52,194 bases of DNA from Cyanobacteria bacterium QS_8_64_29 (GTDB lineage Bacteria > Cyanobacteriota > Cyanobacteriia > Cyanobacteriales > Rubidibacteraceae): positions 1 to 52,194 of the forward strand of contig PXQH01000033.1 in NCBI GenBank assembly GCA_003022125.1. Direction: 5' to 3'. The notes beneath the pieces are model-generated. The model was not told the DNA's origin. It searched no databases and saw only the letters and a program-made list of their open reading frames with translations. Both the position numbers and the translations under genes were made by a program. Positions 1 through 52,194 of this stretch are shown in pieces. Numbering within the stretch: the first letter of the stretch is position 1; each line of letters opens with the position of its first letter.

Positions 1-96
1 TCCTCGTAGTTTATGCACTAGATCGCGATCCCCGAAACTCCCTCAATATGGGAGTCATGTTCTTTGGTGGGCGTGCATCTGCTGCTCAAATTGGTA
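1..96 (+). mobile_element. MITE-like element, copy 1 (left end outside window)
   Basis: Positions 3-96 align without gaps to copy 2 at 463-564, with about 13 differences over the ~95 aligned bases. The right end AATTGGTA is the inverted repeat of the TACCAATT that begins copy 2. It is followed by TCA at 97-99, the same trinucleotide that flanks copy 2. By alignment, about 7 bases of the left end lie before the window. The element is in the same orientation as copy 2 and, like it, is open in the reading frame of the host gene. There is no coding capacity for a transposase, so it would need to be moved by an enzyme encoded elsewhere. Confidence 0.7.
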
Positions 97-462
97 TCAG
101 TCCCGGTCGTGGGCCGTCGAGCGACGCCGATGCCGGCTCCGCGCCCGGCGGCGATCGCATCAGCCGCGGTAGTGATCGCGGCGAGGCCGCATCGGCCGGC
201 TACCGGGGCTTCCAGACCGAGTTCGATCAAAGCCAGGCCCAGCGCTCGGCCCCCGACCCCCAGCTGGTCATGCGGCTGCGCGCGCAGGCGCCCGGCTGGG
301 CGCGCGTGTTGGCCTTCGATCGCTACACGGGGCGGGGCTGGGAGGTCACCGCCGAGCGGCCCGGCCGGCGATTGCGGCGGCCGGCGAGCTCCTACCGCTT
401 TCGCCTGGCGCCGCCTGCCACGACGGCGCCAACGCGCGAGATCGTCCAGACCTATACCGTCA

Positions 463-564
463 TACCAATTCTCGTGGCTTGTGCACTAGATTCCGATCTC
501 TGGAACTCCCTCAATATGGGAGTCATGCTGTTTGGCAAGCGTGCATCTGCTGCTCAAATTGGTA
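463..564 (+). mobile_element. MITE-like element, copy 2 (complete)
   Basis: A 102-bp segment bounded by TACCAATT at 463 and AATTGGTA ending at 564. The outer 24 bases of the two ends are partly inverted-repeat (first 8 bases plus a shared TGCAC at positions 20-24). TCA occurs directly on both sides (460-462 and 565-567), which fits a 3-bp target duplication. Removing the element and one TCA restores the expected family sequence QTYTV-TAALPAFIPAF. The interior has a small hairpin, CTCCC-7 nt-GGGAG. A 3-bp duplication of the form TNA is known for part of the IS5 family, but the family assignment here is only a guess. Confidence 0.8.
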
Positions 565-1715
565 TCACGGCGGCACTGCCTGCCTTCATTCCGGCGTTTG
601 GCCCCCCCCCAGGAGCTGTTCTTTCCCAGCAAGGCCATCGCCCGCGATGCGCTGGGCAACCTGCAATCGCCAGCGCCGCTAAGCGAGGGCCTGACCTACA
701 CTGCCATCTCGCGCGTGCCGCTGCGCGATCGCGCCCGCTTGCGCGCGGCCCCCGAGCGCCACCCCGATGGCATTGCCAAGCGCTATTTGCAGCTGCCGGC
801 CGGTATCCGCGAACGGGTGCGGGCGCGCGCCCAGTCGCTGCTGGCCGAGGCCGACCGGCCGCTGGAATCGGCCTACGAACGGGCGCTTTTCCCGGCGCAG
901 GCGCTCAAGCAAACCTACCGCCTTCAGGCCGAGCAGCCGCCGCTGCCCCCCGAGGCCGATTTGGTCGAGGCATTCTTGTTTCGCCGCGAGGGCGGCCGCC
1001 CGGACCACTTCGCCACGGTCCTGACCGTCATGCTGCGCTCGCTGGGGATCCCGGCCCGCTTGGCCACAGGCTTTAGCAGTGATCGGTTCAACCCGCTCAC
1101 TGGCTTCTACCTCATCCGCAACACGGATGCCCATGCCTTGACAGAGGTCTATTTCCCTGGCCAAGGCTGGTTCGCCTTCGACCCCATTCCCGGCCACCCG
1201 CTGGTGCCGCCCTCGGTTGACGATGCGCGCACTTTTAGCGTGCTGCAGCAGCTCTGGCACGCGATCGCCGGTTGGCTGCCGTCGCCGCTCAAGGGGGTGG
1301 CGGCGGCGCTCTGGGCGCGCGCGAGCGACGCGGGCGAGTGGCTCGCGCGCAGCGGGTGGCACCTCGCAGCCGGCTTGGGCACCGCGATCGCGCTGGGGGT
1401 AGGCGGCCGATGGGGATGGCAGCAGTTGCACGCTTGGGGCCACGACCGCTGGCTGGCTCAGCATCCGCCGGCCGAGCGCTATTACCGACAGGCGCTGGCA
1501 GCGCTCGCCCGTCGGGGTCATCCCAAGCGGCCGGCCCAAACGCCGCTGGAGTACGAGCAGCAGCTGCGGCAGCACCTACCGGCGGTGGCCCGCCACTTTG
1601 AGGCCCTCGCGCGCGCTTACGGGCACTGGCGCTACGGCCATCGCAAGCCTGCGCCATCGGTGCTAGCCCGCGAGCTGCGATCGCTGCGCCAGTGCCTCAG
1701 GCACAAGCGCGCTCG

Positions 1716-2414
1716 CTAGAGACCGCCCGCCAAGTGCGAGAGCTGCTTGAGGTTGGTCAGATAGAGCGTGTGCGTGCTGCCATCGAGCTCCACCCAGCCC
1801 TTTTGCTGAAACTTGGCGAATGCCTTGCGGGTCTCGTCGCAGTCAATATCGGCGAGATCGGCAAAGGCCTTGTCGCTGGCGTGGAAAATGGCTGTCCCTT
1901 CCTCAGTGGGAATGCCGCAGCGCTCGGCCAGGGTCGTTAAGAGGTAAGCGAGCTTGACGGTGGGGGGCTGGTGGTTTAGCTGGGCCTGGGTATGGCACTC
2001 GCGCAGCCGCCGCACCATCAGCTGCAGCAGTTTGTGATGGAGCTGGATGTCTCTAAATAGAGTCTGGATGAAGCGCTGGGCCGAAACGCTTAGCACGCAG
2101 GTATCGTACAGCGCGATCGCGTCGCTACCGCGCAGGGGCTCATCCAAAATGGCACTTTCGCCAAAGAAGTCACTGCGCCCCAGCAGGGCCAGCGTCACGT
2201 TGCCTTGTTCCGAGCGGCGCCGAATCTCGACCCAACCCGAGGCAATAAAGTGGACGGCATTGCCCCAATCTTCCTCGGCCACAATGGCCTCGCCCGCCGC
2301 GTACTGCTGCTCCTCCGCAACGGCGAGAAACCACTCCAGCGTTTCCGAACTGGCCGCGTTGAACAGCGGAAAAATTTCGCTAAACGCGCTAGCGTCCATC
2401 AAAGCCCGCGGCAT
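1716..2414 (-). CDS. Crp/Fnr-family transcriptional regulator
   Basis: A 232-residue protein with an N-terminal cyclic-nucleotide-binding-type beta-barrel (about residues 14-125, including FFGESAILDEPLRGSDAIA around the ligand pocket). A long dimerisation helix (FRDIQLHHKLLQLMVRRLRE) and a C-terminal winged-helix region (about 150-228) follow. The pocket has GESA and a following LRGSDA rather than the classic RxS/T arrangement of cAMP-binding CRP, so the ligand cannot be stated. A second Met at residue 6 is an alternative start. A TATAAT box lies about 115 bases upstream. The gene overlaps the transglutaminase gene tail to tail by four bases. Its target genes cannot be inferred from the neighbours. 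Confidence 0.85.
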   Translation of the reverse strand: MPRALMDASAFSEIFPLFNAASSETLEWFLAVAEEQQYAAGEAIVAEEDWGNAVHFIASGWVEIRRRSEQGNVTLALLGRSDFFGESAILDEPLRGSDAIALYDTCVLSVSAQRFIQTLFRDIQLHHKLLQLMVRRLRECHTQAQLNHQPPTVKLAYLLTTLAERCGIPTEEGTAIFHASDKAFADLADIDCDETRKAFAKFQQKGWVELDGSTHTLYLTNLKQLSHLAGGL

Positions 2415-2528
2415 CGCTTGAGCGCTCTGGCCGTCGCGGTTGCTGGGGACGGCATCGAGTCGGGATAGCGGCGCGCTCGGACAGGACAGCTGGCGGGTTC
2501 CATCAGCGATTCGTATCTCCGTGCTGTC

Positions 2529-2534
2529 ATTATA
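2529..2534 (-). promoter_or_regulatory. Candidate -10 box for the Crp-like gene
   Basis: A perfect TATAAT on the minus strand in the 163-bp gap between the divergent Crp-like gene and recX. No convincing -35 hexamer stands 16-18 bases upstream, so it could be an activator-dependent promoter. The predicted leader would be about 110 bases. Confidence 0.4.
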
Positions 2535-2583
2535 GAGTGCTGCCCGCCCCTCGGGCTGCTGTTGGTGCCTTCTGCGATTGGCG

Positions 2584-3048
2584 ATGGAGTGCCATGCTTA
2601 CCTGCTCCGCTTGCTAGCGCGGCGCGAGTACAGCGCCCGCGAGCTGGAGCGCAAAGCCCGCCAGCGCGGCTTTGACGCCAGCGACATTGCCGCGGCCCTG
2701 GCGCACTTGCAGCAGCAGGGCGAGCAATGGGATGCTGAGGTGGCCGAGGCTATCATCCGCCACGGTCAGGGCCGCTACGGCAAGCCGGCCCTGCGGCACA
2801 AGTGCCGGGCCAAAGGCATCGACGCCGAGACTTTCGAGCGCGCCTGGGCCGAGCTGGCTGATGCGATGGCGGCCGAGCCCCTATTGGGCCTCAAAGCGCA
2901 GGTACAGCGCAAGTACGGCATCCGCGACTTTCGTTACCTGGACCGCAAGACCAAGGCTAAGCTAGCCCGTTTCCTGCAGTACCGGGGCTTTAACCCCGGT
3001 ACTGTCCTGGCGCAGTGGCAAGCGCAGGCCGAGCGCGAGCCCGACTGA
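2584..3048 (+). CDS. recX: Regulatory protein RecX
   Basis: A small helical protein of 154 residues from ATG 2584; an in-frame TTG at 2578 would add two residues. RecX binds the RecA filament and limits its extension. Typical features are the opening YLLRLLARREYSARELERKA, the helix pattern FDASDIAAALAHLQQQG, and a second repeat beginning RHGQGRYGKPALRHKCRAKG. The C-terminal third repeat is shorter but recognisable (KTKAKLARFLQYRGF). No recA is adjacent. The gene is convergent with chlH, with only 15 bases between their stops. A perfect 11-bp stem-loop lies inside its last codons. Confidence 0.85.
   Translation: MECHAYLLRLLARREYSARELERKARQRGFDASDIAAALAHLQQQGEQWDAEVAEAIIRHGQGRYGKPALRHKCRAKGIDAETFERAWAELADAMAAEPLLGLKAQVQRKYGIRDFRYLDRKTKAKLARFLQYRGFNPGTVLAQWQAQAEREPD
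2977..3004 (+). other. Perfect 11-bp stem-loop at the 3' end of recX
   Basis: The arms CAGTACCGGGG and CCCCGGTACTG enclose a six-base loop, about 45 bases before the recX stop codon. No T-run follows on either strand, so a classic terminator is not supported. It could slow polymerases or block RNA decay at this convergent junction, or be coincidental coding sequence. Confidence 0.5.
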
Positions 3049-3063
3049 GCCCCGGGCGCACCG

Positions 3064-6000
3064 CTATTCGATGCCTTCGATGCGATCTTCGGCTTGCTGG
3101 TAGAGCTCGCGCAGGCGCTCCAGGTTTTCCTCGCTGGTCTCCCAATAGCCGCGGCCGTTGAGCTCTAAAAAGGTCTCCACCATGCGGCGGAACGAGTGCG
3201 GGTTGAGCTCCATCAGCCGCTGCTGCATTTGCTCGTCGGCAATGAAAGTGGCGTTGGCGTCCTCGTAGATCCAGTTATCCACCGCATCCGAGGTCGCCGA
3301 CCACCCCATGGTGTGAACCAGCCGCTTGGAGAGCTCGCGCACGCCTTCGTAGCCGTGGCTGAGCATGCCTTCGTACCACTTGGGATTGAGCATCTTGGTG
3401 CGGGAATCCAGGCGCACGGTCTCGGAGAGCGTGCGCACCTGCGCGTTGGCGGTCGTGGTATCGGCGATGTAGGACGCCGGGGCTTTGCCATCGTCGCGCA
3501 GGCTGCTGATGGCCTTGGTAGGGTCAGAGTCGAAGTAGTGGGAGACGTCGCTGAGGCTGATCTCAGAGGAATCGAGGTTCTGGAAGGAGACATCGGCCGT
3601 TTTGAGCGCCGATTCGTAGAGCTCGCGGTTCTGCTGGGCCGTGCCCGGGCTGTCAGCGGAGAAGGCGAACGACTTGCGCTTGAGGAACATCTCGCGCAGC
3701 TCCGATTCGTCCTCCCAGCTGCTGTTTTCCACCGCCAAGCTGACGTTGGCTGAGTACGAGCCCGAGGCATTGGAAAAGACCCGCGTGGCGGCCTCGCGAA
3801 TGTTGACCCCCATTTGCTCGGCTTGCTCCTGAGCGTGCTTTCGCACGAAGTTCCATGCCAGTGGCTCGGGGGCTTCGGCGGCCATTTTGACCGCCCGATC
3901 CAGCAAGCTCATCTGGTTGAGGAACAGATCGCGGAATACCCCCGAGCAGGTGATGACGACATCAATGCGGGGGCGGCCCAGCTCCTCCAGCGTGATGAGC
4001 TCGAGCTTGTTGACCCGGCCTAGGTTGTCCGGTACGGGTTTGACCCCCACCAGCCACAGCATTTGAGCCAGGGATTCGCCGTAGGTTTTGATGTTGTCGG
4101 TGCCCCAGAGGGTGCAGGCGATGGTTTCGGGGTACTGGCCGCCGTTATCGTGCCAGTGGCGCTCGATCAGCCGCTCCACCACGGTTTTGGCCGAGCGGAC
4201 GGCGGCGGCGGTGGGGATGGATTGGGGATCGAGGGCGTGGATGTTTTTGCCAGTGGGCAGCACGTTGGGGTTGCGGATGGGATCGCCGCCCGGCCCGGGC
4301 AGGATGTATTCGCCTTCGAGGCCTTTGAGCAGCGCGCCCAGCTCGTTGTCCGCCACAATCTGCTGCAGGCAGTACTCCAGGTACTCGAACAGCGGCTCGA
4401 GCTTGTCGGCATCCACTTGGGTGTAGCCCTGCTGGTGCAGCGCTTCCAGCCAAGGGGCCTTTTTGCCCGGCTTGAGCCACTCGAGGCCCAGGCGGCGGCT
4501 CATGCGGCCCTCGCTGTCTGCTTGCGCGCGCACCAGCGCCCCGACGGCCTCGTTGGTGGCGCGCTCGATATCGCGCAGCAGCTGGACGTCGTCGAGCTGG
4601 CCGCGGTTGCTGTTTTTGTACACCTCGTCGATGTCGCGCCCCAGGCTCTCGGCGATCGTGCGCGGCAGGCCCTGGATGCCGTCTTCCTCGCGGTCCAAGC
4701 TGGCGATGTTGACCAGGCTGGCGATCGCTTCCTCGGCCGTTGGGGGCTTGCCGATGACGTGCAGCCCGCAGGGCAGCAACCGCGAGGCGATCTCCATCAG
4801 CTGCTTGTAGACCTTGCCGATGAAGGCATCGCGCGCTTCGGCGCTCAGGTGCTCGGCATCGGTCTCGGGCAGCTCGATGTCTTTGTCCAGGTTTACCTGC
4901 CGGCACTTGTCGGCGATGGTGTTAACGATTTGGGTGCCTTGCTCGCTGTCTTTGAGCGATTGGTAGGAGCCCACCAGCTCCTCCAGCTCCTGGAGCCCTT
5001 TGTAGAGGCCGGCATTTTCGGCCGGCGGAGTCAGGTAGGAGATGGTCTCGGCATAGCTGCGGCGCTTGGCGATGGTCGCCTCGCTGGGGTTGTTGGCGGC
5101 GTAGTAGTAGAGGTTGGGGATGGAGCCAATGAGGTTGTCGGGGTAGCACTCGCCCGACATGCCCATCTGCTTGCCGGGCATGAACTCCAGCGAGCCGTGG
5201 GTGCCAAAGTGCAGCACGGCGTCGGCTTCCCAGATGTTTTCCAGGTAGGTGTAGTAGGCGGCGAAGCCGTGGTGGGGGCTGGCCGAGTTGGAGAACAGCA
5301 GCCGCATGGGGTCCCCTTCGTAGCCGAAGGTGGGCTGAACGCCGATGAAGACGTTGCCAAAGTGCTTGCCGTAGACCAGCAGGTTCTGGCCGTCGCTGTT
5401 GATCTCGCCGGGCGGCGGCCCCCAGTTTTGCTCCAGGCGCTCGGCGTAGGGCGTCAGCCGCTCGTACTCGGTGGTGGGCATGCGGTAAGCCACGTTGAGC
5501 TCGGGGCTCTGGTACTGGGCCTGCAGGTCGTGGATGACTGCCTGCATCAGCTCCTGCGGCGAGTCGGGCATGCCCTCGATGGTGTAGCCGTTGTGCTGGA
5601 GGGCCTTCATGACCTCGTAGATGCTGCTAAAGACATCGAGGTAGGCAGCAGTGCCCACGTTGCCCTTGTCGGGCGGGAAGCTAAAGACGGTGATGGCCAC
5701 CCGCTTCTGGTGCTTGGGCTTTCGGCGCAGGTTGGCCCATTTGAGGGCGCGCTTGGCAATGGCCTCGACGCGATCTTGCAGCGCGATCGCCCGGCCGGTA
5801 TTGCCGTCGCGGCCCGAGACCACAATGGGCTCAATGCCGCCATCCAGCTCGGGGATGGCGATCTGGAGCGCCACTTGCACCGGGTGAACGCCCAGCTCGC
5901 TCTCTTCCCACTCCTCGGTGGTTTGAAACACCAGCGGCAGCGTCACCATGTAGGGCCGATTGAGCTGCCGCAGCGACTCGATGGCTTTGGGATGGTCCTG

Positions 6001-7083
6001 TCGGGCCGGGCCGCCCACCAGGGCAAAGCCGGTCAGCGAGACGACCGCATCCACCGCCGGCATGGGCTTGACGCTGTTGGCGGAGTGGTCCCAGAAATAG
6101 CTATCGACCGGCTTGGAGAAATCCAGCCCGCCGGCAAAGATAGGCAGCACGCGCGCGCCGCGCGCTTCCAGCTCCGAGACCACCGCCACGTAGTGGGCAT
6201 CGTCGCCCGTGACCAGGTGGGTGCGCTGCACCACCAGCCCAATGCAGGGCGTGAGCGGATCTTTGAGGTCGTCGCCAATATCCTGGCGGCTGTTGTACCA
6301 CTGGCGGTACTCGTCGAGATCCTCGAACATGCGGGGCGCGAGCGGGTGCCAGATGCCCATGTCGGGATAGACCACCGGCTCCTGGTAAGCCACCACCGGC
6401 TCGCTCTTACTGGCACCTTCCGCGTCGCTCTCGCTTTCATTGGAGAGGACGTATTTATCCGCCAGCATGAGCAGAAAGTTCTCCAGGTTCTGGGGCGATC
6501 CGCCCAGCCAGTACTGGAACGCCAGCATGAAGTTGCGCGCGTCCTGCGCTTTGTCCACAGGCAAGTACTTGAGGACCTTGGGCAGGGTCTGCAGCATTTT
6601 CAGCATGCCCTCCTGAAAGGAGGCCCCCTGCTTCTCCTTGCGCTTGCGCATGAACTGGGCGATGGCATTTTTGGACTGGCCCAGTTGCGCCATGGAGAAG
6701 CTGCCCAGCTTGTTGAGGCGCATGACCTCCGGCATGGAGGGGAAAACGATGGCCGCATCGAGCGAGTCGCGGTAGGGCGAGACGGCCTCAACCACTTTCT
6801 CGGCCAAGTCCTCGATGAAAATCAGCGAGCCGATGAAGATGTTGGCCTCGGCAATGTCCTGCTGGAAGCGTTCGTAGTTGTCGGGATCGCGCAGCTCCTC
6901 GATCAGGTAGCCGCTGACCTCCACTGCCACGTTGGGGTTGTTGCGATCGATGGAGCGGACCGCGCTGGAGATTGCGCTCTGGTACTGGGGCTCGAGCACG
7001 ACGTAGACCACTTTGACCAGCACGCGCCCGTTGAGCTGCTCGGGCTCGATGTGGCGGATGGCGGACTTGACCTGGGTAAACAT
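3064..7083 (-). CDS. chlH: Magnesium chelatase subunit H
   Basis: The 1339-residue large subunit of Mg-chelatase binds protoporphyrin IX and, with ChlI and ChlD, inserts magnesium in the first committed step of chlorophyll synthesis. The length matches the cyanobacterial family. Characteristic stretches are seen throughout: an N-terminal region with [20 protein letters not shown], the central CobN/Mg-chelatase core with [40 protein letters not shown] and [20 protein letters not shown], and the C-terminal [20 protein letters not shown]. chlI and chlD are not in the window. The start gives the usual [12 protein letters not shown] opening. The gene is transcribed from a 204-bp gap holding an AT-rich block. 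Confidence 0.97.
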
Positions 7084-7287
7084 GCGGTGTTTCTCCTTGC
7101 CTCGGCAATCGCTGCGTGCGTGGGGTGCAAAGTGCGACGGCGCTCGCTTCCAAACTAGCTGGCGCCGGTCCAGATCCGTTCGTTACATTTATTTACTTTT
7201 AGCAAACGGTTGCGGGCAGAGCCAGCGCCAGCCCTGGCGTTTGCAACATTTCGATAAACAGGCTTGACGGCCGGCGCGGCCGCTCGG
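7084..7287 (-). promoter_or_regulatory. Upstream region of chlH
   Basis: A 204-bp gap between the murJ stop and the chlH start, both on the minus strand. The segment 7180-7212 is AT-rich in an otherwise GC-rich region and is the likely promoter of chlH; on the minus strand it contains TTGCTA followed by TAACGA, a weak pair with a short spacer. A five-base hairpin (CGCCA/TGGCG, near 7226-7240) and GC-rich self-complementary sequence just after the murJ stop have no T-run. No riboswitch was recognised. Confidence 0.35.
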
Positions 7288-8907
7288 TCAATGGCCGCGC
7301 GACAGGCGCTGGCGCAGGCGCGCCTCCAGCTGCGCCAGCTCGGGCAGTCCCAACCGTTTGGCTAGCACCACAAAAACCGCCAGGATGGCCGCCGATCCCG
7401 TGGCAAGCTGCACCAGCTGCAGCCCCAAACCGTCACTGCCGAGCTGGCTGGCCCAGCCCCAGCGCACGGCGCCCCCCACCAGGCCGGCCGCCAGGGCACT
7501 GCCAGCGAGTGCCAGCAGCAGCCGCCCCCAAGCCAGCAGCGGCAGTCCGCCAATTTTGCGGTGCAGCACGGCCAGCAGCAGCCCCATCGAGATCAGGTTG
7601 ACGCCCAGGGTGGCCAGCACCAGCCCCGGCGTCTCCAGCACTTGCACTAGCCCGTAGTCGAGCGCGGCATTGACGCCAATGTTGGCAGCGCTGATGCGAA
7701 ACGGCGTGGTGCCATCCCCTAGGGCATAAAACACGCGCACCAGCACATCGCGCCCCAGATAGAAAAACATCCCCAGCCCGTAGGCCGCCATGACGGGGGC
7801 CACAATGGCCAGGGCTTGGGCATCAAAGGCATAGCGCTGGTAGACAATGCCCACTACTGGCTCGGCCAGCACCACAAACACGGCACTGAGCGGCAGCATT
7901 GTCAGGGCCGTCAGCAGCAGTCCCTGGCGGATGCGGGTTTTGAGCTCGCCCCAGTTCTCGGGGGCAGCCAGCCGCGAAAACACTGGCAGGAGCGGCACCA
8001 GGATGGCATTGGATAAGATGCCCAGCGGGGTGAGCACGATCAGGTTGGCGTATTTCATGGCAGCGGCGGCATGGCTGATGTAGGAGGCAAAAAACATGTC
8101 GGTGTAGACATTAATTTGCAGCATGCCGGCCGATAGCGCTGCCGGCCCCATGATGCGCAGCACCTCGCGCACTCCAGAATGGCGCCAGTTCAACCGCGGG
8201 CGCAGCTTCCCCAGCCCGGCGCGCCATTGGGCGATCACCTGCATCAGCCACTGCCAAAACGCCCCGGCCAGGGTGCCGCCGGCCAGCACCATCCCGCCCA
8301 GGCGGGCGTACTCGGGCTCGGCCACCTGCTCGCCCAATACAAACGCCAAACCGCCCAAGCCCAGCCCAATCGCCAGGTTGGAAAACAGCGGACTGATGCT
8401 GGGCAGCCAGTAGCGATTGGCGGCATTGAGGGTGCCAAAGCCAATGCCGATCAGCCCGGCCAGCAGGGCCATGGGCGCCATGATGCGCAGCTGCTGCACG
8501 GCGATGGCGCGCACCTGCGCGCGCTCGGGGTCGGCACTGAGCCCGGGCGCCACCAGATCGATAAAAGCGTCGGCAAAGGCAATCAGCACGACCACCACCA
8601 CCAGCAGCAGGAGGCTGACCAAGGTGGTGACGCTCTCCACCAGCGGCGCGGCCTGGGCGCGATCGCGACGCGAGAGCACGCTCACCAGGGCGCTGTGGAA
8701 CGGGCCGTTGATCCCGCCCAGCAGAATCAGCAAAAAGCCGGGGATGATGTAGGCATACGCGTAGGCATTGACCACCGGGCCAACGCCAAACGCGGCAGCA
8801 ATGGCGACCTCGCGCAGCAGGCCGGAAGCTTTACTCAGGGCAGTCGCAACTGCCACAATTCCGGCAATACCGGCGATGGAGCGCTTGGGTGGAGAGCGAT
8901 CGGCCAT
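7288..8907 (-). CDS. murJ: Lipid II flippase MurJ
   Basis: A polytopic membrane protein of the MVF/MurJ family, 539 residues from the chosen start, with about 14 hydrophobic segments. It flips the peptidoglycan precursor lipid II across the cytoplasmic membrane. Family signs are the opening SIAGIAGIVAVATALSKASG with LLREVAIAAAFG, then NRYWLPSISPLFSNLAIGLG and FYALGDGTTPFRISAANIGV. I chose MADRSPPKRS at 8907; an upstream Met at 8967 would run past the start of the divergent sfsA gene at 8951. Only 43 bases separate the two divergent starts, so their promoters must be embedded in or overlap the 5' ends. Confidence 0.92.
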   Translation of the reverse strand: MADRSPPKRSIAGIAGIVAVATALSKASGLLREVAIAAAFGVGPVVNAYAYAYIIPGFLLILLGGINGPFHSALVSVLSRRDRAQAAPLVESVTTLVSLLLLVVVVVLIAFADAFIDLVAPGLSADPERAQVRAIAVQQLRIMAPMALLAGLIGIGFGTLNAANRYWLPSISPLFSNLAIGLGLGGLAFVLGEQVAEPEYARLGGMVLAGGTLAGAFWQWLMQVIAQWRAGLGKLRPRLNWRHSGVREVLRIMGPAALSAGMLQINVYTDMFFASYISHAAAAMKYANLIVLTPLGILSNAILVPLLPVFSRLAAPENWGELKTRIRQGLLLTALTMLPLSAVFVVLAEPVVGIVYQRYAFDAQALAIVAPVMAAYGLGMFFYLGRDVLVRVFYALGDGTTPFRISAANIGVNAALDYGLVQVLETPGLVLATLGVNLISMGLLLAVLHRKIGGLPLLAWGRLLLALAGSALAAGLVGGAVRWGWASQLGSDGLGLQLVQLATGSAAILAVFVVLAKRLGLPELAQLEARLRQRLSRGH

Positions 8908-8950
8908 ACCCCGGCACGGCGCCGACAGCGGCATCCTGACATTCTGCGCC

Positions 8951-9700
8951 ATGGCAAACGAGCCCATCTACCGCTATCCGCCGCTGGTCGCTGGCACCCT
9001 AGTGCGCCGCTACAAGCGCTTTCTGGCCGAGGTCGCGCTGGAGTCGGGCGAAACGGTGGTGGCGCACTGCCCCAATACCGGTCCCATGACCGGCATCAGC
9101 ACGCCCGGGCAACCCGTTCGCCTCTCCTACAGCACCAATCCCCGGCGCAAGCTCGCCTACACCTGGGAGCTGATCTGGGTGGCCGACGCGCAGCCCACCT
9201 GGGTTGGGGTCAACACCAGCTTGCCCAATCGCATCGTCAAGCTGGCGCTGCAGCAGGGATGCCTACCGAAGCTGGCCCCCTACAGTGATCGCATCCGCAG
9301 CGAGGTTGCCTACGGCCGCCAAAGCCGCGCGGATTTTGTACTGGGCGGGGATGGGGACGCACCGCTCTATCTAGAGGTCAAAAGCACCACTTGGACCCAA
9401 CAGGACGTTGCGCTGTTCCCCGATACTGTGACCCAGCGCGGGCAAAAGCACTTGCGCGAGCTCATGGCGGTGGGGTCGGGAGCGCAAGCTGCAATCCTGT
9501 ACTTTATCAACCGCGGCGACTGCCCGAAGTTTGCCCCCGGTGATCGCGCCGATCCGGCCTACGGCGAGCTCTTGCGGGCAGCCCACGAGCGTGGGGTTTG
9601 GGTGCTGCCCTACCGCTTCGACATTGCGCCTGAGGGGATCCGCTATCTGGGCCGCGCCAGCTTCCAACCCAGCCAGCCCCCATTGCCCCAAAAGCGCTAA
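8951..9700 (+). CDS. sfsA: SfsA family protein (sugar fermentation stimulation protein)
   Basis: A 249-residue protein matching SfsA along its length. The N-terminal OB-like part contains VRRYKRFLAEVALESGETVV and AHCPNTGPMTGIS; the nuclease-like part contains RADFVLGGDG, LEVKSTTW and FPDTVTQRGQKHLRELMAVG. It is present in many bacteria; its biochemical role is unsettled, with nucleic-acid binding reported for the E. coli protein. The start is the ATG giving MANEPIYRYPPLV, since the frame is open further upstream only as overlap with murJ. A compact hairpin follows directly after its stop codon and precedes nadK. Confidence 0.92.
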   Translation: MANEPIYRYPPLVAGTLVRRYKRFLAEVALESGETVVAHCPNTGPMTGISTPGQPVRLSYSTNPRRKLAYTWELIWVADAQPTWVGVNTSLPNRIVKLALQQGCLPKLAPYSDRIRSEVAYGRQSRADFVLGGDGDAPLYLEVKSTTWTQQDVALFPDTVTQRGQKHLRELMAVGSGAQAAILYFINRGDCPKFAPGDRADPAYGELLRAAHERGVWVLPYRFDIAPEGIRYLGRASFQPSQPPLPQKR

Positions 9701-9718
9701 CCGCGCCGGGCGGCGCGG
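9701..9718 (+). terminator. Stem-loop directly after the sfsA stop
   Basis: A seven-base GC-only stem, CCGCGCC/GGCGCGG, with a four-base loop immediately follows the TAA of sfsA. It lacks a T-run, so it may attenuate or stabilise the 3' end rather than terminate fully. nadK begins 31 bases later. Confidence 0.35.
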
Positions 9719-9749
9719 CATCGAGCCGAGCGTCGAGAGGTAAACGGCC

Positions 9750-10670
9750 GTGCGACTCCGGCAAGCCATCGTGGCTTACAAAGCAGGCGATTCCAGCAGC
9801 CAGGCTTGGGCGCAAGCCTGCAAGCAGGCCCTGGAGCAGCGCCACTGTCAGGTCTGGCTGGGCGCGAGCGGCCCCGAGGCCAACCCCTACCCTGCGTTTT
9901 TAGCCCAGGCGAGCGCCCCCATCGATCTGGCCATCGTGTTGGGCGGCGATGGCACAGTCCTGACGGCCGCGCGGCAACTGGCCCTGGCGCGCGTTCCCAT
10001 CCTGGCGGTTAATGTGGGCGGTCACTTGGGGTTTTTGACCGACCCCTGCGAGGTGCTGCAACCCCCCGAGCAGGCTTTGGAGCGCTTGGCAGCGGATGCC
10101 TACACCTGCCAGCAGCGGATGATGCTGGAAGCGCGCTTGCTCGAAGGCGATCGCCACCAGCCCCAGGCAGCTAGCGAGCGCTTTCTCTGCCTCAACGAGA
10201 TGGGGATCAAACCCGCCGGCCTGGACCGCATGCCCACTGCAACGCTGGCCATGACCGTCGATGGCGAGGCCGTCGACCGCTACCAGGGCGATGGCTTGCT
10301 CGTCGCCACGCCCACTGGCTCCACCTGCTATACGGCCGCGGCCAACGGCCCCATCTTGCACCCGGCCATGGAGGCGATTGCCGTCACGCCCATCTGTCCG
10401 CTGAGCTTATCGAGCCGTCCCGTGGTCATCCCGCCCAACTCGACCGTTTGCGTCTGGCCGATTGGGGAAGGCGCGCAGTACACCAAGCTCTGGAGCGATG
10501 GCGTGCTGGCCAGCGGGATCCAACCCGGCCAGTGGATCGCCATCCGACGCACGGATTGCTCGGCCCAACTCCTGCTGCTGCGCGATCGGCCCTCGTTCTA
10601 CCAGACCCTGCGCGACAAGCTGCAATGGGGCAGCGCCCGCCTCGGCGGCGAGGAACGCAGCTCGGATTAA
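9750..10670 (+). CDS. nadK: NAD kinase
   Basis: A 306-residue enzyme phosphorylating NAD to NADP, which feeds NADPH formation by photosynthetic electron flow. The ATP-binding GGDGT motif is in DLAIVLGGDGTVLTAARQLA near residue 65. The conserved NE pair is in LCLNEMGIKP, and the glycine-rich domain reads GDGLLVATPTGSTCYTAAAN. The start is GTG (MRLRQAIVAYKAG); it gives the family N-terminus. Cyanobacteria often have two NAD kinases; the other is not in this window. The stop overlaps the stop of the convergent next gene by TTAA. Confidence 0.95.
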   Translation: MRLRQAIVAYKAGDSSSQAWAQACKQALEQRHCQVWLGASGPEANPYPAFLAQASAPIDLAIVLGGDGTVLTAARQLALARVPILAVNVGGHLGFLTDPCEVLQPPEQALERLAADAYTCQQRMMLEARLLEGDRHQPQAASERFLCLNEMGIKPAGLDRMPTATLAMTVDGEAVDRYQGDGLLVATPTGSTCYTAAANGPILHPAMEAIAVTPICPLSLSSRPVVIPPNSTVCVWPIGEGAQYTKLWSDGVLASGIQPGQWIAIRRTDCSAQLLLLRDRPSFYQTLRDKLQWGSARLGGEERSSD

Positions 10671-12625
10671 GGCGATGAGCCTATCTCCGACGGGCGAACC
10701 GGTTCGGGACCGGGGGGCTCTGGCATATCGCGCGGCTCCGATTGGGATTGTTGGGATTGCCCTTGTGAGGATTGCTGCTGCTGGCGCTGTTGTTGCTGCT
10801 GCTGCTGGCGCCGTTGCCGGCGCTGTTGTCGCTGCTGGCGCTGCTGCCGCGCCCGAATGGCACTCAGGCGCTGCTGCCAGTCTTGAATCCGGGCGCTGGC
10901 CTGGCCGTGGAGGGGCTGGCCGCGCCCGATCTGTTGGGCAACATTGATAGCCTGCTGGTATTTGCCCGCATTGGCGAGGCGCTTGGCGCGATTGAGGCGA
11001 CCGCGGTTTTTGACGCGCTGAATTTTGGCACGCCACTGGCGGATGTTGGCCTGCGCCTCTTGATGCAGGGCCTCTCCTGACCCAATATCGCTAGCAATGT
11101 CGATCGCGCGCTGCCAGGCACCGACATTGCCGCCTTGGGCCACTGAGGTCGCTCGGTTGAGGATGGGCCGGTTGCGCACCAGCTGGATCTGGTAGCGCCA
11201 CTCGCCAATTTTGTCTTGGGCTTGCGAGTAGAGGGGACGACCGGCCTCGATCTGGCTGGCAATGTTAATAGCCTGCTGCCAGGCATCCACCGTGCCGCCT
11301 TGGGCCACGGATTGGGCTTTGTTGAGAATGGGCCGATCCTGGGCAATTTGGATCTTGCGCCGCCACTTCTGGATTGCCTGCTGGGCCTGCTGGTAGCGCG
11401 GATTGGCTTGGGGAACCGAGTCGGCCTTGCTAATGGCGGCTTGCCAGGCATCGATGCCGCCCTCGCTGGCCGTTTCTCGGGCTTGCGAGAGGATTTTGAC
11501 CCCCTCAATGGCGGCTTGCCAGCGCCCGATGAGGGCTTGCGCGCGATCGTGGAGCGGGCGATCGGGCCCCAGCTGCTTGGCCTTGTCAATGGCCGACTCC
11601 AGGCTCGAGACAGTGTTGCGGGCCGCGTCCGTGCCGGCCTCGGCCAGTTGCTTGATGTCGGCAACCTGGGCCTGGGCGTCGGCTGCCTCGGGCAGCGCCC
11701 GAGCAATTTCGGCAGCTTGCTGCCAGTTGTACTGCTTGAGGGCGTAGCGGGCTTCGTTGATGAGCTGGTCGGTGGCGCGCGCGATCAGCTGCTGGGCCTC
11801 CTGGTGAAAGTAGCTATCCGAGACCAGCTCGCGCGCCCCGCGGATGGCAGCCAGCAGGTTTTGGACGCCGCCTTCCTCCAGTTGGGACTCGGCCTGGGCC
11901 AGCTTTTTGCTGTGCTCGCGGGCAGTGTTGATACTCTCGAGGGCCTGCTCGTAGCGCGTCTGCGACCAATACGTATTGTCGATTTGGGCCAGTTGAGCGG
12001 CCGAGTCAAAGGCTGAATTCCACTGCCGCTGTTGCACCCGGCGCTCGATTTGGGCTATCAGCTCCTCGCCGCGCGACCAGATCGAGCGCCAGCGCTCGAT
12101 CCGCTCTGTCATGATGCCATCAACATTGGCCTCATCCGGCAAGCTCGAGCGGGCGATCGTGATCGCCCGCTCGAGCTTGCCGGCCTGGAATTTTTCCTCG
12201 GCCAGCGCCAGCATCTGCTGCGCCCAGCGCTGGTAGTTCTGCTGGATCTCGCTCTGGAGCGGGTGGTTGGCCGGGAGCGGCTCCACGAGCGAAAAGGCTC
12301 GCCTGAGCCCATCAGCGGTGCCTTGCTGCGCTGCCTCCTGCGCGCAATAGAGGCGCTGCGAGGCCGAGGCAAGCGGCCAAAAGACCACGCTGCAATTGGT
12401 CTGCTGCGGGCTGAGCAGGCGTTGGGTTGCCGTGAACCCCAAACCGGCCGAGACAAGGATTACGGTAGTTCCCAGCAAGGGCCAGCTCAGCCAGCGCATC
12501 CAGCTGCGGGCCGCTACTGCCGAGCCGGCCGCCGGCTCGGCAGGGCTGTCAGTCCCCGCTTGCTGTTGCGACAGCGACTGACGGATGCGATTGATTCGCT
12601 CTTGGCGCTTGCGTTCGCTTGCCAT
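10667..12625 (-). CDS. Membrane-anchored helical-repeat protein with Gln/Arg-rich tail, function unknown
   Basis: 652 residues. A basic N-terminus (ASERKRQERINRIRQSL) precedes one membrane segment at about 43-65 (WPLLGTTVILVSAGLGF), so the bulk is probably outside the cytoplasm. A long helical region follows. Residues about 382-590 are four tandem units of about 55 residues with a repeated pattern of A-x-x-x-A-x-G-G, AW-x-x-AI and LNRA/LNKA. The C-terminus (about 592-630) is almost only Gln and Arg, then acidic and proline-rich. Similar cyanobacterial proteins are often labelled chromosome segregation ATPase, but no ATPase motif is visible here. A 48-bp palindrome sits within it (12136-12183). 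The gene is convergent with nadK and 49 bases downstream of hslO. Confidence 0.8.
   Translation of the reverse strand: MASERKRQERINRIRQSLSQQQAGTDSPAEPAAGSAVAARSWMRWLSWPLLGTTVILVSAGLGFTATQRLLSPQQTNCSVVFWPLASASQRLYCAQEAAQQGTADGLRRAFSLVEPLPANHPLQSEIQQNYQRWAQQMLALAEEKFQAGKLERAITIARSSLPDEANVDGIMTERIERWRSIWSRGEELIAQIERRVQQRQWNSAFDSAAQLAQIDNTYWSQTRYEQALESINTAREHSKKLAQAESQLEEGGVQNLLAAIRGARELVSDSYFHQEAQQLIARATDQLINEARYALKQYNWQQAAEIARALPEAADAQAQVADIKQLAEAGTDAARNTVSSLESAIDKAKQLGPDRPLHDRAQALIGRWQAAIEGVKILSQARETASEGGIDAWQAAISKADSVPQANPRYQQAQQAIQKWRRKIQIAQDRPILNKAQSVAQGGTVDAWQQAINIASQIEAGRPLYSQAQDKIGEWRYQIQLVRNRPILNRATSVAQGGNVGAWQRAIDIASDIGSGEALHQEAQANIRQWRAKIQRVKNRGRLNRAKRLANAGKYQQAINVAQQIGRGQPLHGQASARIQDWQQRLSAIRARQQRQQRQQRRQRRQQQQQQQRQQQQSSQGQSQQSQSEPRDMPEPPGPEPVRPSEIGSSP
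10850..11482 (-). repeat. Tandem coding repeat, period about 165 bp
   Basis: Units begin at 11482, 11317, 11152 and 10987 (minus strand), each encoding about 55 residues; the last is two residues shorter. Units 2 and 3 are the most alike (SVAQGG, RPILN). This suggests duplication within the gene. The CTG/CAG-rich stretch at 10770-10860 next to it encodes the Gln/Arg tail. Confidence 0.75.
12136..12183. repeat. 48-bp near-perfect palindrome inside a coding sequence
   Basis: Two 23-base arms (12136-12158 and 12161-12183) are exact reverse complements, separated only by GT. The centre reads GGCGATC-GT-GATCGCC, a broken HIP1-like core. On the minus strand the arms encode GKLERAI and IARSSLPD of the helical-repeat protein. 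Exact 23-base inverted repeats do not arise by chance in a window this size. Confidence 0.9.
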
Positions 12626-12674
12626 AGGGTTTCCTGGGGCGGGCTGCTAAAGCACCGGATGCCTCGGGCTGCTC

Positions 12675-13574
12675 TCAGCCCGATTCGGCTTGTAGCTCGG
12701 CAATCAAGCCCGCCAAGCGGTCATTGCTAGCGTGGAAAACCGAACCGCAGAAGTGGCACGTTGCCTCAGCTCCCTCATTCTTATCGATCATATCCTGCAA
12801 CTCGTCGCGCCCCAGCATTTTAAGCGCGCGCAGGAACCGCTCGAAGTTGCAACCGCAGTAGAAGCGCACCATATGCACCTCGGGCAGAATGGTGAGGTCC
12901 CAATCGCCCAACAGGGCCTCCAAGATATCGTTTAGTGATCGCCCGGCCCGCAACAGCCCGCTAAAGCTGGATAGCTCGGCAACGCGCGACTCCAGGGTTT
13001 GCACCAAGGTTTCGTCGCGAGCGGCCTGGGGCAACACTTGCAGTAGGATGCCGCCTGAGGCGATGACGCCCTCGGCGCTGACAAAGACCCCAACCGATAG
13101 GGCTGACGGGGTTTGCTCGGAGTGGGTTAGATAGTAGGTAATGTCTTCGCCCACCTCCCCCGAGACCAGCTCGACGGTACTGGCGTAGGGATAGCCGTAT
13201 CCCACATCGCGCACGACGTAGAGGTAGCCCGGCGGACCGATGGCACCGCTGACATCGAGCTTGCCCTGCGCGTTGGGCGGTAGCTCGATGGCAGGATTGT
13301 CAACGTAGCCGCGCACGGTCCCGTCGGGACCGGCATCCACCAGCAGACCGCCCAACGGCCCGCTCCCTTTGATGCGCAAGTTGACGCGCGCCTCGGGCTG
13401 CTTCATGTTGGAAGCTAGCAGCAGGCCGGCCGACATGGCGCGCCCTAGGGCAGCCGTGGCAACGTAAGAGAGCGCGTGCCGATGCTGGGCTTGGGCGGTG
13501 AGTTGGGTGGTAATGGTTCCCACTGCTCGAATCCCGCCTTGCGCTGCCGTCGCGCGGATCAACTTATCGGCCAT
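12675..13574 (-). CDS. hslO: Hsp33 redox-regulated chaperone
   Basis: A 299-residue cytosolic holdase that is activated when oxidation releases zinc from four cysteines. The C-terminal zinc site is complete: CGC near residue 240 and CHFC near residue 272. The N-terminal domain has the typical opening KLIRATAAQGGIRAVGTITT and GRAMSAGLLLASNMK. The start MADKLIRATA is well supported. A seven-base hairpin straddles its stop codon (12664-12683) without a T-run. The unknown helical-repeat gene follows after 49 bases and may be co-transcribed. Confidence 0.95.
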   Translation of the reverse strand: MADKLIRATAAQGGIRAVGTITTQLTAQAQHRHALSYVATAALGRAMSAGLLLASNMKQPEARVNLRIKGSGPLGGLLVDAGPDGTVRGYVDNPAIELPPNAQGKLDVSGAIGPPGYLYVVRDVGYGYPYASTVELVSGEVGEDITYYLTHSEQTPSALSVGVFVSAEGVIASGGILLQVLPQAARDETLVQTLESRVAELSSFSGLLRAGRSLNDILEALLGDWDLTILPEVHMVRFYCGCNFERFLRALKMLGRDELQDMIDKNEGAEATCHFCGSVFHASNDRLAGLIAELQAESG

Positions 13575-13686
13575 GACCTCGCCACCGAATCGCTGGGCTC
13601 TGCACTACTATTTTTATTATTTTAGGTAGGGCTTCCAGCGCGCCGGTTTTGGGTTGGTTGGCCCGGCGTCCGTTCCCCCACCTGCC

Positions 13687-14067
13687 ATGCAAGGCACGTT
13701 TCAAAGCAGCCACCTCCGCATCGAGCTCGATGCATCGGCACAGGCCATCGGCGAGCGGTTGTTGGTCCCGCAGAAGCTGCAGCAGTGGCTCTGGCCGCAG
13801 CGCTTGCCGGCTGGCTTGCCACCTCGGTTGCAACAAGGCACGACGTTTGCCAGCGGCCTGGGTCCCCTCGCCATTCAGCACGAGGTGCGCCTCGCCCACC
13901 CGGGGGGCTTGCAGTTGCGGCTGAGCCAAGCCATCGATGGCTATCAGGAGTGGCGTTGGGGTGAAGGATGGGTGCAGTCCTGCCTTGAGGGCGTCTCGCT
14001 ACTGCCGCTGGCCGCTCTACAGACCTACAGCCTCCTGCGGCTGCGGCAAGCAGCAGCCGGGCATTGA
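13687..14067 (+). CDS. Conserved-looking small protein, possible SRPBCC-type fold
   Basis: 126 residues from ATG 13687 (MQGTFQSSHLRIELDAS). No signal peptide or membrane segment. The alternation of short strands (LRIELDAS, IQHEVRLAHPGGLQLRLS, DGYQEWRWGEGWVQSCLEG) and its size resemble small lipid- or ligand-binding SRPBCC proteins, but this is a weak guess from pattern alone. An in-frame ATG 33 bases earlier would add a Pro-rich stretch. The gene is convergent with the ABC exporter, with four bases between their stops. The product is not recognised. Confidence 0.6.
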   Translation: MQGTFQSSHLRIELDASAQAIGERLLVPQKLQQWLWPQRLPAGLPPRLQQGTTFASGLGPLAIQHEVRLAHPGGLQLRLSQAIDGYQEWRWGEGWVQSCLEGVSLLPLAALQTYSLLRLRQAAAGH

Positions 14068-14071
14068 GGAG

Positions 14072-15886
14072 TCACTCGCTAAATTGATGGGCGTAGAAGC
14101 GCGCGTAGCGCCCGTTTTGGGCCACCAAGCTGTAGTGGGAGCCCGACTCCACAATGCGCCCGCCTTCCAACACCAGGATGCGATCCGCGCTACGCACGGT
14201 TGCCAGGCGGTGCGCAATGACTACCACGGTGCGATCGCGGGTGACGCGGGCTAGCGCCTGTTGGACTAGCGCTTCCGATTCGGCATCCAGCGCCGAGGTG
14301 GCTTCATCCAGCACCAGCAGGCGCGGATCGGGCCAGATAGCGCGCGCGATCGCCAGGCGCTGTCGCTGCCCGCCCGAAAAGTTGGTGCCGCACTCGCCGA
14401 TGGGGGTCTGATAGCCCTGCGGCAGCTGCTCGATGAAGGGATGGGCGTTGGCAGTGCGGGCTGCCGCCTCGACCGTTTGGCGATCGAACGCGTGATGTCC
14501 GAAGGCAATGTTTTGGGCCACGGTGCCCGAGAACAGCATCGTATCCTGCGGCACGATGCCAATCTGGCGGCGCAAGCTGGCTAGCGTCACAGTCCGAATG
14601 TCGGTGCCGTCGATGCGAACGCAGCCGGCTTGGGGGTCGTAGAAGCGCGGCAGCAAATTGACCAGCGTGCTTTTACCAGCACCCGAGCTGCCCACCAGCG
14701 CCACGGTTTCGCCCGGCCGGACGCTCAGGTTCAACCCATCCAGCACGGGCGCCCGATCCGCGGCGTAGGCAAAGCGCAGCTGCCGGCACTCCAGCCGCCC
14801 CGCCATGGGGGGAAGCGCGATCGCCTCCGGCCGCTCGAGCACGGTGGGCTGCAGCGCCAGCAGTTCCCCGATGCGATCGAGGGAGGCCTCGCTCTGCTTG
14901 ATGTCGTTGTAGTTGGCCGTGACGATGGCGATGGGGTCAATCAGCATCAAGACCCCTGCGCCGAAGCTAACGAACTCGCTGCTGGTGAGATTGCCCTGCG
15001 CGATCTGCCAGGCCCCGAGCAAAAACAGCAGCAGGATGGCGCTGGCCTCCAAAAAGCCCACCACCGGGTACTGGATGGCTTTGAGGCGCTCGGCGGCGTA
15101 CTGGGCGCGGCGATTGCGCTCGGCCGCCTGCGCGAACCGCTCGGCCGCATAGCCCTCGGCCACAAAAGCCTTGATCGGGCGGATGCCTTGGAAAAACTCC
15201 GACAGCATGGCCGAGAGGTCGGCAACGCGATTCTGGCTGCGGCGCGAGTACTGCTTGATGCGCTCGCCAAACCAACCAATGAGCGTGCCCATCAGCGGCG
15301 CTAGCACCGAGATGGCGGCGGTAAGCTGCCAGTTGAGATAGACAATGTAGCCAAACACGGCTACCAACTGCAGGCTGCTGGGCAGCAGTTGGCTGGCGAT
15401 TTTGTTAATGGCCGCGCCCACGCGATCGACATCTTCGGTCAGGCGGTAGCTCAAATCGCCGATGCGTGCCGACTCAAACCAGTCCAGGCTCAGGTGTTGG
15501 AGGTGGGTGTAGGTGTCTTGGCGCAGCTGGCGCGCGATCGCCAAAGACGCCCGAGCCGCCAGGCTGTCTTGCCCGTACTGGGCGATTTTTTGCACCAGGA
15601 ACAACCCCAGCGCCACGCCCAGCAGTTGCGCGCTGCGCGCAATGTTGCCTTGACCGACCGCTTGCGCAAACGGATCGGCCAGCCAGGCCAGCACCGGCCA
15701 GAGCGCGACGAACGCTAGCGTGCAGGCCAGCGCCTGGACGAACGTGCGGCGCTGGGGGCGCAGGTACCCCCAAAGCGTTAGGGCATGGGATGCGGGCAAA
15801 CGGACCAAGGGGCGCTCCGGTGACGGTCGCGGTCTCCAAGCTACCAACCCCAGCGCAGCCGGCGGTTGCCACTGCCGGCGCCCCAT
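14072..15886 (-). CDS. ABC exporter, fused permease and ATPase
   Basis: A 604-residue half-transporter of the MsbA/HlyB type that works as a dimer in the cytoplasmic membrane. The N-terminal six-helix domain spans about residues 45-330. The ATPase domain follows with Walker A GSSGAGKSTLVNLLP, Q-loop IGIVPQDTMLF, signature FSGGQRQRLAIARAI, Walker B LLVLDEATSALD and the switch His in VIAHRLATV. The substrate cannot be told from the sequence; lipid, peptide or drug are all possible. The start at 15886 gives a Pro-rich leader; a TTG start about 29 codons downstream is possible. It is divergent from the antiporter gene, with 36 bases between starts. Confidence 0.88.
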   Translation of the reverse strand: MGRRQWQPPAALGLVAWRPRPSPERPLVRLPASHALTLWGYLRPQRRTFVQALACTLAFVALWPVLAWLADPFAQAVGQGNIARSAQLLGVALGLFLVQKIAQYGQDSLAARASLAIARQLRQDTYTHLQHLSLDWFESARIGDLSYRLTEDVDRVGAAINKIASQLLPSSLQLVAVFGYIVYLNWQLTAAISVLAPLMGTLIGWFGERIKQYSRRSQNRVADLSAMLSEFFQGIRPIKAFVAEGYAAERFAQAAERNRRAQYAAERLKAIQYPVVGFLEASAILLLFLLGAWQIAQGNLTSSEFVSFGAGVLMLIDPIAIVTANYNDIKQSEASLDRIGELLALQPTVLERPEAIALPPMAGRLECRQLRFAYAADRAPVLDGLNLSVRPGETVALVGSSGAGKSTLVNLLPRFYDPQAGCVRIDGTDIRTVTLASLRRQIGIVPQDTMLFSGTVAQNIAFGHHAFDRQTVEAAARTANAHPFIEQLPQGYQTPIGECGTNFSGGQRQRLAIARAIWPDPRLLVLDEATSALDAESEALVQQALARVTRDRTVVVIAHRLATVRSADRILVLEGGRIVESGSHYSLVAQNGRYARFYAHQFSE

Positions 15887-15922
15887 GCAAAGTTTGATAG
15901 GCGGCGAGCGAGCAAAGCAGGC

Positions 15923-16988
15923 ATGGGCATTCGCAACGGAATCTTGCTGGGATTGCTGCCGCTTGTGCCCTTATCGCTGGTGGCCGAGTGGCAGCAGTGG
16001 GGGGCAACGGCGGTGTTCGTCACGGCCGGGTTGGCCCTCGTCCCGCTATCGGGATTGTTGAGCCAAGCGACCGAAAAAATTGCCCTGGTAGTGGGGCCTA
16101 ACGCCGGCGGCTTGCTCAATGCCACCTTGGGCAACGCGACGGAGCTGATCGTGGCGTTTTTGGCCCTCAAAAGCGGCTTGATTGGCGTCGTCAAAGCCTC
16201 CATTACCGGCTCTATCCTCAGCAATCTGCTGCTGGTGATGGGCTTGGCCATGCTGCTGGGCGGCTTGCGCTACCCCGAGCAGACCTTTCAACCGGCGGCG
16301 GCGCGCGCCAACGCCTCGGCCATGAACCTGGCTGTGGTGGCCATCTTGCTGCCTACGGCCGTGGATCGCACCTCCAGCGGCATCAGCGAGGCGACCCTGC
16401 AGCCGCTGTCGGTGGCAGTGGCGCTGGTGCTGATCGCCGTTTACGGGCTGACGCTGCTGTTTTCGCTCAAAACCCACGCCTACCTCTACGAGGTCAGCAC
16501 CACCGAGCACGCTTCAGCGAGCGAGGCGGCAGCGCGGCCGGCCTTGCTGCCCTGGGGGAGTGCCCTGCTGGTCGTGGCGATCGCCATCGTCGGAGTTGCT
16601 GGTGGGCTCGCTAGAGGCCGCAACCGCCCAATTGGGCCTGACGCCGCTGTTTGTGGGCGTCATCGTGCTGCCGGTTATCGGCAACGCGGCCGAGCATGCC
16701 GCTGCCGTCACGGTGGCCCTCAAGGACAAAATGGATTTGGCCCTGTCGGTGGCGGTGGGATCGAGCCTGCAAATTGCCCTGTTTGTCGCGCCCGTGCTGG
16801 TCATTGCCGGGTGGTGGCTGGGCCAGCCCATGGACCTGGATTTCAATCCTTTTGAGTTGGTGGCGGTCGCGGTGCTGGTGGCCAACTCCATCGCCTCTGA
16901 CGGCCGCTCCAACTGGTTTGAGAGGGGCTTGCTGCTGGCTACCTACGCCATCATCGGGCTGGCTTTTTTCTTCCACCCGCCGGATTAG
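15923..16988 (+). pseudogene. Calcium/cation-proton antiporter (CaCA family), frameshifted
   Basis: A CAX-type exchanger of about 355 residues if read across two frames. The first half (start MGIRNGILLGLLPLVP) has the first conserved repeat GNATELIVAF. The second half has [37 protein letters not shown] and the final helices. The frames switch near 16589: reading ...VAIAI, skipping one G, then SELLVGS gives the expected family sequence. The two acidic GNA-x-E motifs, both needed for transport, fall on different sides of the break, so a real frameshift would abolish function. The neighbouring genes are intact, so assembly error is equally possible. Overlaps ndhJ tail to tail by four bases. Confidence 0.85.
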
Positions 16989-17542
16989 TAGGCGTGCTGC
17001 AGCTCGTAGAAATCGGGCGAGACGTAGTCCTTGCGCAGGGGCCAGCCCTGCCAATCTTCGTTCATGAGCAGCCGCTTGAGGTTGGGGTGCCCCTCAAACG
17101 CGATGCCGAACATATCGTAGGTCTCGCGCTCCTGCCAGTCCGCCCCCTTCCAGATCCAGTAGACCGAGGGAACGCGCGGATCTTCGCGCGGCAGATAGAC
17201 CTTGAGCCGCACCTCGGGTGGGCGATCAGCCCCGTCGGCGAGCTTGACGAGGTGGTAAAAGCTGACCAGCTCCCGACCGGGGCCGACATCGTAGCCCCCC
17301 TGGCACTGCAGGTAATTGAACCCGTAGGCGTACAGCGCCGTGGCGATGGGCAGCAGGTAAGCAGGCTCGACCTTGATGAGCTCGACGCCGCGATGGTCGG
17401 GCGGTAGCAGCTCGTGCGCGAAGCCATTGTCGATCAGCCACTGCGAGGTCGGTCCGGGCTCGACGATGGCACCGCCCTCGCCTTCAGCGGCCTCCGGCGC
17501 TTGGGATTGTTCGTTCTCGTTGGCGGATTGCCGTTCAGCCAC
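16985..17542 (-). CDS. ndhJ: NDH-1 subunit J
   Basis: A 185-residue hydrophilic-arm subunit of the photosynthetic complex I that takes electrons for respiration and cyclic flow around photosystem I. Recognised by [40 protein letters not shown] and the end [17 protein letters not shown]. The first 30 residues are an acidic, Gln/Glu-rich extension. The start overlaps the ndhK stop by eight bases, showing the usual ndhC-K-J operon with translational coupling. Confidence 0.96.
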
Positions 17543-18296
17543 GGTCGGTCTCCTGAGCGGTCTGCGATTGCTGTAGGGCCGGCGGTACGGGGGTCCCCAT
17601 GGCTTCGGTCAGCTCCTGCGGGGGCGCTTGCCGAGCCTCGCTCTGCAGGTAGCGCCCGTCGTGAACCACCTCCACCGGCTTCATGTTGTGCGGGATGGTG
17701 TAGTAGCGATGCGTCTGCTGCATGCTGTAATCCCGCTCCTGAATGGACTGGTTGGCGATCTTTTTGCGCAGCTTGACGATCGCATCGATGATGGCCTCCG
17801 GTCGCGGCGGGCACCCCGGGATGTAGACATCCACCGGAATGAGCTTGTCTACCCCTTTAACAGCAGTGGTGGAGTCCATGCTGAACATCCCGCCGGTGAT
17901 GGTGCAGGCCCCCATGGCCATGACGTATTTGGGCTCGGGCATCTCTTCATAGAGGCGCACCAATGCCGGGGCCATTTTCATGTTGATGGTGCCGGCGGTG
18001 ATGATGAGGTCGGCTTGCCGGGGGCTGGCGCGCGGCAGCAGCCCGAAGCGGTCGAAATCGAACCGCGAGCCGATCAGGGCGGCAAATTCAATAAAGCAGC
18101 AGGCCGTCCCGTACATCATGGGCCACAAGCTCGAGAGCCGCGCCCAGTTGTAGAGATCGTCCACCGTCGTCATGACGACGTTTTCGGAGAGATCCTGGGT
18201 GACCTGGGTGCGCGAGACGGGGTTGAGGATCTTCTCGCGTTGCTGCTGCTCGATCTCGGCTTCGCTTTGGGGGGTGTTCTCCGAGCTTACGACCAT
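17535..18296 (-). CDS. ndhK: NDH-1 subunit K
   Basis: The iron-sulfur subunit that carries the terminal N2 [4Fe-4S] cluster next to the plastoquinone site. The cluster ligands are visible in [22 protein letters not shown] and [10 protein letters not shown]. 253 residues from [10 protein letters not shown] at 18296; an in-frame Met at 18317 lies deeper inside ndhC. The chosen start overlaps the ndhC stop by about 10 bases. The C-terminal tail of about 45 residues after the conserved core is Gln-rich. Confidence 0.96.
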
Positions 18297-18649
18297 TCCA
18301 GTGCTCCTTTGCGCCATGCGTACACGAGCGCGACGATCAAAATGCCGATGAAAATGAGCGCCTCAACGAACGCAAGCAGCCCGAGCTTGCTAAACGCGAT
18401 CGCCCACGGGTAGAGAAAAACCGTCTCTACATCGAAAATGACAAAGACCAGGGCAAACATGTAATAGCGGATGTTGAACTGGATCCAGGCACCACCGAAC
18501 AGTTCCATGCCTGATTCGTAGGTCGTGCGCCGCTCGGGGCCGCCGCGGCTGGGTCGCAGCAGCTTGGAGGCCGCTAGCGCCACAACCGGTACCAGGCTGC
18601 AGAGCAGCAGAAAGGCCAGAAAGTACTCGTAACCGCTGAGGACAAACAC
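18287..18649 (-). CDS. ndhC: NDH-1 subunit C
   Basis: A 120-residue membrane subunit of cyanobacterial complex I with three hydrophobic helices. Motifs: [40 protein letters not shown] and the C-terminal [14 protein letters not shown]. It is first in the ndhC-K-J operon, with all joints overlapping. A TATAAT box lies 48 bases upstream of the start codon. Confidence 0.96.
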
Positions 18650-18696
18650 GTTCGCTGGGCGCTCCGGTTCGCTATCGTCGGTTAAGCTCGCGTAAC

Positions 18697-18702
18697 ATTA
18701 TA
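18697..18702 (-). promoter_or_regulatory. Candidate -10 box for ndhCKJ
   Basis: A perfect TATAAT on the minus strand, 48 bases before the ndhC start, in the divergent 142-bp gap with rubredoxin. No clear -35 hexamer is present. Confidence 0.45.
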
Positions 18703-18758
18703 GCTTTGAGCGGCACTGCGCCCGCGCCCACAGGCCGGGTGCTTGTCCCCAGGCACGC

Positions 18759-18764
18759 TATGAT
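18759..18764 (+). promoter_or_regulatory. Candidate -10 box for rubredoxin-ycf48
   Basis: TATGAT on the plus strand, 27 bases before the rubredoxin ATG, divergent to the ndhC promoter candidate. No good -35 is seen. Confidence 0.35.
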
Positions 18765-18791
18765 TGGAGCGAGAGCTCCGCTCGATTTGCC

Positions 18792-19139
18792 ATGCGCGAT
18801 CCGGCCGACGAGCGCACCCTGGCCGAGCAGGCCCCCTCGCGCTACGAGTGCCGCAACTGCGGCTACGTCTACGAGCCCAACAAAGGCGATAGCAACCGCA
18901 ACATTGCGCCGGGAACGCCCTTCGAACAGCTCCCCAGCGATTGGCGCTGTCCGGTTTGCGGCACCAGCCGCGCCACCTTCCACGATGTTGGCGCCGTCGA
19001 GGCGCCCTCGGGCTTTGCCGAAAACCTCAACTACGGCTTGGGGGTCAACCGCCTAACGCCGCGGCAGAAAAACCTGCTCATCTTTGGTAGCCTGACGCTC
19101 GCGTTTCTGTTTTTCCTCAGCCTGTACCGCTTGGGCTAG
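18792..19139 (+). CDS. rubA: Membrane-anchored rubredoxin (RubA type)
   Basis: 115 residues: a one-iron rubredoxin domain with two CxxC pairs (CRNCGYVYEP and CPVCGTSRATF), a linker, and a C-terminal membrane helix (LLIFGSLTLAFLFFLSLY). Thylakoid-anchored rubredoxin of this type is needed for photosystem assembly in cyanobacteria and chloroplasts. The gene heads the conserved order rubredoxin, ycf48, psbE, psbF, psbL, psbJ, which supports the assignment and a role in photosystem II biogenesis. Confidence 0.95.
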   Translation: MRDPADERTLAEQAPSRYECRNCGYVYEPNKGDSNRNIAPGTPFEQLPSDWRCPVCGTSRATFHDVGAVEAPSGFAENLNYGLGVNRLTPRQKNLLIFGSLTLAFLFFLSLYRLG

Positions 19140-19174
19140 GCTGGGCTCGCCCGAGGTGGTAAACGAGGGTCCCC

Positions 19175-20188
19175 ATGGCAATAGCAATGGCCGCCCTGCG
19201 GCGAACGCTGGCCGCACTAGTAGCAGTGGTGCTGTGCGCTGGTTGCAGCGATCTGCCCTCCCTGTCTGAGGTGGGCGAGAATCCCTGGCAGCGCATCGAC
19301 ATGCCAACCGATGCCGCCCTGGTCGATTTGGCCTTTACGCGCGATGCCGATCGCGGCTGGGCCGTGGGCAACAGCTCCGCCATTTTGGAGACCCGAGACG
19401 GCGGCGATAGCTGGCAGCTGCGCGAACTCGAGCTCGAGGAGCAGCAATTTAGCTTTACGGCGGTCAGCTTTAGCGGCAATGAGGGCTGGATCGCCGGCTC
19501 GCCCTCCATTCTGCTCCACACCGAGGATGGTGGCGACACCTGGTTCCGCATCCCGCTGAGCGAGAAGCTGCCGGGCTCGCCCTACAGCGTCACTGCCCTG
19601 GGCCCGGGCCAAGCCGAGATAGTGACCGATGTGGGGGCGATTTACCAAACCCAGGACGGCGGGCGCAATTGGCAAGCGCGGGTCGAAGAAACCGTCGGGG
19701 TGGTTCGCAACATCTCCCGCTCGCCCGAGGGGCGCTACGTTGCCATCTCGGCTCGCGGCAACTTCTACTCCACCTGGGCGCCCGGCCAAACGGAGTGGCA
19801 AGCCCACGAGCGCACCAGCTCGCGGCGCATCCAAAACATGGGCTACGGCAAGGACAGCCGCATGTGGCTGCTGGCACGCGGCGGTCAGATCCAGTTCAGC
19901 GAGCCGGGCGATTTTGAGAGCTGGAACGAACCGCAATATCCGGAGTTCTCAGCGAGCTGGGGCCTGTTGGATGTTGGCTATCGCACCCCGGAGGAGCTCT
20001 GGGTTGCCGGCGGTAGCGCCAACTTGCTCTGCAGCTTTGACGATGGCGCCTCGTGGCAAAAGGACCGCCAAGTGGAGGACATCCCCGCCAATTTCTACCG
20101 CATTGTCTTTTTGAGTCCCGAGCGCGGCTTTATCTTGGGCAACGATGGCGTCCTGCTCAAATACCGCCCTCAAGCGGCTGCCAGCTAG
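19175..20188 (+). CDS. ycf48: Photosystem II assembly factor Ycf48 (Hcf136)
   Basis: A 337-residue lumenal beta-propeller that binds D1 precursors early in photosystem II assembly. The N-terminus is a lipoprotein-type signal ending in a lipobox (LCAGC), with the modified Cys near residue 24. Repeated propeller blades carry the BNR/sialidase-like motif, for example ETRDGGDSW, HTEDGGDTWF, QTQDGGRNW and SFDDGASW. It lies 35 bases after rubredoxin and 87 bases before psbE. Confidence 0.96.
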   Translation: MAIAMAALRRTLAALVAVVLCAGCSDLPSLSEVGENPWQRIDMPTDAALVDLAFTRDADRGWAVGNSSAILETRDGGDSWQLRELELEEQQFSFTAVSFSGNEGWIAGSPSILLHTEDGGDTWFRIPLSEKLPGSPYSVTALGPGQAEIVTDVGAIYQTQDGGRNWQARVEETVGVVRNISRSPEGRYVAISARGNFYSTWAPGQTEWQAHERTSSRRIQNMGYGKDSRMWLLARGGQIQFSEPGDFESWNEPQYPEFSASWGLLDVGYRTPEELWVAGGSANLLCSFDDGASWQKDRQVEDIPANFYRIVFLSPERGFILGNDGVLLKYRPQAAAS

Positions 20189-20275
20189 CGACCAACGCGT
20201 TTGCCCGGTCAGTCGCGCATTTAGTAAACTCATTTGTAGAGATCAAGTCAAGTCCGATAGCTGGGAGTCCGCTTT

Positions 20276-20518
20276 ATGCCAAGCACCGGAGAGCGCCCGT
20301 TTTCCGATATCATCACCAGCGTCCGCTACTGGGTGATTCACAGCATTACGATCCCCATGCTCTTCATTGCCGGCTGGCTGTTTGTCAGTACCGGTTTGGC
20401 CTACGATGTCTTTGGCACGCCGCGTCCCGATGAGTACTTTACGCAGCAGCGCCAAGAGCTGCCCATCGTGACGGATCGCTTCGATGCCAGCCGCGAAATT
20501 GAGGAACTCAACAAGTAA
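20276..20518 (+). CDS. psbE: Cytochrome b559 alpha subunit
   Basis: 80 residues with one membrane helix. The haem-binding His is in [15 protein letters not shown]. With PsbF it forms cytochrome b559 of the photosystem II core. The C-terminus contains [20 protein letters not shown], typical of the family. First gene of psbEFLJ. Confidence 0.98.
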
Positions 20519-20539
20519 TGCAGGCAAGGCGAGCGCACC

Positions 20540-20677
20540 ATGACTAGCAACACGCCCAACCAACAACCTGTTTCCTATCCCATTTTCACCATCCGGTGGC
20601 TAGCGGTTCACGTGCTGGCTATCCCTACCGTGTTTTTCCTCGGTTCGATCGCGGCCATGCAGTTCATCCAGCGGTAG
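20540..20677 (+). CDS. psbF: Cytochrome b559 beta subunit
   Basis: 45 residues with one membrane helix; [20 protein letters not shown] contains the second haem ligand His. It starts 21 bases after psbE. Confidence 0.98.
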
Positions 20678-20685
20678 GAGCCCCC

Positions 20686-20811
20686 ATGCCACAACAGCGC
20701 ACGCCCAATCCCAACAAGCAGCCTGTCGATTTCAACCGCACCTCGCTTTTTCTAGGGCTGCTTTTAATCTTTGTGTTGGGGATCCTGTTCTCCAGTTACT
20801 TTTTCAACTAA
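20686..20811 (+). CDS. psbL: Photosystem II protein L
   Basis: 41 residues, two more than the usual 39 because of the start [10 protein letters not shown]. The rest, [20 protein letters not shown] with SYFFN at the end, is the near-invariant PsbL helix. It starts eight bases after the psbF stop. Confidence 0.98.
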
Positions 20812-20853
20812 CCCGCAGTCAACTCGCGCGCGCCTCGAGGAGGGGCAGGTAAA

Positions 20854-20970
20854 ATGAGCAACGGTCGGATTCCGCTCTGGATTGTTGCCACAGTAGCCGG
20901 AACGGGGGTACTGGCTGTTGTCGGCATCTACTTTTACGGCGCCTATGCGGGGGTAGGCTCCTCGTTCTAG
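20854..20970 (+). CDS. psbJ: Photosystem II protein J
   Basis: 38 residues: [20 protein letters not shown] and then [14 protein letters not shown], the family pattern. A strong purine-rich ribosome site (GAGGAGG) lies upstream. Last gene of psbEFLJ. Confidence 0.97.
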
Positions 20971-20983
20971 CGCACTAGCGCCT

Positions 20984-21009
20984 CTGGAGCCGGGCGAGCG
21001 CGGCTCTAG
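20984..21009. terminator. Stem-loop between psbJ and hisS
   Basis: A nine-pair stem (CTGGAGCCG with CGGCTCTAG, one G-U pair) encloses an eight-base loop in the 35-bp convergent gap. It covers the hisS stop codon. There is no T-run, so bidirectional termination is only a suggestion. Confidence 0.35.
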
Positions 21010-22280
21010 CAGGCTGACTCGGGCTGCGCCTGCAAAGCTGCCAAGCGTGCGGGCAGCTCGCTCTGCAAGCAGGTTTGCTGTTCCTGAGACGCCAGCCACT
21101 TCAGTTGGACGGTCCCAGCCTCGGCTTCGTGATCGCCGAGCAGCAGGCAAACGTGGGCGCCGGCGCGATCGGCGCGCTTGAGCTGCTTGCTAAAGGCACT
21201 GCCGCCCAGATCCAGCTCGACTGCAAACGCCTGCTGGCGCAGCTGCTGGGCTAGGGTCAAGGCTTGGGCCTGGGCGCGCTCGCCGCGTGAGGCCAAATAG
21301 ATGGGGGCAGCGCCCGAGGCAGGCGCCTCCAGTTGCTGCAGCAGTAAGGTGAGGCGCTCCATGCCGATGGCCCACCCCACGGCCGGGGTATCGGGACCGC
21401 CTAGCTGGGCCACCAGGCCATCGTAGCGGCCGCCACCGCACACGGTGGCTTGCGCGCCCAGATCGTCGGATTGGATCTCGAAGGCGGTGTGGGTGTAGTA
21501 ATCTAAGCCGCGTACCAGGCGCGGGTTGAGGCGGTAGGCGATCCCCAGATCGCTTAGGGACTGCTGCACGCTCTCGAAGTGCGCCTGGGATTCGGGCTTG
21601 AGGTAGTCCGTAATGGGCGGCAGCTCCCGGACGAGCTGCTGGGTGCGCTCGTCTTTGCTATCCAAAATCCGCAGCGGATTGCGATGCAGCCGCTGTTGGG
21701 AGTCGGCATCGAGTTCCGCCTGGTAGGGGGCCAAACGCTCGCTCAGCACGGCCCGGTAGCGCTGGCGATCCTCAGGGTCGCCGATGGAGTTGAGATCGAG
21801 GCGAAGCTGCTTTAAACCCAGCGCGCGCAGCAGCTCGGTCGCGATCGTGATCGTCTCGACATCGGCGCGGGGATCGGCGCTGCCGATCAGCTCCACCCCA
21901 ATTTGGTGGAACTGTCGCTGGCGGCCCGCTTGCGGGCGCTCGTAGCGAAACATGGGACCGCCGTACCACAAGCGCTGCACGCCGGCGGAGTGCAAGCCGT
22001 TTTCAATGTAGGCACGCACCACTCCTGCCGTTCCTTCCGGCCGCAGCGCGACGGTGCGATCGCCGCGGTCCTGAAAGGCATACATTTCCTTGCTGACAAC
22101 ATCGGTGGCTTCGCCGATGCTGCGCTCGAACAAGACGGCTTGCTCCAGCACGGGCGGGCGAATCTCGCGGTAGCAGGCCCGCCCCAACACGCGCCGAGCG
22201 GCGTCCTCGACCCGCTGCCAGTAGGGAGCCTCATCGGGCAGAATGTCGCGCGTTCCGCGCAGGGCCTGTAGCGATCCCAT
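21006..22280 (-). CDS. hisS: Histidyl-tRNA synthetase
   Basis: A 424-residue class II enzyme charging tRNA-His. Start MGSLQALRGTRDILPDEAPY at 22280; the open frame upstream has no family sequence. Motif 2 region is MFRYERPQAGRQRQFHQIGV; the His-binding elements are LVRGLDYYTHTAFEI and CGGGRYDGLVAQLGG. The C-terminal anticodon-binding domain is present and ends at PESAC. The preceding minus-strand gene ends 59 bases upstream. Confidence 0.97.
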   Translation of the reverse strand: MGSLQALRGTRDILPDEAPYWQRVEDAARRVLGRACYREIRPPVLEQAVLFERSIGEATDVVSKEMYAFQDRGDRTVALRPEGTAGVVRAYIENGLHSAGVQRLWYGGPMFRYERPQAGRQRQFHQIGVELIGSADPRADVETITIATELLRALGLKQLRLDLNSIGDPEDRQRYRAVLSERLAPYQAELDADSQQRLHRNPLRILDSKDERTQQLVRELPPITDYLKPESQAHFESVQQSLSDLGIAYRLNPRLVRGLDYYTHTAFEIQSDDLGAQATVCGGGRYDGLVAQLGGPDTPAVGWAIGMERLTLLLQQLEAPASGAAPIYLASRGERAQAQALTLAQQLRQQAFAVELDLGGSAFSKQLKRADRAGAHVCLLLGDHEAEAGTVQLKWLASQEQQTCLQSELPARLAALQAQPESAC

Positions 22281-22339
22281 GGCGATCCCAGTTCCTCGGG
22301 CAACTGCCAGGCCCACACGATAGCGCAGCGCGGGCTGGG

Positions 22340-22816
22340 CTAGTCGCGATCGCCCAGCAGCGGGTACACGATGGCAAAGCCCAGCCCAAAGCACGTCAGC
22401 GCGATCAGCGAGACAGTGATGGCGATCCCCCAGACGCTCATGCCTGCCGTGCGCCCTTCGCTTGGGGCGCTCGATGGGGCACTCGGCGGTTCGGCCGCCA
22501 CCCACTGCTCTGCCGGTAGCGAGGGTTGGGCAAATGCCGGGGGTTGTGGCGAGGGTGGGGTCGCGTTCGCTGCGCCCGCTTCAGTATCCTCGGCGGCGGA
22601 AGGCTCGCCTTCGCGCCAGGCCGCGAGTTCCTGTTGGAGGCGGCGGTTGCGCTCGACCAGTTGCTGATTGTATTGCTTGAGCGAGTCGAGCTTGGCGCGC
22701 GTGGCGCGCAGCTCGCCGGTTAGCTCGCGGTAGACCGATAGAGGGACCGTGGAGCGGCTAGCGTCGCTTGCTGCGTCGTGCGGAGTCGGTTGGGGGGGAC
22801 GCGTTTGAGCGCTCAT
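22340..22816 (-). CDS. Coiled-coil protein with C-terminal membrane anchor, unknown function
   Basis: 158 residues. Residues about 24-70 form a predicted coiled coil (YRELTGELRATRAKLDSLKQ, ERNRRLQQELAAW). A Pro/Ala-rich low-complexity linker follows to about 120. A single membrane helix (WGIAITVSLIALTCFGLGFA) and a short tail end the protein, so it is probably tail-anchored with the coiled coil in the cytoplasm. It lies between ftsZ and hisS on the same strand, 36 bases after ftsZ. This raises a link to division, which is inference from position alone. Confidence 0.75.
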   Translation of the reverse strand: MSAQTRPPQPTPHDAASDASRSTVPLSVYRELTGELRATRAKLDSLKQYNQQLVERNRRLQQELAAWREGEPSAAEDTEAGAANATPPSPQPPAFAQPSLPAEQWVAAEPPSAPSSAPSEGRTAGMSVWGIAITVSLIALTCFGLGFAIVYPLLGDRD

Positions 22817-22852
22817 GGTTCGCCTGGGTGGCGCTACTGCCGTCGCGATCGG

Positions 22853-24112
22853 TTAGGAGCGACTGCCCGAGGAGCGGCGCCGCTGCAAGAACTCGGGAAT
22901 GTCGAGACCGCCTGAGGCAACTTCGTTGGCATTGTTGCTCTCGGCCGGCGATTGCAGCGGTTGGGCCGGTGGTGCGCTCGATCGTCGGGCTGCGGTATCG
23001 GGGGTACTGGGCGCCGCTTCATCTGCGGTAAAGCCAGTGGCAATCACCGTCACGCGAACCTCACCCTCCATGCGTTCGTCAACGACGGCCCCAAAAATAA
23101 TGTTCGCTTCGGGCGAAGCGGCATCGTAGATGGCCTCAGCAGCGGCGTTGACCTCGTGCAGCGTCAGATCGCTGCCACCGGTAACGTTGAGCACCGCTCC
23201 CTGCGCGCCGTCAATGGAGGTCTCGAGCAAGGGCGAGGAGATGGCCGCCATGGCCGCCTCCTGCGCTCGGGACTTACCCGAGCCCGAGCCCGTTCCCATC
23301 AGGGCGGAACCGGCATCTGCCATGACCGCGCGGATGTCGGCAAAATCCACATTGATCAGCCCCGGAATGGTAATGATATCGGAGATGCCCTGCACGCCCT
23401 GGCGCAGCACGTCATCCGCCATACGGAATGCCTCCTGCATGGGCGTCTGCTCCGAGATCGCCGATAGCAGCTGGTTGTTGGGAATAACGATGAGGGTATC
23501 CACCCGCGAGCGCAGCGCGGCAATCCCCTCCTCAGCTTGTTGCGTGCGGCGCCGCCCTTCAAAGGTGAATGGCCGCGTGACCACCGCCACGGTCAGGCAC
23601 CCCACCTCTTTGGCGACCTCCGCCACGATGGGAGCCGCTCCGGTGCCGGTCCCGCCCCCCATGCCAGCGGTGATAAAGGCGAGGTCGGTATTCTCCAGCG
23701 AGCTGGCTAACTCGTCGCGCGATTCTTCGGCGGCTTTTTGGCCGATTTGCGGGTTGCCCCCTGCTCCCAGACCGCGGGTCAGTTTTTGACCGATCTGCAT
23801 GCGCTGGGTCGCAGTGGATTGCGATAGGGCTTGCGCGTCCGTATTGATGCCCCAAAACTCCACCCCCGAGACTTCGCTGGCAATCATGCGGTTGACCGCG
23901 TTGCAACCGCCGCCGCCCACGCCAATCACCTTGATGCGGGCAAAGTTCCCCGGCACGATGTCCTCGTCCTGAGCCGCCGCTTGCGGCGACGCGGCTGCCA
24001 GCTCGGTTGAGGAGCCCGAATGGCTGGCCCGATCGCTGTTATTGCTGGGATGGACGCCGCGACTGGCGTTACTGTAATGCGCGTGCGTGGAGAAAGGGCG
24101 GTCTACTGTCAT
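22853..24112 (-). CDS. ftsZ: Cell division protein FtsZ
   Basis: A tubulin-like GTPase that forms the division ring. The chosen start [10 protein letters not shown] gives 419 residues; a Met nine codons earlier is possible. The N-terminal extension before the core (about 50 residues, Ser/Ala-rich) is common in cyanobacteria. The GTP-binding core has [16 protein letters not shown] and the tubulin signature [12 protein letters not shown]. The T7 loop is [14 protein letters not shown]. The C-terminal peptide [10 protein letters not shown], which binds membrane tethers, is intact. A TTGACA/TATAGT promoter candidate lies upstream. Confidence 0.97.
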
Positions 24113-24225
24113 CACTGGGGAATGGTGGTTGGGGCGCACTCGGGCTAGTCTGGCGCGGCTTTGTAATGATGGCGAGCAATGGCAACGCCAATATGATGAA
24201 TCCGAGCCTGGGATTACGCCCTTAG

Positions 24226-24252
24226 ACTATAGAGATTGGCCGGGTTTGTCAA
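24226..24252 (-). promoter_or_regulatory. Candidate sigma-70 promoter of ftsZ
   Basis: On the minus strand a perfect TTGACA (24252-24247) is followed after 15 bases by TATAGT (24231-24226). The spacer is a little short. The -35 box contains the stop codon of ftsQ. The leader to the ftsZ start would be about 105 bases. Confidence 0.5.
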
Positions 24253-25055
24253 TTTGGCCCGCTCGATGGCGGCGGGGCATTGGCACTAGCTCGAACGCGA
24301 ACGGTAGGCGCCTCGGGAACTTGGAGATCGATGTAGTCGATGCGCTCGGGGAGCGCCTGCAGGCGGGCGAGGGCGGCCAGCTGCGCGCGAAAGCGCTGCG
24401 GCCGATAAGGCCCCAGATGAACTTCACCCAACGCCGTTTTTAGGATCAGGTTGCCAGGTTGGCGCCAGTCGAGGGCCGAGACCTCAACCCGCGAGCGAGC
24501 GAGCGTTCGGTAGAGCTGAGGCCACTGCGAGCGGTACCGATCGCGAAAGCCCAACACCTTGAGCTCGGGGTGCTCACCACCGCCGCGATCGCTAGAAGCC
24601 GGAAACGCCCGGCCGCGCGCGTCAATGGGGACCGCCGCTTGCGGCTGTTGTGCCGGTACTGCTACGGCTACTGGATCGCGCTCTGCCACGGTGACGATCA
24701 GGCGCGGCGGCAGGAGCTGGCGCGATACGGTGGCCTCGGCAATGGGGAGTTGTGCTTCCAGGCGCTCGCTCAGGGTCCGCACCTCCATCCCCAACAGAAA
24801 GGACGATTCGGTGTGGGCAGCAGCGAGCCGGCGGATGGCCGCGTCGCTCAACCGCTGGTTGCCGCGGATGTGGATTTGGCTGGGCTGGCGCAGATGCCAT
24901 TGAGGCAAGGTGGCGCTCCAGGCCAATGCCCCAGTCAGCCCGCCTAGCAGCAGCGAGCGCCAGAGTGCCTGTAGCGTTTTCCGCCGGCGGCGGCGTTGCA
25001 AGCGCTGCCGCCGGCGCGCGATCGCCTTTGCCGATGTCGAGCCCACTGCCGTCAT
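24249..25055 (-). CDS. ftsQ: Cell division protein FtsQ/DivIB
   Basis: 268 residues. A very basic cytoplasmic N-terminus (RRRQRLQRRRRRKTLQ) precedes one membrane helix at about 33-50. A POTRA domain follows (WHLRQPSQIHIRGNQRLSDA) and then the beta domain. FtsQ links early and late division proteins. Cyanobacterial FtsQ commonly lies beside ftsZ, as here. murB/murC, which often precede it, are absent; the divergent protease gene is upstream. Confidence 0.88.
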   Translation of the reverse strand: MTAVGSTSAKAIARRRQRLQRRRRRKTLQALWRSLLLGGLTGALAWSATLPQWHLRQPSQIHIRGNQRLSDAAIRRLAAAHTESSFLLGMEVRTLSERLEAQLPIAEATVSRQLLPPRLIVTVAERDPVAVAVPAQQPQAAVPIDARGRAFPASSDRGGGEHPELKVLGFRDRYRSQWPQLYRTLARSRVEVSALDWRQPGNLILKTALGEVHLGPYRPQRFRAQLAALARLQALPERIDYIDLQVPEAPTVRVRASANAPPPSSGPN

Positions 25056-25174
25056 GGCGGCGTTCCTCAGTCCTTAGCTGCTGGGCGCCCCTAGGCCAGC
25101 GCGGAACCCCAACCGGTTGCTGGCTGTCAAGGGCCCAGTGATCGATGCCTCAGTCTAGCCAATCGCGCCAACGG

Positions 25175-25199
25175 GCTGGCAAGCGGGCCGCTTGCCAGC
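25175..25199. promoter_or_regulatory. 25-bp perfect palindrome upstream of the protease gene
   Basis: Two exact 12-base arms (GCTGGCAAGCGG and its complement) flank a single G, in the 209-bp gap between the divergent ftsQ and the C-terminal processing protease. Since neither gene ends here, a terminator is unlikely; a protein-binding site fits better. The distance to the protease ATG is 65 bases. Confidence 0.45.
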
Positions 25200-25264
25200 G
25201 CCCCCCTGTGCTAGGCTAAGCCTAAAAAACGCACAAGCACCGGACTCTGACGGGCACTGCACTT

Positions 25265-26575
25265 ATGGTTGCTGGCAAAAACAAACTTGTGCTCGGCGCC
25301 ACGGCAGCAGCAGCGACCACCGCTGCCGTTACGGGGGCTGGGATGCAGCTCAACGGGATGGGGCTCAACCTATCGCAGGGGCAGTCCCTTTTGCGCAATA
25401 GCCCGAAAGAGCTGGTCGATGAAGCTTGGCAAATTGTCAATCAAAACTACGTCGATGCGACCTTCGATGGGATCGACTGGGAAGCCGTTCGCACCGAGTA
25501 CCTCAACCGCTCCTACGACAGCAAGCAGCAAGCTTACCAAGCCATCAGCGAGATGGTGGATAAGCTTGACTCGCCCTACACGCGGTTCATGAAACCGCAG
25601 GAGTTCAAAAACCTCAAAATCGATACCTCTGGCGAGCTGACCGGCGTCGGCATCCAGGTTGCCAAAGATGAGAGCAGCGATCGCATCAAGGTCATCTCGC
25701 CCATCGAAGGAACGCCGGCCGCCCAAGCCGGGATCGCAAGCGGCGATATTATTACCCAAATCGATGGCGAGAGCACCCAGGGCATGGCGTTGAGCGAGGC
25801 CGTCCAGCGCATCCGCGGCAAGGTGGGCACTGACGTCGAGCTGACCGTGCGCCGCGACGAGCGCAGCCAGACTTACACCATCACCCGGGCCCAAATTGAG
25901 GTCCATCCGGTCAAATCGCGGGTGGTTGAGGCCCAGCCCGAACCAGTGGGCTACATCCGCCTGCGGCAGTTCAGTACCAAGGCATCAGGCGAGATGCGCC
26001 AAGCCATCCAAAAACTGGAAGGCAAGGATGTTGGGGGGTACGTGCTCGATTTGCGCTCCAATCCAGGCGGGTTGCTCTCGGCGAGCGTCGAGATTGCGCG
26101 CATGTGGCTGGATGAGGGCACCATCGTGTTGATCGTCGATCGCAACGGCGAGCGCGATCGCAAGCAGGCCAGCGGAAGCGCGCTCACCGACGAGCCCGTG
26201 GTCGTGCTCGTCAACGGCGGCTCGGCGAGCGCCAGCGAGATCCTGGCCGGGGCCTTGCAAGACAACAGCCGCGCCACGCTGGTGGGCGCCCGCACCTTTG
26301 GCAAGGGCTCGGTGCAGTCGGTACGCGCTCTAGGCGATGGCTCCGGCCTGGCGGTCACGGTGGCCAAACACCTCACCCCCAGCGGGCGCAACATCAGCCA
26401 AAACGGCATCAAACCCGACGTCGTGCGCGAGCTCAGCGAGCAGCAGCAAAAAGCCCTGCGCCAAAACCGCGATCGCATTGGTTCGCCAACCGATCCGCAG
26501 TTTGCCAAAGCCCTATCGGTGCTGCAGCAGCGCATTGCCGCCGAGCGGCAGCAGCTGGAAACGGCAGCCCCCTAA
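25265..26575 (+). CDS. C-terminal processing protease (S41 family, CtpB/CtpC-like)
   Basis: 436 residues with an N-terminal signal or anchor (LVLGATAAAATTAAVTGAG), so it acts outside the cytoplasm. A PDZ domain (about 110-195, GELTGVGIQVAKDE to SGDIITQIDGE) precedes the S41 catalytic core. The nucleophile Ser is in GGSASASEILAGAL and the Lys base in FGKGSVQSV. The D1-processing enzyme CtpA and its paralogues CtpB and CtpC are hard to separate by eye; the sequence looks closest to CtpB/C. The gene is followed 97 bases later by mreB. Confidence 0.9.
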   Translation: MVAGKNKLVLGATAAAATTAAVTGAGMQLNGMGLNLSQGQSLLRNSPKELVDEAWQIVNQNYVDATFDGIDWEAVRTEYLNRSYDSKQQAYQAISEMVDKLDSPYTRFMKPQEFKNLKIDTSGELTGVGIQVAKDESSDRIKVISPIEGTPAAQAGIASGDIITQIDGESTQGMALSEAVQRIRGKVGTDVELTVRRDERSQTYTITRAQIEVHPVKSRVVEAQPEPVGYIRLRQFSTKASGEMRQAIQKLEGKDVGGYVLDLRSNPGGLLSASVEIARMWLDEGTIVLIVDRNGERDRKQASGSALTDEPVVVLVNGGSASASEILAGALQDNSRATLVGARTFGKGSVQSVRALGDGSGLAVTVAKHLTPSGRNISQNGIKPDVVRELSEQQQKALRQNRDRIGSPTDPQFAKALSVLQQRIAAERQQLETAAP

Positions 26576-26672
26576 CGGTACTCGCGCGCCCAGCGCCCGT
26601 CAGGCCTGGCCGCTAGCGCGGGTTGCGGTTAAGCTCGATCCGAACGATTGCAACGCAGAGGGATAGCCAAGC

Positions 26673-27716
26673 GTGGGGCTCATCGACCGCTTCTCCCGAG
26701 ACATGGGCATTGACCTGGGGACCGCCAATACGTTGGTGTTTGTCTCCAACGGCGAAGCCATCCTCGACGAACCGTCCGTGGTGGCAATCGATAAAAACAC
26801 GCAGGAGGTTTTGGCAACCGGCCAGCAAGCTAAAGCCATGCTGGGCCGGACGCCGGACAGCATCACCGCCCTGCGGCCGCTGCGCGATGGCGTCATTGCT
26901 GATTTCGACAGTGCCGAGCTCATGCTGCAGCAGTTCCTGCGGCAAGCGTTGGGCGGCCGCTCGCTGGTGAGGCCGCGCTTGGTCATCGGCATCCCATCAG
27001 GGGTTACCGGCGTGGAGCGGCGCGCGATCCTGGAAGCAGCTTCACAAGCGGGCGCCCGCGAGGTTTATGCAATCGACGAACCGGTGGCTGCCGCGATCGG
27101 CGCTGGCTTGCCCGTGGAGGAGCCCGTGGGGCACTTGGTAGTCGATATTGGCGGCGGGACCACCGAGGTCACCGTCTTGAGCCTGCAGGGGACCGTCCTG
27201 AGCGAGTCGGTCCGGGTAGCAGGCGACGATCTGAGCGAAGCGATCGCGCAGTACTTGAAAAAAGTCCACAACTTGGTGGTGGGCGAGCGCACTGCCGAGG
27301 ACATCAAGATCCAGCTCGGGTCGGCCTATCCCAGCGACGGCGACAGCGAGCGGGAGATGGCCGTTCGGGGATTGCATCTGCTCTCGGGGTTGCCGCGCAA
27401 TGTCACCCTCAAGGCCCCCGAGATCCGCGAGAGCCTGTCGGAGCCGCTGACCGCGATCGTCGAGGCCGTCAAGCGCACCCTAGAGCGAATCCCGCCCGAG
27501 CTCTCAGCCGACATCATCAACCACGGCATCGTCCTGACTGGCGGCGGCGCGCTCCTGGATGGCCTGGATACGCTCATCAGCCACGAAACCGGCGTCGTCA
27601 CCCACGTTGCCAGCGATCCGCTGCGCTGCGTTGTCCTGGGGACCTCTCGGGTGCTCGATCGCTTCGGCGAGGCCCAGCTCAACCGCCTCTTTAGCGAGCG
27701 CGTCCGCGAGGGCTAG
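26673..27716 (+). CDS. mreB: Rod-shape determining protein MreB
   Basis: A 347-residue bacterial actin guiding cell wall elongation. GTG start with MGLIDRFSRDMGIDLGTANT. Phosphate-1 loop GIDLGTANTLVF, phosphate-2 VVDIGGGTTEVTVLSL, adenosine loop GIVLTGGGALLDGLDT. mreC and mreD, which usually follow in cyanobacteria, are missing here; the next gene is convergent polA after 14 bases. Confidence 0.97.
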   Translation: MGLIDRFSRDMGIDLGTANTLVFVSNGEAILDEPSVVAIDKNTQEVLATGQQAKAMLGRTPDSITALRPLRDGVIADFDSAELMLQQFLRQALGGRSLVRPRLVIGIPSGVTGVERRAILEAASQAGAREVYAIDEPVAAAIGAGLPVEEPVGHLVVDIGGGTTEVTVLSLQGTVLSESVRVAGDDLSEAIAQYLKKVHNLVVGERTAEDIKIQLGSAYPSDGDSEREMAVRGLHLLSGLPRNVTLKAPEIRESLSEPLTAIVEAVKRTLERIPPELSADIINHGIVLTGGGALLDGLDTLISHETGVVTHVASDPLRCVVLGTSRVLDRFGEAQLNRLFSERVREG

Positions 27717-27730
27717 CCGGCCCCTCGGCC

Positions 27731-30637
27731 CTATTTGGCCTCCAGCCAATTGGGGCCGGCGCAGGCCTCAACCGACAGCGGAACGCTCAGCTCAACGGCC
27801 CCCTCCATAATGGCCTGGATGTGGGGCTGCAGCTCCGCCCACTCCTCGCGCGGCACCTCCAATACGAGCTCGTCGTGGACCTGCAGCAGCAAGCGCGCCC
27901 GGTACTGGTGAGCTTGCAGCCAGTCGGATAGCTGCACCATGGCCACTTTGATAATGTCGGCGCTTGAGCCCTGGATGGGGGCATTGGCCGCAGCGCGCAA
28001 GGTCTCGGCGTCCTCGCGCGCGGGGCGCAACGCCGCCAGATCGATGGTTTCCTCGGCAGCCCCTCGCAGCTGGCGCAGGCGATCGCCGCGCCAGTCAAAG
28101 TAGCGCTGCCGCCCCAGCACTGTTTCGACGTAACCGCGCGCGATCGCGGCTTGTTTGCAGCCGTCCAAAAAGGCAAAGACCTGCGGGTAGCGCTCCCGGT
28201 AGCGATCGATAAAAGCTTGCCCGCGCTCGGCGCTCACCCCGGCTTCGCGGGCAAAGCGCTGCGCGCCCATGCCATAGATGACGCCAAAGTTGATGACCTT
28301 ACCCAGCCGGCGCTCTTCGGCTGTCACCTCGCCCGGTTCCTTATCGAACAGCAGTTGGGCAGTGACCGTATGGACGTCACGGTTGTTGCGGTAAGCCTCC
28401 ACCAGGATGGGGTCCTGGCTGAAGTGGGCCAGAATGCGCAGCTCGATCTGGGAGTAGTCTGCCGAGACCAGCAGCCACCCTGGCGCCGGCACGAAGGCCT
28501 TGCGGATTTGGCGCGAGAACTCGGTCCGGACCGGGATGTTTTGCAGGTTGGGATTGGAGGAGGAGAGCCGGCCGGTGGTGGTAATGGTTTGATTGAAATC
28601 GGCGTAGACGCGCTGCGTCTGCGGATCGGCGAGCGACGGGAGGGTGTCGATGTAGGTGGATTTGAGCTTGGCCAAGCTGCGGTAGCGCAGAATGGCATCG
28701 ATTACCGGGTGGTCCCCTTGCAAGCGCTCCAGCGTCGCATGGTCGGTGGAGCGACCGGTTTTGGTTTTGCGCGCCTTGCGCCGGTCGAGGTTGAGCCGCT
28801 CGAACAGCAGGGCACTGAGCTGCTTGGGCGAGTCCAGATTGAACTGCTCCCCGGCCGCTTCAAACGCTGCCTGCTCGATCTGCTGCAGTTGCTCGGCCAG
28901 CTCGCGCGAGAGTTGGTTGAGGTAGTCGGTATCGATGCGGATGCCGCAGTACTCCATATCCGCCAAAACCGACTCCAGCGGCAGCTCCACGGTCTCGAAC
29001 AGCGTTTGGAGCGCGGGATTGGCCGCTAGGGCATCGCGCAATGGCGGCACGAGCAAAAACGTGGCATAGGCATCCATGCCGCAGTAGTGGGCGACTGCAG
29101 CCACCTCGAGATCGGCGATGGTTTGCCCTTTGGGAATGGCCAAATCTTGGTAGCTGTCGGGGACGAGCGCTGCCGGCAAGTGGCGCGCTACCAAATCTTT
29201 GAGGTTGTGGGTCGTCTCGGGCCGGAGCAGATAGCTAGCCAGCAGCGTGTCGAAGGTGACGCCGCGCAGCGCAATGCCGTGATGCCACAACACCAGCCGG
29301 TCGAATTTGGCGTGCTGGAGGGCTTTGGGATACTCGCGACTCTCGAGCAGGGGGCGCAGCTGCTCCAGGGCGCGGGCGCAGTCGAGGTTGCCGCCCTGAC
29401 TGTGCCCGAGCGGGATGTAGGCAATCTGATCTGGCTGAGGGCCCCAGCAGCAGCCCAATCCCACCAGTTGGGCCTTGCGGGGCTTGAGCGCAGTGGTCTC
29501 GGTATCCCAAGCCACGGGCGAATCGCCCTCGGTCAAGGTCTGGAGGTGGGCCACTAGCGCTTCCAGTCGCTCGGGCGTGTCGATGATGTGGGGATTGGGG
29601 GCGTACTGCGCTTGGGCCTGTTGGTGTCGATCAGTCTCTTCCGGGCTAAAAAAGGCCAGATCCTCAGCATCGGCACTGGCGCTGCCATCGGCATCCGCGC
29701 TGGGTGGCCCCCCTAACTGCTGCTGGAGCCGGTCGAGGCGCCGCAAGAACGTATTGAGCTCGAGCTCGGCCAACAGCGGGCGCAGCTCGCTCGCCTCGAA
29801 GCCCTGCAAGCGAAACGCCGCCAGCGGTAGCTCGCAGGGGGCATCGGCCTGGAGTTGGACCATGTAGCGCGAGTGCTGTGCGGCCTGTTGCCCGGCCTCG
29901 AGCTTGGTGCGGGTTGTGCCTTTGATGCGCTCGAGGTTCTGGTAGATGCCGTCCAGGTCGCCATAGGCCTGCAGCAGCTTGACCACGGTTTTGGGACCAA
30001 TGCCCTCAACCCCGGGAACGTTGTCGGATTTGTCGCCGCAAAGGGCTTTGTAGTCGACCACCTGCTCGGGCGCGATCTGGAGCTGCTCGCGCACTGCCTC
30101 AGGGCCAACTTCTGAGATAGTGGCTTCTGAGTTGCCCCGCAGGGCGCTGCGATCCGAGTACAAAACCGCGATTTGGCGCTCGGCATCGACCAGCTGAAAC
30201 AGATCCCGATCGCCGGTCAGGATCCGGACGCGGTAACCAGCGTTGCTGCCGCGGTGTGCCAGCGTTGCCAGCAGGTCATCGGCCTCGTAGCCAGCGGCCG
30301 TCACCACCTGCAAGTTGAGCGCAGCTAGCAGCGCTTTCAGGTTCTCCAGATCGGGGGCAAAGTCGTCCGGCGGTTCCTCGCGATCGGCTTTGTAGGCCTC
30401 ATCCGCTTCGTGGCGGAAGGTGGGCATGGCCAGGTCAAAGGCGACTGCCACCAGCTGCGGTTGCTGGGCCTCAATGACCTGCAGCAGGGAGTGGAGGAAC
30501 CCAAAGCAGATGCTGGTGGGCGTGCCTGCTGAGTTGCGCAATCCCCCTTCCCGACTGTTGGCAAAGGCGTAGTAGGCCCGAAAGGCCAGCGAATGGCCAT
30601 CGACCAACAACAACAGGGGGGCAGCATCGGCGCTCAT
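27731..30637 (-). CDS. polA: DNA polymerase I
   Basis: 968 residues from MSADAAPLLLLVDGHSLAFR. Three domains: an N-terminal 5' nuclease (VDGHSLAFRAYYAF, GYEADDLLATLAH, ILTGDRDLFQLVD); a 3'-5' exonuclease whose DxE motif is retained (VAWDTETTALKPRK near residue 375), so proofreading looks possible; and an A-family polymerase (SADYSQIELRILAHFS near 727, the O-helix region RRLGKVINFGVIYGMG, LQVHDELVLEVP). It fills gaps in repair and removes RNA primers. The frame is open far upstream, but that part is antisense to the mannosidase gene. Confidence 0.97.
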   Translation of the reverse strand: MSADAAPLLLLVDGHSLAFRAYYAFANSREGGLRNSAGTPTSICFGFLHSLLQVIEAQQPQLVAVAFDLAMPTFRHEADEAYKADREEPPDDFAPDLENLKALLAALNLQVVTAAGYEADDLLATLAHRGSNAGYRVRILTGDRDLFQLVDAERQIAVLYSDRSALRGNSEATISEVGPEAVREQLQIAPEQVVDYKALCGDKSDNVPGVEGIGPKTVVKLLQAYGDLDGIYQNLERIKGTTRTKLEAGQQAAQHSRYMVQLQADAPCELPLAAFRLQGFEASELRPLLAELELNTFLRRLDRLQQQLGGPPSADADGSASADAEDLAFFSPEETDRHQQAQAQYAPNPHIIDTPERLEALVAHLQTLTEGDSPVAWDTETTALKPRKAQLVGLGCCWGPQPDQIAYIPLGHSQGGNLDCARALEQLRPLLESREYPKALQHAKFDRLVLWHHGIALRGVTFDTLLASYLLRPETTHNLKDLVARHLPAALVPDSYQDLAIPKGQTIADLEVAAVAHYCGMDAYATFLLVPPLRDALAANPALQTLFETVELPLESVLADMEYCGIRIDTDYLNQLSRELAEQLQQIEQAAFEAAGEQFNLDSPKQLSALLFERLNLDRRKARKTKTGRSTDHATLERLQGDHPVIDAILRYRSLAKLKSTYIDTLPSLADPQTQRVYADFNQTITTTGRLSSSNPNLQNIPVRTEFSRQIRKAFVPAPGWLLVSADYSQIELRILAHFSQDPILVEAYRNNRDVHTVTAQLLFDKEPGEVTAEERRLGKVINFGVIYGMGAQRFAREAGVSAERGQAFIDRYRERYPQVFAFLDGCKQAAIARGYVETVLGRQRYFDWRGDRLRQLRGAAEETIDLAALRPAREDAETLRAAANAPIQGSSADIIKVAMVQLSDWLQAHQYRARLLLQVHDELVLEVPREEWAELQPHIQAIMEGAVELSVPLSVEACAGPNWLEAK

Positions 30638-30786
30638 GGCGAGGGCGCGCGGGACTCGCGCGCGGGCAAGCGACAAAACCGCCGGATAGCTTGCCAAATG
30701 GCGGGCAGGACATCTCCTAGGGTAGGCTCGCTGTCGAGCGCGAAGCGCTGCCCGTGCAGGTGGCAGTGGGCTATCCCCATGGGCGG

Positions 30787-33507
30787 CTAGCGCAGCAGCA
30801 ACGTGCGGATTTGGTGCGGTGCGAGCGTCACGGCGATCGCGCCATCCTCGATTGCCTGGGCAGCGCCCTCGTCCCAGGCCTCCCACAGCTTTGCCGGACA
30901 CCACCGCTCGGCCGGTAGCCCCAGCTCGAGCTGGGCCGGTTGGGGCTCGCCGGTGAGGTTGTAGAGGCGCAGCGCGCGCGTGCCGGCCTCGCGCCCCGGT
31001 TTGAGGGCCGACAGGACCACAGCCGGATTGTTGATGCTTAGCAAGCTGGCTTGGCGGGGCAGCTCGGCTCGGCCATGGGCGTAGGGCAAATCGGGTAGCT
31101 CTTGCGCCCAGCCGGGATGGGCGAAGGCGTAGGCACAGCGCGCGATCGCGGTGCGCGAGAGCGCCCCTAGGCCATAGGCTAGCTCCGCCCGGATGGGCCG
31201 CTGGCACTGTGCCTCGGGGGTGGGCACGGATGGCCCGGCCTGACAGGGGCGAATGCGTCCGCCGCTCACCGACAGATAATCCACAGCGCGGTGCAGCGTT
31301 ACGGCAACGGCCGTATCGCCCTCTGGCTCGAGCAACTCGTACTCCGGCAGTCCGCGGTTGGCTATCCAGACCCGATAGGCCTCGCCCTCGAGCAGGACAA
31401 AATCGCCTTGATGGTGCGTGGGGTAATCCAGCTCGCCGGGGTAGGTCCCGTAGCGCTCGGGATCGCTCTCGGGGGTGCGCAGGTGCGGCTTGGTGCGCGG
31501 CGCCAGGCGGAAGTGGCCGTCCGCCAGCGCGTGGCGCGCGGCAAAACCGACCGGCAGCACGGCGCGCAGGCGCCCGTTGCGGGCCGTGTTGTCGTAGCGG
31601 AGCTCGATGGCCAGCGCGCGGCTCGGATCGAGCGAGACATCGGCCGTGACGAGCAGCGTTGCTTCGCCGTAGGGACCGCGCGCGCGATCGTAGCCAGCCG
31701 GCACTTGCAGCCGATAGTGCAGGCGCAGCGCCTCGCGGCGCTCGGGATGCCGCTCGGCGACGGCAAGCTCGGCCCACCACGGGCCCCAATTGGGGACGGG
31801 GCCAAAGGTATAGGTATCGCCGGCATCGAGCTGGTACTCCAAGCGCAGCACCGACTCAAACCGGACGCCGGTTGCCTTTTCCGTCAAGGTCAACCCGCCG
31901 TCGGCCACTTCCGCGCGATAGTGCTCGTTCTCGAGCGCCAGCGGCACTCGCTCGGGCGCGGCTTCGGGCTCGCCGCCTTCGCGGATGCGCACTAGCTGGT
32001 ACCCCAGCGGTGGCAGGGTGAGCTCGAAGGCAACATCGTACTGCCGCGCCCAGGTCGTTTGCAGAAAGCGCGAGCGCACGGCATTGGGCTCGCTGCGCCG
32101 GACGGCAACCGGGACCTCGCGGCCCCCGGCATCGCAACCCAGCAGCGATCGCTGCGGCAGGGGCTCGCCGCCTTCGCCATACGGGTGTGGCAAGTGAAGG
32201 CGGGCCTCCAGGCGGTACGCCTGCGGCCACGGATGGGGGTTGAACGCCCACACCTCCGTGCCGTGGCCGCTGGGATCGGCCGCTGCTTCAAAGCCCGCTT
32301 GCACCAGGTGCTCCAAGCCCTCGGTCGTGATCGCCTCGGCAATCTGGTCCACCTGCCGAAAGCGGGCTTCGTTGTCCCGATGCACGGCATCCGCGCTGCA
32401 GCCGCAGATGTCGTCGTGGGGGTGATTGCGCAGCAGCAGGCGCCAGGCGTAGCGCAGGAACGGGCGGGTGTCTTCGCCGCGCCCGCAGGCCTCCAGCCAG
32501 GCGCTGAGCGGCTCGGCGTAGCGCGCCAACCATGCTTGCGCGCCGTGGTTTTGCTGCTTGAGATAGAGCCGAGTCGAGTAAACGCTGGAAAGGATGGGGT
32601 GGTCGGCGTTGCCGAGCAGATCGCCTCGATAGCGGTGGTGCGGCTGCTGCTCGGCTTGGAGGGCAGCCACGAACTCGGGCAGCGTGCCGTGCTCGAGCTG
32701 GACTTCTTCTAGTTCCCCCTCTAGTTGGGCCAGCAGCTCGGGCAGCTCGGGCTGAGCGGGCATGTGATCGAAACCGTTGCCCAGCAGCAGCGTGCGCTCC
32801 TGCTGGAGCGCGCCCAGCGAGGACACTGCTGCCTGAAGGCGCTCCCGGGCTAGCCCCCCATCCGGCTCGCGGCCTTCAAAGCGGCCGATAACGTGGGGAT
32901 GGCCCAGTGCCGCTACCGGAAAGTAGCCCTCGCGCTGGTAGACCGCCAGCACCTCGGACCCATCCGGCGCTTGCCAGTCGAAGACGGCGCCGTGGGTCTT
33001 TTTGGTCTGGGCATCCAGCCCGCGCATAAAAATGTAGCTATCGATCCCAAAGCTGCGCAGGAGCTGGGGCAGCTGGGCACAGTGACCGAAGGGATCGGGC
33101 ACGTAGCCCACCGGCGTGTAGTTGCCAAACGCCTCCCCCTGCTCGCGCCCCAGCTGCAAGTTGCGCACGATCGCTTCGCCGCTGACTAAAAACAGATCCG
33201 GCAGGACGTACCACGGCCCCAGGGCCAAGCGCCCCGATTGCGTTAGGGCGCGCAGCCGCTCCTGCCGCTCGGGCCGAATCTCGAGGTAGTCCTCTAGCAG
33301 CACGGTTTGCCCATCTAGCGTAAAAGCACGAAAGTGCTCGTCGCGCTCGAGCAGCTCGATCAAGCGATCGACGGTGCGAACGAGCCGCAAGCGAAAGGCC
33401 TGAAAGGGCAGGTACCAGGCCCGATCCCAGTGCGTGTGCGAGACCACAATGCCGCGGTAGGGCGCGTTGGCAGCCTGGCTCGGTGGGGATTGCGCGGGCG
33501 AAACCAT
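30787..33507 (-). CDS. Glycoside hydrolase family 38 (alpha-mannosidase-like)
   Basis: 906 residues. The GH38 catalytic domain starts at once: SHTHWDRAWYLPFQAF holds metal ligands His and Asp, and YVPDPFGHCAQLPQLLRSFG holds the catalytic Asp with another ligand. RNHPHDDICGCSADAVHRD marks the end of the catalytic part, followed by beta-sandwich domains. No signal peptide is seen, so it is probably cytoplasmic. Substrates in this family include alpha-mannosides and mannosylglycerate; the exact one is open. It lies 21 bases after the GHL10-like hydrolase gene, suggesting joint transcription. Confidence 0.88.
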   Translation of the reverse strand: MVSPAQSPPSQAANAPYRGIVVSHTHWDRAWYLPFQAFRLRLVRTVDRLIELLERDEHFRAFTLDGQTVLLEDYLEIRPERQERLRALTQSGRLALGPWYVLPDLFLVSGEAIVRNLQLGREQGEAFGNYTPVGYVPDPFGHCAQLPQLLRSFGIDSYIFMRGLDAQTKKTHGAVFDWQAPDGSEVLAVYQREGYFPVAALGHPHVIGRFEGREPDGGLARERLQAAVSSLGALQQERTLLLGNGFDHMPAQPELPELLAQLEGELEEVQLEHGTLPEFVAALQAEQQPHHRYRGDLLGNADHPILSSVYSTRLYLKQQNHGAQAWLARYAEPLSAWLEACGRGEDTRPFLRYAWRLLLRNHPHDDICGCSADAVHRDNEARFRQVDQIAEAITTEGLEHLVQAGFEAAADPSGHGTEVWAFNPHPWPQAYRLEARLHLPHPYGEGGEPLPQRSLLGCDAGGREVPVAVRRSEPNAVRSRFLQTTWARQYDVAFELTLPPLGYQLVRIREGGEPEAAPERVPLALENEHYRAEVADGGLTLTEKATGVRFESVLRLEYQLDAGDTYTFGPVPNWGPWWAELAVAERHPERREALRLHYRLQVPAGYDRARGPYGEATLLVTADVSLDPSRALAIELRYDNTARNGRLRAVLPVGFAARHALADGHFRLAPRTKPHLRTPESDPERYGTYPGELDYPTHHQGDFVLLEGEAYRVWIANRGLPEYELLEPEGDTAVAVTLHRAVDYLSVSGGRIRPCQAGPSVPTPEAQCQRPIRAELAYGLGALSRTAIARCAYAFAHPGWAQELPDLPYAHGRAELPRQASLLSINNPAVVLSALKPGREAGTRALRLYNLTGEPQPAQLELGLPAERWCPAKLWEAWDEGAAQAIEDGAIAVTLAPHQIRTLLLR

Positions 33508-33528
33508 CGCGTGGGACTTGGAACGGCG

Positions 33529-34725
33529 CTATGAAGCCGGCAGCGACGGCCGTTGGGCCGGTTGCGGAAACAACTGGTGCAACGCCCGCATGCGCGACAG
33601 CTCGGGGGCATTGCCCCATACCCATAGGCTCTCGTAAAAGAAAAACGAGATTCCGTCGAAGCCTTCTTGGCGGGCGGCGCTGGCTTGCGCTTGGAGCTTG
33701 GGAAGCGGGGTCGTATCCTGCTTGAGCCCGCTTATGATGCCGATGGCAACCGGAATGTCAGCTTTGGCCTGCTGGAGCGGCTCGCTCCCGAGTTCTGAGC
33801 GAAAGCGACTGACATCCGAGCGGTAGAGCTGCAGCACTAGCTCGTCGATATAGCCGCGCTCCCGCCAGCGCGACCAGTCTTGCAGGTGCTTGGAGCGGGC
33901 GAATTCCTGTGGCGCCGGCGAGACCGAAACGATGCAGTCCGGGTCGATGCGCTTGACTTCATCGACCAAGCGGCCGACAAACTCCGTGATGCGGTCCGCA
34001 CGCCAGCTCACCCACTGTTGCCGATGGGGGTCGGCGGGGGGAAGTTTGCCCGTGTCGCGGCGGTAGGCGCGGGCCGTGCGCTCGTCGTAGCCAAACTCGA
34101 CCGGCAAGCTGAAGTGATCGTCGAGCTGAATGCCATCGATGTCGTAGTTCGCGACAACTTCGGTGACCAGATCCAGGATGAACTGCTGGAGTTGGGGATG
34201 GAAGGGGTTGAGCCAAACCCGGGCGCGATCGCCGCTGCCCTCTACCTTGGTGCCGTCGCGGCGCTGTGTCAGCCAATCTGGGTGCTGCTGCGCCAAGCGC
34301 GAGTTGGGCGGGGCCATGAAGCCAAACTCGAACCAAGGAATGACGGCCATGCCTTTCTGGTGGCCTTGCTGGATTGCGTCGCGCAGGGCATCGCGCCCGT
34401 CCAGCTCGGGATCGAGGGCGAGGCCGAAGGTGCGCTCGGCCACCTCGCTGCGATAGAGGGTGCGCCCGCCCTGCCAGACCGTGGGATAGATGGTGTTGAA
34501 GTTGGTTGCTGAGAGGCGGTTGAGCCCCTTACGCAGCGCTTGCGAGGAAAACAGCACATCGCTATCGACGTTGGTCAGCCAGGTGCCGCGGATTTCGGTG
34601 TCTGGGGCAGACTGGCCCAACGTGGCAGGCGCGGCGCTCGCCACGATCACGGCGGCGACCGCAGGCACCAACAACCCGGCCAGCCAACGCCGCTGCCGGC
34701 GCGAGAACGGAAACTTCAATCGCAT
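33529..34725 (-). CDS. Secreted glycoside-hydrolase-like protein (GHL10/DUF187 family)
   Basis: 398 residues from MRLKFPFSRRQRRWLAGLLV. A basic N-terminus and hydrophobic segment (WLAGLLVPAVAAVIVASAAP) form a signal peptide or anchor, so the protein is exported. The TIM-barrel-like domain has EIRGTWLTNVDSDVLFS, NTIYPTVWQGGRTLY, AVIPWFEFGFM, DIDGIQLDDHFS and FDGISFFFYESLW, matching the GHL10 family of uncharacterised putative carbohydrate hydrolases. It precedes the GH38 gene and may act with it on glycans, which is inference. Confidence 0.85.
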   Translation of the reverse strand: MRLKFPFSRRQRRWLAGLLVPAVAAVIVASAAPATLGQSAPDTEIRGTWLTNVDSDVLFSSQALRKGLNRLSATNFNTIYPTVWQGGRTLYRSEVAERTFGLALDPELDGRDALRDAIQQGHQKGMAVIPWFEFGFMAPPNSRLAQQHPDWLTQRRDGTKVEGSGDRARVWLNPFHPQLQQFILDLVTEVVANYDIDGIQLDDHFSLPVEFGYDERTARAYRRDTGKLPPADPHRQQWVSWRADRITEFVGRLVDEVKRIDPDCIVSVSPAPQEFARSKHLQDWSRWRERGYIDELVLQLYRSDVSRFRSELGSEPLQQAKADIPVAIGIISGLKQDTTPLPKLQAQASAARQEGFDGISFFFYESLWVWGNAPELSRMRALHQLFPQPAQRPSLPAS

Positions 34726-34768
34726 GCCAGCTGATTCCCCATGACCGAGCTCGAAACGGATCGACTCT

Positions 34769-34798
34769 AGCACGGCACGGGCCGAAGCACGGCACGGG
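34769..34798. repeat. Short direct repeat upstream of the GHL10-like gene
   Basis: AGCACGGCACGGG occurs at 34769-34781 and again at 34786-34798, a 17-base period. It sits in the 111-bp gap between tsaE and the hydrolase gene and could be an operator or a small duplication. Confidence 0.5.
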
Positions 34799-34836
34799 TC
34801 GATCGACCGCTTCGCTCCCCCCAGGGTCGCGACTGC

Positions 34837-35313
34837 CTATAGCCCGCTGGCAACTTGCACGATGGCACGCTCGTCAATCGCGCCTGCTGCCTGCAACCGC
34901 GCCCAGCGCGCCTCGCCCGAGGCCAGCGTCAGCCAGATCTCGAGGTAGCTAGGCGGACGCTCGGGCAACCGCTCCGCCCACTCAACGGCAGCAATTCCGG
35001 GCGGCACTTCCGTGCTCTCCCAGTAGCGGTCCGGCTCGAGCTCGGCGACCTCGGCAGGCTGCAGGCGGTACAGATCCAGGTGATAGAGCGGCAGCCGGCC
35101 CTGCGGGTATTCGTTGATGAGGGTAAAGGTGGGGCTCACGATGGGCTCGCGGACGCCCAGCGCTGCCCCAATGCCGCGGATAAGGGTGGTTTTGCCCGCT
35201 CCCAAGTCGCCGCGCAGCAATACAACGCTGCCAGCCTCTAGCACGCGCCCCAGCCGCTCGCCTAGCTGCTGGGTCGCGCCTTCATCGGGTACCGTTAGCG
35301 ATCGCTCGGCCAT
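34837..35313 (-). CDS. tsaE: tRNA threonylcarbamoyladenosine ATPase TsaE
   Basis: 158 residues from [20 protein letters not shown]. Walker A is [20 protein letters not shown]; the following [19 protein letters not shown] and LYHLDLYRL are hallmarks of TsaE, the ATPase that supports formation of t6A37 in tRNA with TsaB and TsaD. The start overlaps the end of yvcK by 32 bases, indicating an operon. The frame upstream is open but is inside yvcK. Confidence 0.93.
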
Positions 35314-36694
35314 GGGGCTGTTTGGCTTTGGCCGCGCGCGTGTACCAGCGCAGCAGGGCCCGCGCGACGCGCTGCGGATTGTGGCGCACGTAACCGGTTT
35401 GGGGATCTTCGTCCATGACATTGGCTAGCACCAGCCACCGCCCCAATTTGGCTAGCTCCTCGCGATCGAGCTCGACGGGGTAGGCATTCTGCTGGGCGTA
35501 GCGCTGCAAGCTCTGCTGGGAGGGCGTTTGCCGGTGCACCAAGACCGCATCGAAGAGGCGTTCGCCGCAAATGCAGTCGATCGCGCGCACGTGGTCGGCA
35601 ACGCTATAGCCATCCGTCTCGCCGGGTTGGGTCATGATGTTGCAGATGTAGACGCGCGGGGCTGAGGCTGTCGCCAGGGCCGTTCGGATCTCGGGCACCA
35701 GCAGGTTGGGGATAACGCTAGTATAGAGGCTTCCAGGCCCGATGGCAATGCAGTCGGCCCCTTTGATCGCGCGTAGGACCGCCGGTTGGGCTGGCGGGTC
35801 GCTAGGGGTGCAGCCAAAGCGCGCGATCGTGCCCTGGGCGTGGGTAATATTGGATTCGCCTTCCACGTAGCGCCCGTCGGCCATTCGCGCCCACAGCGTC
35901 ATGTCGCTGAATGTGGCTGGCACGACGCGCCCGCGAACCGCCAGAACCCGCGAGCTAGCATCAATCGCGCGCTCCAGGTCGCCGGCGATGTCGTTCATGG
36001 CGGTCAGGAACAAGTTGCCGAAGCTGTGGCCGGTGAGGCTGCTTCCGGCGCTAAAGCGGTACTGAAACAGCTCGGTTAGCAACTTCTCTTCATCCGCTAG
36101 GGCAGCCAAGCAGCTGCGGATGTCGCCGGGTGGGGGAATGTTGTTTTCGCGCCGCAGTTGCCCGGAGGAACCGCCGTCGTCGGCGACCGTGACGATAGCG
36201 GTAATGTTGGCGCTGTAGGTTTTGAGCCCGCGCAGGAGCGCGGACAGCCCCGTTCCGCCGCCAACCGCCACGATCTTGGGGCCGCGGTTGCGGCGGCGGT
36301 GCGCCAGCAGCACATCGACGAGCTCTTCGTCGTCTTCGGGTTTGAGGACATCGGCGATCGAGCCCACCGTGCGCGTTTGTCCCCAGACGATCAAAAGTAG
36401 GCCGAGCGCAATGGCAATGGGGCCAGAGACATGGTTGGGAATGACCGTCGCGATCGCGCCTAGGGTATCGGAGACAAACTGCAGCAAATAGTAAATCGGG
36501 GTCAGATCGACCCAGATGGCAATCCCTAGGATCGTCAAAACGATCCCCAACGTGCTGAGTAGCAGCCAGCGCTTGACAAACAGCCCCGGCACCAACCACT
36601 TGATGGCGTGCCCTGTCCGAGACGAGAGGCGCTGCCGGAGGCGACGGCCCGTTTGGGCGGTATTGCGGGGATGCAGGCGGTCGCGATGGGCCAT
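35282..36694 (-). CDS. YvcK/CofD-like protein (gluconeogenesis factor family)
   Basis: 470 residues. Two N-terminal membrane helices (about 42-64 and 84-106) precede a cytoplasmic YvcK domain beginning [20 protein letters not shown], with [29 protein letters not shown] and [20 protein letters not shown]. YvcK proteins bind UDP-sugars and link central metabolism to cell shape and wall synthesis. The membrane-anchored form is usual in cyanobacteria. The gene is divergent from ruvC over a 130-bp gap. Confidence 0.9.
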
Positions 36695-36824
36695 GACGGC
36701 TCAACTGGCGGTTGCAGGTGGCTGGGAGCCTGGCAAGGCACGGCCCTGCAGCGGGCAGGCGACGCGTCGTTCGCTTTAACTGTAGCTTAAGGGCGCAGCG
36801 CGCTCCCCCATGGCAATCGCAGCG

Positions 36825-37316
36825 ATGTCCGAGCGGATTTTAGGACTCGATCCCGGCCTGGCCATTTTGGGCTTTGGCGCCATTGAGATGCCGACGGCGC
36901 AGCGGGCGACTCCAGCGGCGCGACTGCTGGATTTTGGCATTATCGAGACCCCAGCCCGAACGGCCATGGGCCAACGCCTGGCCACGGTGTACGACGACTT
37001 GCATGCGCTGCTGCAGGAGATGCAGCCCGATCGGGTCGCAATCGAAAAACTGTTTTTCTATCGCATGAGCACCACCATTACCGTCGCTCAAGCGCGCGGG
37101 GTACTCCTGCTAGTGCTGGCCCAGCACAACATTCCGCACATCGAGCTCACGCCCGCCCAGGTCAAGCAGGCGCTCACGGGCCACGGCAACGCCGATAAAA
37201 CCGAGGTGCAGCAGGCCGTGGCGCGCGAGCTCAATTTGGGCCAAATCCCGCGACCGGACGATGCCGCCGATGCCCTCGCTGTTGCGCTTACCGCATGCTT
37301 GCAAGCACGTTCGTGA
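36825..37316 (+). CDS. ruvC: Holliday junction resolvase RuvC
   Basis: 163 residues from [18 protein letters not shown]; a Met five codons earlier is possible. Acidic catalytic residues are visible: Asp in LGLDPG, Glu in [20 protein letters not shown], and the Asp pair in [13 protein letters not shown]. RuvC cleaves four-way DNA junctions made by RuvAB. The length is normal. Confidence 0.95.
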
Positions 37317-37382
37317 GGTCCCCAAGCCGCTACAGGCTAAATTGGATGGCAAGCTGGCACGACGATTGAGGAGTCGGATTGC

Positions 37383-37697
37383 ATGCGCAGGGCCCTCGCC
37401 GCGATGGGGTGTTTGCTGGCCGCTGCCCCGCTTCCGGCCCAAGCTCAAGCTGGCAGCGATTGCCAGTTGAGCCCGCAGGCACGCGCTTGGGCGATCGACG
37501 CCTTAACCACCCAGCTCTGGAGCGATCTCTACCCCGAGCGCACCTGGGACCACCTGGCACCGCGCGATGTCCCCCCAAACCTAATCGAGGCGTTTCGGGG
37601 CGTCCGCTGTGTAGTTGCGGCCAACCTCGAGTCTGGCAGCGATTGCAGCGTCCGCTATAGCGGGACGCTGGCTGAGGTTGCCTACGCGTTGTTTTGA
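37383..37697 (+). CDS. Small secreted protein, unknown; open frame continues past its TGA
   Basis: 104 residues with a clear signal peptide (MRRALAAMGCLLAAAPLPAQ, cleavage near AQA). The mature part has three Cys (DCQLS, GVRCVVAAN, GSDCSVRY) and WDHLAP, with no known motif. The stop is TGA at 37695. The same frame then stays open for 73 codons to TAG at 37917-37919, with GC-rich third positions like real coding sequence, ending six bases before the GST start. A nonsense change or base error in a longer protein of about 178 residues is therefore possible. A purine-rich GAGGAG lies upstream of the ATG. Confidence 0.6.
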   Translation: MRRALAAMGCLLAAAPLPAQAQAGSDCQLSPQARAWAIDALTTQLWSDLYPERTWDHLAPRDVPPNLIEAFRGVRCVVAANLESGSDCSVRYSGTLAEVAYALF

Positions 37698-37925
37698 GCC
37701 AGCCATCCGGATCTGGCCGGTCGCAAACCCGAGCAGGAAGGGCACAAACAAGAGTGGCTGGGATACCGCTCGCTGTTGGAAGCGCCCGAGCCGGTCCGTC
37801 CAGCGGAACGCGCCAACACTGGCGCGGCAAACCAACAAGCCGAGGATGCCAGCCGCTCGCCCCAATCGAAACGCCACTCTTGCCCATCTCACCTATTGCC
37901 AACCCAGGGACAGCGTTAGCCCACC

Positions 37926-38705
37926 ATGCCGAATCAAACTGATCGCGCTCGATCGCGCCCGCAACTGCTCACCATTCCGGTGAGCCATTTTTGCGAGAAA
38001 ACCCGCTGGGCGCTGGATTGGGTGGGACTCGCTTACGAGGAGCGGCCGCACGTTCCGCTATTCCACCGCCTGGCAACGCGCGCAAGCGGCGGCACGAGCG
38101 TTCCGGTACTGGTTGCTGCGGAAGGGAGCCTCACCGACTCGCGCGACATCCTCCACTATCTGGATGCCAGGGCCAGCAGCGAGCGAGCGCTTTACCCGCG
38201 CGATCCCGAACGGGCCCGCGAGGTGGCAGCACTCGAAGCCTGGTTCGATCGCGAGCTGGGCCCGGCAGCGCGCCGCTGGGCATATTACTACCAATTGGGC
38301 GATCACGCCACCTTGCGGCAGGCGTGGTGCATGGGGACACCGCGCTGGGAGCGCGTTGGCTTTGAGTTAGGATTCCCGCTCATGTGCGAGCTCGTCCGCC
38401 GGGCCTATCGGCCCACGCCAGCCGGCGCGAGCGCGGCCCGCGATTGCATCCAATCGACGTTCGAAACGGTCGGCGAGCGCCTCAACGGCAGCGGTCCCTA
38501 CCTGGGCGGTGAGACCCCATCGGCAGCCGATCTCACCTTTGCCGCCCTCGCGGCACCCGTCCTGCTGCCCGAGTGCCATCCCGTGATGCCACCGCTATCC
38601 GATCGGCTGCCTGCGGCAATGGCAACTGCCGTCCGGCAGTGGCGGGCCACCCCAGCCGGTCAGTTCGCGCTCAACCTGTACCGCTACCAGCGAGGGTGGT
38701 GCTAG
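37926..38705 (+). CDS. Glutathione S-transferase family protein
   Basis: 259 residues. The N-terminal thioredoxin-like domain (LLTIPVSHFCEKTRWALDWV to TSVPVLV, then LTDSRDILHYLD) binds glutathione; a helical C-terminal domain contains YLGGETPSAADLTFAALAAP. The SHFCEK stretch places Ser or Cys at the active site. The substrate is unknown; roles in oxidative stress or xenobiotic removal are typical. It shares a CTAG stop overlap with convergent purH. Confidence 0.88.
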   Translation: MPNQTDRARSRPQLLTIPVSHFCEKTRWALDWVGLAYEERPHVPLFHRLATRASGGTSVPVLVAAEGSLTDSRDILHYLDARASSERALYPRDPERAREVAALEAWFDRELGPAARRWAYYYQLGDHATLRQAWCMGTPRWERVGFELGFPLMCELVRRAYRPTPAGASAARDCIQSTFETVGERLNGSGPYLGGETPSAADLTFAALAAPVLLPECHPVMPPLSDRLPAAMATAVRQWRATPAGQFALNLYRYQRGWC

Positions 38706-40252
38706 TGCAAAAAGTGGCGCACGCCCGTTAGCACCATGGCCAGACCGCCCTCATCCGCCGCTTGAATGGCGTCGCGATCGCGTTGCGAGCCGCCCGGTTG
38801 AATGATGGCCTCCACCCCGGCTTCGGCCGCCAGCCGGACCGTATCGTCGAAGGGGAAAAAGCCATCGCTGGCCAGGGTTGCGCCCTGGGCGCGATCACCG
38901 GCTTGTTCCAGGGCGAGGCGGGCCGCGCCCACGCGGTTCATCTGGCCTGCGCCCATCCCCAGCGTGACCCGGTTGCAGGTAATGGCAATGGCGTTGGATT
39001 TGAGGTGCTTGACCGCGCGCCAGGCAAAGGCCATCTCAGCCCACTGGCTGTCGCTCGGGGCGCGCTCGGTAACGGCCTGCCAATCGCCCGGGTTGGGGCC
39101 GGGGGCATCGGCGGATTGGGCCAGAAAGCCCCCTGCAATGGCCTTGACCGTATGGCTCGGGCCGCAGTCCAGCTCGGGCAGCAGTAGCACCCGCAGCTTG
39201 GACTTTTGCGCCAGCACCTCGCGGGCTGCCGGCTCGGAGCCGGGGGCCACCACGCACTCGAGGAACGTGCCGGTCAGCTGCCGGGCAGTGGCAACGTCAA
39301 TGGCGCGATTGAGCGCCACAATGCCGCCAAAGGCCGAAACCGAATCGGCATTGAAGGCGCGCTCGTAGGCCTGCTCTAGGGTCTCGCCCAAGGCGATGCC
39401 GCAGGGGTTAGTGTGCTTGACTACCACCGCGGCTGGTTCGCTAGCGCGCGCGAATTCGGCGATGGCGCCGCGCGCGGCTTCCAGATCGACCAAGTTGTTG
39501 TAGCTCAGGGCCTTGCCCTGCAACTGCGTGGCAGCCGCCCAGCCCGCCTGCGTTGCGCCCGTGCGGTACCAAGCGGCCGACTGGTGCGGGTTCTCTCCAT
39601 AGCGCAGGGCTTGTTGCTGCGTTCCGGCCCACCCCCACTGGGTCGGCAAGGCCGTCCCATCCGCCGCCTGCTGTTGGAAGTAAGCCGCAATGGCGCGATC
39701 GTAGGCGGCCGTTTGAGCAAAGGCCTCGGCCGCTCGGGCGCGCCGAAACGCATGCGAGGGGCTGCCGGCCGTTGCGCGCAGCTCCTGCAAGTACGCGCCG
39801 TAGCGCTCGGGCTCGCACAAAACCGTGAGGTGGGCATGGTTTTTGGCCGCAGCGCGCAACAGCGTGGGGCCGCCAATGTCGATGTACTCGATGGCCTGCT
39901 CCTCACTGGCCCCCGGTTGGGCGATCGCGCGCTCGAACGGATACAAGTTGACCGCAACCAGATCGATGGGGCGAATGCCGTGGGTCTCTAGCTCTTGCCG
40001 GTCCTGGGGATCGTCGCGGCGCGCCAGAATGCCGCCGTGAATGGCCGGATGGAGCGTTTTGACCCGCCCGTTGAGGATTTCGGCGGCGCCGGTATGCGCC
40101 GATACTAGGGTCACGGTTAGGCCGGCTTGCTCTAGGGTGCGGGCCGTTCCGCCGCTGGCCACCAGCTCGAAGCCAAACTCATTGGCCAGGGCGCGGGCCA
40201 GCTCGACGATGCCGGTTTTGTCGGAGACGCTCAGTAGGGCCAAGCGTTGCAT
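38702..40252 (-). CDS. purH: Bifunctional purine biosynthesis protein PurH
   Basis: 516 residues from MQRLALLSVSDKTGIVELAR. The N-terminal MGS-like IMP cyclohydrolase domain has GGTARTLEQAG, GRVKTLHPAIHGGIL and NLYPFERAI. The AICAR transformylase part has LRYGENPHQSAAWY, KHTNPCGIA, FGGIVALNRAID and the C-terminal IQPGGSQRDRDAI. It performs the last two steps of IMP synthesis. It is last in the minus-strand cluster from ycf4. The upstream open frame lies inside the CruP-like gene and is not translated sequence. Confidence 0.97.
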   Translation of the reverse strand: MQRLALLSVSDKTGIVELARALANEFGFELVASGGTARTLEQAGLTVTLVSAHTGAAEILNGRVKTLHPAIHGGILARRDDPQDRQELETHGIRPIDLVAVNLYPFERAIAQPGASEEQAIEYIDIGGPTLLRAAAKNHAHLTVLCEPERYGAYLQELRATAGSPSHAFRRARAAEAFAQTAAYDRAIAAYFQQQAADGTALPTQWGWAGTQQQALRYGENPHQSAAWYRTGATQAGWAAATQLQGKALSYNNLVDLEAARGAIAEFARASEPAAVVVKHTNPCGIALGETLEQAYERAFNADSVSAFGGIVALNRAIDVATARQLTGTFLECVVAPGSEPAAREVLAQKSKLRVLLLPELDCGPSHTVKAIAGGFLAQSADAPGPNPGDWQAVTERAPSDSQWAEMAFAWRAVKHLKSNAIAITCNRVTLGMGAGQMNRVGAARLALEQAGDRAQGATLASDGFFPFDDTVRLAAEAGVEAIIQPGGSQRDRDAIQAADEGGLAMVLTGVRHFLH

Positions 40253-40308
40253 GGGATCGCTCGTTGCGTCGGTGGGCCAGAGCATTATCCGCAGCGATCG
40301 CGCAGCGC

Positions 40309-41862
40309 TCAAGTTGCCCCGTAGTCTCGGCCGGCGCCGTACTGCCAAGCCTCCAACCAGCGGCGGTAGGCATAGCGTTGCCCCGGCGGCAAGCGCTCGG
40401 CCAGCGGTGCCAGCGACCGGCCCAGGGGGGAGAGGCTGCTGTAGAGTCCCAAGTTGGCGTAATCCCGCAGCCACGCCAGCAGCGGCTGCAGGCCGACCTG
40501 AGACACAACCGGGGGGATGAGCGCCGGGCGCGTTACCGTCGTGCGCGCCAGCGCTTGGGTGAGCGCCCCAAACTGAATCACGTCCTGCAAAAACGGCCGC
40601 AGCACGTCCTCGCCCAGCTCGGCCATGGCCCCAAAGACCCCATTGAGCAGCGCATTGACGCGATCGGGCGGCAGCTGCTGGTCGATGCCGGCGCGCATCG
40701 CGCGCTGGAACAGCCACGTGACGGCAATGTTGGGCTGGTAGGGTTGCAGCAGCGCCAAATCGCGCTGCCCGAGGGCATCGGCTTGCAGCGCCTCGTCAAT
40801 GCCACAGCTCAGCCGCTTGAGGTGGCGGATGGCTGCCCCGAAGCCGCCAAAGCTCAGCGGCGATTGCATGCCGCTGCTATCGCCCACCGGCAGCACCCGA
40901 TCCCAGGGAACCCGCAGCGGGCTCTGGCGATAGGCCGGAAACACGCCAAACAGCACGCGCTGGAACTGCAGCTGCTCGAGCGCGACCTGCTGGTACTGCG
41001 GCAGCAGGCGAAAGTATTCGTCCAAGAAAAATTCCAGGCTGGGGCGCTGCGGATGCGCGTCCAGATAGCTAAACAGGTAAGTCGTGCGGCCGTCTTTGGC
41101 CGGAAACGCCTCCCAAAAGTACTGGCACTGGTTTTGGAGGGGCGTGAACGAGGCCAGCAGGTCGCCGGTTGCGTTGTTGGGGAAGCCGCGGGCGCAGCCG
41201 CCCACAACGACGCAGGCCCCATCCGGTTTGGCCCCGTTGCGCGCTTGCCGGGCGATGGGGGAAAAGTGTCCCATGGCATCGACCAGCAGCCGCGCGTTGA
41301 GCTGTTGCCCGCCTGCCTCCACGCAGGCACCGTCGGGATGGATGGTGGCCCCGCCAAACGGCGCATTCTCCAGCAGCCAGCCGCCGGTGGCAACGAACTT
41401 GCGCTTGAGGGTGGCGATCAAAACGACCGGGTCGATGCCGATGTTGAGCACGTTCTCCACCCACAACTCGGGGCCACCGCGGAAGGTGACGCGGGCCGGG
41501 TTGTATTCGGTGGCGATCGCGGCTTCGAGTTCTGATGGCTCGAGCAGGCCCAGCTCGACCAGCGCTTGCACCTCCTCGCGCGAGATATTCCACTCTTGCT
41601 CCCGGCCGCGCAAGAGGCCGCGCTCGAGCACCGCAACTTGCCAGCCGCGCTGCTGCAGCGCAGCGGCCACCAGAATGCCCAAGGTGCCGCCCGCAACGGC
41701 AACATCGCAATCGTGCTGTCCCAGCCGGGTCTGGCGCTCGCTAATGGGTTGGGGAACTGCCAGCGTGCCCTCGCGCAGGGCTTGCCACTGGCGGTCGGTG
41801 CGGCGCAGCCCACCCAGGATGTCCCCCGGCAGCTGCGACAGGATCGCTTCGGTGGTGCGCAT
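40309..41862 (-). CDS. cruP: FAD-dependent oxidoreductase, lycopene-cyclase-like (CruP type)
   Basis: 517 residues. A Rossmann FAD-binding region (DVAVAGGTLGILVAAALQQR, then VAVLERG) begins near residue 52. Characteristic stretches are NQCQYFWEAFPAKDGRTTYL, LPVGDSSGMQSPLSFGGFGA and PNIAVTWLFQRAMRAG. From recall of the family these fit CruP, the paralogue of the CruA lycopene cyclase found in cyanobacteria and plants; CruA itself is longer. The role may be in carotenoid cyclisation or protection from photo-oxidation. It starts 27 bases after the ketoacyl synthase stop and is followed by purH after 56 bases. Confidence 0.7.
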   Translation of the reverse strand: MRTTEAILSQLPGDILGGLRRTDRQWQALREGTLAVPQPISERQTRLGQHDCDVAVAGGTLGILVAAALQQRGWQVAVLERGLLRGREQEWNISREEVQALVELGLLEPSELEAAIATEYNPARVTFRGGPELWVENVLNIGIDPVVLIATLKRKFVATGGWLLENAPFGGATIHPDGACVEAGGQQLNARLLVDAMGHFSPIARQARNGAKPDGACVVVGGCARGFPNNATGDLLASFTPLQNQCQYFWEAFPAKDGRTTYLFSYLDAHPQRPSLEFFLDEYFRLLPQYQQVALEQLQFQRVLFGVFPAYRQSPLRVPWDRVLPVGDSSGMQSPLSFGGFGAAIRHLKRLSCGIDEALQADALGQRDLALLQPYQPNIAVTWLFQRAMRAGIDQQLPPDRVNALLNGVFGAMAELGEDVLRPFLQDVIQFGALTQALARTTVTRPALIPPVVSQVGLQPLLAWLRDYANLGLYSSLSPLGRSLAPLAERLPPGQRYAYRRWLEAWQYGAGRDYGAT

Positions 41863-41889
41863 GGTAGGGCTATTGGGGGCAGCTCTATC

Positions 41890-43023
41890 TTAAAGAGCCG
41901 CAGCCAGAACAAGGGCCGCATTCTGCCCGCCAAAGCCAAAGTTGAGGCACAGCAAGTAGCGCAAGCGGGCCGGCCGTGCGGCCGTGACGCAATCGAGTGC
42001 AAAGGCCGGATCGGTTAGCCCCACGCAGGGTGGTAGCGTCTGCTGCTGCAGGGCAAGCAGGCTAAAAGCGACGCTCAAGGCGCCCGAGCCGCCTAGTGCG
42101 TGGCCCGTTGCCCCCTTGGTCGCGCTGACGGGAACGCTATCGCGGAACCGCGTGCTGATGAGCTCGGCTTCGTGCCAGTCGTTAAGGGGAGTACCCGTGC
42201 CGTGGGCGTGAATGGCATCGATATCCGCTGGGGCCAGCCTGCTGCGCGCTAGGCACTGCTCGATGGCGAGGGCAGCACTGCCGCCCCCCGGGCGGGGATG
42301 GCTGGGATGGTACGCATCGCAGCTGAACCCGGCGCCCAGCAGGTAACCGTAGGGTGCGGTGCCGCGAGCTCGAGCGGCCGAGGCTGGCTCCAGCACCAAC
42401 GCGGCGCCGCCTTCGGCTGGGACCAAGCCCTCCCGCTGCCGGTCGAAGGGATAGCACCCGGTCGTTGCCAGAGCGCCCATGCGCTCGAAGCCGGCTAGGG
42501 TTAGCGGCGTCAGGGAGGCCTCCATCCCGCCCGCGATCGCCAGCTGGCACTGCTGCGCTTGCAGGAGCTCGCCCCCCTGGGCGATCGCCCAGAGGCCGCT
42601 CGAGCAAGCGGCCATGGGCGCCAGCACCGGGCCGGTTGCTCCCAGCTGCTGCGCGGCGGCCGTCGCGGCCGCATTGGGGAGCAGCGCCGGCCAGTGCGCC
42701 AACTCGTGCGCCTGCCCCTGCGCTCGCGCTTGGGCGAGCTGCTCGCACTCCCCCTGATGCCCGCGGCTGGAGCCCAAGGCGACGCCGCTATCCGGGCGTG
42801 GGGCCGCCAGCGCCGCATCGGTGAGAGCGGCTGCGGTTGCCTCTTGAGCGAGCGCCGCCAAGCGCGCCGGCCGCTCGCCGATTTGCCCCATGGGGCGCGG
42901 CGGCAAAGCAGCGAAGGGTTGGCGCCGCGCAATCCCGCTTTGGCCGGCTAGCAAGCGCTGCCAGGCGCGCGCCAACCCGCCGAGCGCGCTCTGCAAGCCC
43001 ATCCCCGTAACGGCGACCTCCAC
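41890..43023 (-). CDS. Beta-ketoacyl-ACP synthase family protein (FabF-like)
   Basis: 377 residues from a GTG at 43023 (reading VEVAVTGMGLQSALGG), seven bases after the stop of the cyclophilin gene; the open frame further upstream is antiparallel noise. The condensing triad is complete: Cys in PMAACSSGLWAIAQG, His in IHAHGTGTPLND, His in TKGATGHALGGSGAL. It is shorter than housekeeping FabF (about 410) and divergent, so it is probably the second cyanobacterial KAS II-like enzyme. Whether it works in fatty acid or another acyl pathway is unknown. Its place next to a CruP-like gene is notable. Confidence 0.85.
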   Translation of the reverse strand: MEVAVTGMGLQSALGGLARAWQRLLAGQSGIARRQPFAALPPRPMGQIGERPARLAALAQEATAAALTDAALAAPRPDSGVALGSSRGHQGECEQLAQARAQGQAHELAHWPALLPNAAATAAAQQLGATGPVLAPMAACSSGLWAIAQGGELLQAQQCQLAIAGGMEASLTPLTLAGFERMGALATTGCYPFDRQREGLVPAEGGAALVLEPASAARARGTAPYGYLLGAGFSCDAYHPSHPRPGGGSAALAIEQCLARSRLAPADIDAIHAHGTGTPLNDWHEAELISTRFRDSVPVSATKGATGHALGGSGALSVAFSLLALQQQTLPPCVGLTDPAFALDCVTAARPARLRYLLCLNFGFGGQNAALVLAAAL

Positions 43024-43030
43024 AGCTCGC

Positions 43031-43717
43031 TTACGGGCGTTGCAAGCGTTCCAAGCCCCGAACGACCTCGCTCGATTGAATGTGATCGCCAGGCTCGATC
43101 GCCTCAACAGCCGCCATCCCCTCGGTGACGCGACCGAAGGCCGCGTAGTGACCGTCGAGAAAGGGCAGATCGGCCAAGGCAATGAAAAACTCTGAGGAGG
43201 CCGAGTTGGGCATTTGCGAGCGTGCCATGGAGACGGTCCCGCGCTCGTGGGGCAGCGCCGGTGGGGCCGAGATGCCGGCTTGCTCGAAGGTTTCGCCGTA
43301 AATGGGGCCATCCGCGCCTTGGGGCAGCAGCTCAAGCGGAACGTGGCGCCGGATGGCCTCCTGACTGGGAGGCTCGCCCCCCTGGACCAGCAGCGGCCTG
43401 GGATCGCGCACGACCCGATGGAAGGTCAAGCCCTCGTAGAAACCGCGATCGACCAGATCGACAAAGTTCCCGGCCGTGACCGGCGCTTTGTTGCCATTCA
43501 CCTGGATGGTGATGGACCGACCGCCGACGGTCAGCACCACGGTTGCTTCCCCATCGAGCTGGGGCAGCGCATTGATCTCCGTTTGCGAGCCCCCCATTGC
43601 CGCCGGTCTTTCGCCGGCCTCAATTTGGGGCGCCTCCATGCGCTCGCACCCCCCCAACGCGATGGCCAAGGTGGCAAAAGCCCAACACATCCCGATGGCC
43701 CAGTAGCGGCTCAGCAT
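43031..43717 (-). CDS. Cyclophilin-type peptidyl-prolyl isomerase, lipoprotein
   Basis: 228 residues. The signal ends in a lipobox (AIALGGC), so the protein is membrane-tethered on the lumen or periplasm side. The cyclophilin domain has KAPVTAGNFVDLVDRGFYEG, LTFHRVV, GTVSMARSQMPNSASSEFFI and HYAAFGRVTEGM. It speeds folding of exported proteins. Its place between ycf4 and the ketoacyl synthase on one strand suggests an operon. Confidence 0.92.
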   Translation of the reverse strand: MLSRYWAIGMCWAFATLAIALGGCERMEAPQIEAGERPAAMGGSQTEINALPQLDGEATVVLTVGGRSITIQVNGNKAPVTAGNFVDLVDRGFYEGLTFHRVVRDPRPLLVQGGEPPSQEAIRRHVPLELLPQGADGPIYGETFEQAGISAPPALPHERGTVSMARSQMPNSASSEFFIALADLPFLDGHYAAFGRVTEGMAAVEAIEPGDHIQSSEVVRGLERLQRP

Positions 43718-43772
43718 GGCATGCCTCAGCTGCCAGTGCAGCCCCTATTAAAACGCAACGCGCGAGCGCGCC

Positions 43773-44339
43773 CTACAGCCCTTCGAGCGGGACTTGCAAA
43801 AACCGAGCCAGCTCTGCCCCTTGATTTTCCAACTCCGATAGCGATAGCGGCTCACCCACCCGCGTCAGGGGGATGTCGCGCCTCTCGTTGAGGCGAAGAT
43901 AAAGCGCGCGCTTGGGGTTGAGGCCTTCTTTAATCTCGGCACGTACGGACTGGACGTCATCGAGGCTACCCTCGATCTCGATGCGGCGGTTTTTGCCAGG
44001 GAAGCCCCAGCGAAAGATCTTGAGCGAGCCGCTGTCTTTGTCGAACTCGTTGTAGCCACCGCCTACATCCAGCGCGACTGCCAGCCAAAGGTAAGCAGCC
44101 ACTAGGCTCCCGGCAACCCCATAAAATGCCAGCGCAACGCCCTGCGGGATAAATTGCAGGTCAGTGGGGTCGCTGACAACGACCAAGTTTACCTTAAAGT
44201 AGCTGGAGAGCCCGGCTAATAAAAACCCCACGCCCCCAATGCTCGAGACCACAGCCCACACGTAGTTGCTCAAGCGCCGCGAGCCCAGAACGCTCTGCCG
44301 CAGAACCCGGTCCTGTTGCGCTTTAGCCTCTGCTGCCAT
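43773..44339 (-). CDS. ycf4: Photosystem I assembly protein Ycf4
   Basis: 188 residues with two N-terminal membrane helices (about 28-50 and 66-90) and a cytoplasmic C-terminal domain. Typical runs: NYVWAVVSSIGGVGFLLAGL with SSYF, DLQFIPQGVALAFYGVAGSL, and FRWGFPGKNRRIEI. It assists photosystem I assembly in the thylakoid. First gene of the minus-strand cluster and divergent from psbC; in many cyanobacteria ycf4 neighbours psbDC. Confidence 0.96.
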   Translation of the reverse strand: MAAEAKAQQDRVLRQSVLGSRRLSNYVWAVVSSIGGVGFLLAGLSSYFKVNLVVVSDPTDLQFIPQGVALAFYGVAGSLVAAYLWLAVALDVGGGYNEFDKDSGSLKIFRWGFPGKNRRIEIEGSLDDVQSVRAEIKEGLNPKRALYLRLNERRDIPLTRVGEPLSLSELENQGAELARFLQVPLEGL

Positions 44340-44616
44340 CGAAACGGCCCGGTCTAGAGGGACTGCCGCTCCATTCTGCCACGCGGTACGCTAGCAAGCA
44401 CCCAGACTAACCTTGGGGTCCCAACGGGGCTCGAAAAAACGCAGCGTCTGTGCTAGTTTTAAGAAACGTAAAAGGGCTCTCATGCGGGAGTTCCGCAGTG
44501 GGGCCGCTTGCAGCTACCGGCCGGTAGCGCTGGAATTGTCACCGCATCAATAGCGATAATTTAGGCAAGCGAGGCAATAACGCGTTGGCAAGCGTTGACG
44601 TAAGGAGGTAAATCCC
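44340..44616 (+). promoter_or_regulatory. psbC upstream region with inverted repeats and strong ribosome site
   Basis: A 277-bp divergent gap between ycf4 and psbC. It holds a 16-base perfect palindrome, GCTACCGGCCGGTAGC, at 44513-44528, and a five-base hairpin TGCGG/CCGCA just before it. A weak TTGTCA with GATAAT further on could be promoter elements, but the spacing is poor. A full Shine-Dalgarno AAGGAGGT at 44602-44609 stands seven bases before the GTG start. No psbD C-terminus is found here. Confidence 0.5.
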
Positions 44617-46005
44617 GTGGTATCGGCCTCAAATACCTCAATGGTTGCAGGCAGCGGCCGCGACTTACAGTCCTCGGGCTTTGCCTGGTGGGCTGGTAAC
44701 GCGCGCCTGATCAACCTCTCCGGCAAGCTTTTGGGCGCTCACGTCGCTCACGCCGGCCTGATTGTCTTGTGGGCTGGGGCAATGACGCTGTTTGAAGTTG
44801 CCCACTTTGTCCCCGAAAAGCCCATGTACGAGCAGGGGCTCATCTTACTGCCCCACCTAGCGACGCTCGGCTGGGGTGTCGGACCGGGTGGGGAAGTGGT
44901 GGATACCTTCCCCTACTTTGTGACTGGCGTACTGCATTTGATCTCGTCCGCCGTTCTGGGCATAGGCGGTCTCTATCACGCCCTGCGCGGCCCGGAGACG
45001 CTGGAAGAATACTATTCCTTCTTCGGCTACGACTGGAAGGACAAAAACAAAATGACCACCATCCTGGGCTTCCACCTCATCGTGCTGGGGATTGGAGCCC
45101 TGCTGTTGGTGTTTAAAGCCATGTTCTTTGGCGGCGTCTACGACACGTGGGCGCCGGGGGGCGGTGACGTGCGCGCTATCAATAACCCCACCCTCAATCC
45201 CGTCGATATCTTTGGCTATGTTGTGGGATCGCCCTTTGGCGGCAGCGGCTGGATCGTTGGTGTCGACAACATGGAAGACATCATCGGCGGCCACATCTGG
45301 GTCGGCATTCTCTGCATTGCCGGCGGTATCTGGCACATCCTGACCAAGCCCTTTGGCTGGGTGCGGCGTGCCTTCATCTGGTCCGGCGAGGCCTATCTGT
45401 CCTACAGCTTGGGTGCCCTCTCGTTAATGGGTTTTGTGGCCTCGTTCATGGTCTGGTTCAACAACACCGCCTACCCGAGCGAGTTCTACGGGCCGACCGG
45501 GCCGGAAGCTTCGCAAGCTCAGGCCCTGACCTTTTTGATTCGCGACCAGCGCCTGGGCGCTAACGTCGGTGCCGCACAAGGGCCGACCGGTCTGGGCAAA
45601 TACCTGATGCGCTCGCCCACTGGTGAGATCATCTTCGGCGGCGAGACCATGCGCTTCTGGGACTTCCGCGGTCCGTGGCTGGAACCGCTGCGCGGTCCCA
45701 ATGGCTTGGATCTGGACAAGATCCGCAACGACATCCAGCCGTGGCAAGCCCGCCGGGCGGCTGAGTACATGACGCACGCCCCGCTGGGCTCCATTAACGC
45801 CGTCGGCGGCGTGGCAACCGAGATCAACTCCTTCAACTACGTCTCGCCGCGCGCCTGGCTGTCAACCTCCCACTTTGTGTTGGCCTTTTTCTTCCTGGTG
45901 GGCCACCTCTGGCACGCCGGTCGCGCCCGCGCGGCGGCTGCCGGCTTTGAAAAAGGCATCAACCGCGAAACCGAGCCGGCCATGTCCATGCCCGATCTGG
46001 ACTGA
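44617..46005 (+). CDS. psbC: Photosystem II CP43 chlorophyll protein
   Basis: 462 residues, full length for the cyanobacterial form. Six membrane helices and the large lumenal loop are present. The loop has [20 protein letters not shown], whose Glu in GPTGPEASQ is the Mn4CaO5 ligand, and [20 protein letters not shown], whose Arg lies near the cluster. The opening [20 protein letters not shown] corresponds to the usual GTG start. psbC normally overlaps the end of psbD; here it stands alone with its own ribosome site. Base use and sequence look like a normal, functional core gene. A terminator hairpin follows. Confidence 0.98.
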
Positions 46006-46033
46006 GCCGAGCCTAGCGAGCGTTTAAGTTGGG

Positions 46034-46067
46034 GCGCCTGCCGGAGTGGCTAGGCGCTCCGCTTTTT
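46034..46067 (+). terminator. Rho-independent terminator of psbC
   Basis: GCGCCT pairs with AGGCGC (46034-46039 with 46052-46057), and an inner GCC/GGC stem closes a five-base loop. A T-run at 46063-46067 follows shortly after. It lies 29 bases past the psbC stop and overlaps the 3' end of the convergent LpxB-related gene. Confidence 0.65.
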
Positions 46068-47333
46068 AGTGGGACGCCAAGAAGCCAGCAGCCGTTGTTG
46101 CAGGCAACCGGCAATGCGTGCGGCAGCGCCCGGCTCGCCCATGCGCCGCCGTCCGTTTTGGGCGATGAGGTGCAGCCGGTCCGGGTCTTGCAGCAACGAG
46201 CGGACGCGCTCGGCAGCCTCGCGAGCGCCGGCTGCCACTTGCAGTGAGGGGCCCAGCAAGCGCGATTGCGCCTCGGCAAACGCCGGTGTAAACTGCGGCC
46301 CTTGGCCCGGAATGGTGATCGCGGGCTTGCCCAAGCCGACAAACTGCTCGGTTGCCGTGCCGGCGGTGGCCAAAGCCAAATCGGCAGCGTGCAAACATTG
46401 GCTGTAGGCGTTGCGCGATAGCACCAGCGTGGCGTGCTGACTGGCAAACAGTTGGTCTTCGGGGTCATCAATAGGGGCCGGGACAGCTGGCTGCGATTGG
46501 GCCTGCCAGCCCTGCTCGCGCAGGCAGTCGTGCAGCGGCCCGTCAGCCAACCCAGGCGCGATCGCGGCCAGAAACTGCACCGGCCAGTCCGCGAGCGTTG
46601 TTTCAACGGCTGCTGCTGCCTGCAGTAGCGACTGCCAATTGCGATAGGCTTCTGGCGCTCGCGAGCCCGGTAGCAGCAGCACGCAGAGGGCCGCCCGCCG
46701 TTGGGCTGCGGGCGCGCGCTCGGCGCCGAGGCCGTCCATCATGGGGTTACCCAGATCGAATGCCGGAACGCCGTACTGCTGCAGGCGCTCGGCCGTCAGC
46801 GCATCGCGCGGGAACGTGCCCCGGCAGCGCCGGTGGCGCATCAACCAGCGCTCCCACGGCCAGTACACTGACCCCACGCATCGCTCCAGGCGCGAGGTTT
46901 GCGGCAACCACTGGGCCTCGTCCCGCAGGTAGTACTCCGATTTTGCCGTTCCGATAAAGGCGTAGGGCAACCCGCTCGACCAGGCCAGCAGCAACGGCAC
47001 CACATCCCCCACTGCCAAAACGGCCCGGGGATCGCGAGCGCTCGCGCCCTGCGCCCAGCGGCGAACGGCTCGGTACTGGCGCAGCGCCAGCCCGATCAGG
47101 CCACCGCGCAAGTCGCGCCACAGTTGCCGCTGGTCCATATAGATAAATCCGCCCGAGGGCATGGGTTGGATGGGGCCGATGCGGGAGATGCCCGCGCGGC
47201 GGTAGGCTTCCCCTTCGCCAACGATGGGTAGCGCCGCGATCGCCGGTGCCGCTGCTTGCGCCTGCAATTGCGTCAGGACTCGAGCCGCGATCGCGTCTTC
47301 CCCGTGACCGTTACTGAGGCAAAGTAGCTTCAT
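46050..47333 (-). CDS. Lipid-A-disaccharide synthase-related protein
   Basis: 427 residues from MKLLCLSNGHGEDAIAARVL; the open frame upstream lacks family sequence. It has a two-domain GT-B glycosyltransferase pattern: NGHGEDAIA at the N-terminus, VLAVGDVVPLLLAWSSGLPY, FIGTAKSEYY, and the C-terminal ALATAGTATEQFVGLGKPAI with TIPGQGPQF. This matches the cyanobacterial family related to LpxB but distinct from it (TIGR03492 type); its acceptor is unknown. The last codons overlap the psbC terminator. A small membrane protein gene lies 50 bases upstream. Confidence 0.85.
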   Translation of the reverse strand: MKLLCLSNGHGEDAIAARVLTQLQAQAAAPAIAALPIVGEGEAYRRAGISRIGPIQPMPSGGFIYMDQRQLWRDLRGGLIGLALRQYRAVRRWAQGASARDPRAVLAVGDVVPLLLAWSSGLPYAFIGTAKSEYYLRDEAQWLPQTSRLERCVGSVYWPWERWLMRHRRCRGTFPRDALTAERLQQYGVPAFDLGNPMMDGLGAERAPAAQRRAALCVLLLPGSRAPEAYRNWQSLLQAAAAVETTLADWPVQFLAAIAPGLADGPLHDCLREQGWQAQSQPAVPAPIDDPEDQLFASQHATLVLSRNAYSQCLHAADLALATAGTATEQFVGLGKPAITIPGQGPQFTPAFAEAQSRLLGPSLQVAAGAREAAERVRSLLQDPDRLHLIAQNGRRRMGEPGAAARIAGCLQQRLLASWRPTKKRSA

Positions 47334-47383
47334 GCCTCGCTCGCGCTGCGGGATGGCTTCAGGCCCATCCGCGGGCTGGGGCA

Positions 47384-47848
47384 TCACCTCAACCAGCGCT
47401 TTCTGACCGCACTCTGGCCCTTTTGCCACCACCAAACCGCCACAACGCCCCAAACGGCATTAAATGCTAAGACCAACAGCGGCGTCAGTGCCCCCAAGCT
47501 CACCCCCAGCATGCCGCGATCGGCTCGGATGGGGAAAACGTAAAACAACTGAACGGCACTGGGGAGCAGGCTGTAGGTCAGGCCGCGGAACAGGGCGCGA
47601 TTGCGCCGAAACCAAGGCAGAAAATTGCGACCCGGCCAAGGCAGCAGGAACAAAAATCCCCACAAGCCGCCCCACACCAGACGGGGATAGAGCCAATCAG
47701 GGGTGAACTGGGGGACAATACTGACCCCCAAGGCAGCCGTCAGGCCCGCCTTACCCGCGCCCCAAACGATAAGGCTGTTGGCCAGACCGCCCAAGCTGCC
47801 GGCAGCAAATGCCAGCGATAGCCGGTTGGTCCACTGCTGTGCAGCCAT
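47384..47848 (-). CDS. Small polytopic membrane protein, unknown function
   Basis: 154 residues from MAAQQWTNRLSLAFAAGSLG; a Met 19 codons upstream is possible. Four hydrophobic segments: about 10-30, 55-72, 88-108 and 116-140 (ALTPLLVLAFNAVWGVVAVW). The C-terminus is basic (KRWLR). No enzyme motif is visible. It precedes the LpxB-related gene on the same strand and may be co-transcribed. It is divergent from the 5-oxoprolinase gene over 122 bases. Confidence 0.7.
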   Translation of the reverse strand: MAAQQWTNRLSLAFAAGSLGGLANSLIVWGAGKAGLTAALGVSIVPQFTPDWLYPRLVWGGLWGFLFLLPWPGRNFLPWFRRNRALFRGLTYSLLPSAVQLFYVFPIRADRGMLGVSLGALTPLLVLAFNAVWGVVAVWWWQKGQSAVRKRWLR

Positions 47849-47970
47849 GGTGTCCCTGTTGCCGGAAGCATGGATGTAGCAGCCAGACGCTAACACGGGC
47901 TGCAAGGGCGATCGCCGCTGCGCGCGCGGGTGCCAAAATACAAAACGGCCGAGCAGGCATCAGCCTCCCT

Positions 47971-50900
47971 ATGGCGGCAAAGTGGCAGTTTTGGATCGAT
48001 CGCGGCGGGACGTTTACCGACGTTGTCGCCAAGCGGCCGGACGGGCAGTTTGCCATCCGCAAAGTGCTCTCGGACGATGCCGGAGCCGTTCAGGACGCCC
48101 CAGTGCGCGGCATTCGGCAGCTCATGGACGTCCCGCCCGAGCGGCCGCTGTCCGCCCGGGACATCGACACCATCAAAATGGGGACCACGATCGCCACCAA
48201 CGCGCTGCTCGAGCGGACCGGCGAGCGCACGGTGCTGGCCATTACGCGTGGGTTCCGGGATGCACTGCGCATCGGCTACCAGCACCGGCCCGATATTTTT
48301 GCCCGCCGCATCACTCGGCCCGAGCAACTGCAGGCGCGCACCATCGAGGTGGACGAGCGTTTGGATGCCGCTGGCAACGTGCGCGTACCGCTCGATCGCG
48401 ACAGCGTGCGCCAGGCGCTGCAAGCCGCTCGCGATGCGGGCATTCGCAGCTGCGCGATCGCGCTGGTTCACGGCTACCGCTACCCGAAGCACGAGCAGGC
48501 GGTAGCCGAGATCGCCCGGCAAGTGGGCTTCGAGCACGTCTCGGCCTCGCACGCGGTCAACCCGCTGATGAAGCTGGTCAGCCGCGCCGATACCACGGTC
48601 GTCGATGCCTACCTGTCGCCGCTGCTGCAGCGCTACGTCCACCGCGTGGCGAGCCAACTGGCCGGCTATCGCGCCGGCGAAGCAGCCGGCGAGGGCGAGG
48701 CAGCGGCCATCCGCATCCTGTTCATGCAGTCCCACGGGGGGCTCACCGACGCGCGCGCCTTTCGCGGCAAAGACAGCATTCTCTCCGGCCCCGCCGGCGG
48801 CATCGTTGGGGCGGTTAAAACCAGTGCCATTGCCGGCTTCGATCGCATCATCAGCTTCGATATGGGCGGCACCTCCACCGATGTCGCCCATTACGCCGGC
48901 GAGTACGAGCGCGACTATGAGACCGAGATCGCCGGCGTCCGGCTGCAAGCGCCCATGATGGCCATCCACACCGTCGCCGCGGGCGGGGGGTCCATCGCGC
49001 GCTTCGACGGGCTGCGCTACCGCGTGGGGCCGCAATCGGCCGGGGCCGATCCGGGACCGGCGGCCTACGGCAAGGGCGGTCCGCTCACCGTGACGGACTG
49101 CAACGTCATGGCGGGCAAGCTGCGCCCCGAGTTTTTCCCGCACGCCTTTGGCCCCAACGGCGATGCCCCGCTCGATGCGGGTGCCGTGCGCGAGCGCTTT
49201 GCACGACTGCGCGAACAAATTGGGGACGGGCGCCCTCCTGAAGCGATCGCATCGGGGTTTTTGGCCATTGCCGTCGAGACCATGGCCAGCGCAATCGAGC
49301 AAATTTCGCTGGCGCGCGGCTACGACGCTTCCCAATACGCCCTGTGCTGCTTTGGCGGGGCCGGCGGGCAGCATGCCTGCGCGATTGCGGATGCGTTGGG
49401 CATCGAGCGCGTGCTGATCCATCCCTATGCGGGCGTCCTGTCGGCCTACGGCATTGGGCTGGCTGACATCCGGGTGCTGCGCGAAGAGGCGGTCGAAGCG
49501 CCGCTGCACGAAGGCCTTATTGCCCAGCTCGAGGAGCGGCTGGAGGCGCTAATCGCCGACGGCCGCGCCGAGCTGGATGCCCAGGCAGCGGCCGACTCGG
49601 CGGCTGCGACCGTCCGGCGCCAGGTACGCGTGCGCTACGAGGGGACCAACTCGCCGCTGAGCGTGGCCTTCAATGGCGCCGCTGCCATGCGGCAGCAATT
49701 CGAGACCGCACACCGGCAGCGCTACGGCTTTGCCGCCCCCGAGAAAGCGCTGGTGGTCGAAGCCATCGCCATCGAGCTGGTCTGCCCGACCGAGACACCG
49801 GAGGAGGCAGCGGCGGCACCGCAGCGCCAGGGGCCGCCGCAACCACTCAAAACGGTGCCGGTTTATACCGCCGGAGCATGGCACCAGGCGCCGCTCTACG
49901 CGCGCGATCGCTTGCAACCCGGCGATCGCCTGGTTGGCCCCGCGCTGGCGATCGAGGCCACCGGCACCAATGTCATCGAACCCGGCTGGGTGGCTGAGGT
50001 TACCCCCCAGGCGCACCTGCTGCTCAAGCGGCAGCGCGAGCGCGCCGGCCAACCCCAGCTGGCACAGGCTCAGCCTGGCACAGTCCCCGATCCGGTGGCG
50101 CTGGAGATCTTCAACAACGCCTTCCGCTCGGTCGCCGAGCGCATGGGCGCAACGCTGCGCAACACCAGCTACTCGGTCAACATTAAAGAGCGCCTGGATT
50201 TCTCCTGCGCCCTGTTCGATGGCAACGGGCAGCTGGTGGCCAATGCCCCCCACATTCCGGTGCATTTGGGCTCGATGAGCGCCAGCGTGCGCAGCCTGAT
50301 CGCTGCCTGCGGCGATCGCCTCCAGCCGGGCGATGCCTACGCGCTTAACAACCCCTACAACGGGGGAACCCACTTGCCCGATGTCACGGTCGTCACGCCC
50401 GTTTTCCTCAATCAGAACCAGCCGGCGTTCTATCTGGCCTCGCGCGGCCACCACGCCGACATTGGCGGCATGACCCCCGGTTCCATGCCGCCCAACAGCA
50501 CCCATGTCGAGCAAGAAGGCATCCTGCTGGATAACGTTCGGCTGCTGGCGCAGGGGCGCTTGCGCGAGCGCGAGTTTCGGGAGCTGCTGGCAGCTGGCGC
50601 GCATCCGGCCCGCAACCCCCAGCAAAACCTGGCTGACTTGCAAGCGCAGTTGGCTGCCAACGAGCGCGGCATCCGCGAGCTGCAACGGCTGGTCGAGCAA
50701 TTTGGGCTGGCTACCGTGCAGGCCTACATGGGCCACGTGCAAGCCAATGCCGAGGCCTCAGTGCGGCGCGCGATCGAGGCGCTCCGACCGGGCCGCTTCC
50801 GTTGCGAGCTGGATGGTGGCGCTTGCATTGAAGTTGCTATCGACATCGATCGCCACAGCCGTAGCGCCCGCATTGACTTCGCCGGCACATCGGCGCAGCA

Positions 50901-51642
50901 GGCCAGCAACTTCAATGCGCCGGCCGCCGTTTGCCAGGCAGCGGTGCTGTACGTCTTCCGCACCCTGGTCGAAGACGACATTCCGCTCAACGAAGGCTGC
51001 CTCAAGCCGCTCGAGATCGCCATTCCCGCCGGTTCGCTGCTCAATCCCGATCCGCCGGCAGCCGTAGTTGCCGGCAATGTCGAGACTTCGCAGACCGTGG
51101 TCGATGCGCTCTACGGGGCACTGGGGGTCATGGCAGCCGCCCAAGGCACCATGAACAACCTCACCTTTGGCAGCGCGCGCTACCAGTACTACGAAACCAT
51201 TGGCGGCGGTTCGGGCGCCGGGCCCGATTTTGACGGGACGGATGCCGTGCAGACCCACATGACGAACTCGCGCCTCACCGATCCCGAAGTGCTGGAGTGG
51301 CGCTTTCCTGTGCTGCTGGAGCACTTTGGCATTCGGCCCCAGAGCGGCGGCCGCGGGCGGCATTGCGGGGGCAACGGGGCCATTCGCCGCATCCAGTTCC
51401 TGGAAGCAATGGAAGCTGGGATCCTCTCTGGGCGGCGCCAGATTGCACCGTTTGGATTGTACGGTGGCGAAGCTGGCGCCACCGGTCAAAACCGCCTCGA
51501 GCGTAGCGACGGCACGAGCGCGATTCTGGGCAGTACGGCTACTGTAGCCGTGGCCCCTGGCGATGCCATCATCATTGCAACCCCCGGTGGCGGCGGCTAC
51601 GGTGACCCATCCGAGGCAACGTCCCAAGGAGCGCAACCGTGA
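47971..51642 (+). CDS. 5-oxoprolinase (ATP-hydrolysing), fused HyuA-HyuB type
   Basis: 1223 residues from [20 protein letters not shown]. The first half is the HyuA-like ATPase with [30 protein letters not shown] and [20 protein letters not shown]. The second half, from about residue 709, is HyuB-like with [58 protein letters not shown] and [20 protein letters not shown]. This full fusion is typical of 5-oxoprolinase, which opens 5-oxoproline to glutamate with ATP in glutathione turnover; other hydantoinase-type substrates are possible. The stop overlaps the next start as GTGA. Confidence 0.92.
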
Positions 51643-52055
51643 AACGCTACGAGCTCGACCCCAACGCAGAACTATCCGGCGCCGCCATGCGCCTCGACAA
51701 ACTCGACCGGCGCGTGGGCGGGCTGGCTGAGGAAAGCTTTGATAGCGACCTCGACGCCGGCAAGTTCATCCATCCCTCGGCCGAGGCCTATATCAAGGTC
51801 CGCAAGAGCGCAGACGGCCAAAGCGAGGAACTCGTTGACAGCTACTTCTATGCCTCGCTGCTGCTCTACCACTGCTACCTAGGCCGCGAAGGGGCCCAGA
51901 CGCTGTATTTTGTCCTAGCCGAGTACGCTGACTTGCCCCCAGGAGTTCCCCAGCAGCTGCTCAATGACTGCGAGGCGCTAGACCAGCAAGCCATCAACCA
52001 AGCCTTGCAAGTGCTGATGCTAGGCATGATGAATGCCAATTCGGTGGAGACCTAG
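51639..52055 (+). CDS. Unknown 138-residue protein coupled to 5-oxoprolinase
   Basis: The GTG start overlaps the oxoprolinase TGA by four bases, a sign of translational coupling. The sequence is acidic, without signal peptide or membrane helix. The N-terminal half has [20 protein letters not shown] and SAEAYIKVRKSADG; the C-terminal half looks helical (YFYASLLLYHCYLGREGAQT, INQALQVLMLGMM). No known motif is recognised. A part in 5-oxoproline or glutathione metabolism would be inference from coupling only; a chance neighbour is also possible. Confidence 0.75.
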   Translation: MKRYELDPNAELSGAAMRLDKLDRRVGGLAEESFDSDLDAGKFIHPSAEAYIKVRKSADGQSEELVDSYFYASLLLYHCYLGREGAQTLYFVLAEYADLPPGVPQQLLNDCEALDQQAINQALQVLMLGMMNANSVET

Positions 52056-52097
52056 TGATCGCTAGCTCGATCAGATGCCGGCCGCGGCGTACTTCTC

Positions 52098-52194
52098 AGA
52101 GGGTGTTTTAAAAGTCAGGGAGCCTCCATGGCATAGGCTGTCCTACTGGAGAACAAGGAGGACAAGCCATGGAAGCTACCACCCCAGCCTACCC
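52098..52194 (+). mobile_element. Left end of an insertion sequence (cut by window edge)
   Basis: A likely terminal inverted repeat begins AGAGGGTGTTTTAAAAGTC at 52098, followed by about 50 bases of leader, AAGGAGG and an ATG. The AT-rich TGTTTTAAAA terminus is like that of many cyanobacterial IS5/IS4-type elements. The right end and target duplication are outside. Confidence 0.6.
52169..52194 (+). CDS. Start of a probable transposase (partial)
   Basis: ATG 52169 with AAGGAGG nine bases upstream begins MEATTPAY and is cut by the window end. The opening resembles IS5-family transposases, but too little is visible to be sure. Confidence 0.4.

Follow-up and report, generated by a model that had tools for sequence, protein, structure and literature searches.

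A 102-bp MITE family in Cyanobacteria bacterium QS_8_64_29 that can insert into genes without shifting the reading frame

Results

The window analysed here, a stretch of 52,194 nucleotides, is the entire contig C33 of the Cyanobacteria bacterium QS_8_64_29 assembly (2.22 Mb in 69 contigs, with a completeness rating of 99.95%). Its gene content, with photosystem II, Ycf48 and Ycf4 families, is that of a photosynthetic cyanobacterium, and the genome stretches examined have a GC content of 63%. At the left edge of the window lies a gene for a TgpA-like transglutaminase (3..1719, forward strand), the 5' part of which is off the contig. Pfam places Transglut_core and DUF4129 matches within 532-1719 and a TgpA_N match, below the cut-off, upstream of them. 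From 628 on, the gene has a match of 47-55% identity in 13 of 15 relatives. The missing 5' part, about 264 residues by comparison with orthologues, was not found in the genome stretches examined.

Two copies of a short repeat lie on the forward strand within this gene. Copy 2 is complete, with 102 bp at 463..564 and the ends TACCAATT...AATTGGTA, and stands between TCA target duplications at 460..462 and 565..567. It contains a central hairpin, CTCCC...GGGAG (505..523), which is part of an element-wide palindrome, and in the host frame it encodes IPILVACALDSDLWNSLNMGVMLFGKRASAAQIG plus the codons split at its edges. A search for the two ends separated by a gap of 80-110 gave this one match in the window and none in 100 shuffles. 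Copy 1 occupies 1..96 and matches columns 9-104 of the 104-column family profile. Because the contig starts inside it, neither its left end nor the duplication and flank on that side can be seen, and the TCA at 97..99 is the right half of its duplication. The initial annotation had described two like-ended copies of about 102 bp, each flanked by TCA; this description is exact for copy 2, and for copy 1 it extends to the right TCA alone, the left end and left TCA being off the contig. The two copies are 86.6% identical over 97 bases, in agreement with the roughly 13 differences reported there, and the host frame does run through both copies with no stop (ORF 3..1076).

We found that removing copy 2 together with one TCA restores the expected protein, as had been proposed. 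An orthologue alignment was assembled from 18 loci, six of which lacked a long ORF, and two of the remaining 12 rows were wrong ORFs (L097 and L100). All ten correctly aligned orthologues lack the 35 residues, and the joint is exact: QTYTV followed directly by TAALPAFIPAF aligns against orthologue sequence such as QTYTVVSELPNIIPAL. The insertion point of copy 1 falls in a variable stretch of the alignment. One feature of the host had been overlooked in the initial annotation. The gene is read in frame 3 to about position 609 and resumes in frame 1 (610-1719) after a run of nine C at 602..610. Because of this run, the frame that passes through both copies stops, as sequenced, short of the transglutaminase domain.

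The repeat is a genuine MITE family. Searching about one fifth of the genome, chosen by whole-genome scans, with a profile made from 50 complete copies, we detected 92 copies or fragments, four of them shorter than 60 bp. Those scans gave 83 matches to the right-end pattern with at most two mismatches (one for a reversed-pattern control) and 80 to the left-end pattern with at most one mismatch (none for the control), so that about 90 is a fair genome total. The family ends, ATACCAATT/AATTGGTAT, are terminal inverted repeats on a short element that carries no transposase gene. Among the 62 copies having both ends, 55 are exactly 102 bp long and 53 are flanked by exact TNA duplications (TAA 17, TCA 15, TTA 11, TGA 10). 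The flanking triplets of the other nine are unlike each other, which could have arisen by recombination between copies. The proposal of a MITE-like mobile element is thus borne out by many copies with TNA duplications and by orthologues that lack the element; the search of the genome and its relatives returned neither orthologues that all carry the segment nor a genome devoid of other copies.

Two full-length copies, 78-79% identical, occur in one of 29 relatives, which belongs to another genus of the same cyanobacterial family, and all other matches among the 29 cover just 15-27 bases with E values of at least 0.1. The relative's two copies have altered ends, TCCCA/TGGGA, with both sides changed, as does the divergent copy C47:2828 in the present genome. 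A DNA pattern scan of named genomes, among which the window's own genome is perhaps not included, gave no match. In open-licence papers we found no account of this family, which is nameless and hard to search for, and apparently it has not been described so far.

Several arrangements of the repeats deserve mention in their own right. Five main-family copies, one of them inverted relative to the other four, are packed into 850 bp at L041:4708-5556 (contig C58), and the copy at L075:779-909 (contig C11) has 27 extra bp in its central loop. The end of L244 (contig C30) and the start of L246 (contig C61) share a longer repeat that immediately precedes the left end of a main-family copy, with the same TCA flank. 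On contig C43, an IS5-like transposase fragment (L031:1750-2350) is interrupted by one copy and contains the remnant of another; further along the same contig lies the N-terminal part of DnaE (L031:3170-5983), which ends in what we take to be the N half of a split intein. A second repeat family, 132 bp long in the two copies measured, has TATAGCA-like/TGCTATA ends beside TA and presumably resembles IS630-type MITEs in those ends. Its copies lie at L061:5370-5529 (the end of contig C27), L034:5985-6090, L034:5621-5719, L048:962-1061, L040:2386-2485, L040:2516-2601, L031:915-1014, L075:4633-4731, L044:4266-4351, L088:2232-2332 and L057:5213-5294. One second-family copy shares a secretin-like ORF with an element of the main family.

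In-frame insertion, noted at first in one gene, recurs: five copies in at least four genes are read through. Besides the two copies in the transglutaminase gene, three copies that relatives lack are of this kind. C2:78448 lies in frame in a large protein that belongs to no Pfam family and looks polytopic. Seven of 15 relatives match this protein both before and after the insert, and in relative G003 the two matching segments abut directly. C23:8580 lies in frame in a protein of the sodium/calcium exchanger family (Na_Ca_ex), matched on both sides in ten of 15 relatives, and is read through in another element frame than the remaining read-through copies. C21:22693 lies in frame in a glutathione S-transferase (GST), with an exact joint against two aligned relatives. 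These further insertion-gene alignments gave usable rows from five of six, three of seven and two of three loci.

Other insertions break their genes. With a domain matched on both sides, stops are caused in an MFS-type gene (C2:266), a MacB/FtsX gene (C50:23396) and a secretin-like gene (C27:26375), and a frameshift in a Na/H exchanger gene (C4:10270). In all, the ORFs at 25 copies were scanned with Pfam, and nine copies, copy 1 included, have a domain or an orthologue match on both sides. Some insertions lie where the domain ends or beyond it, in genes for a cyclase, an O-methyltransferase and Usp; C22:16569, C51:17492 and C4:11749, with the insert in such a position, were not counted. Also left uncounted were copies without a two-sided domain: C47:2702 and C47:2828 (an open ORF with the last 37 AAA_35 positions), C42:60719 (an open ORF of no family), C23:7897 (an open ORF with a whole DUF4926 after the insert), C51:286 (Sel1 on one side), C58:2706, C28:7298, C20:1146, C47:16006, C12:6532 and C5:64. 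A strict coding filter, which demands that both flanks be coding on one strand, was passed by six of 88 rows, a set that includes two from the relative, and missed two verified genes. To judge from this filter and the 25 scanned copies, most copies appear to lie outside genes.

Two candidates were set aside. The ABC-transporter copy C5:506 was rejected as a read-through case: the flank frames differ, the stretch after Walker A is missing and the flanking triplets are TGA and TCA. It looks like a recombination scar. The corresponding interval, L039:506-609, in the broken ABC-transporter gene looks like the product of a deletion by recombination between two copies. The secretin-like C27:27267 is open and was not counted, its left joint being uncheckable against relatives.

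Do host genes tolerate the insert, as the initial annotation suggested? What these genes document is read-through, not tolerance. Three of the four read-through hosts contain other frame breaks: in addition to the nine-C run of the transglutaminase, the GST has a frame change in its N-terminus, upstream of the insert, and the gene that hosts C2:78448 has frame shifts in its upstream portion. In the exchanger, the insert parts GN from the motif IGSNIFN, which is unbroken in three aligned relatives. For a rough comparison, 20 window ORFs were scanned; 17 had Pfam domains, with no sign of a frame break, in a set that is biased toward intact genes because its members were picked as long ORFs; in one of them, the NAD-kinase N-terminal profile was matched from position 47 on only. 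Some of the host frame breaks could be sequencing errors, since two of them coincide with runs of a single base. On the whole, the host genes give the impression of damage and not of improvement. With few copies in genes by the strict filter, at least four gene-breaking copies and damaged-looking hosts, a tolerated, protein-modifying repeat is unlikely on present evidence. We infer that read-through copies persist mainly in dispensable or decaying genes and not through any usefulness of the peptide.

Why, then, does the frame survive insertion at all? Since the 102 bp of the element and the 3-bp duplication make 35 codons, an insertion shifts no frame. The second component is the phase of the target. 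In 135 long ORFs, taken from stretches that partly overlap slightly so that a few ORFs may be counted twice, the T of TNA sites falls at codon positions 1, 2 and 3 in 6.6, 59.5 and 33.9% of cases. With T at position 2 and in the forward sense, the element reads IPILVACALDxDLRNSLNMGVMFFGKRASAAQIG, and 49 of 55 complete copies have no stop in this frame. A second frame on the forward strand is free of stops in 17 of the 55, and not one copy is open in any of the three reverse frames. The element can therefore escape a stop because the TNA sites of this GC-rich coding DNA most often place T at codon position 2. When we simulated random insertion (40,000 trials, 61 real copies, TNA sites of long ORFs), 28% of insertions were read through, which follows from an added length that is a multiple of three and from TNA sites that lie mostly in the element's open phase. 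The observed count is five of nine internal gene insertions with copy 1 included (p = 0.08). It becomes five of ten when the truncated copy in the IS5-like transposase fragment is added (p = 0.13) and four of eight when copy 1, whose left flank is unseen, is left out (p = 0.17). There is no clear excess over the expected 28%.

A full IS with the same ends, which the initial annotation had put forward as a thing to look for, was not found in the genome stretches examined (G000) or in relative G001. Of the two transposase families searched, DDE_Tnp_1 is represented in the genome by one fragment and DDE_Tnp_1_2 by none. Relative G001 has 12 DDE_Tnp_1_2 matches, four of them over the cut-off, and ten of these loci, when examined, showed no pair of matching element ends. 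The left-end pattern has one exact match in G001, which is the known copy, and eight one-mismatch matches against nine for the control; near its IS5-type fragments, end-like motifs occur singly and not in pairs. The putative mobilising enzyme is therefore assigned from the target duplication.

Discussion

Our analysis identifies a MITE family of about 90 copies, a few of which are read through in genes. We consider it very probable that this is a 102-bp MITE moved by a TNA-targeting transposase, and that its in-frame insertions come from length arithmetic and target phase. The element would be a non-autonomous DNA transposon whose ends are recognised by a transposase with 3-bp TNA targets, and in this lineage it would have multiplied to about 90 copies. 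Upon insertion into a gene, 102 + 3 bp would add 35 codons and leave the frame unshifted, and a TNA site with T mostly at codon position 2 would cause the forward strand to be read in its stop-free phase. The exact TNA duplications suggest that the enzyme is a DDE transposase, most likely one of the IS1031 group of the IS5 family, to judge from the target sequence.

An alternative is that the family is a selfish protein-coding repeat of the Rickettsia palindromic element (RPE) type, in which selection keeps the forward frame open so that a harmless peptide results in genes. We regard this as quite improbable, although several observations lean toward it. Besides the 49 of 55 complete copies, frame 0 is stop-free in 79 of 86 copies when partial copies are included. 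In a 57-copy tree, 104 of 245 changes fall at third codon positions of the forward frame against 75 and 66 at the first and second, and the relative's two copies, with 23 and 25 differences from the consensus, have 13 third-position differences each. The N/S ratio is 0.51 of expectation for all differences and 0.69 for unique changes, the lowest of six frames; the low ratio of reverse frame 0 is not independent, because it shares its third-position columns with the forward frame. A palindromic fold and a read-through fraction nominally above 28% also fit such a repeat. However, the third-position excess has p = 0.12 by column permutation, or 0.14 without the terminal repeats. The initial annotation considered it noteworthy that both copies stay open despite 13 differences, and this loses its force once it is seen that only about 2% of single-base changes in this frame make a stop. 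Just 4.8 stops are expected in 245 changes, and six of the 55 complete copies have one, all at a single site (TAG), so the open frame is weak evidence of selection. Because few stops are expected and the palindrome constrains the same columns, the signal of codon-level selection on the forward frame is suggestive at most, and it is not significant. The coding filter places few copies in genes, the read-through of C23:8580 employs another frame and the hosts are otherwise damaged, all of which argue against maintenance of the peptide.

Selection might instead act on a structured RNA or DNA hairpin, such as an mRNA-end or attenuator-like repeat, with the fold rather than the peptide being maintained; this, too, we think unlikely. 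The element is palindromic throughout, and its fold has a z of -3.7 in the consensus and of -4.3 in copy 2. The named structure of 26 pairs is formed in 95.1% of cells, compared with 30-49% when the partners are slid, and at several stem positions the forward strand retains a G-U or A-U pair. The covariation score is 0.110 against a shuffled mean of 0.102 and is reached by seven of 500 shuffles. However, 35 of 500 shuffles attain the same paired percentage, only three pairs have changed on both sides, where the shuffles average 3.6, and the sequences tested are those from which the structure was built. Moreover, a palindrome is expected of any short element with terminal inverted repeats, and the exact TNA duplications demonstrate transposition. 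An assembly artefact, in which misjoined repeats place copies in genes, has next to no probability in our judgement. Several contigs, the window included, do end in copies, some copies lie beside N runs and nine of the 62 complete copies lack matching duplications. However, exact duplications at 53 of 62 copies, together with exact orthologue joints in unrelated genes, are unlike the outcome of misjoining.

Mobile repeats that insert in frame are known chiefly from Rickettsia. A further idea, which we offer as a long shot, is that the transposon evolved to be silent in genes, with its length, its duplication and its open strand fitted to codon phase and the frame selected independently of RPE. 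If this were true, between a quarter and a third of insertions into genes would add a 35-residue peptide and leave the gene unbroken, and RPE-like selection would have acted through a different transposition chemistry. Whatever the history of this frame, target rule, element length and codon phase together give a null model that predicts the read-through rate of a MITE. The 28% obtained here can serve as a yardstick for claims of selected protein-coding repeats, RPE included.

How does the family compare with known systems? According to PMC12016507, the IS1031 group of the IS5 family targets TNA and generates a 3-bp repeat, and the exact 3-bp TNA duplication of the present family agrees with this rule. 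It shares with IS1031-group MITEs its short length, terminal inverted repeats and duplication, and differs in that the assembly yielded no intact transposase of DDE_Tnp_1 or DDE_Tnp_1_2 and no like-ended IS. Among cyanobacteria, the MITE Nezha (PMC3733652) and MITEs with ORFs in Anabaena PCC 7120 (PMC10969869) resemble the present family, by description, as small mobile repeats. RPE are the closest functional parallel. They are described as short palindromic repeats with an open frame, found in frame inside unrelated genes (PMC10969869, PMC3733652), and their predicted compatibility with host protein structure is termed intriguing (PMC10969869). The present family likewise is a palindromic repeat with an open frame that occurs in frame in unrelated genes. 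However, nearly half of the reported RPE copies lie in ORFs, as stated in PMC10969869, whereas verified read-through here concerns five of 92 copies or fragments, in damaged-looking hosts, and a large share of copies in ORFs was not found. The same source calls in-frame fusion via the ORFs of intragenic MITEs not unusual. Given this statement and the RPE parallel, an in-frame MITE is a known kind of element, and the family described here works like RPE, probably as a by-product.
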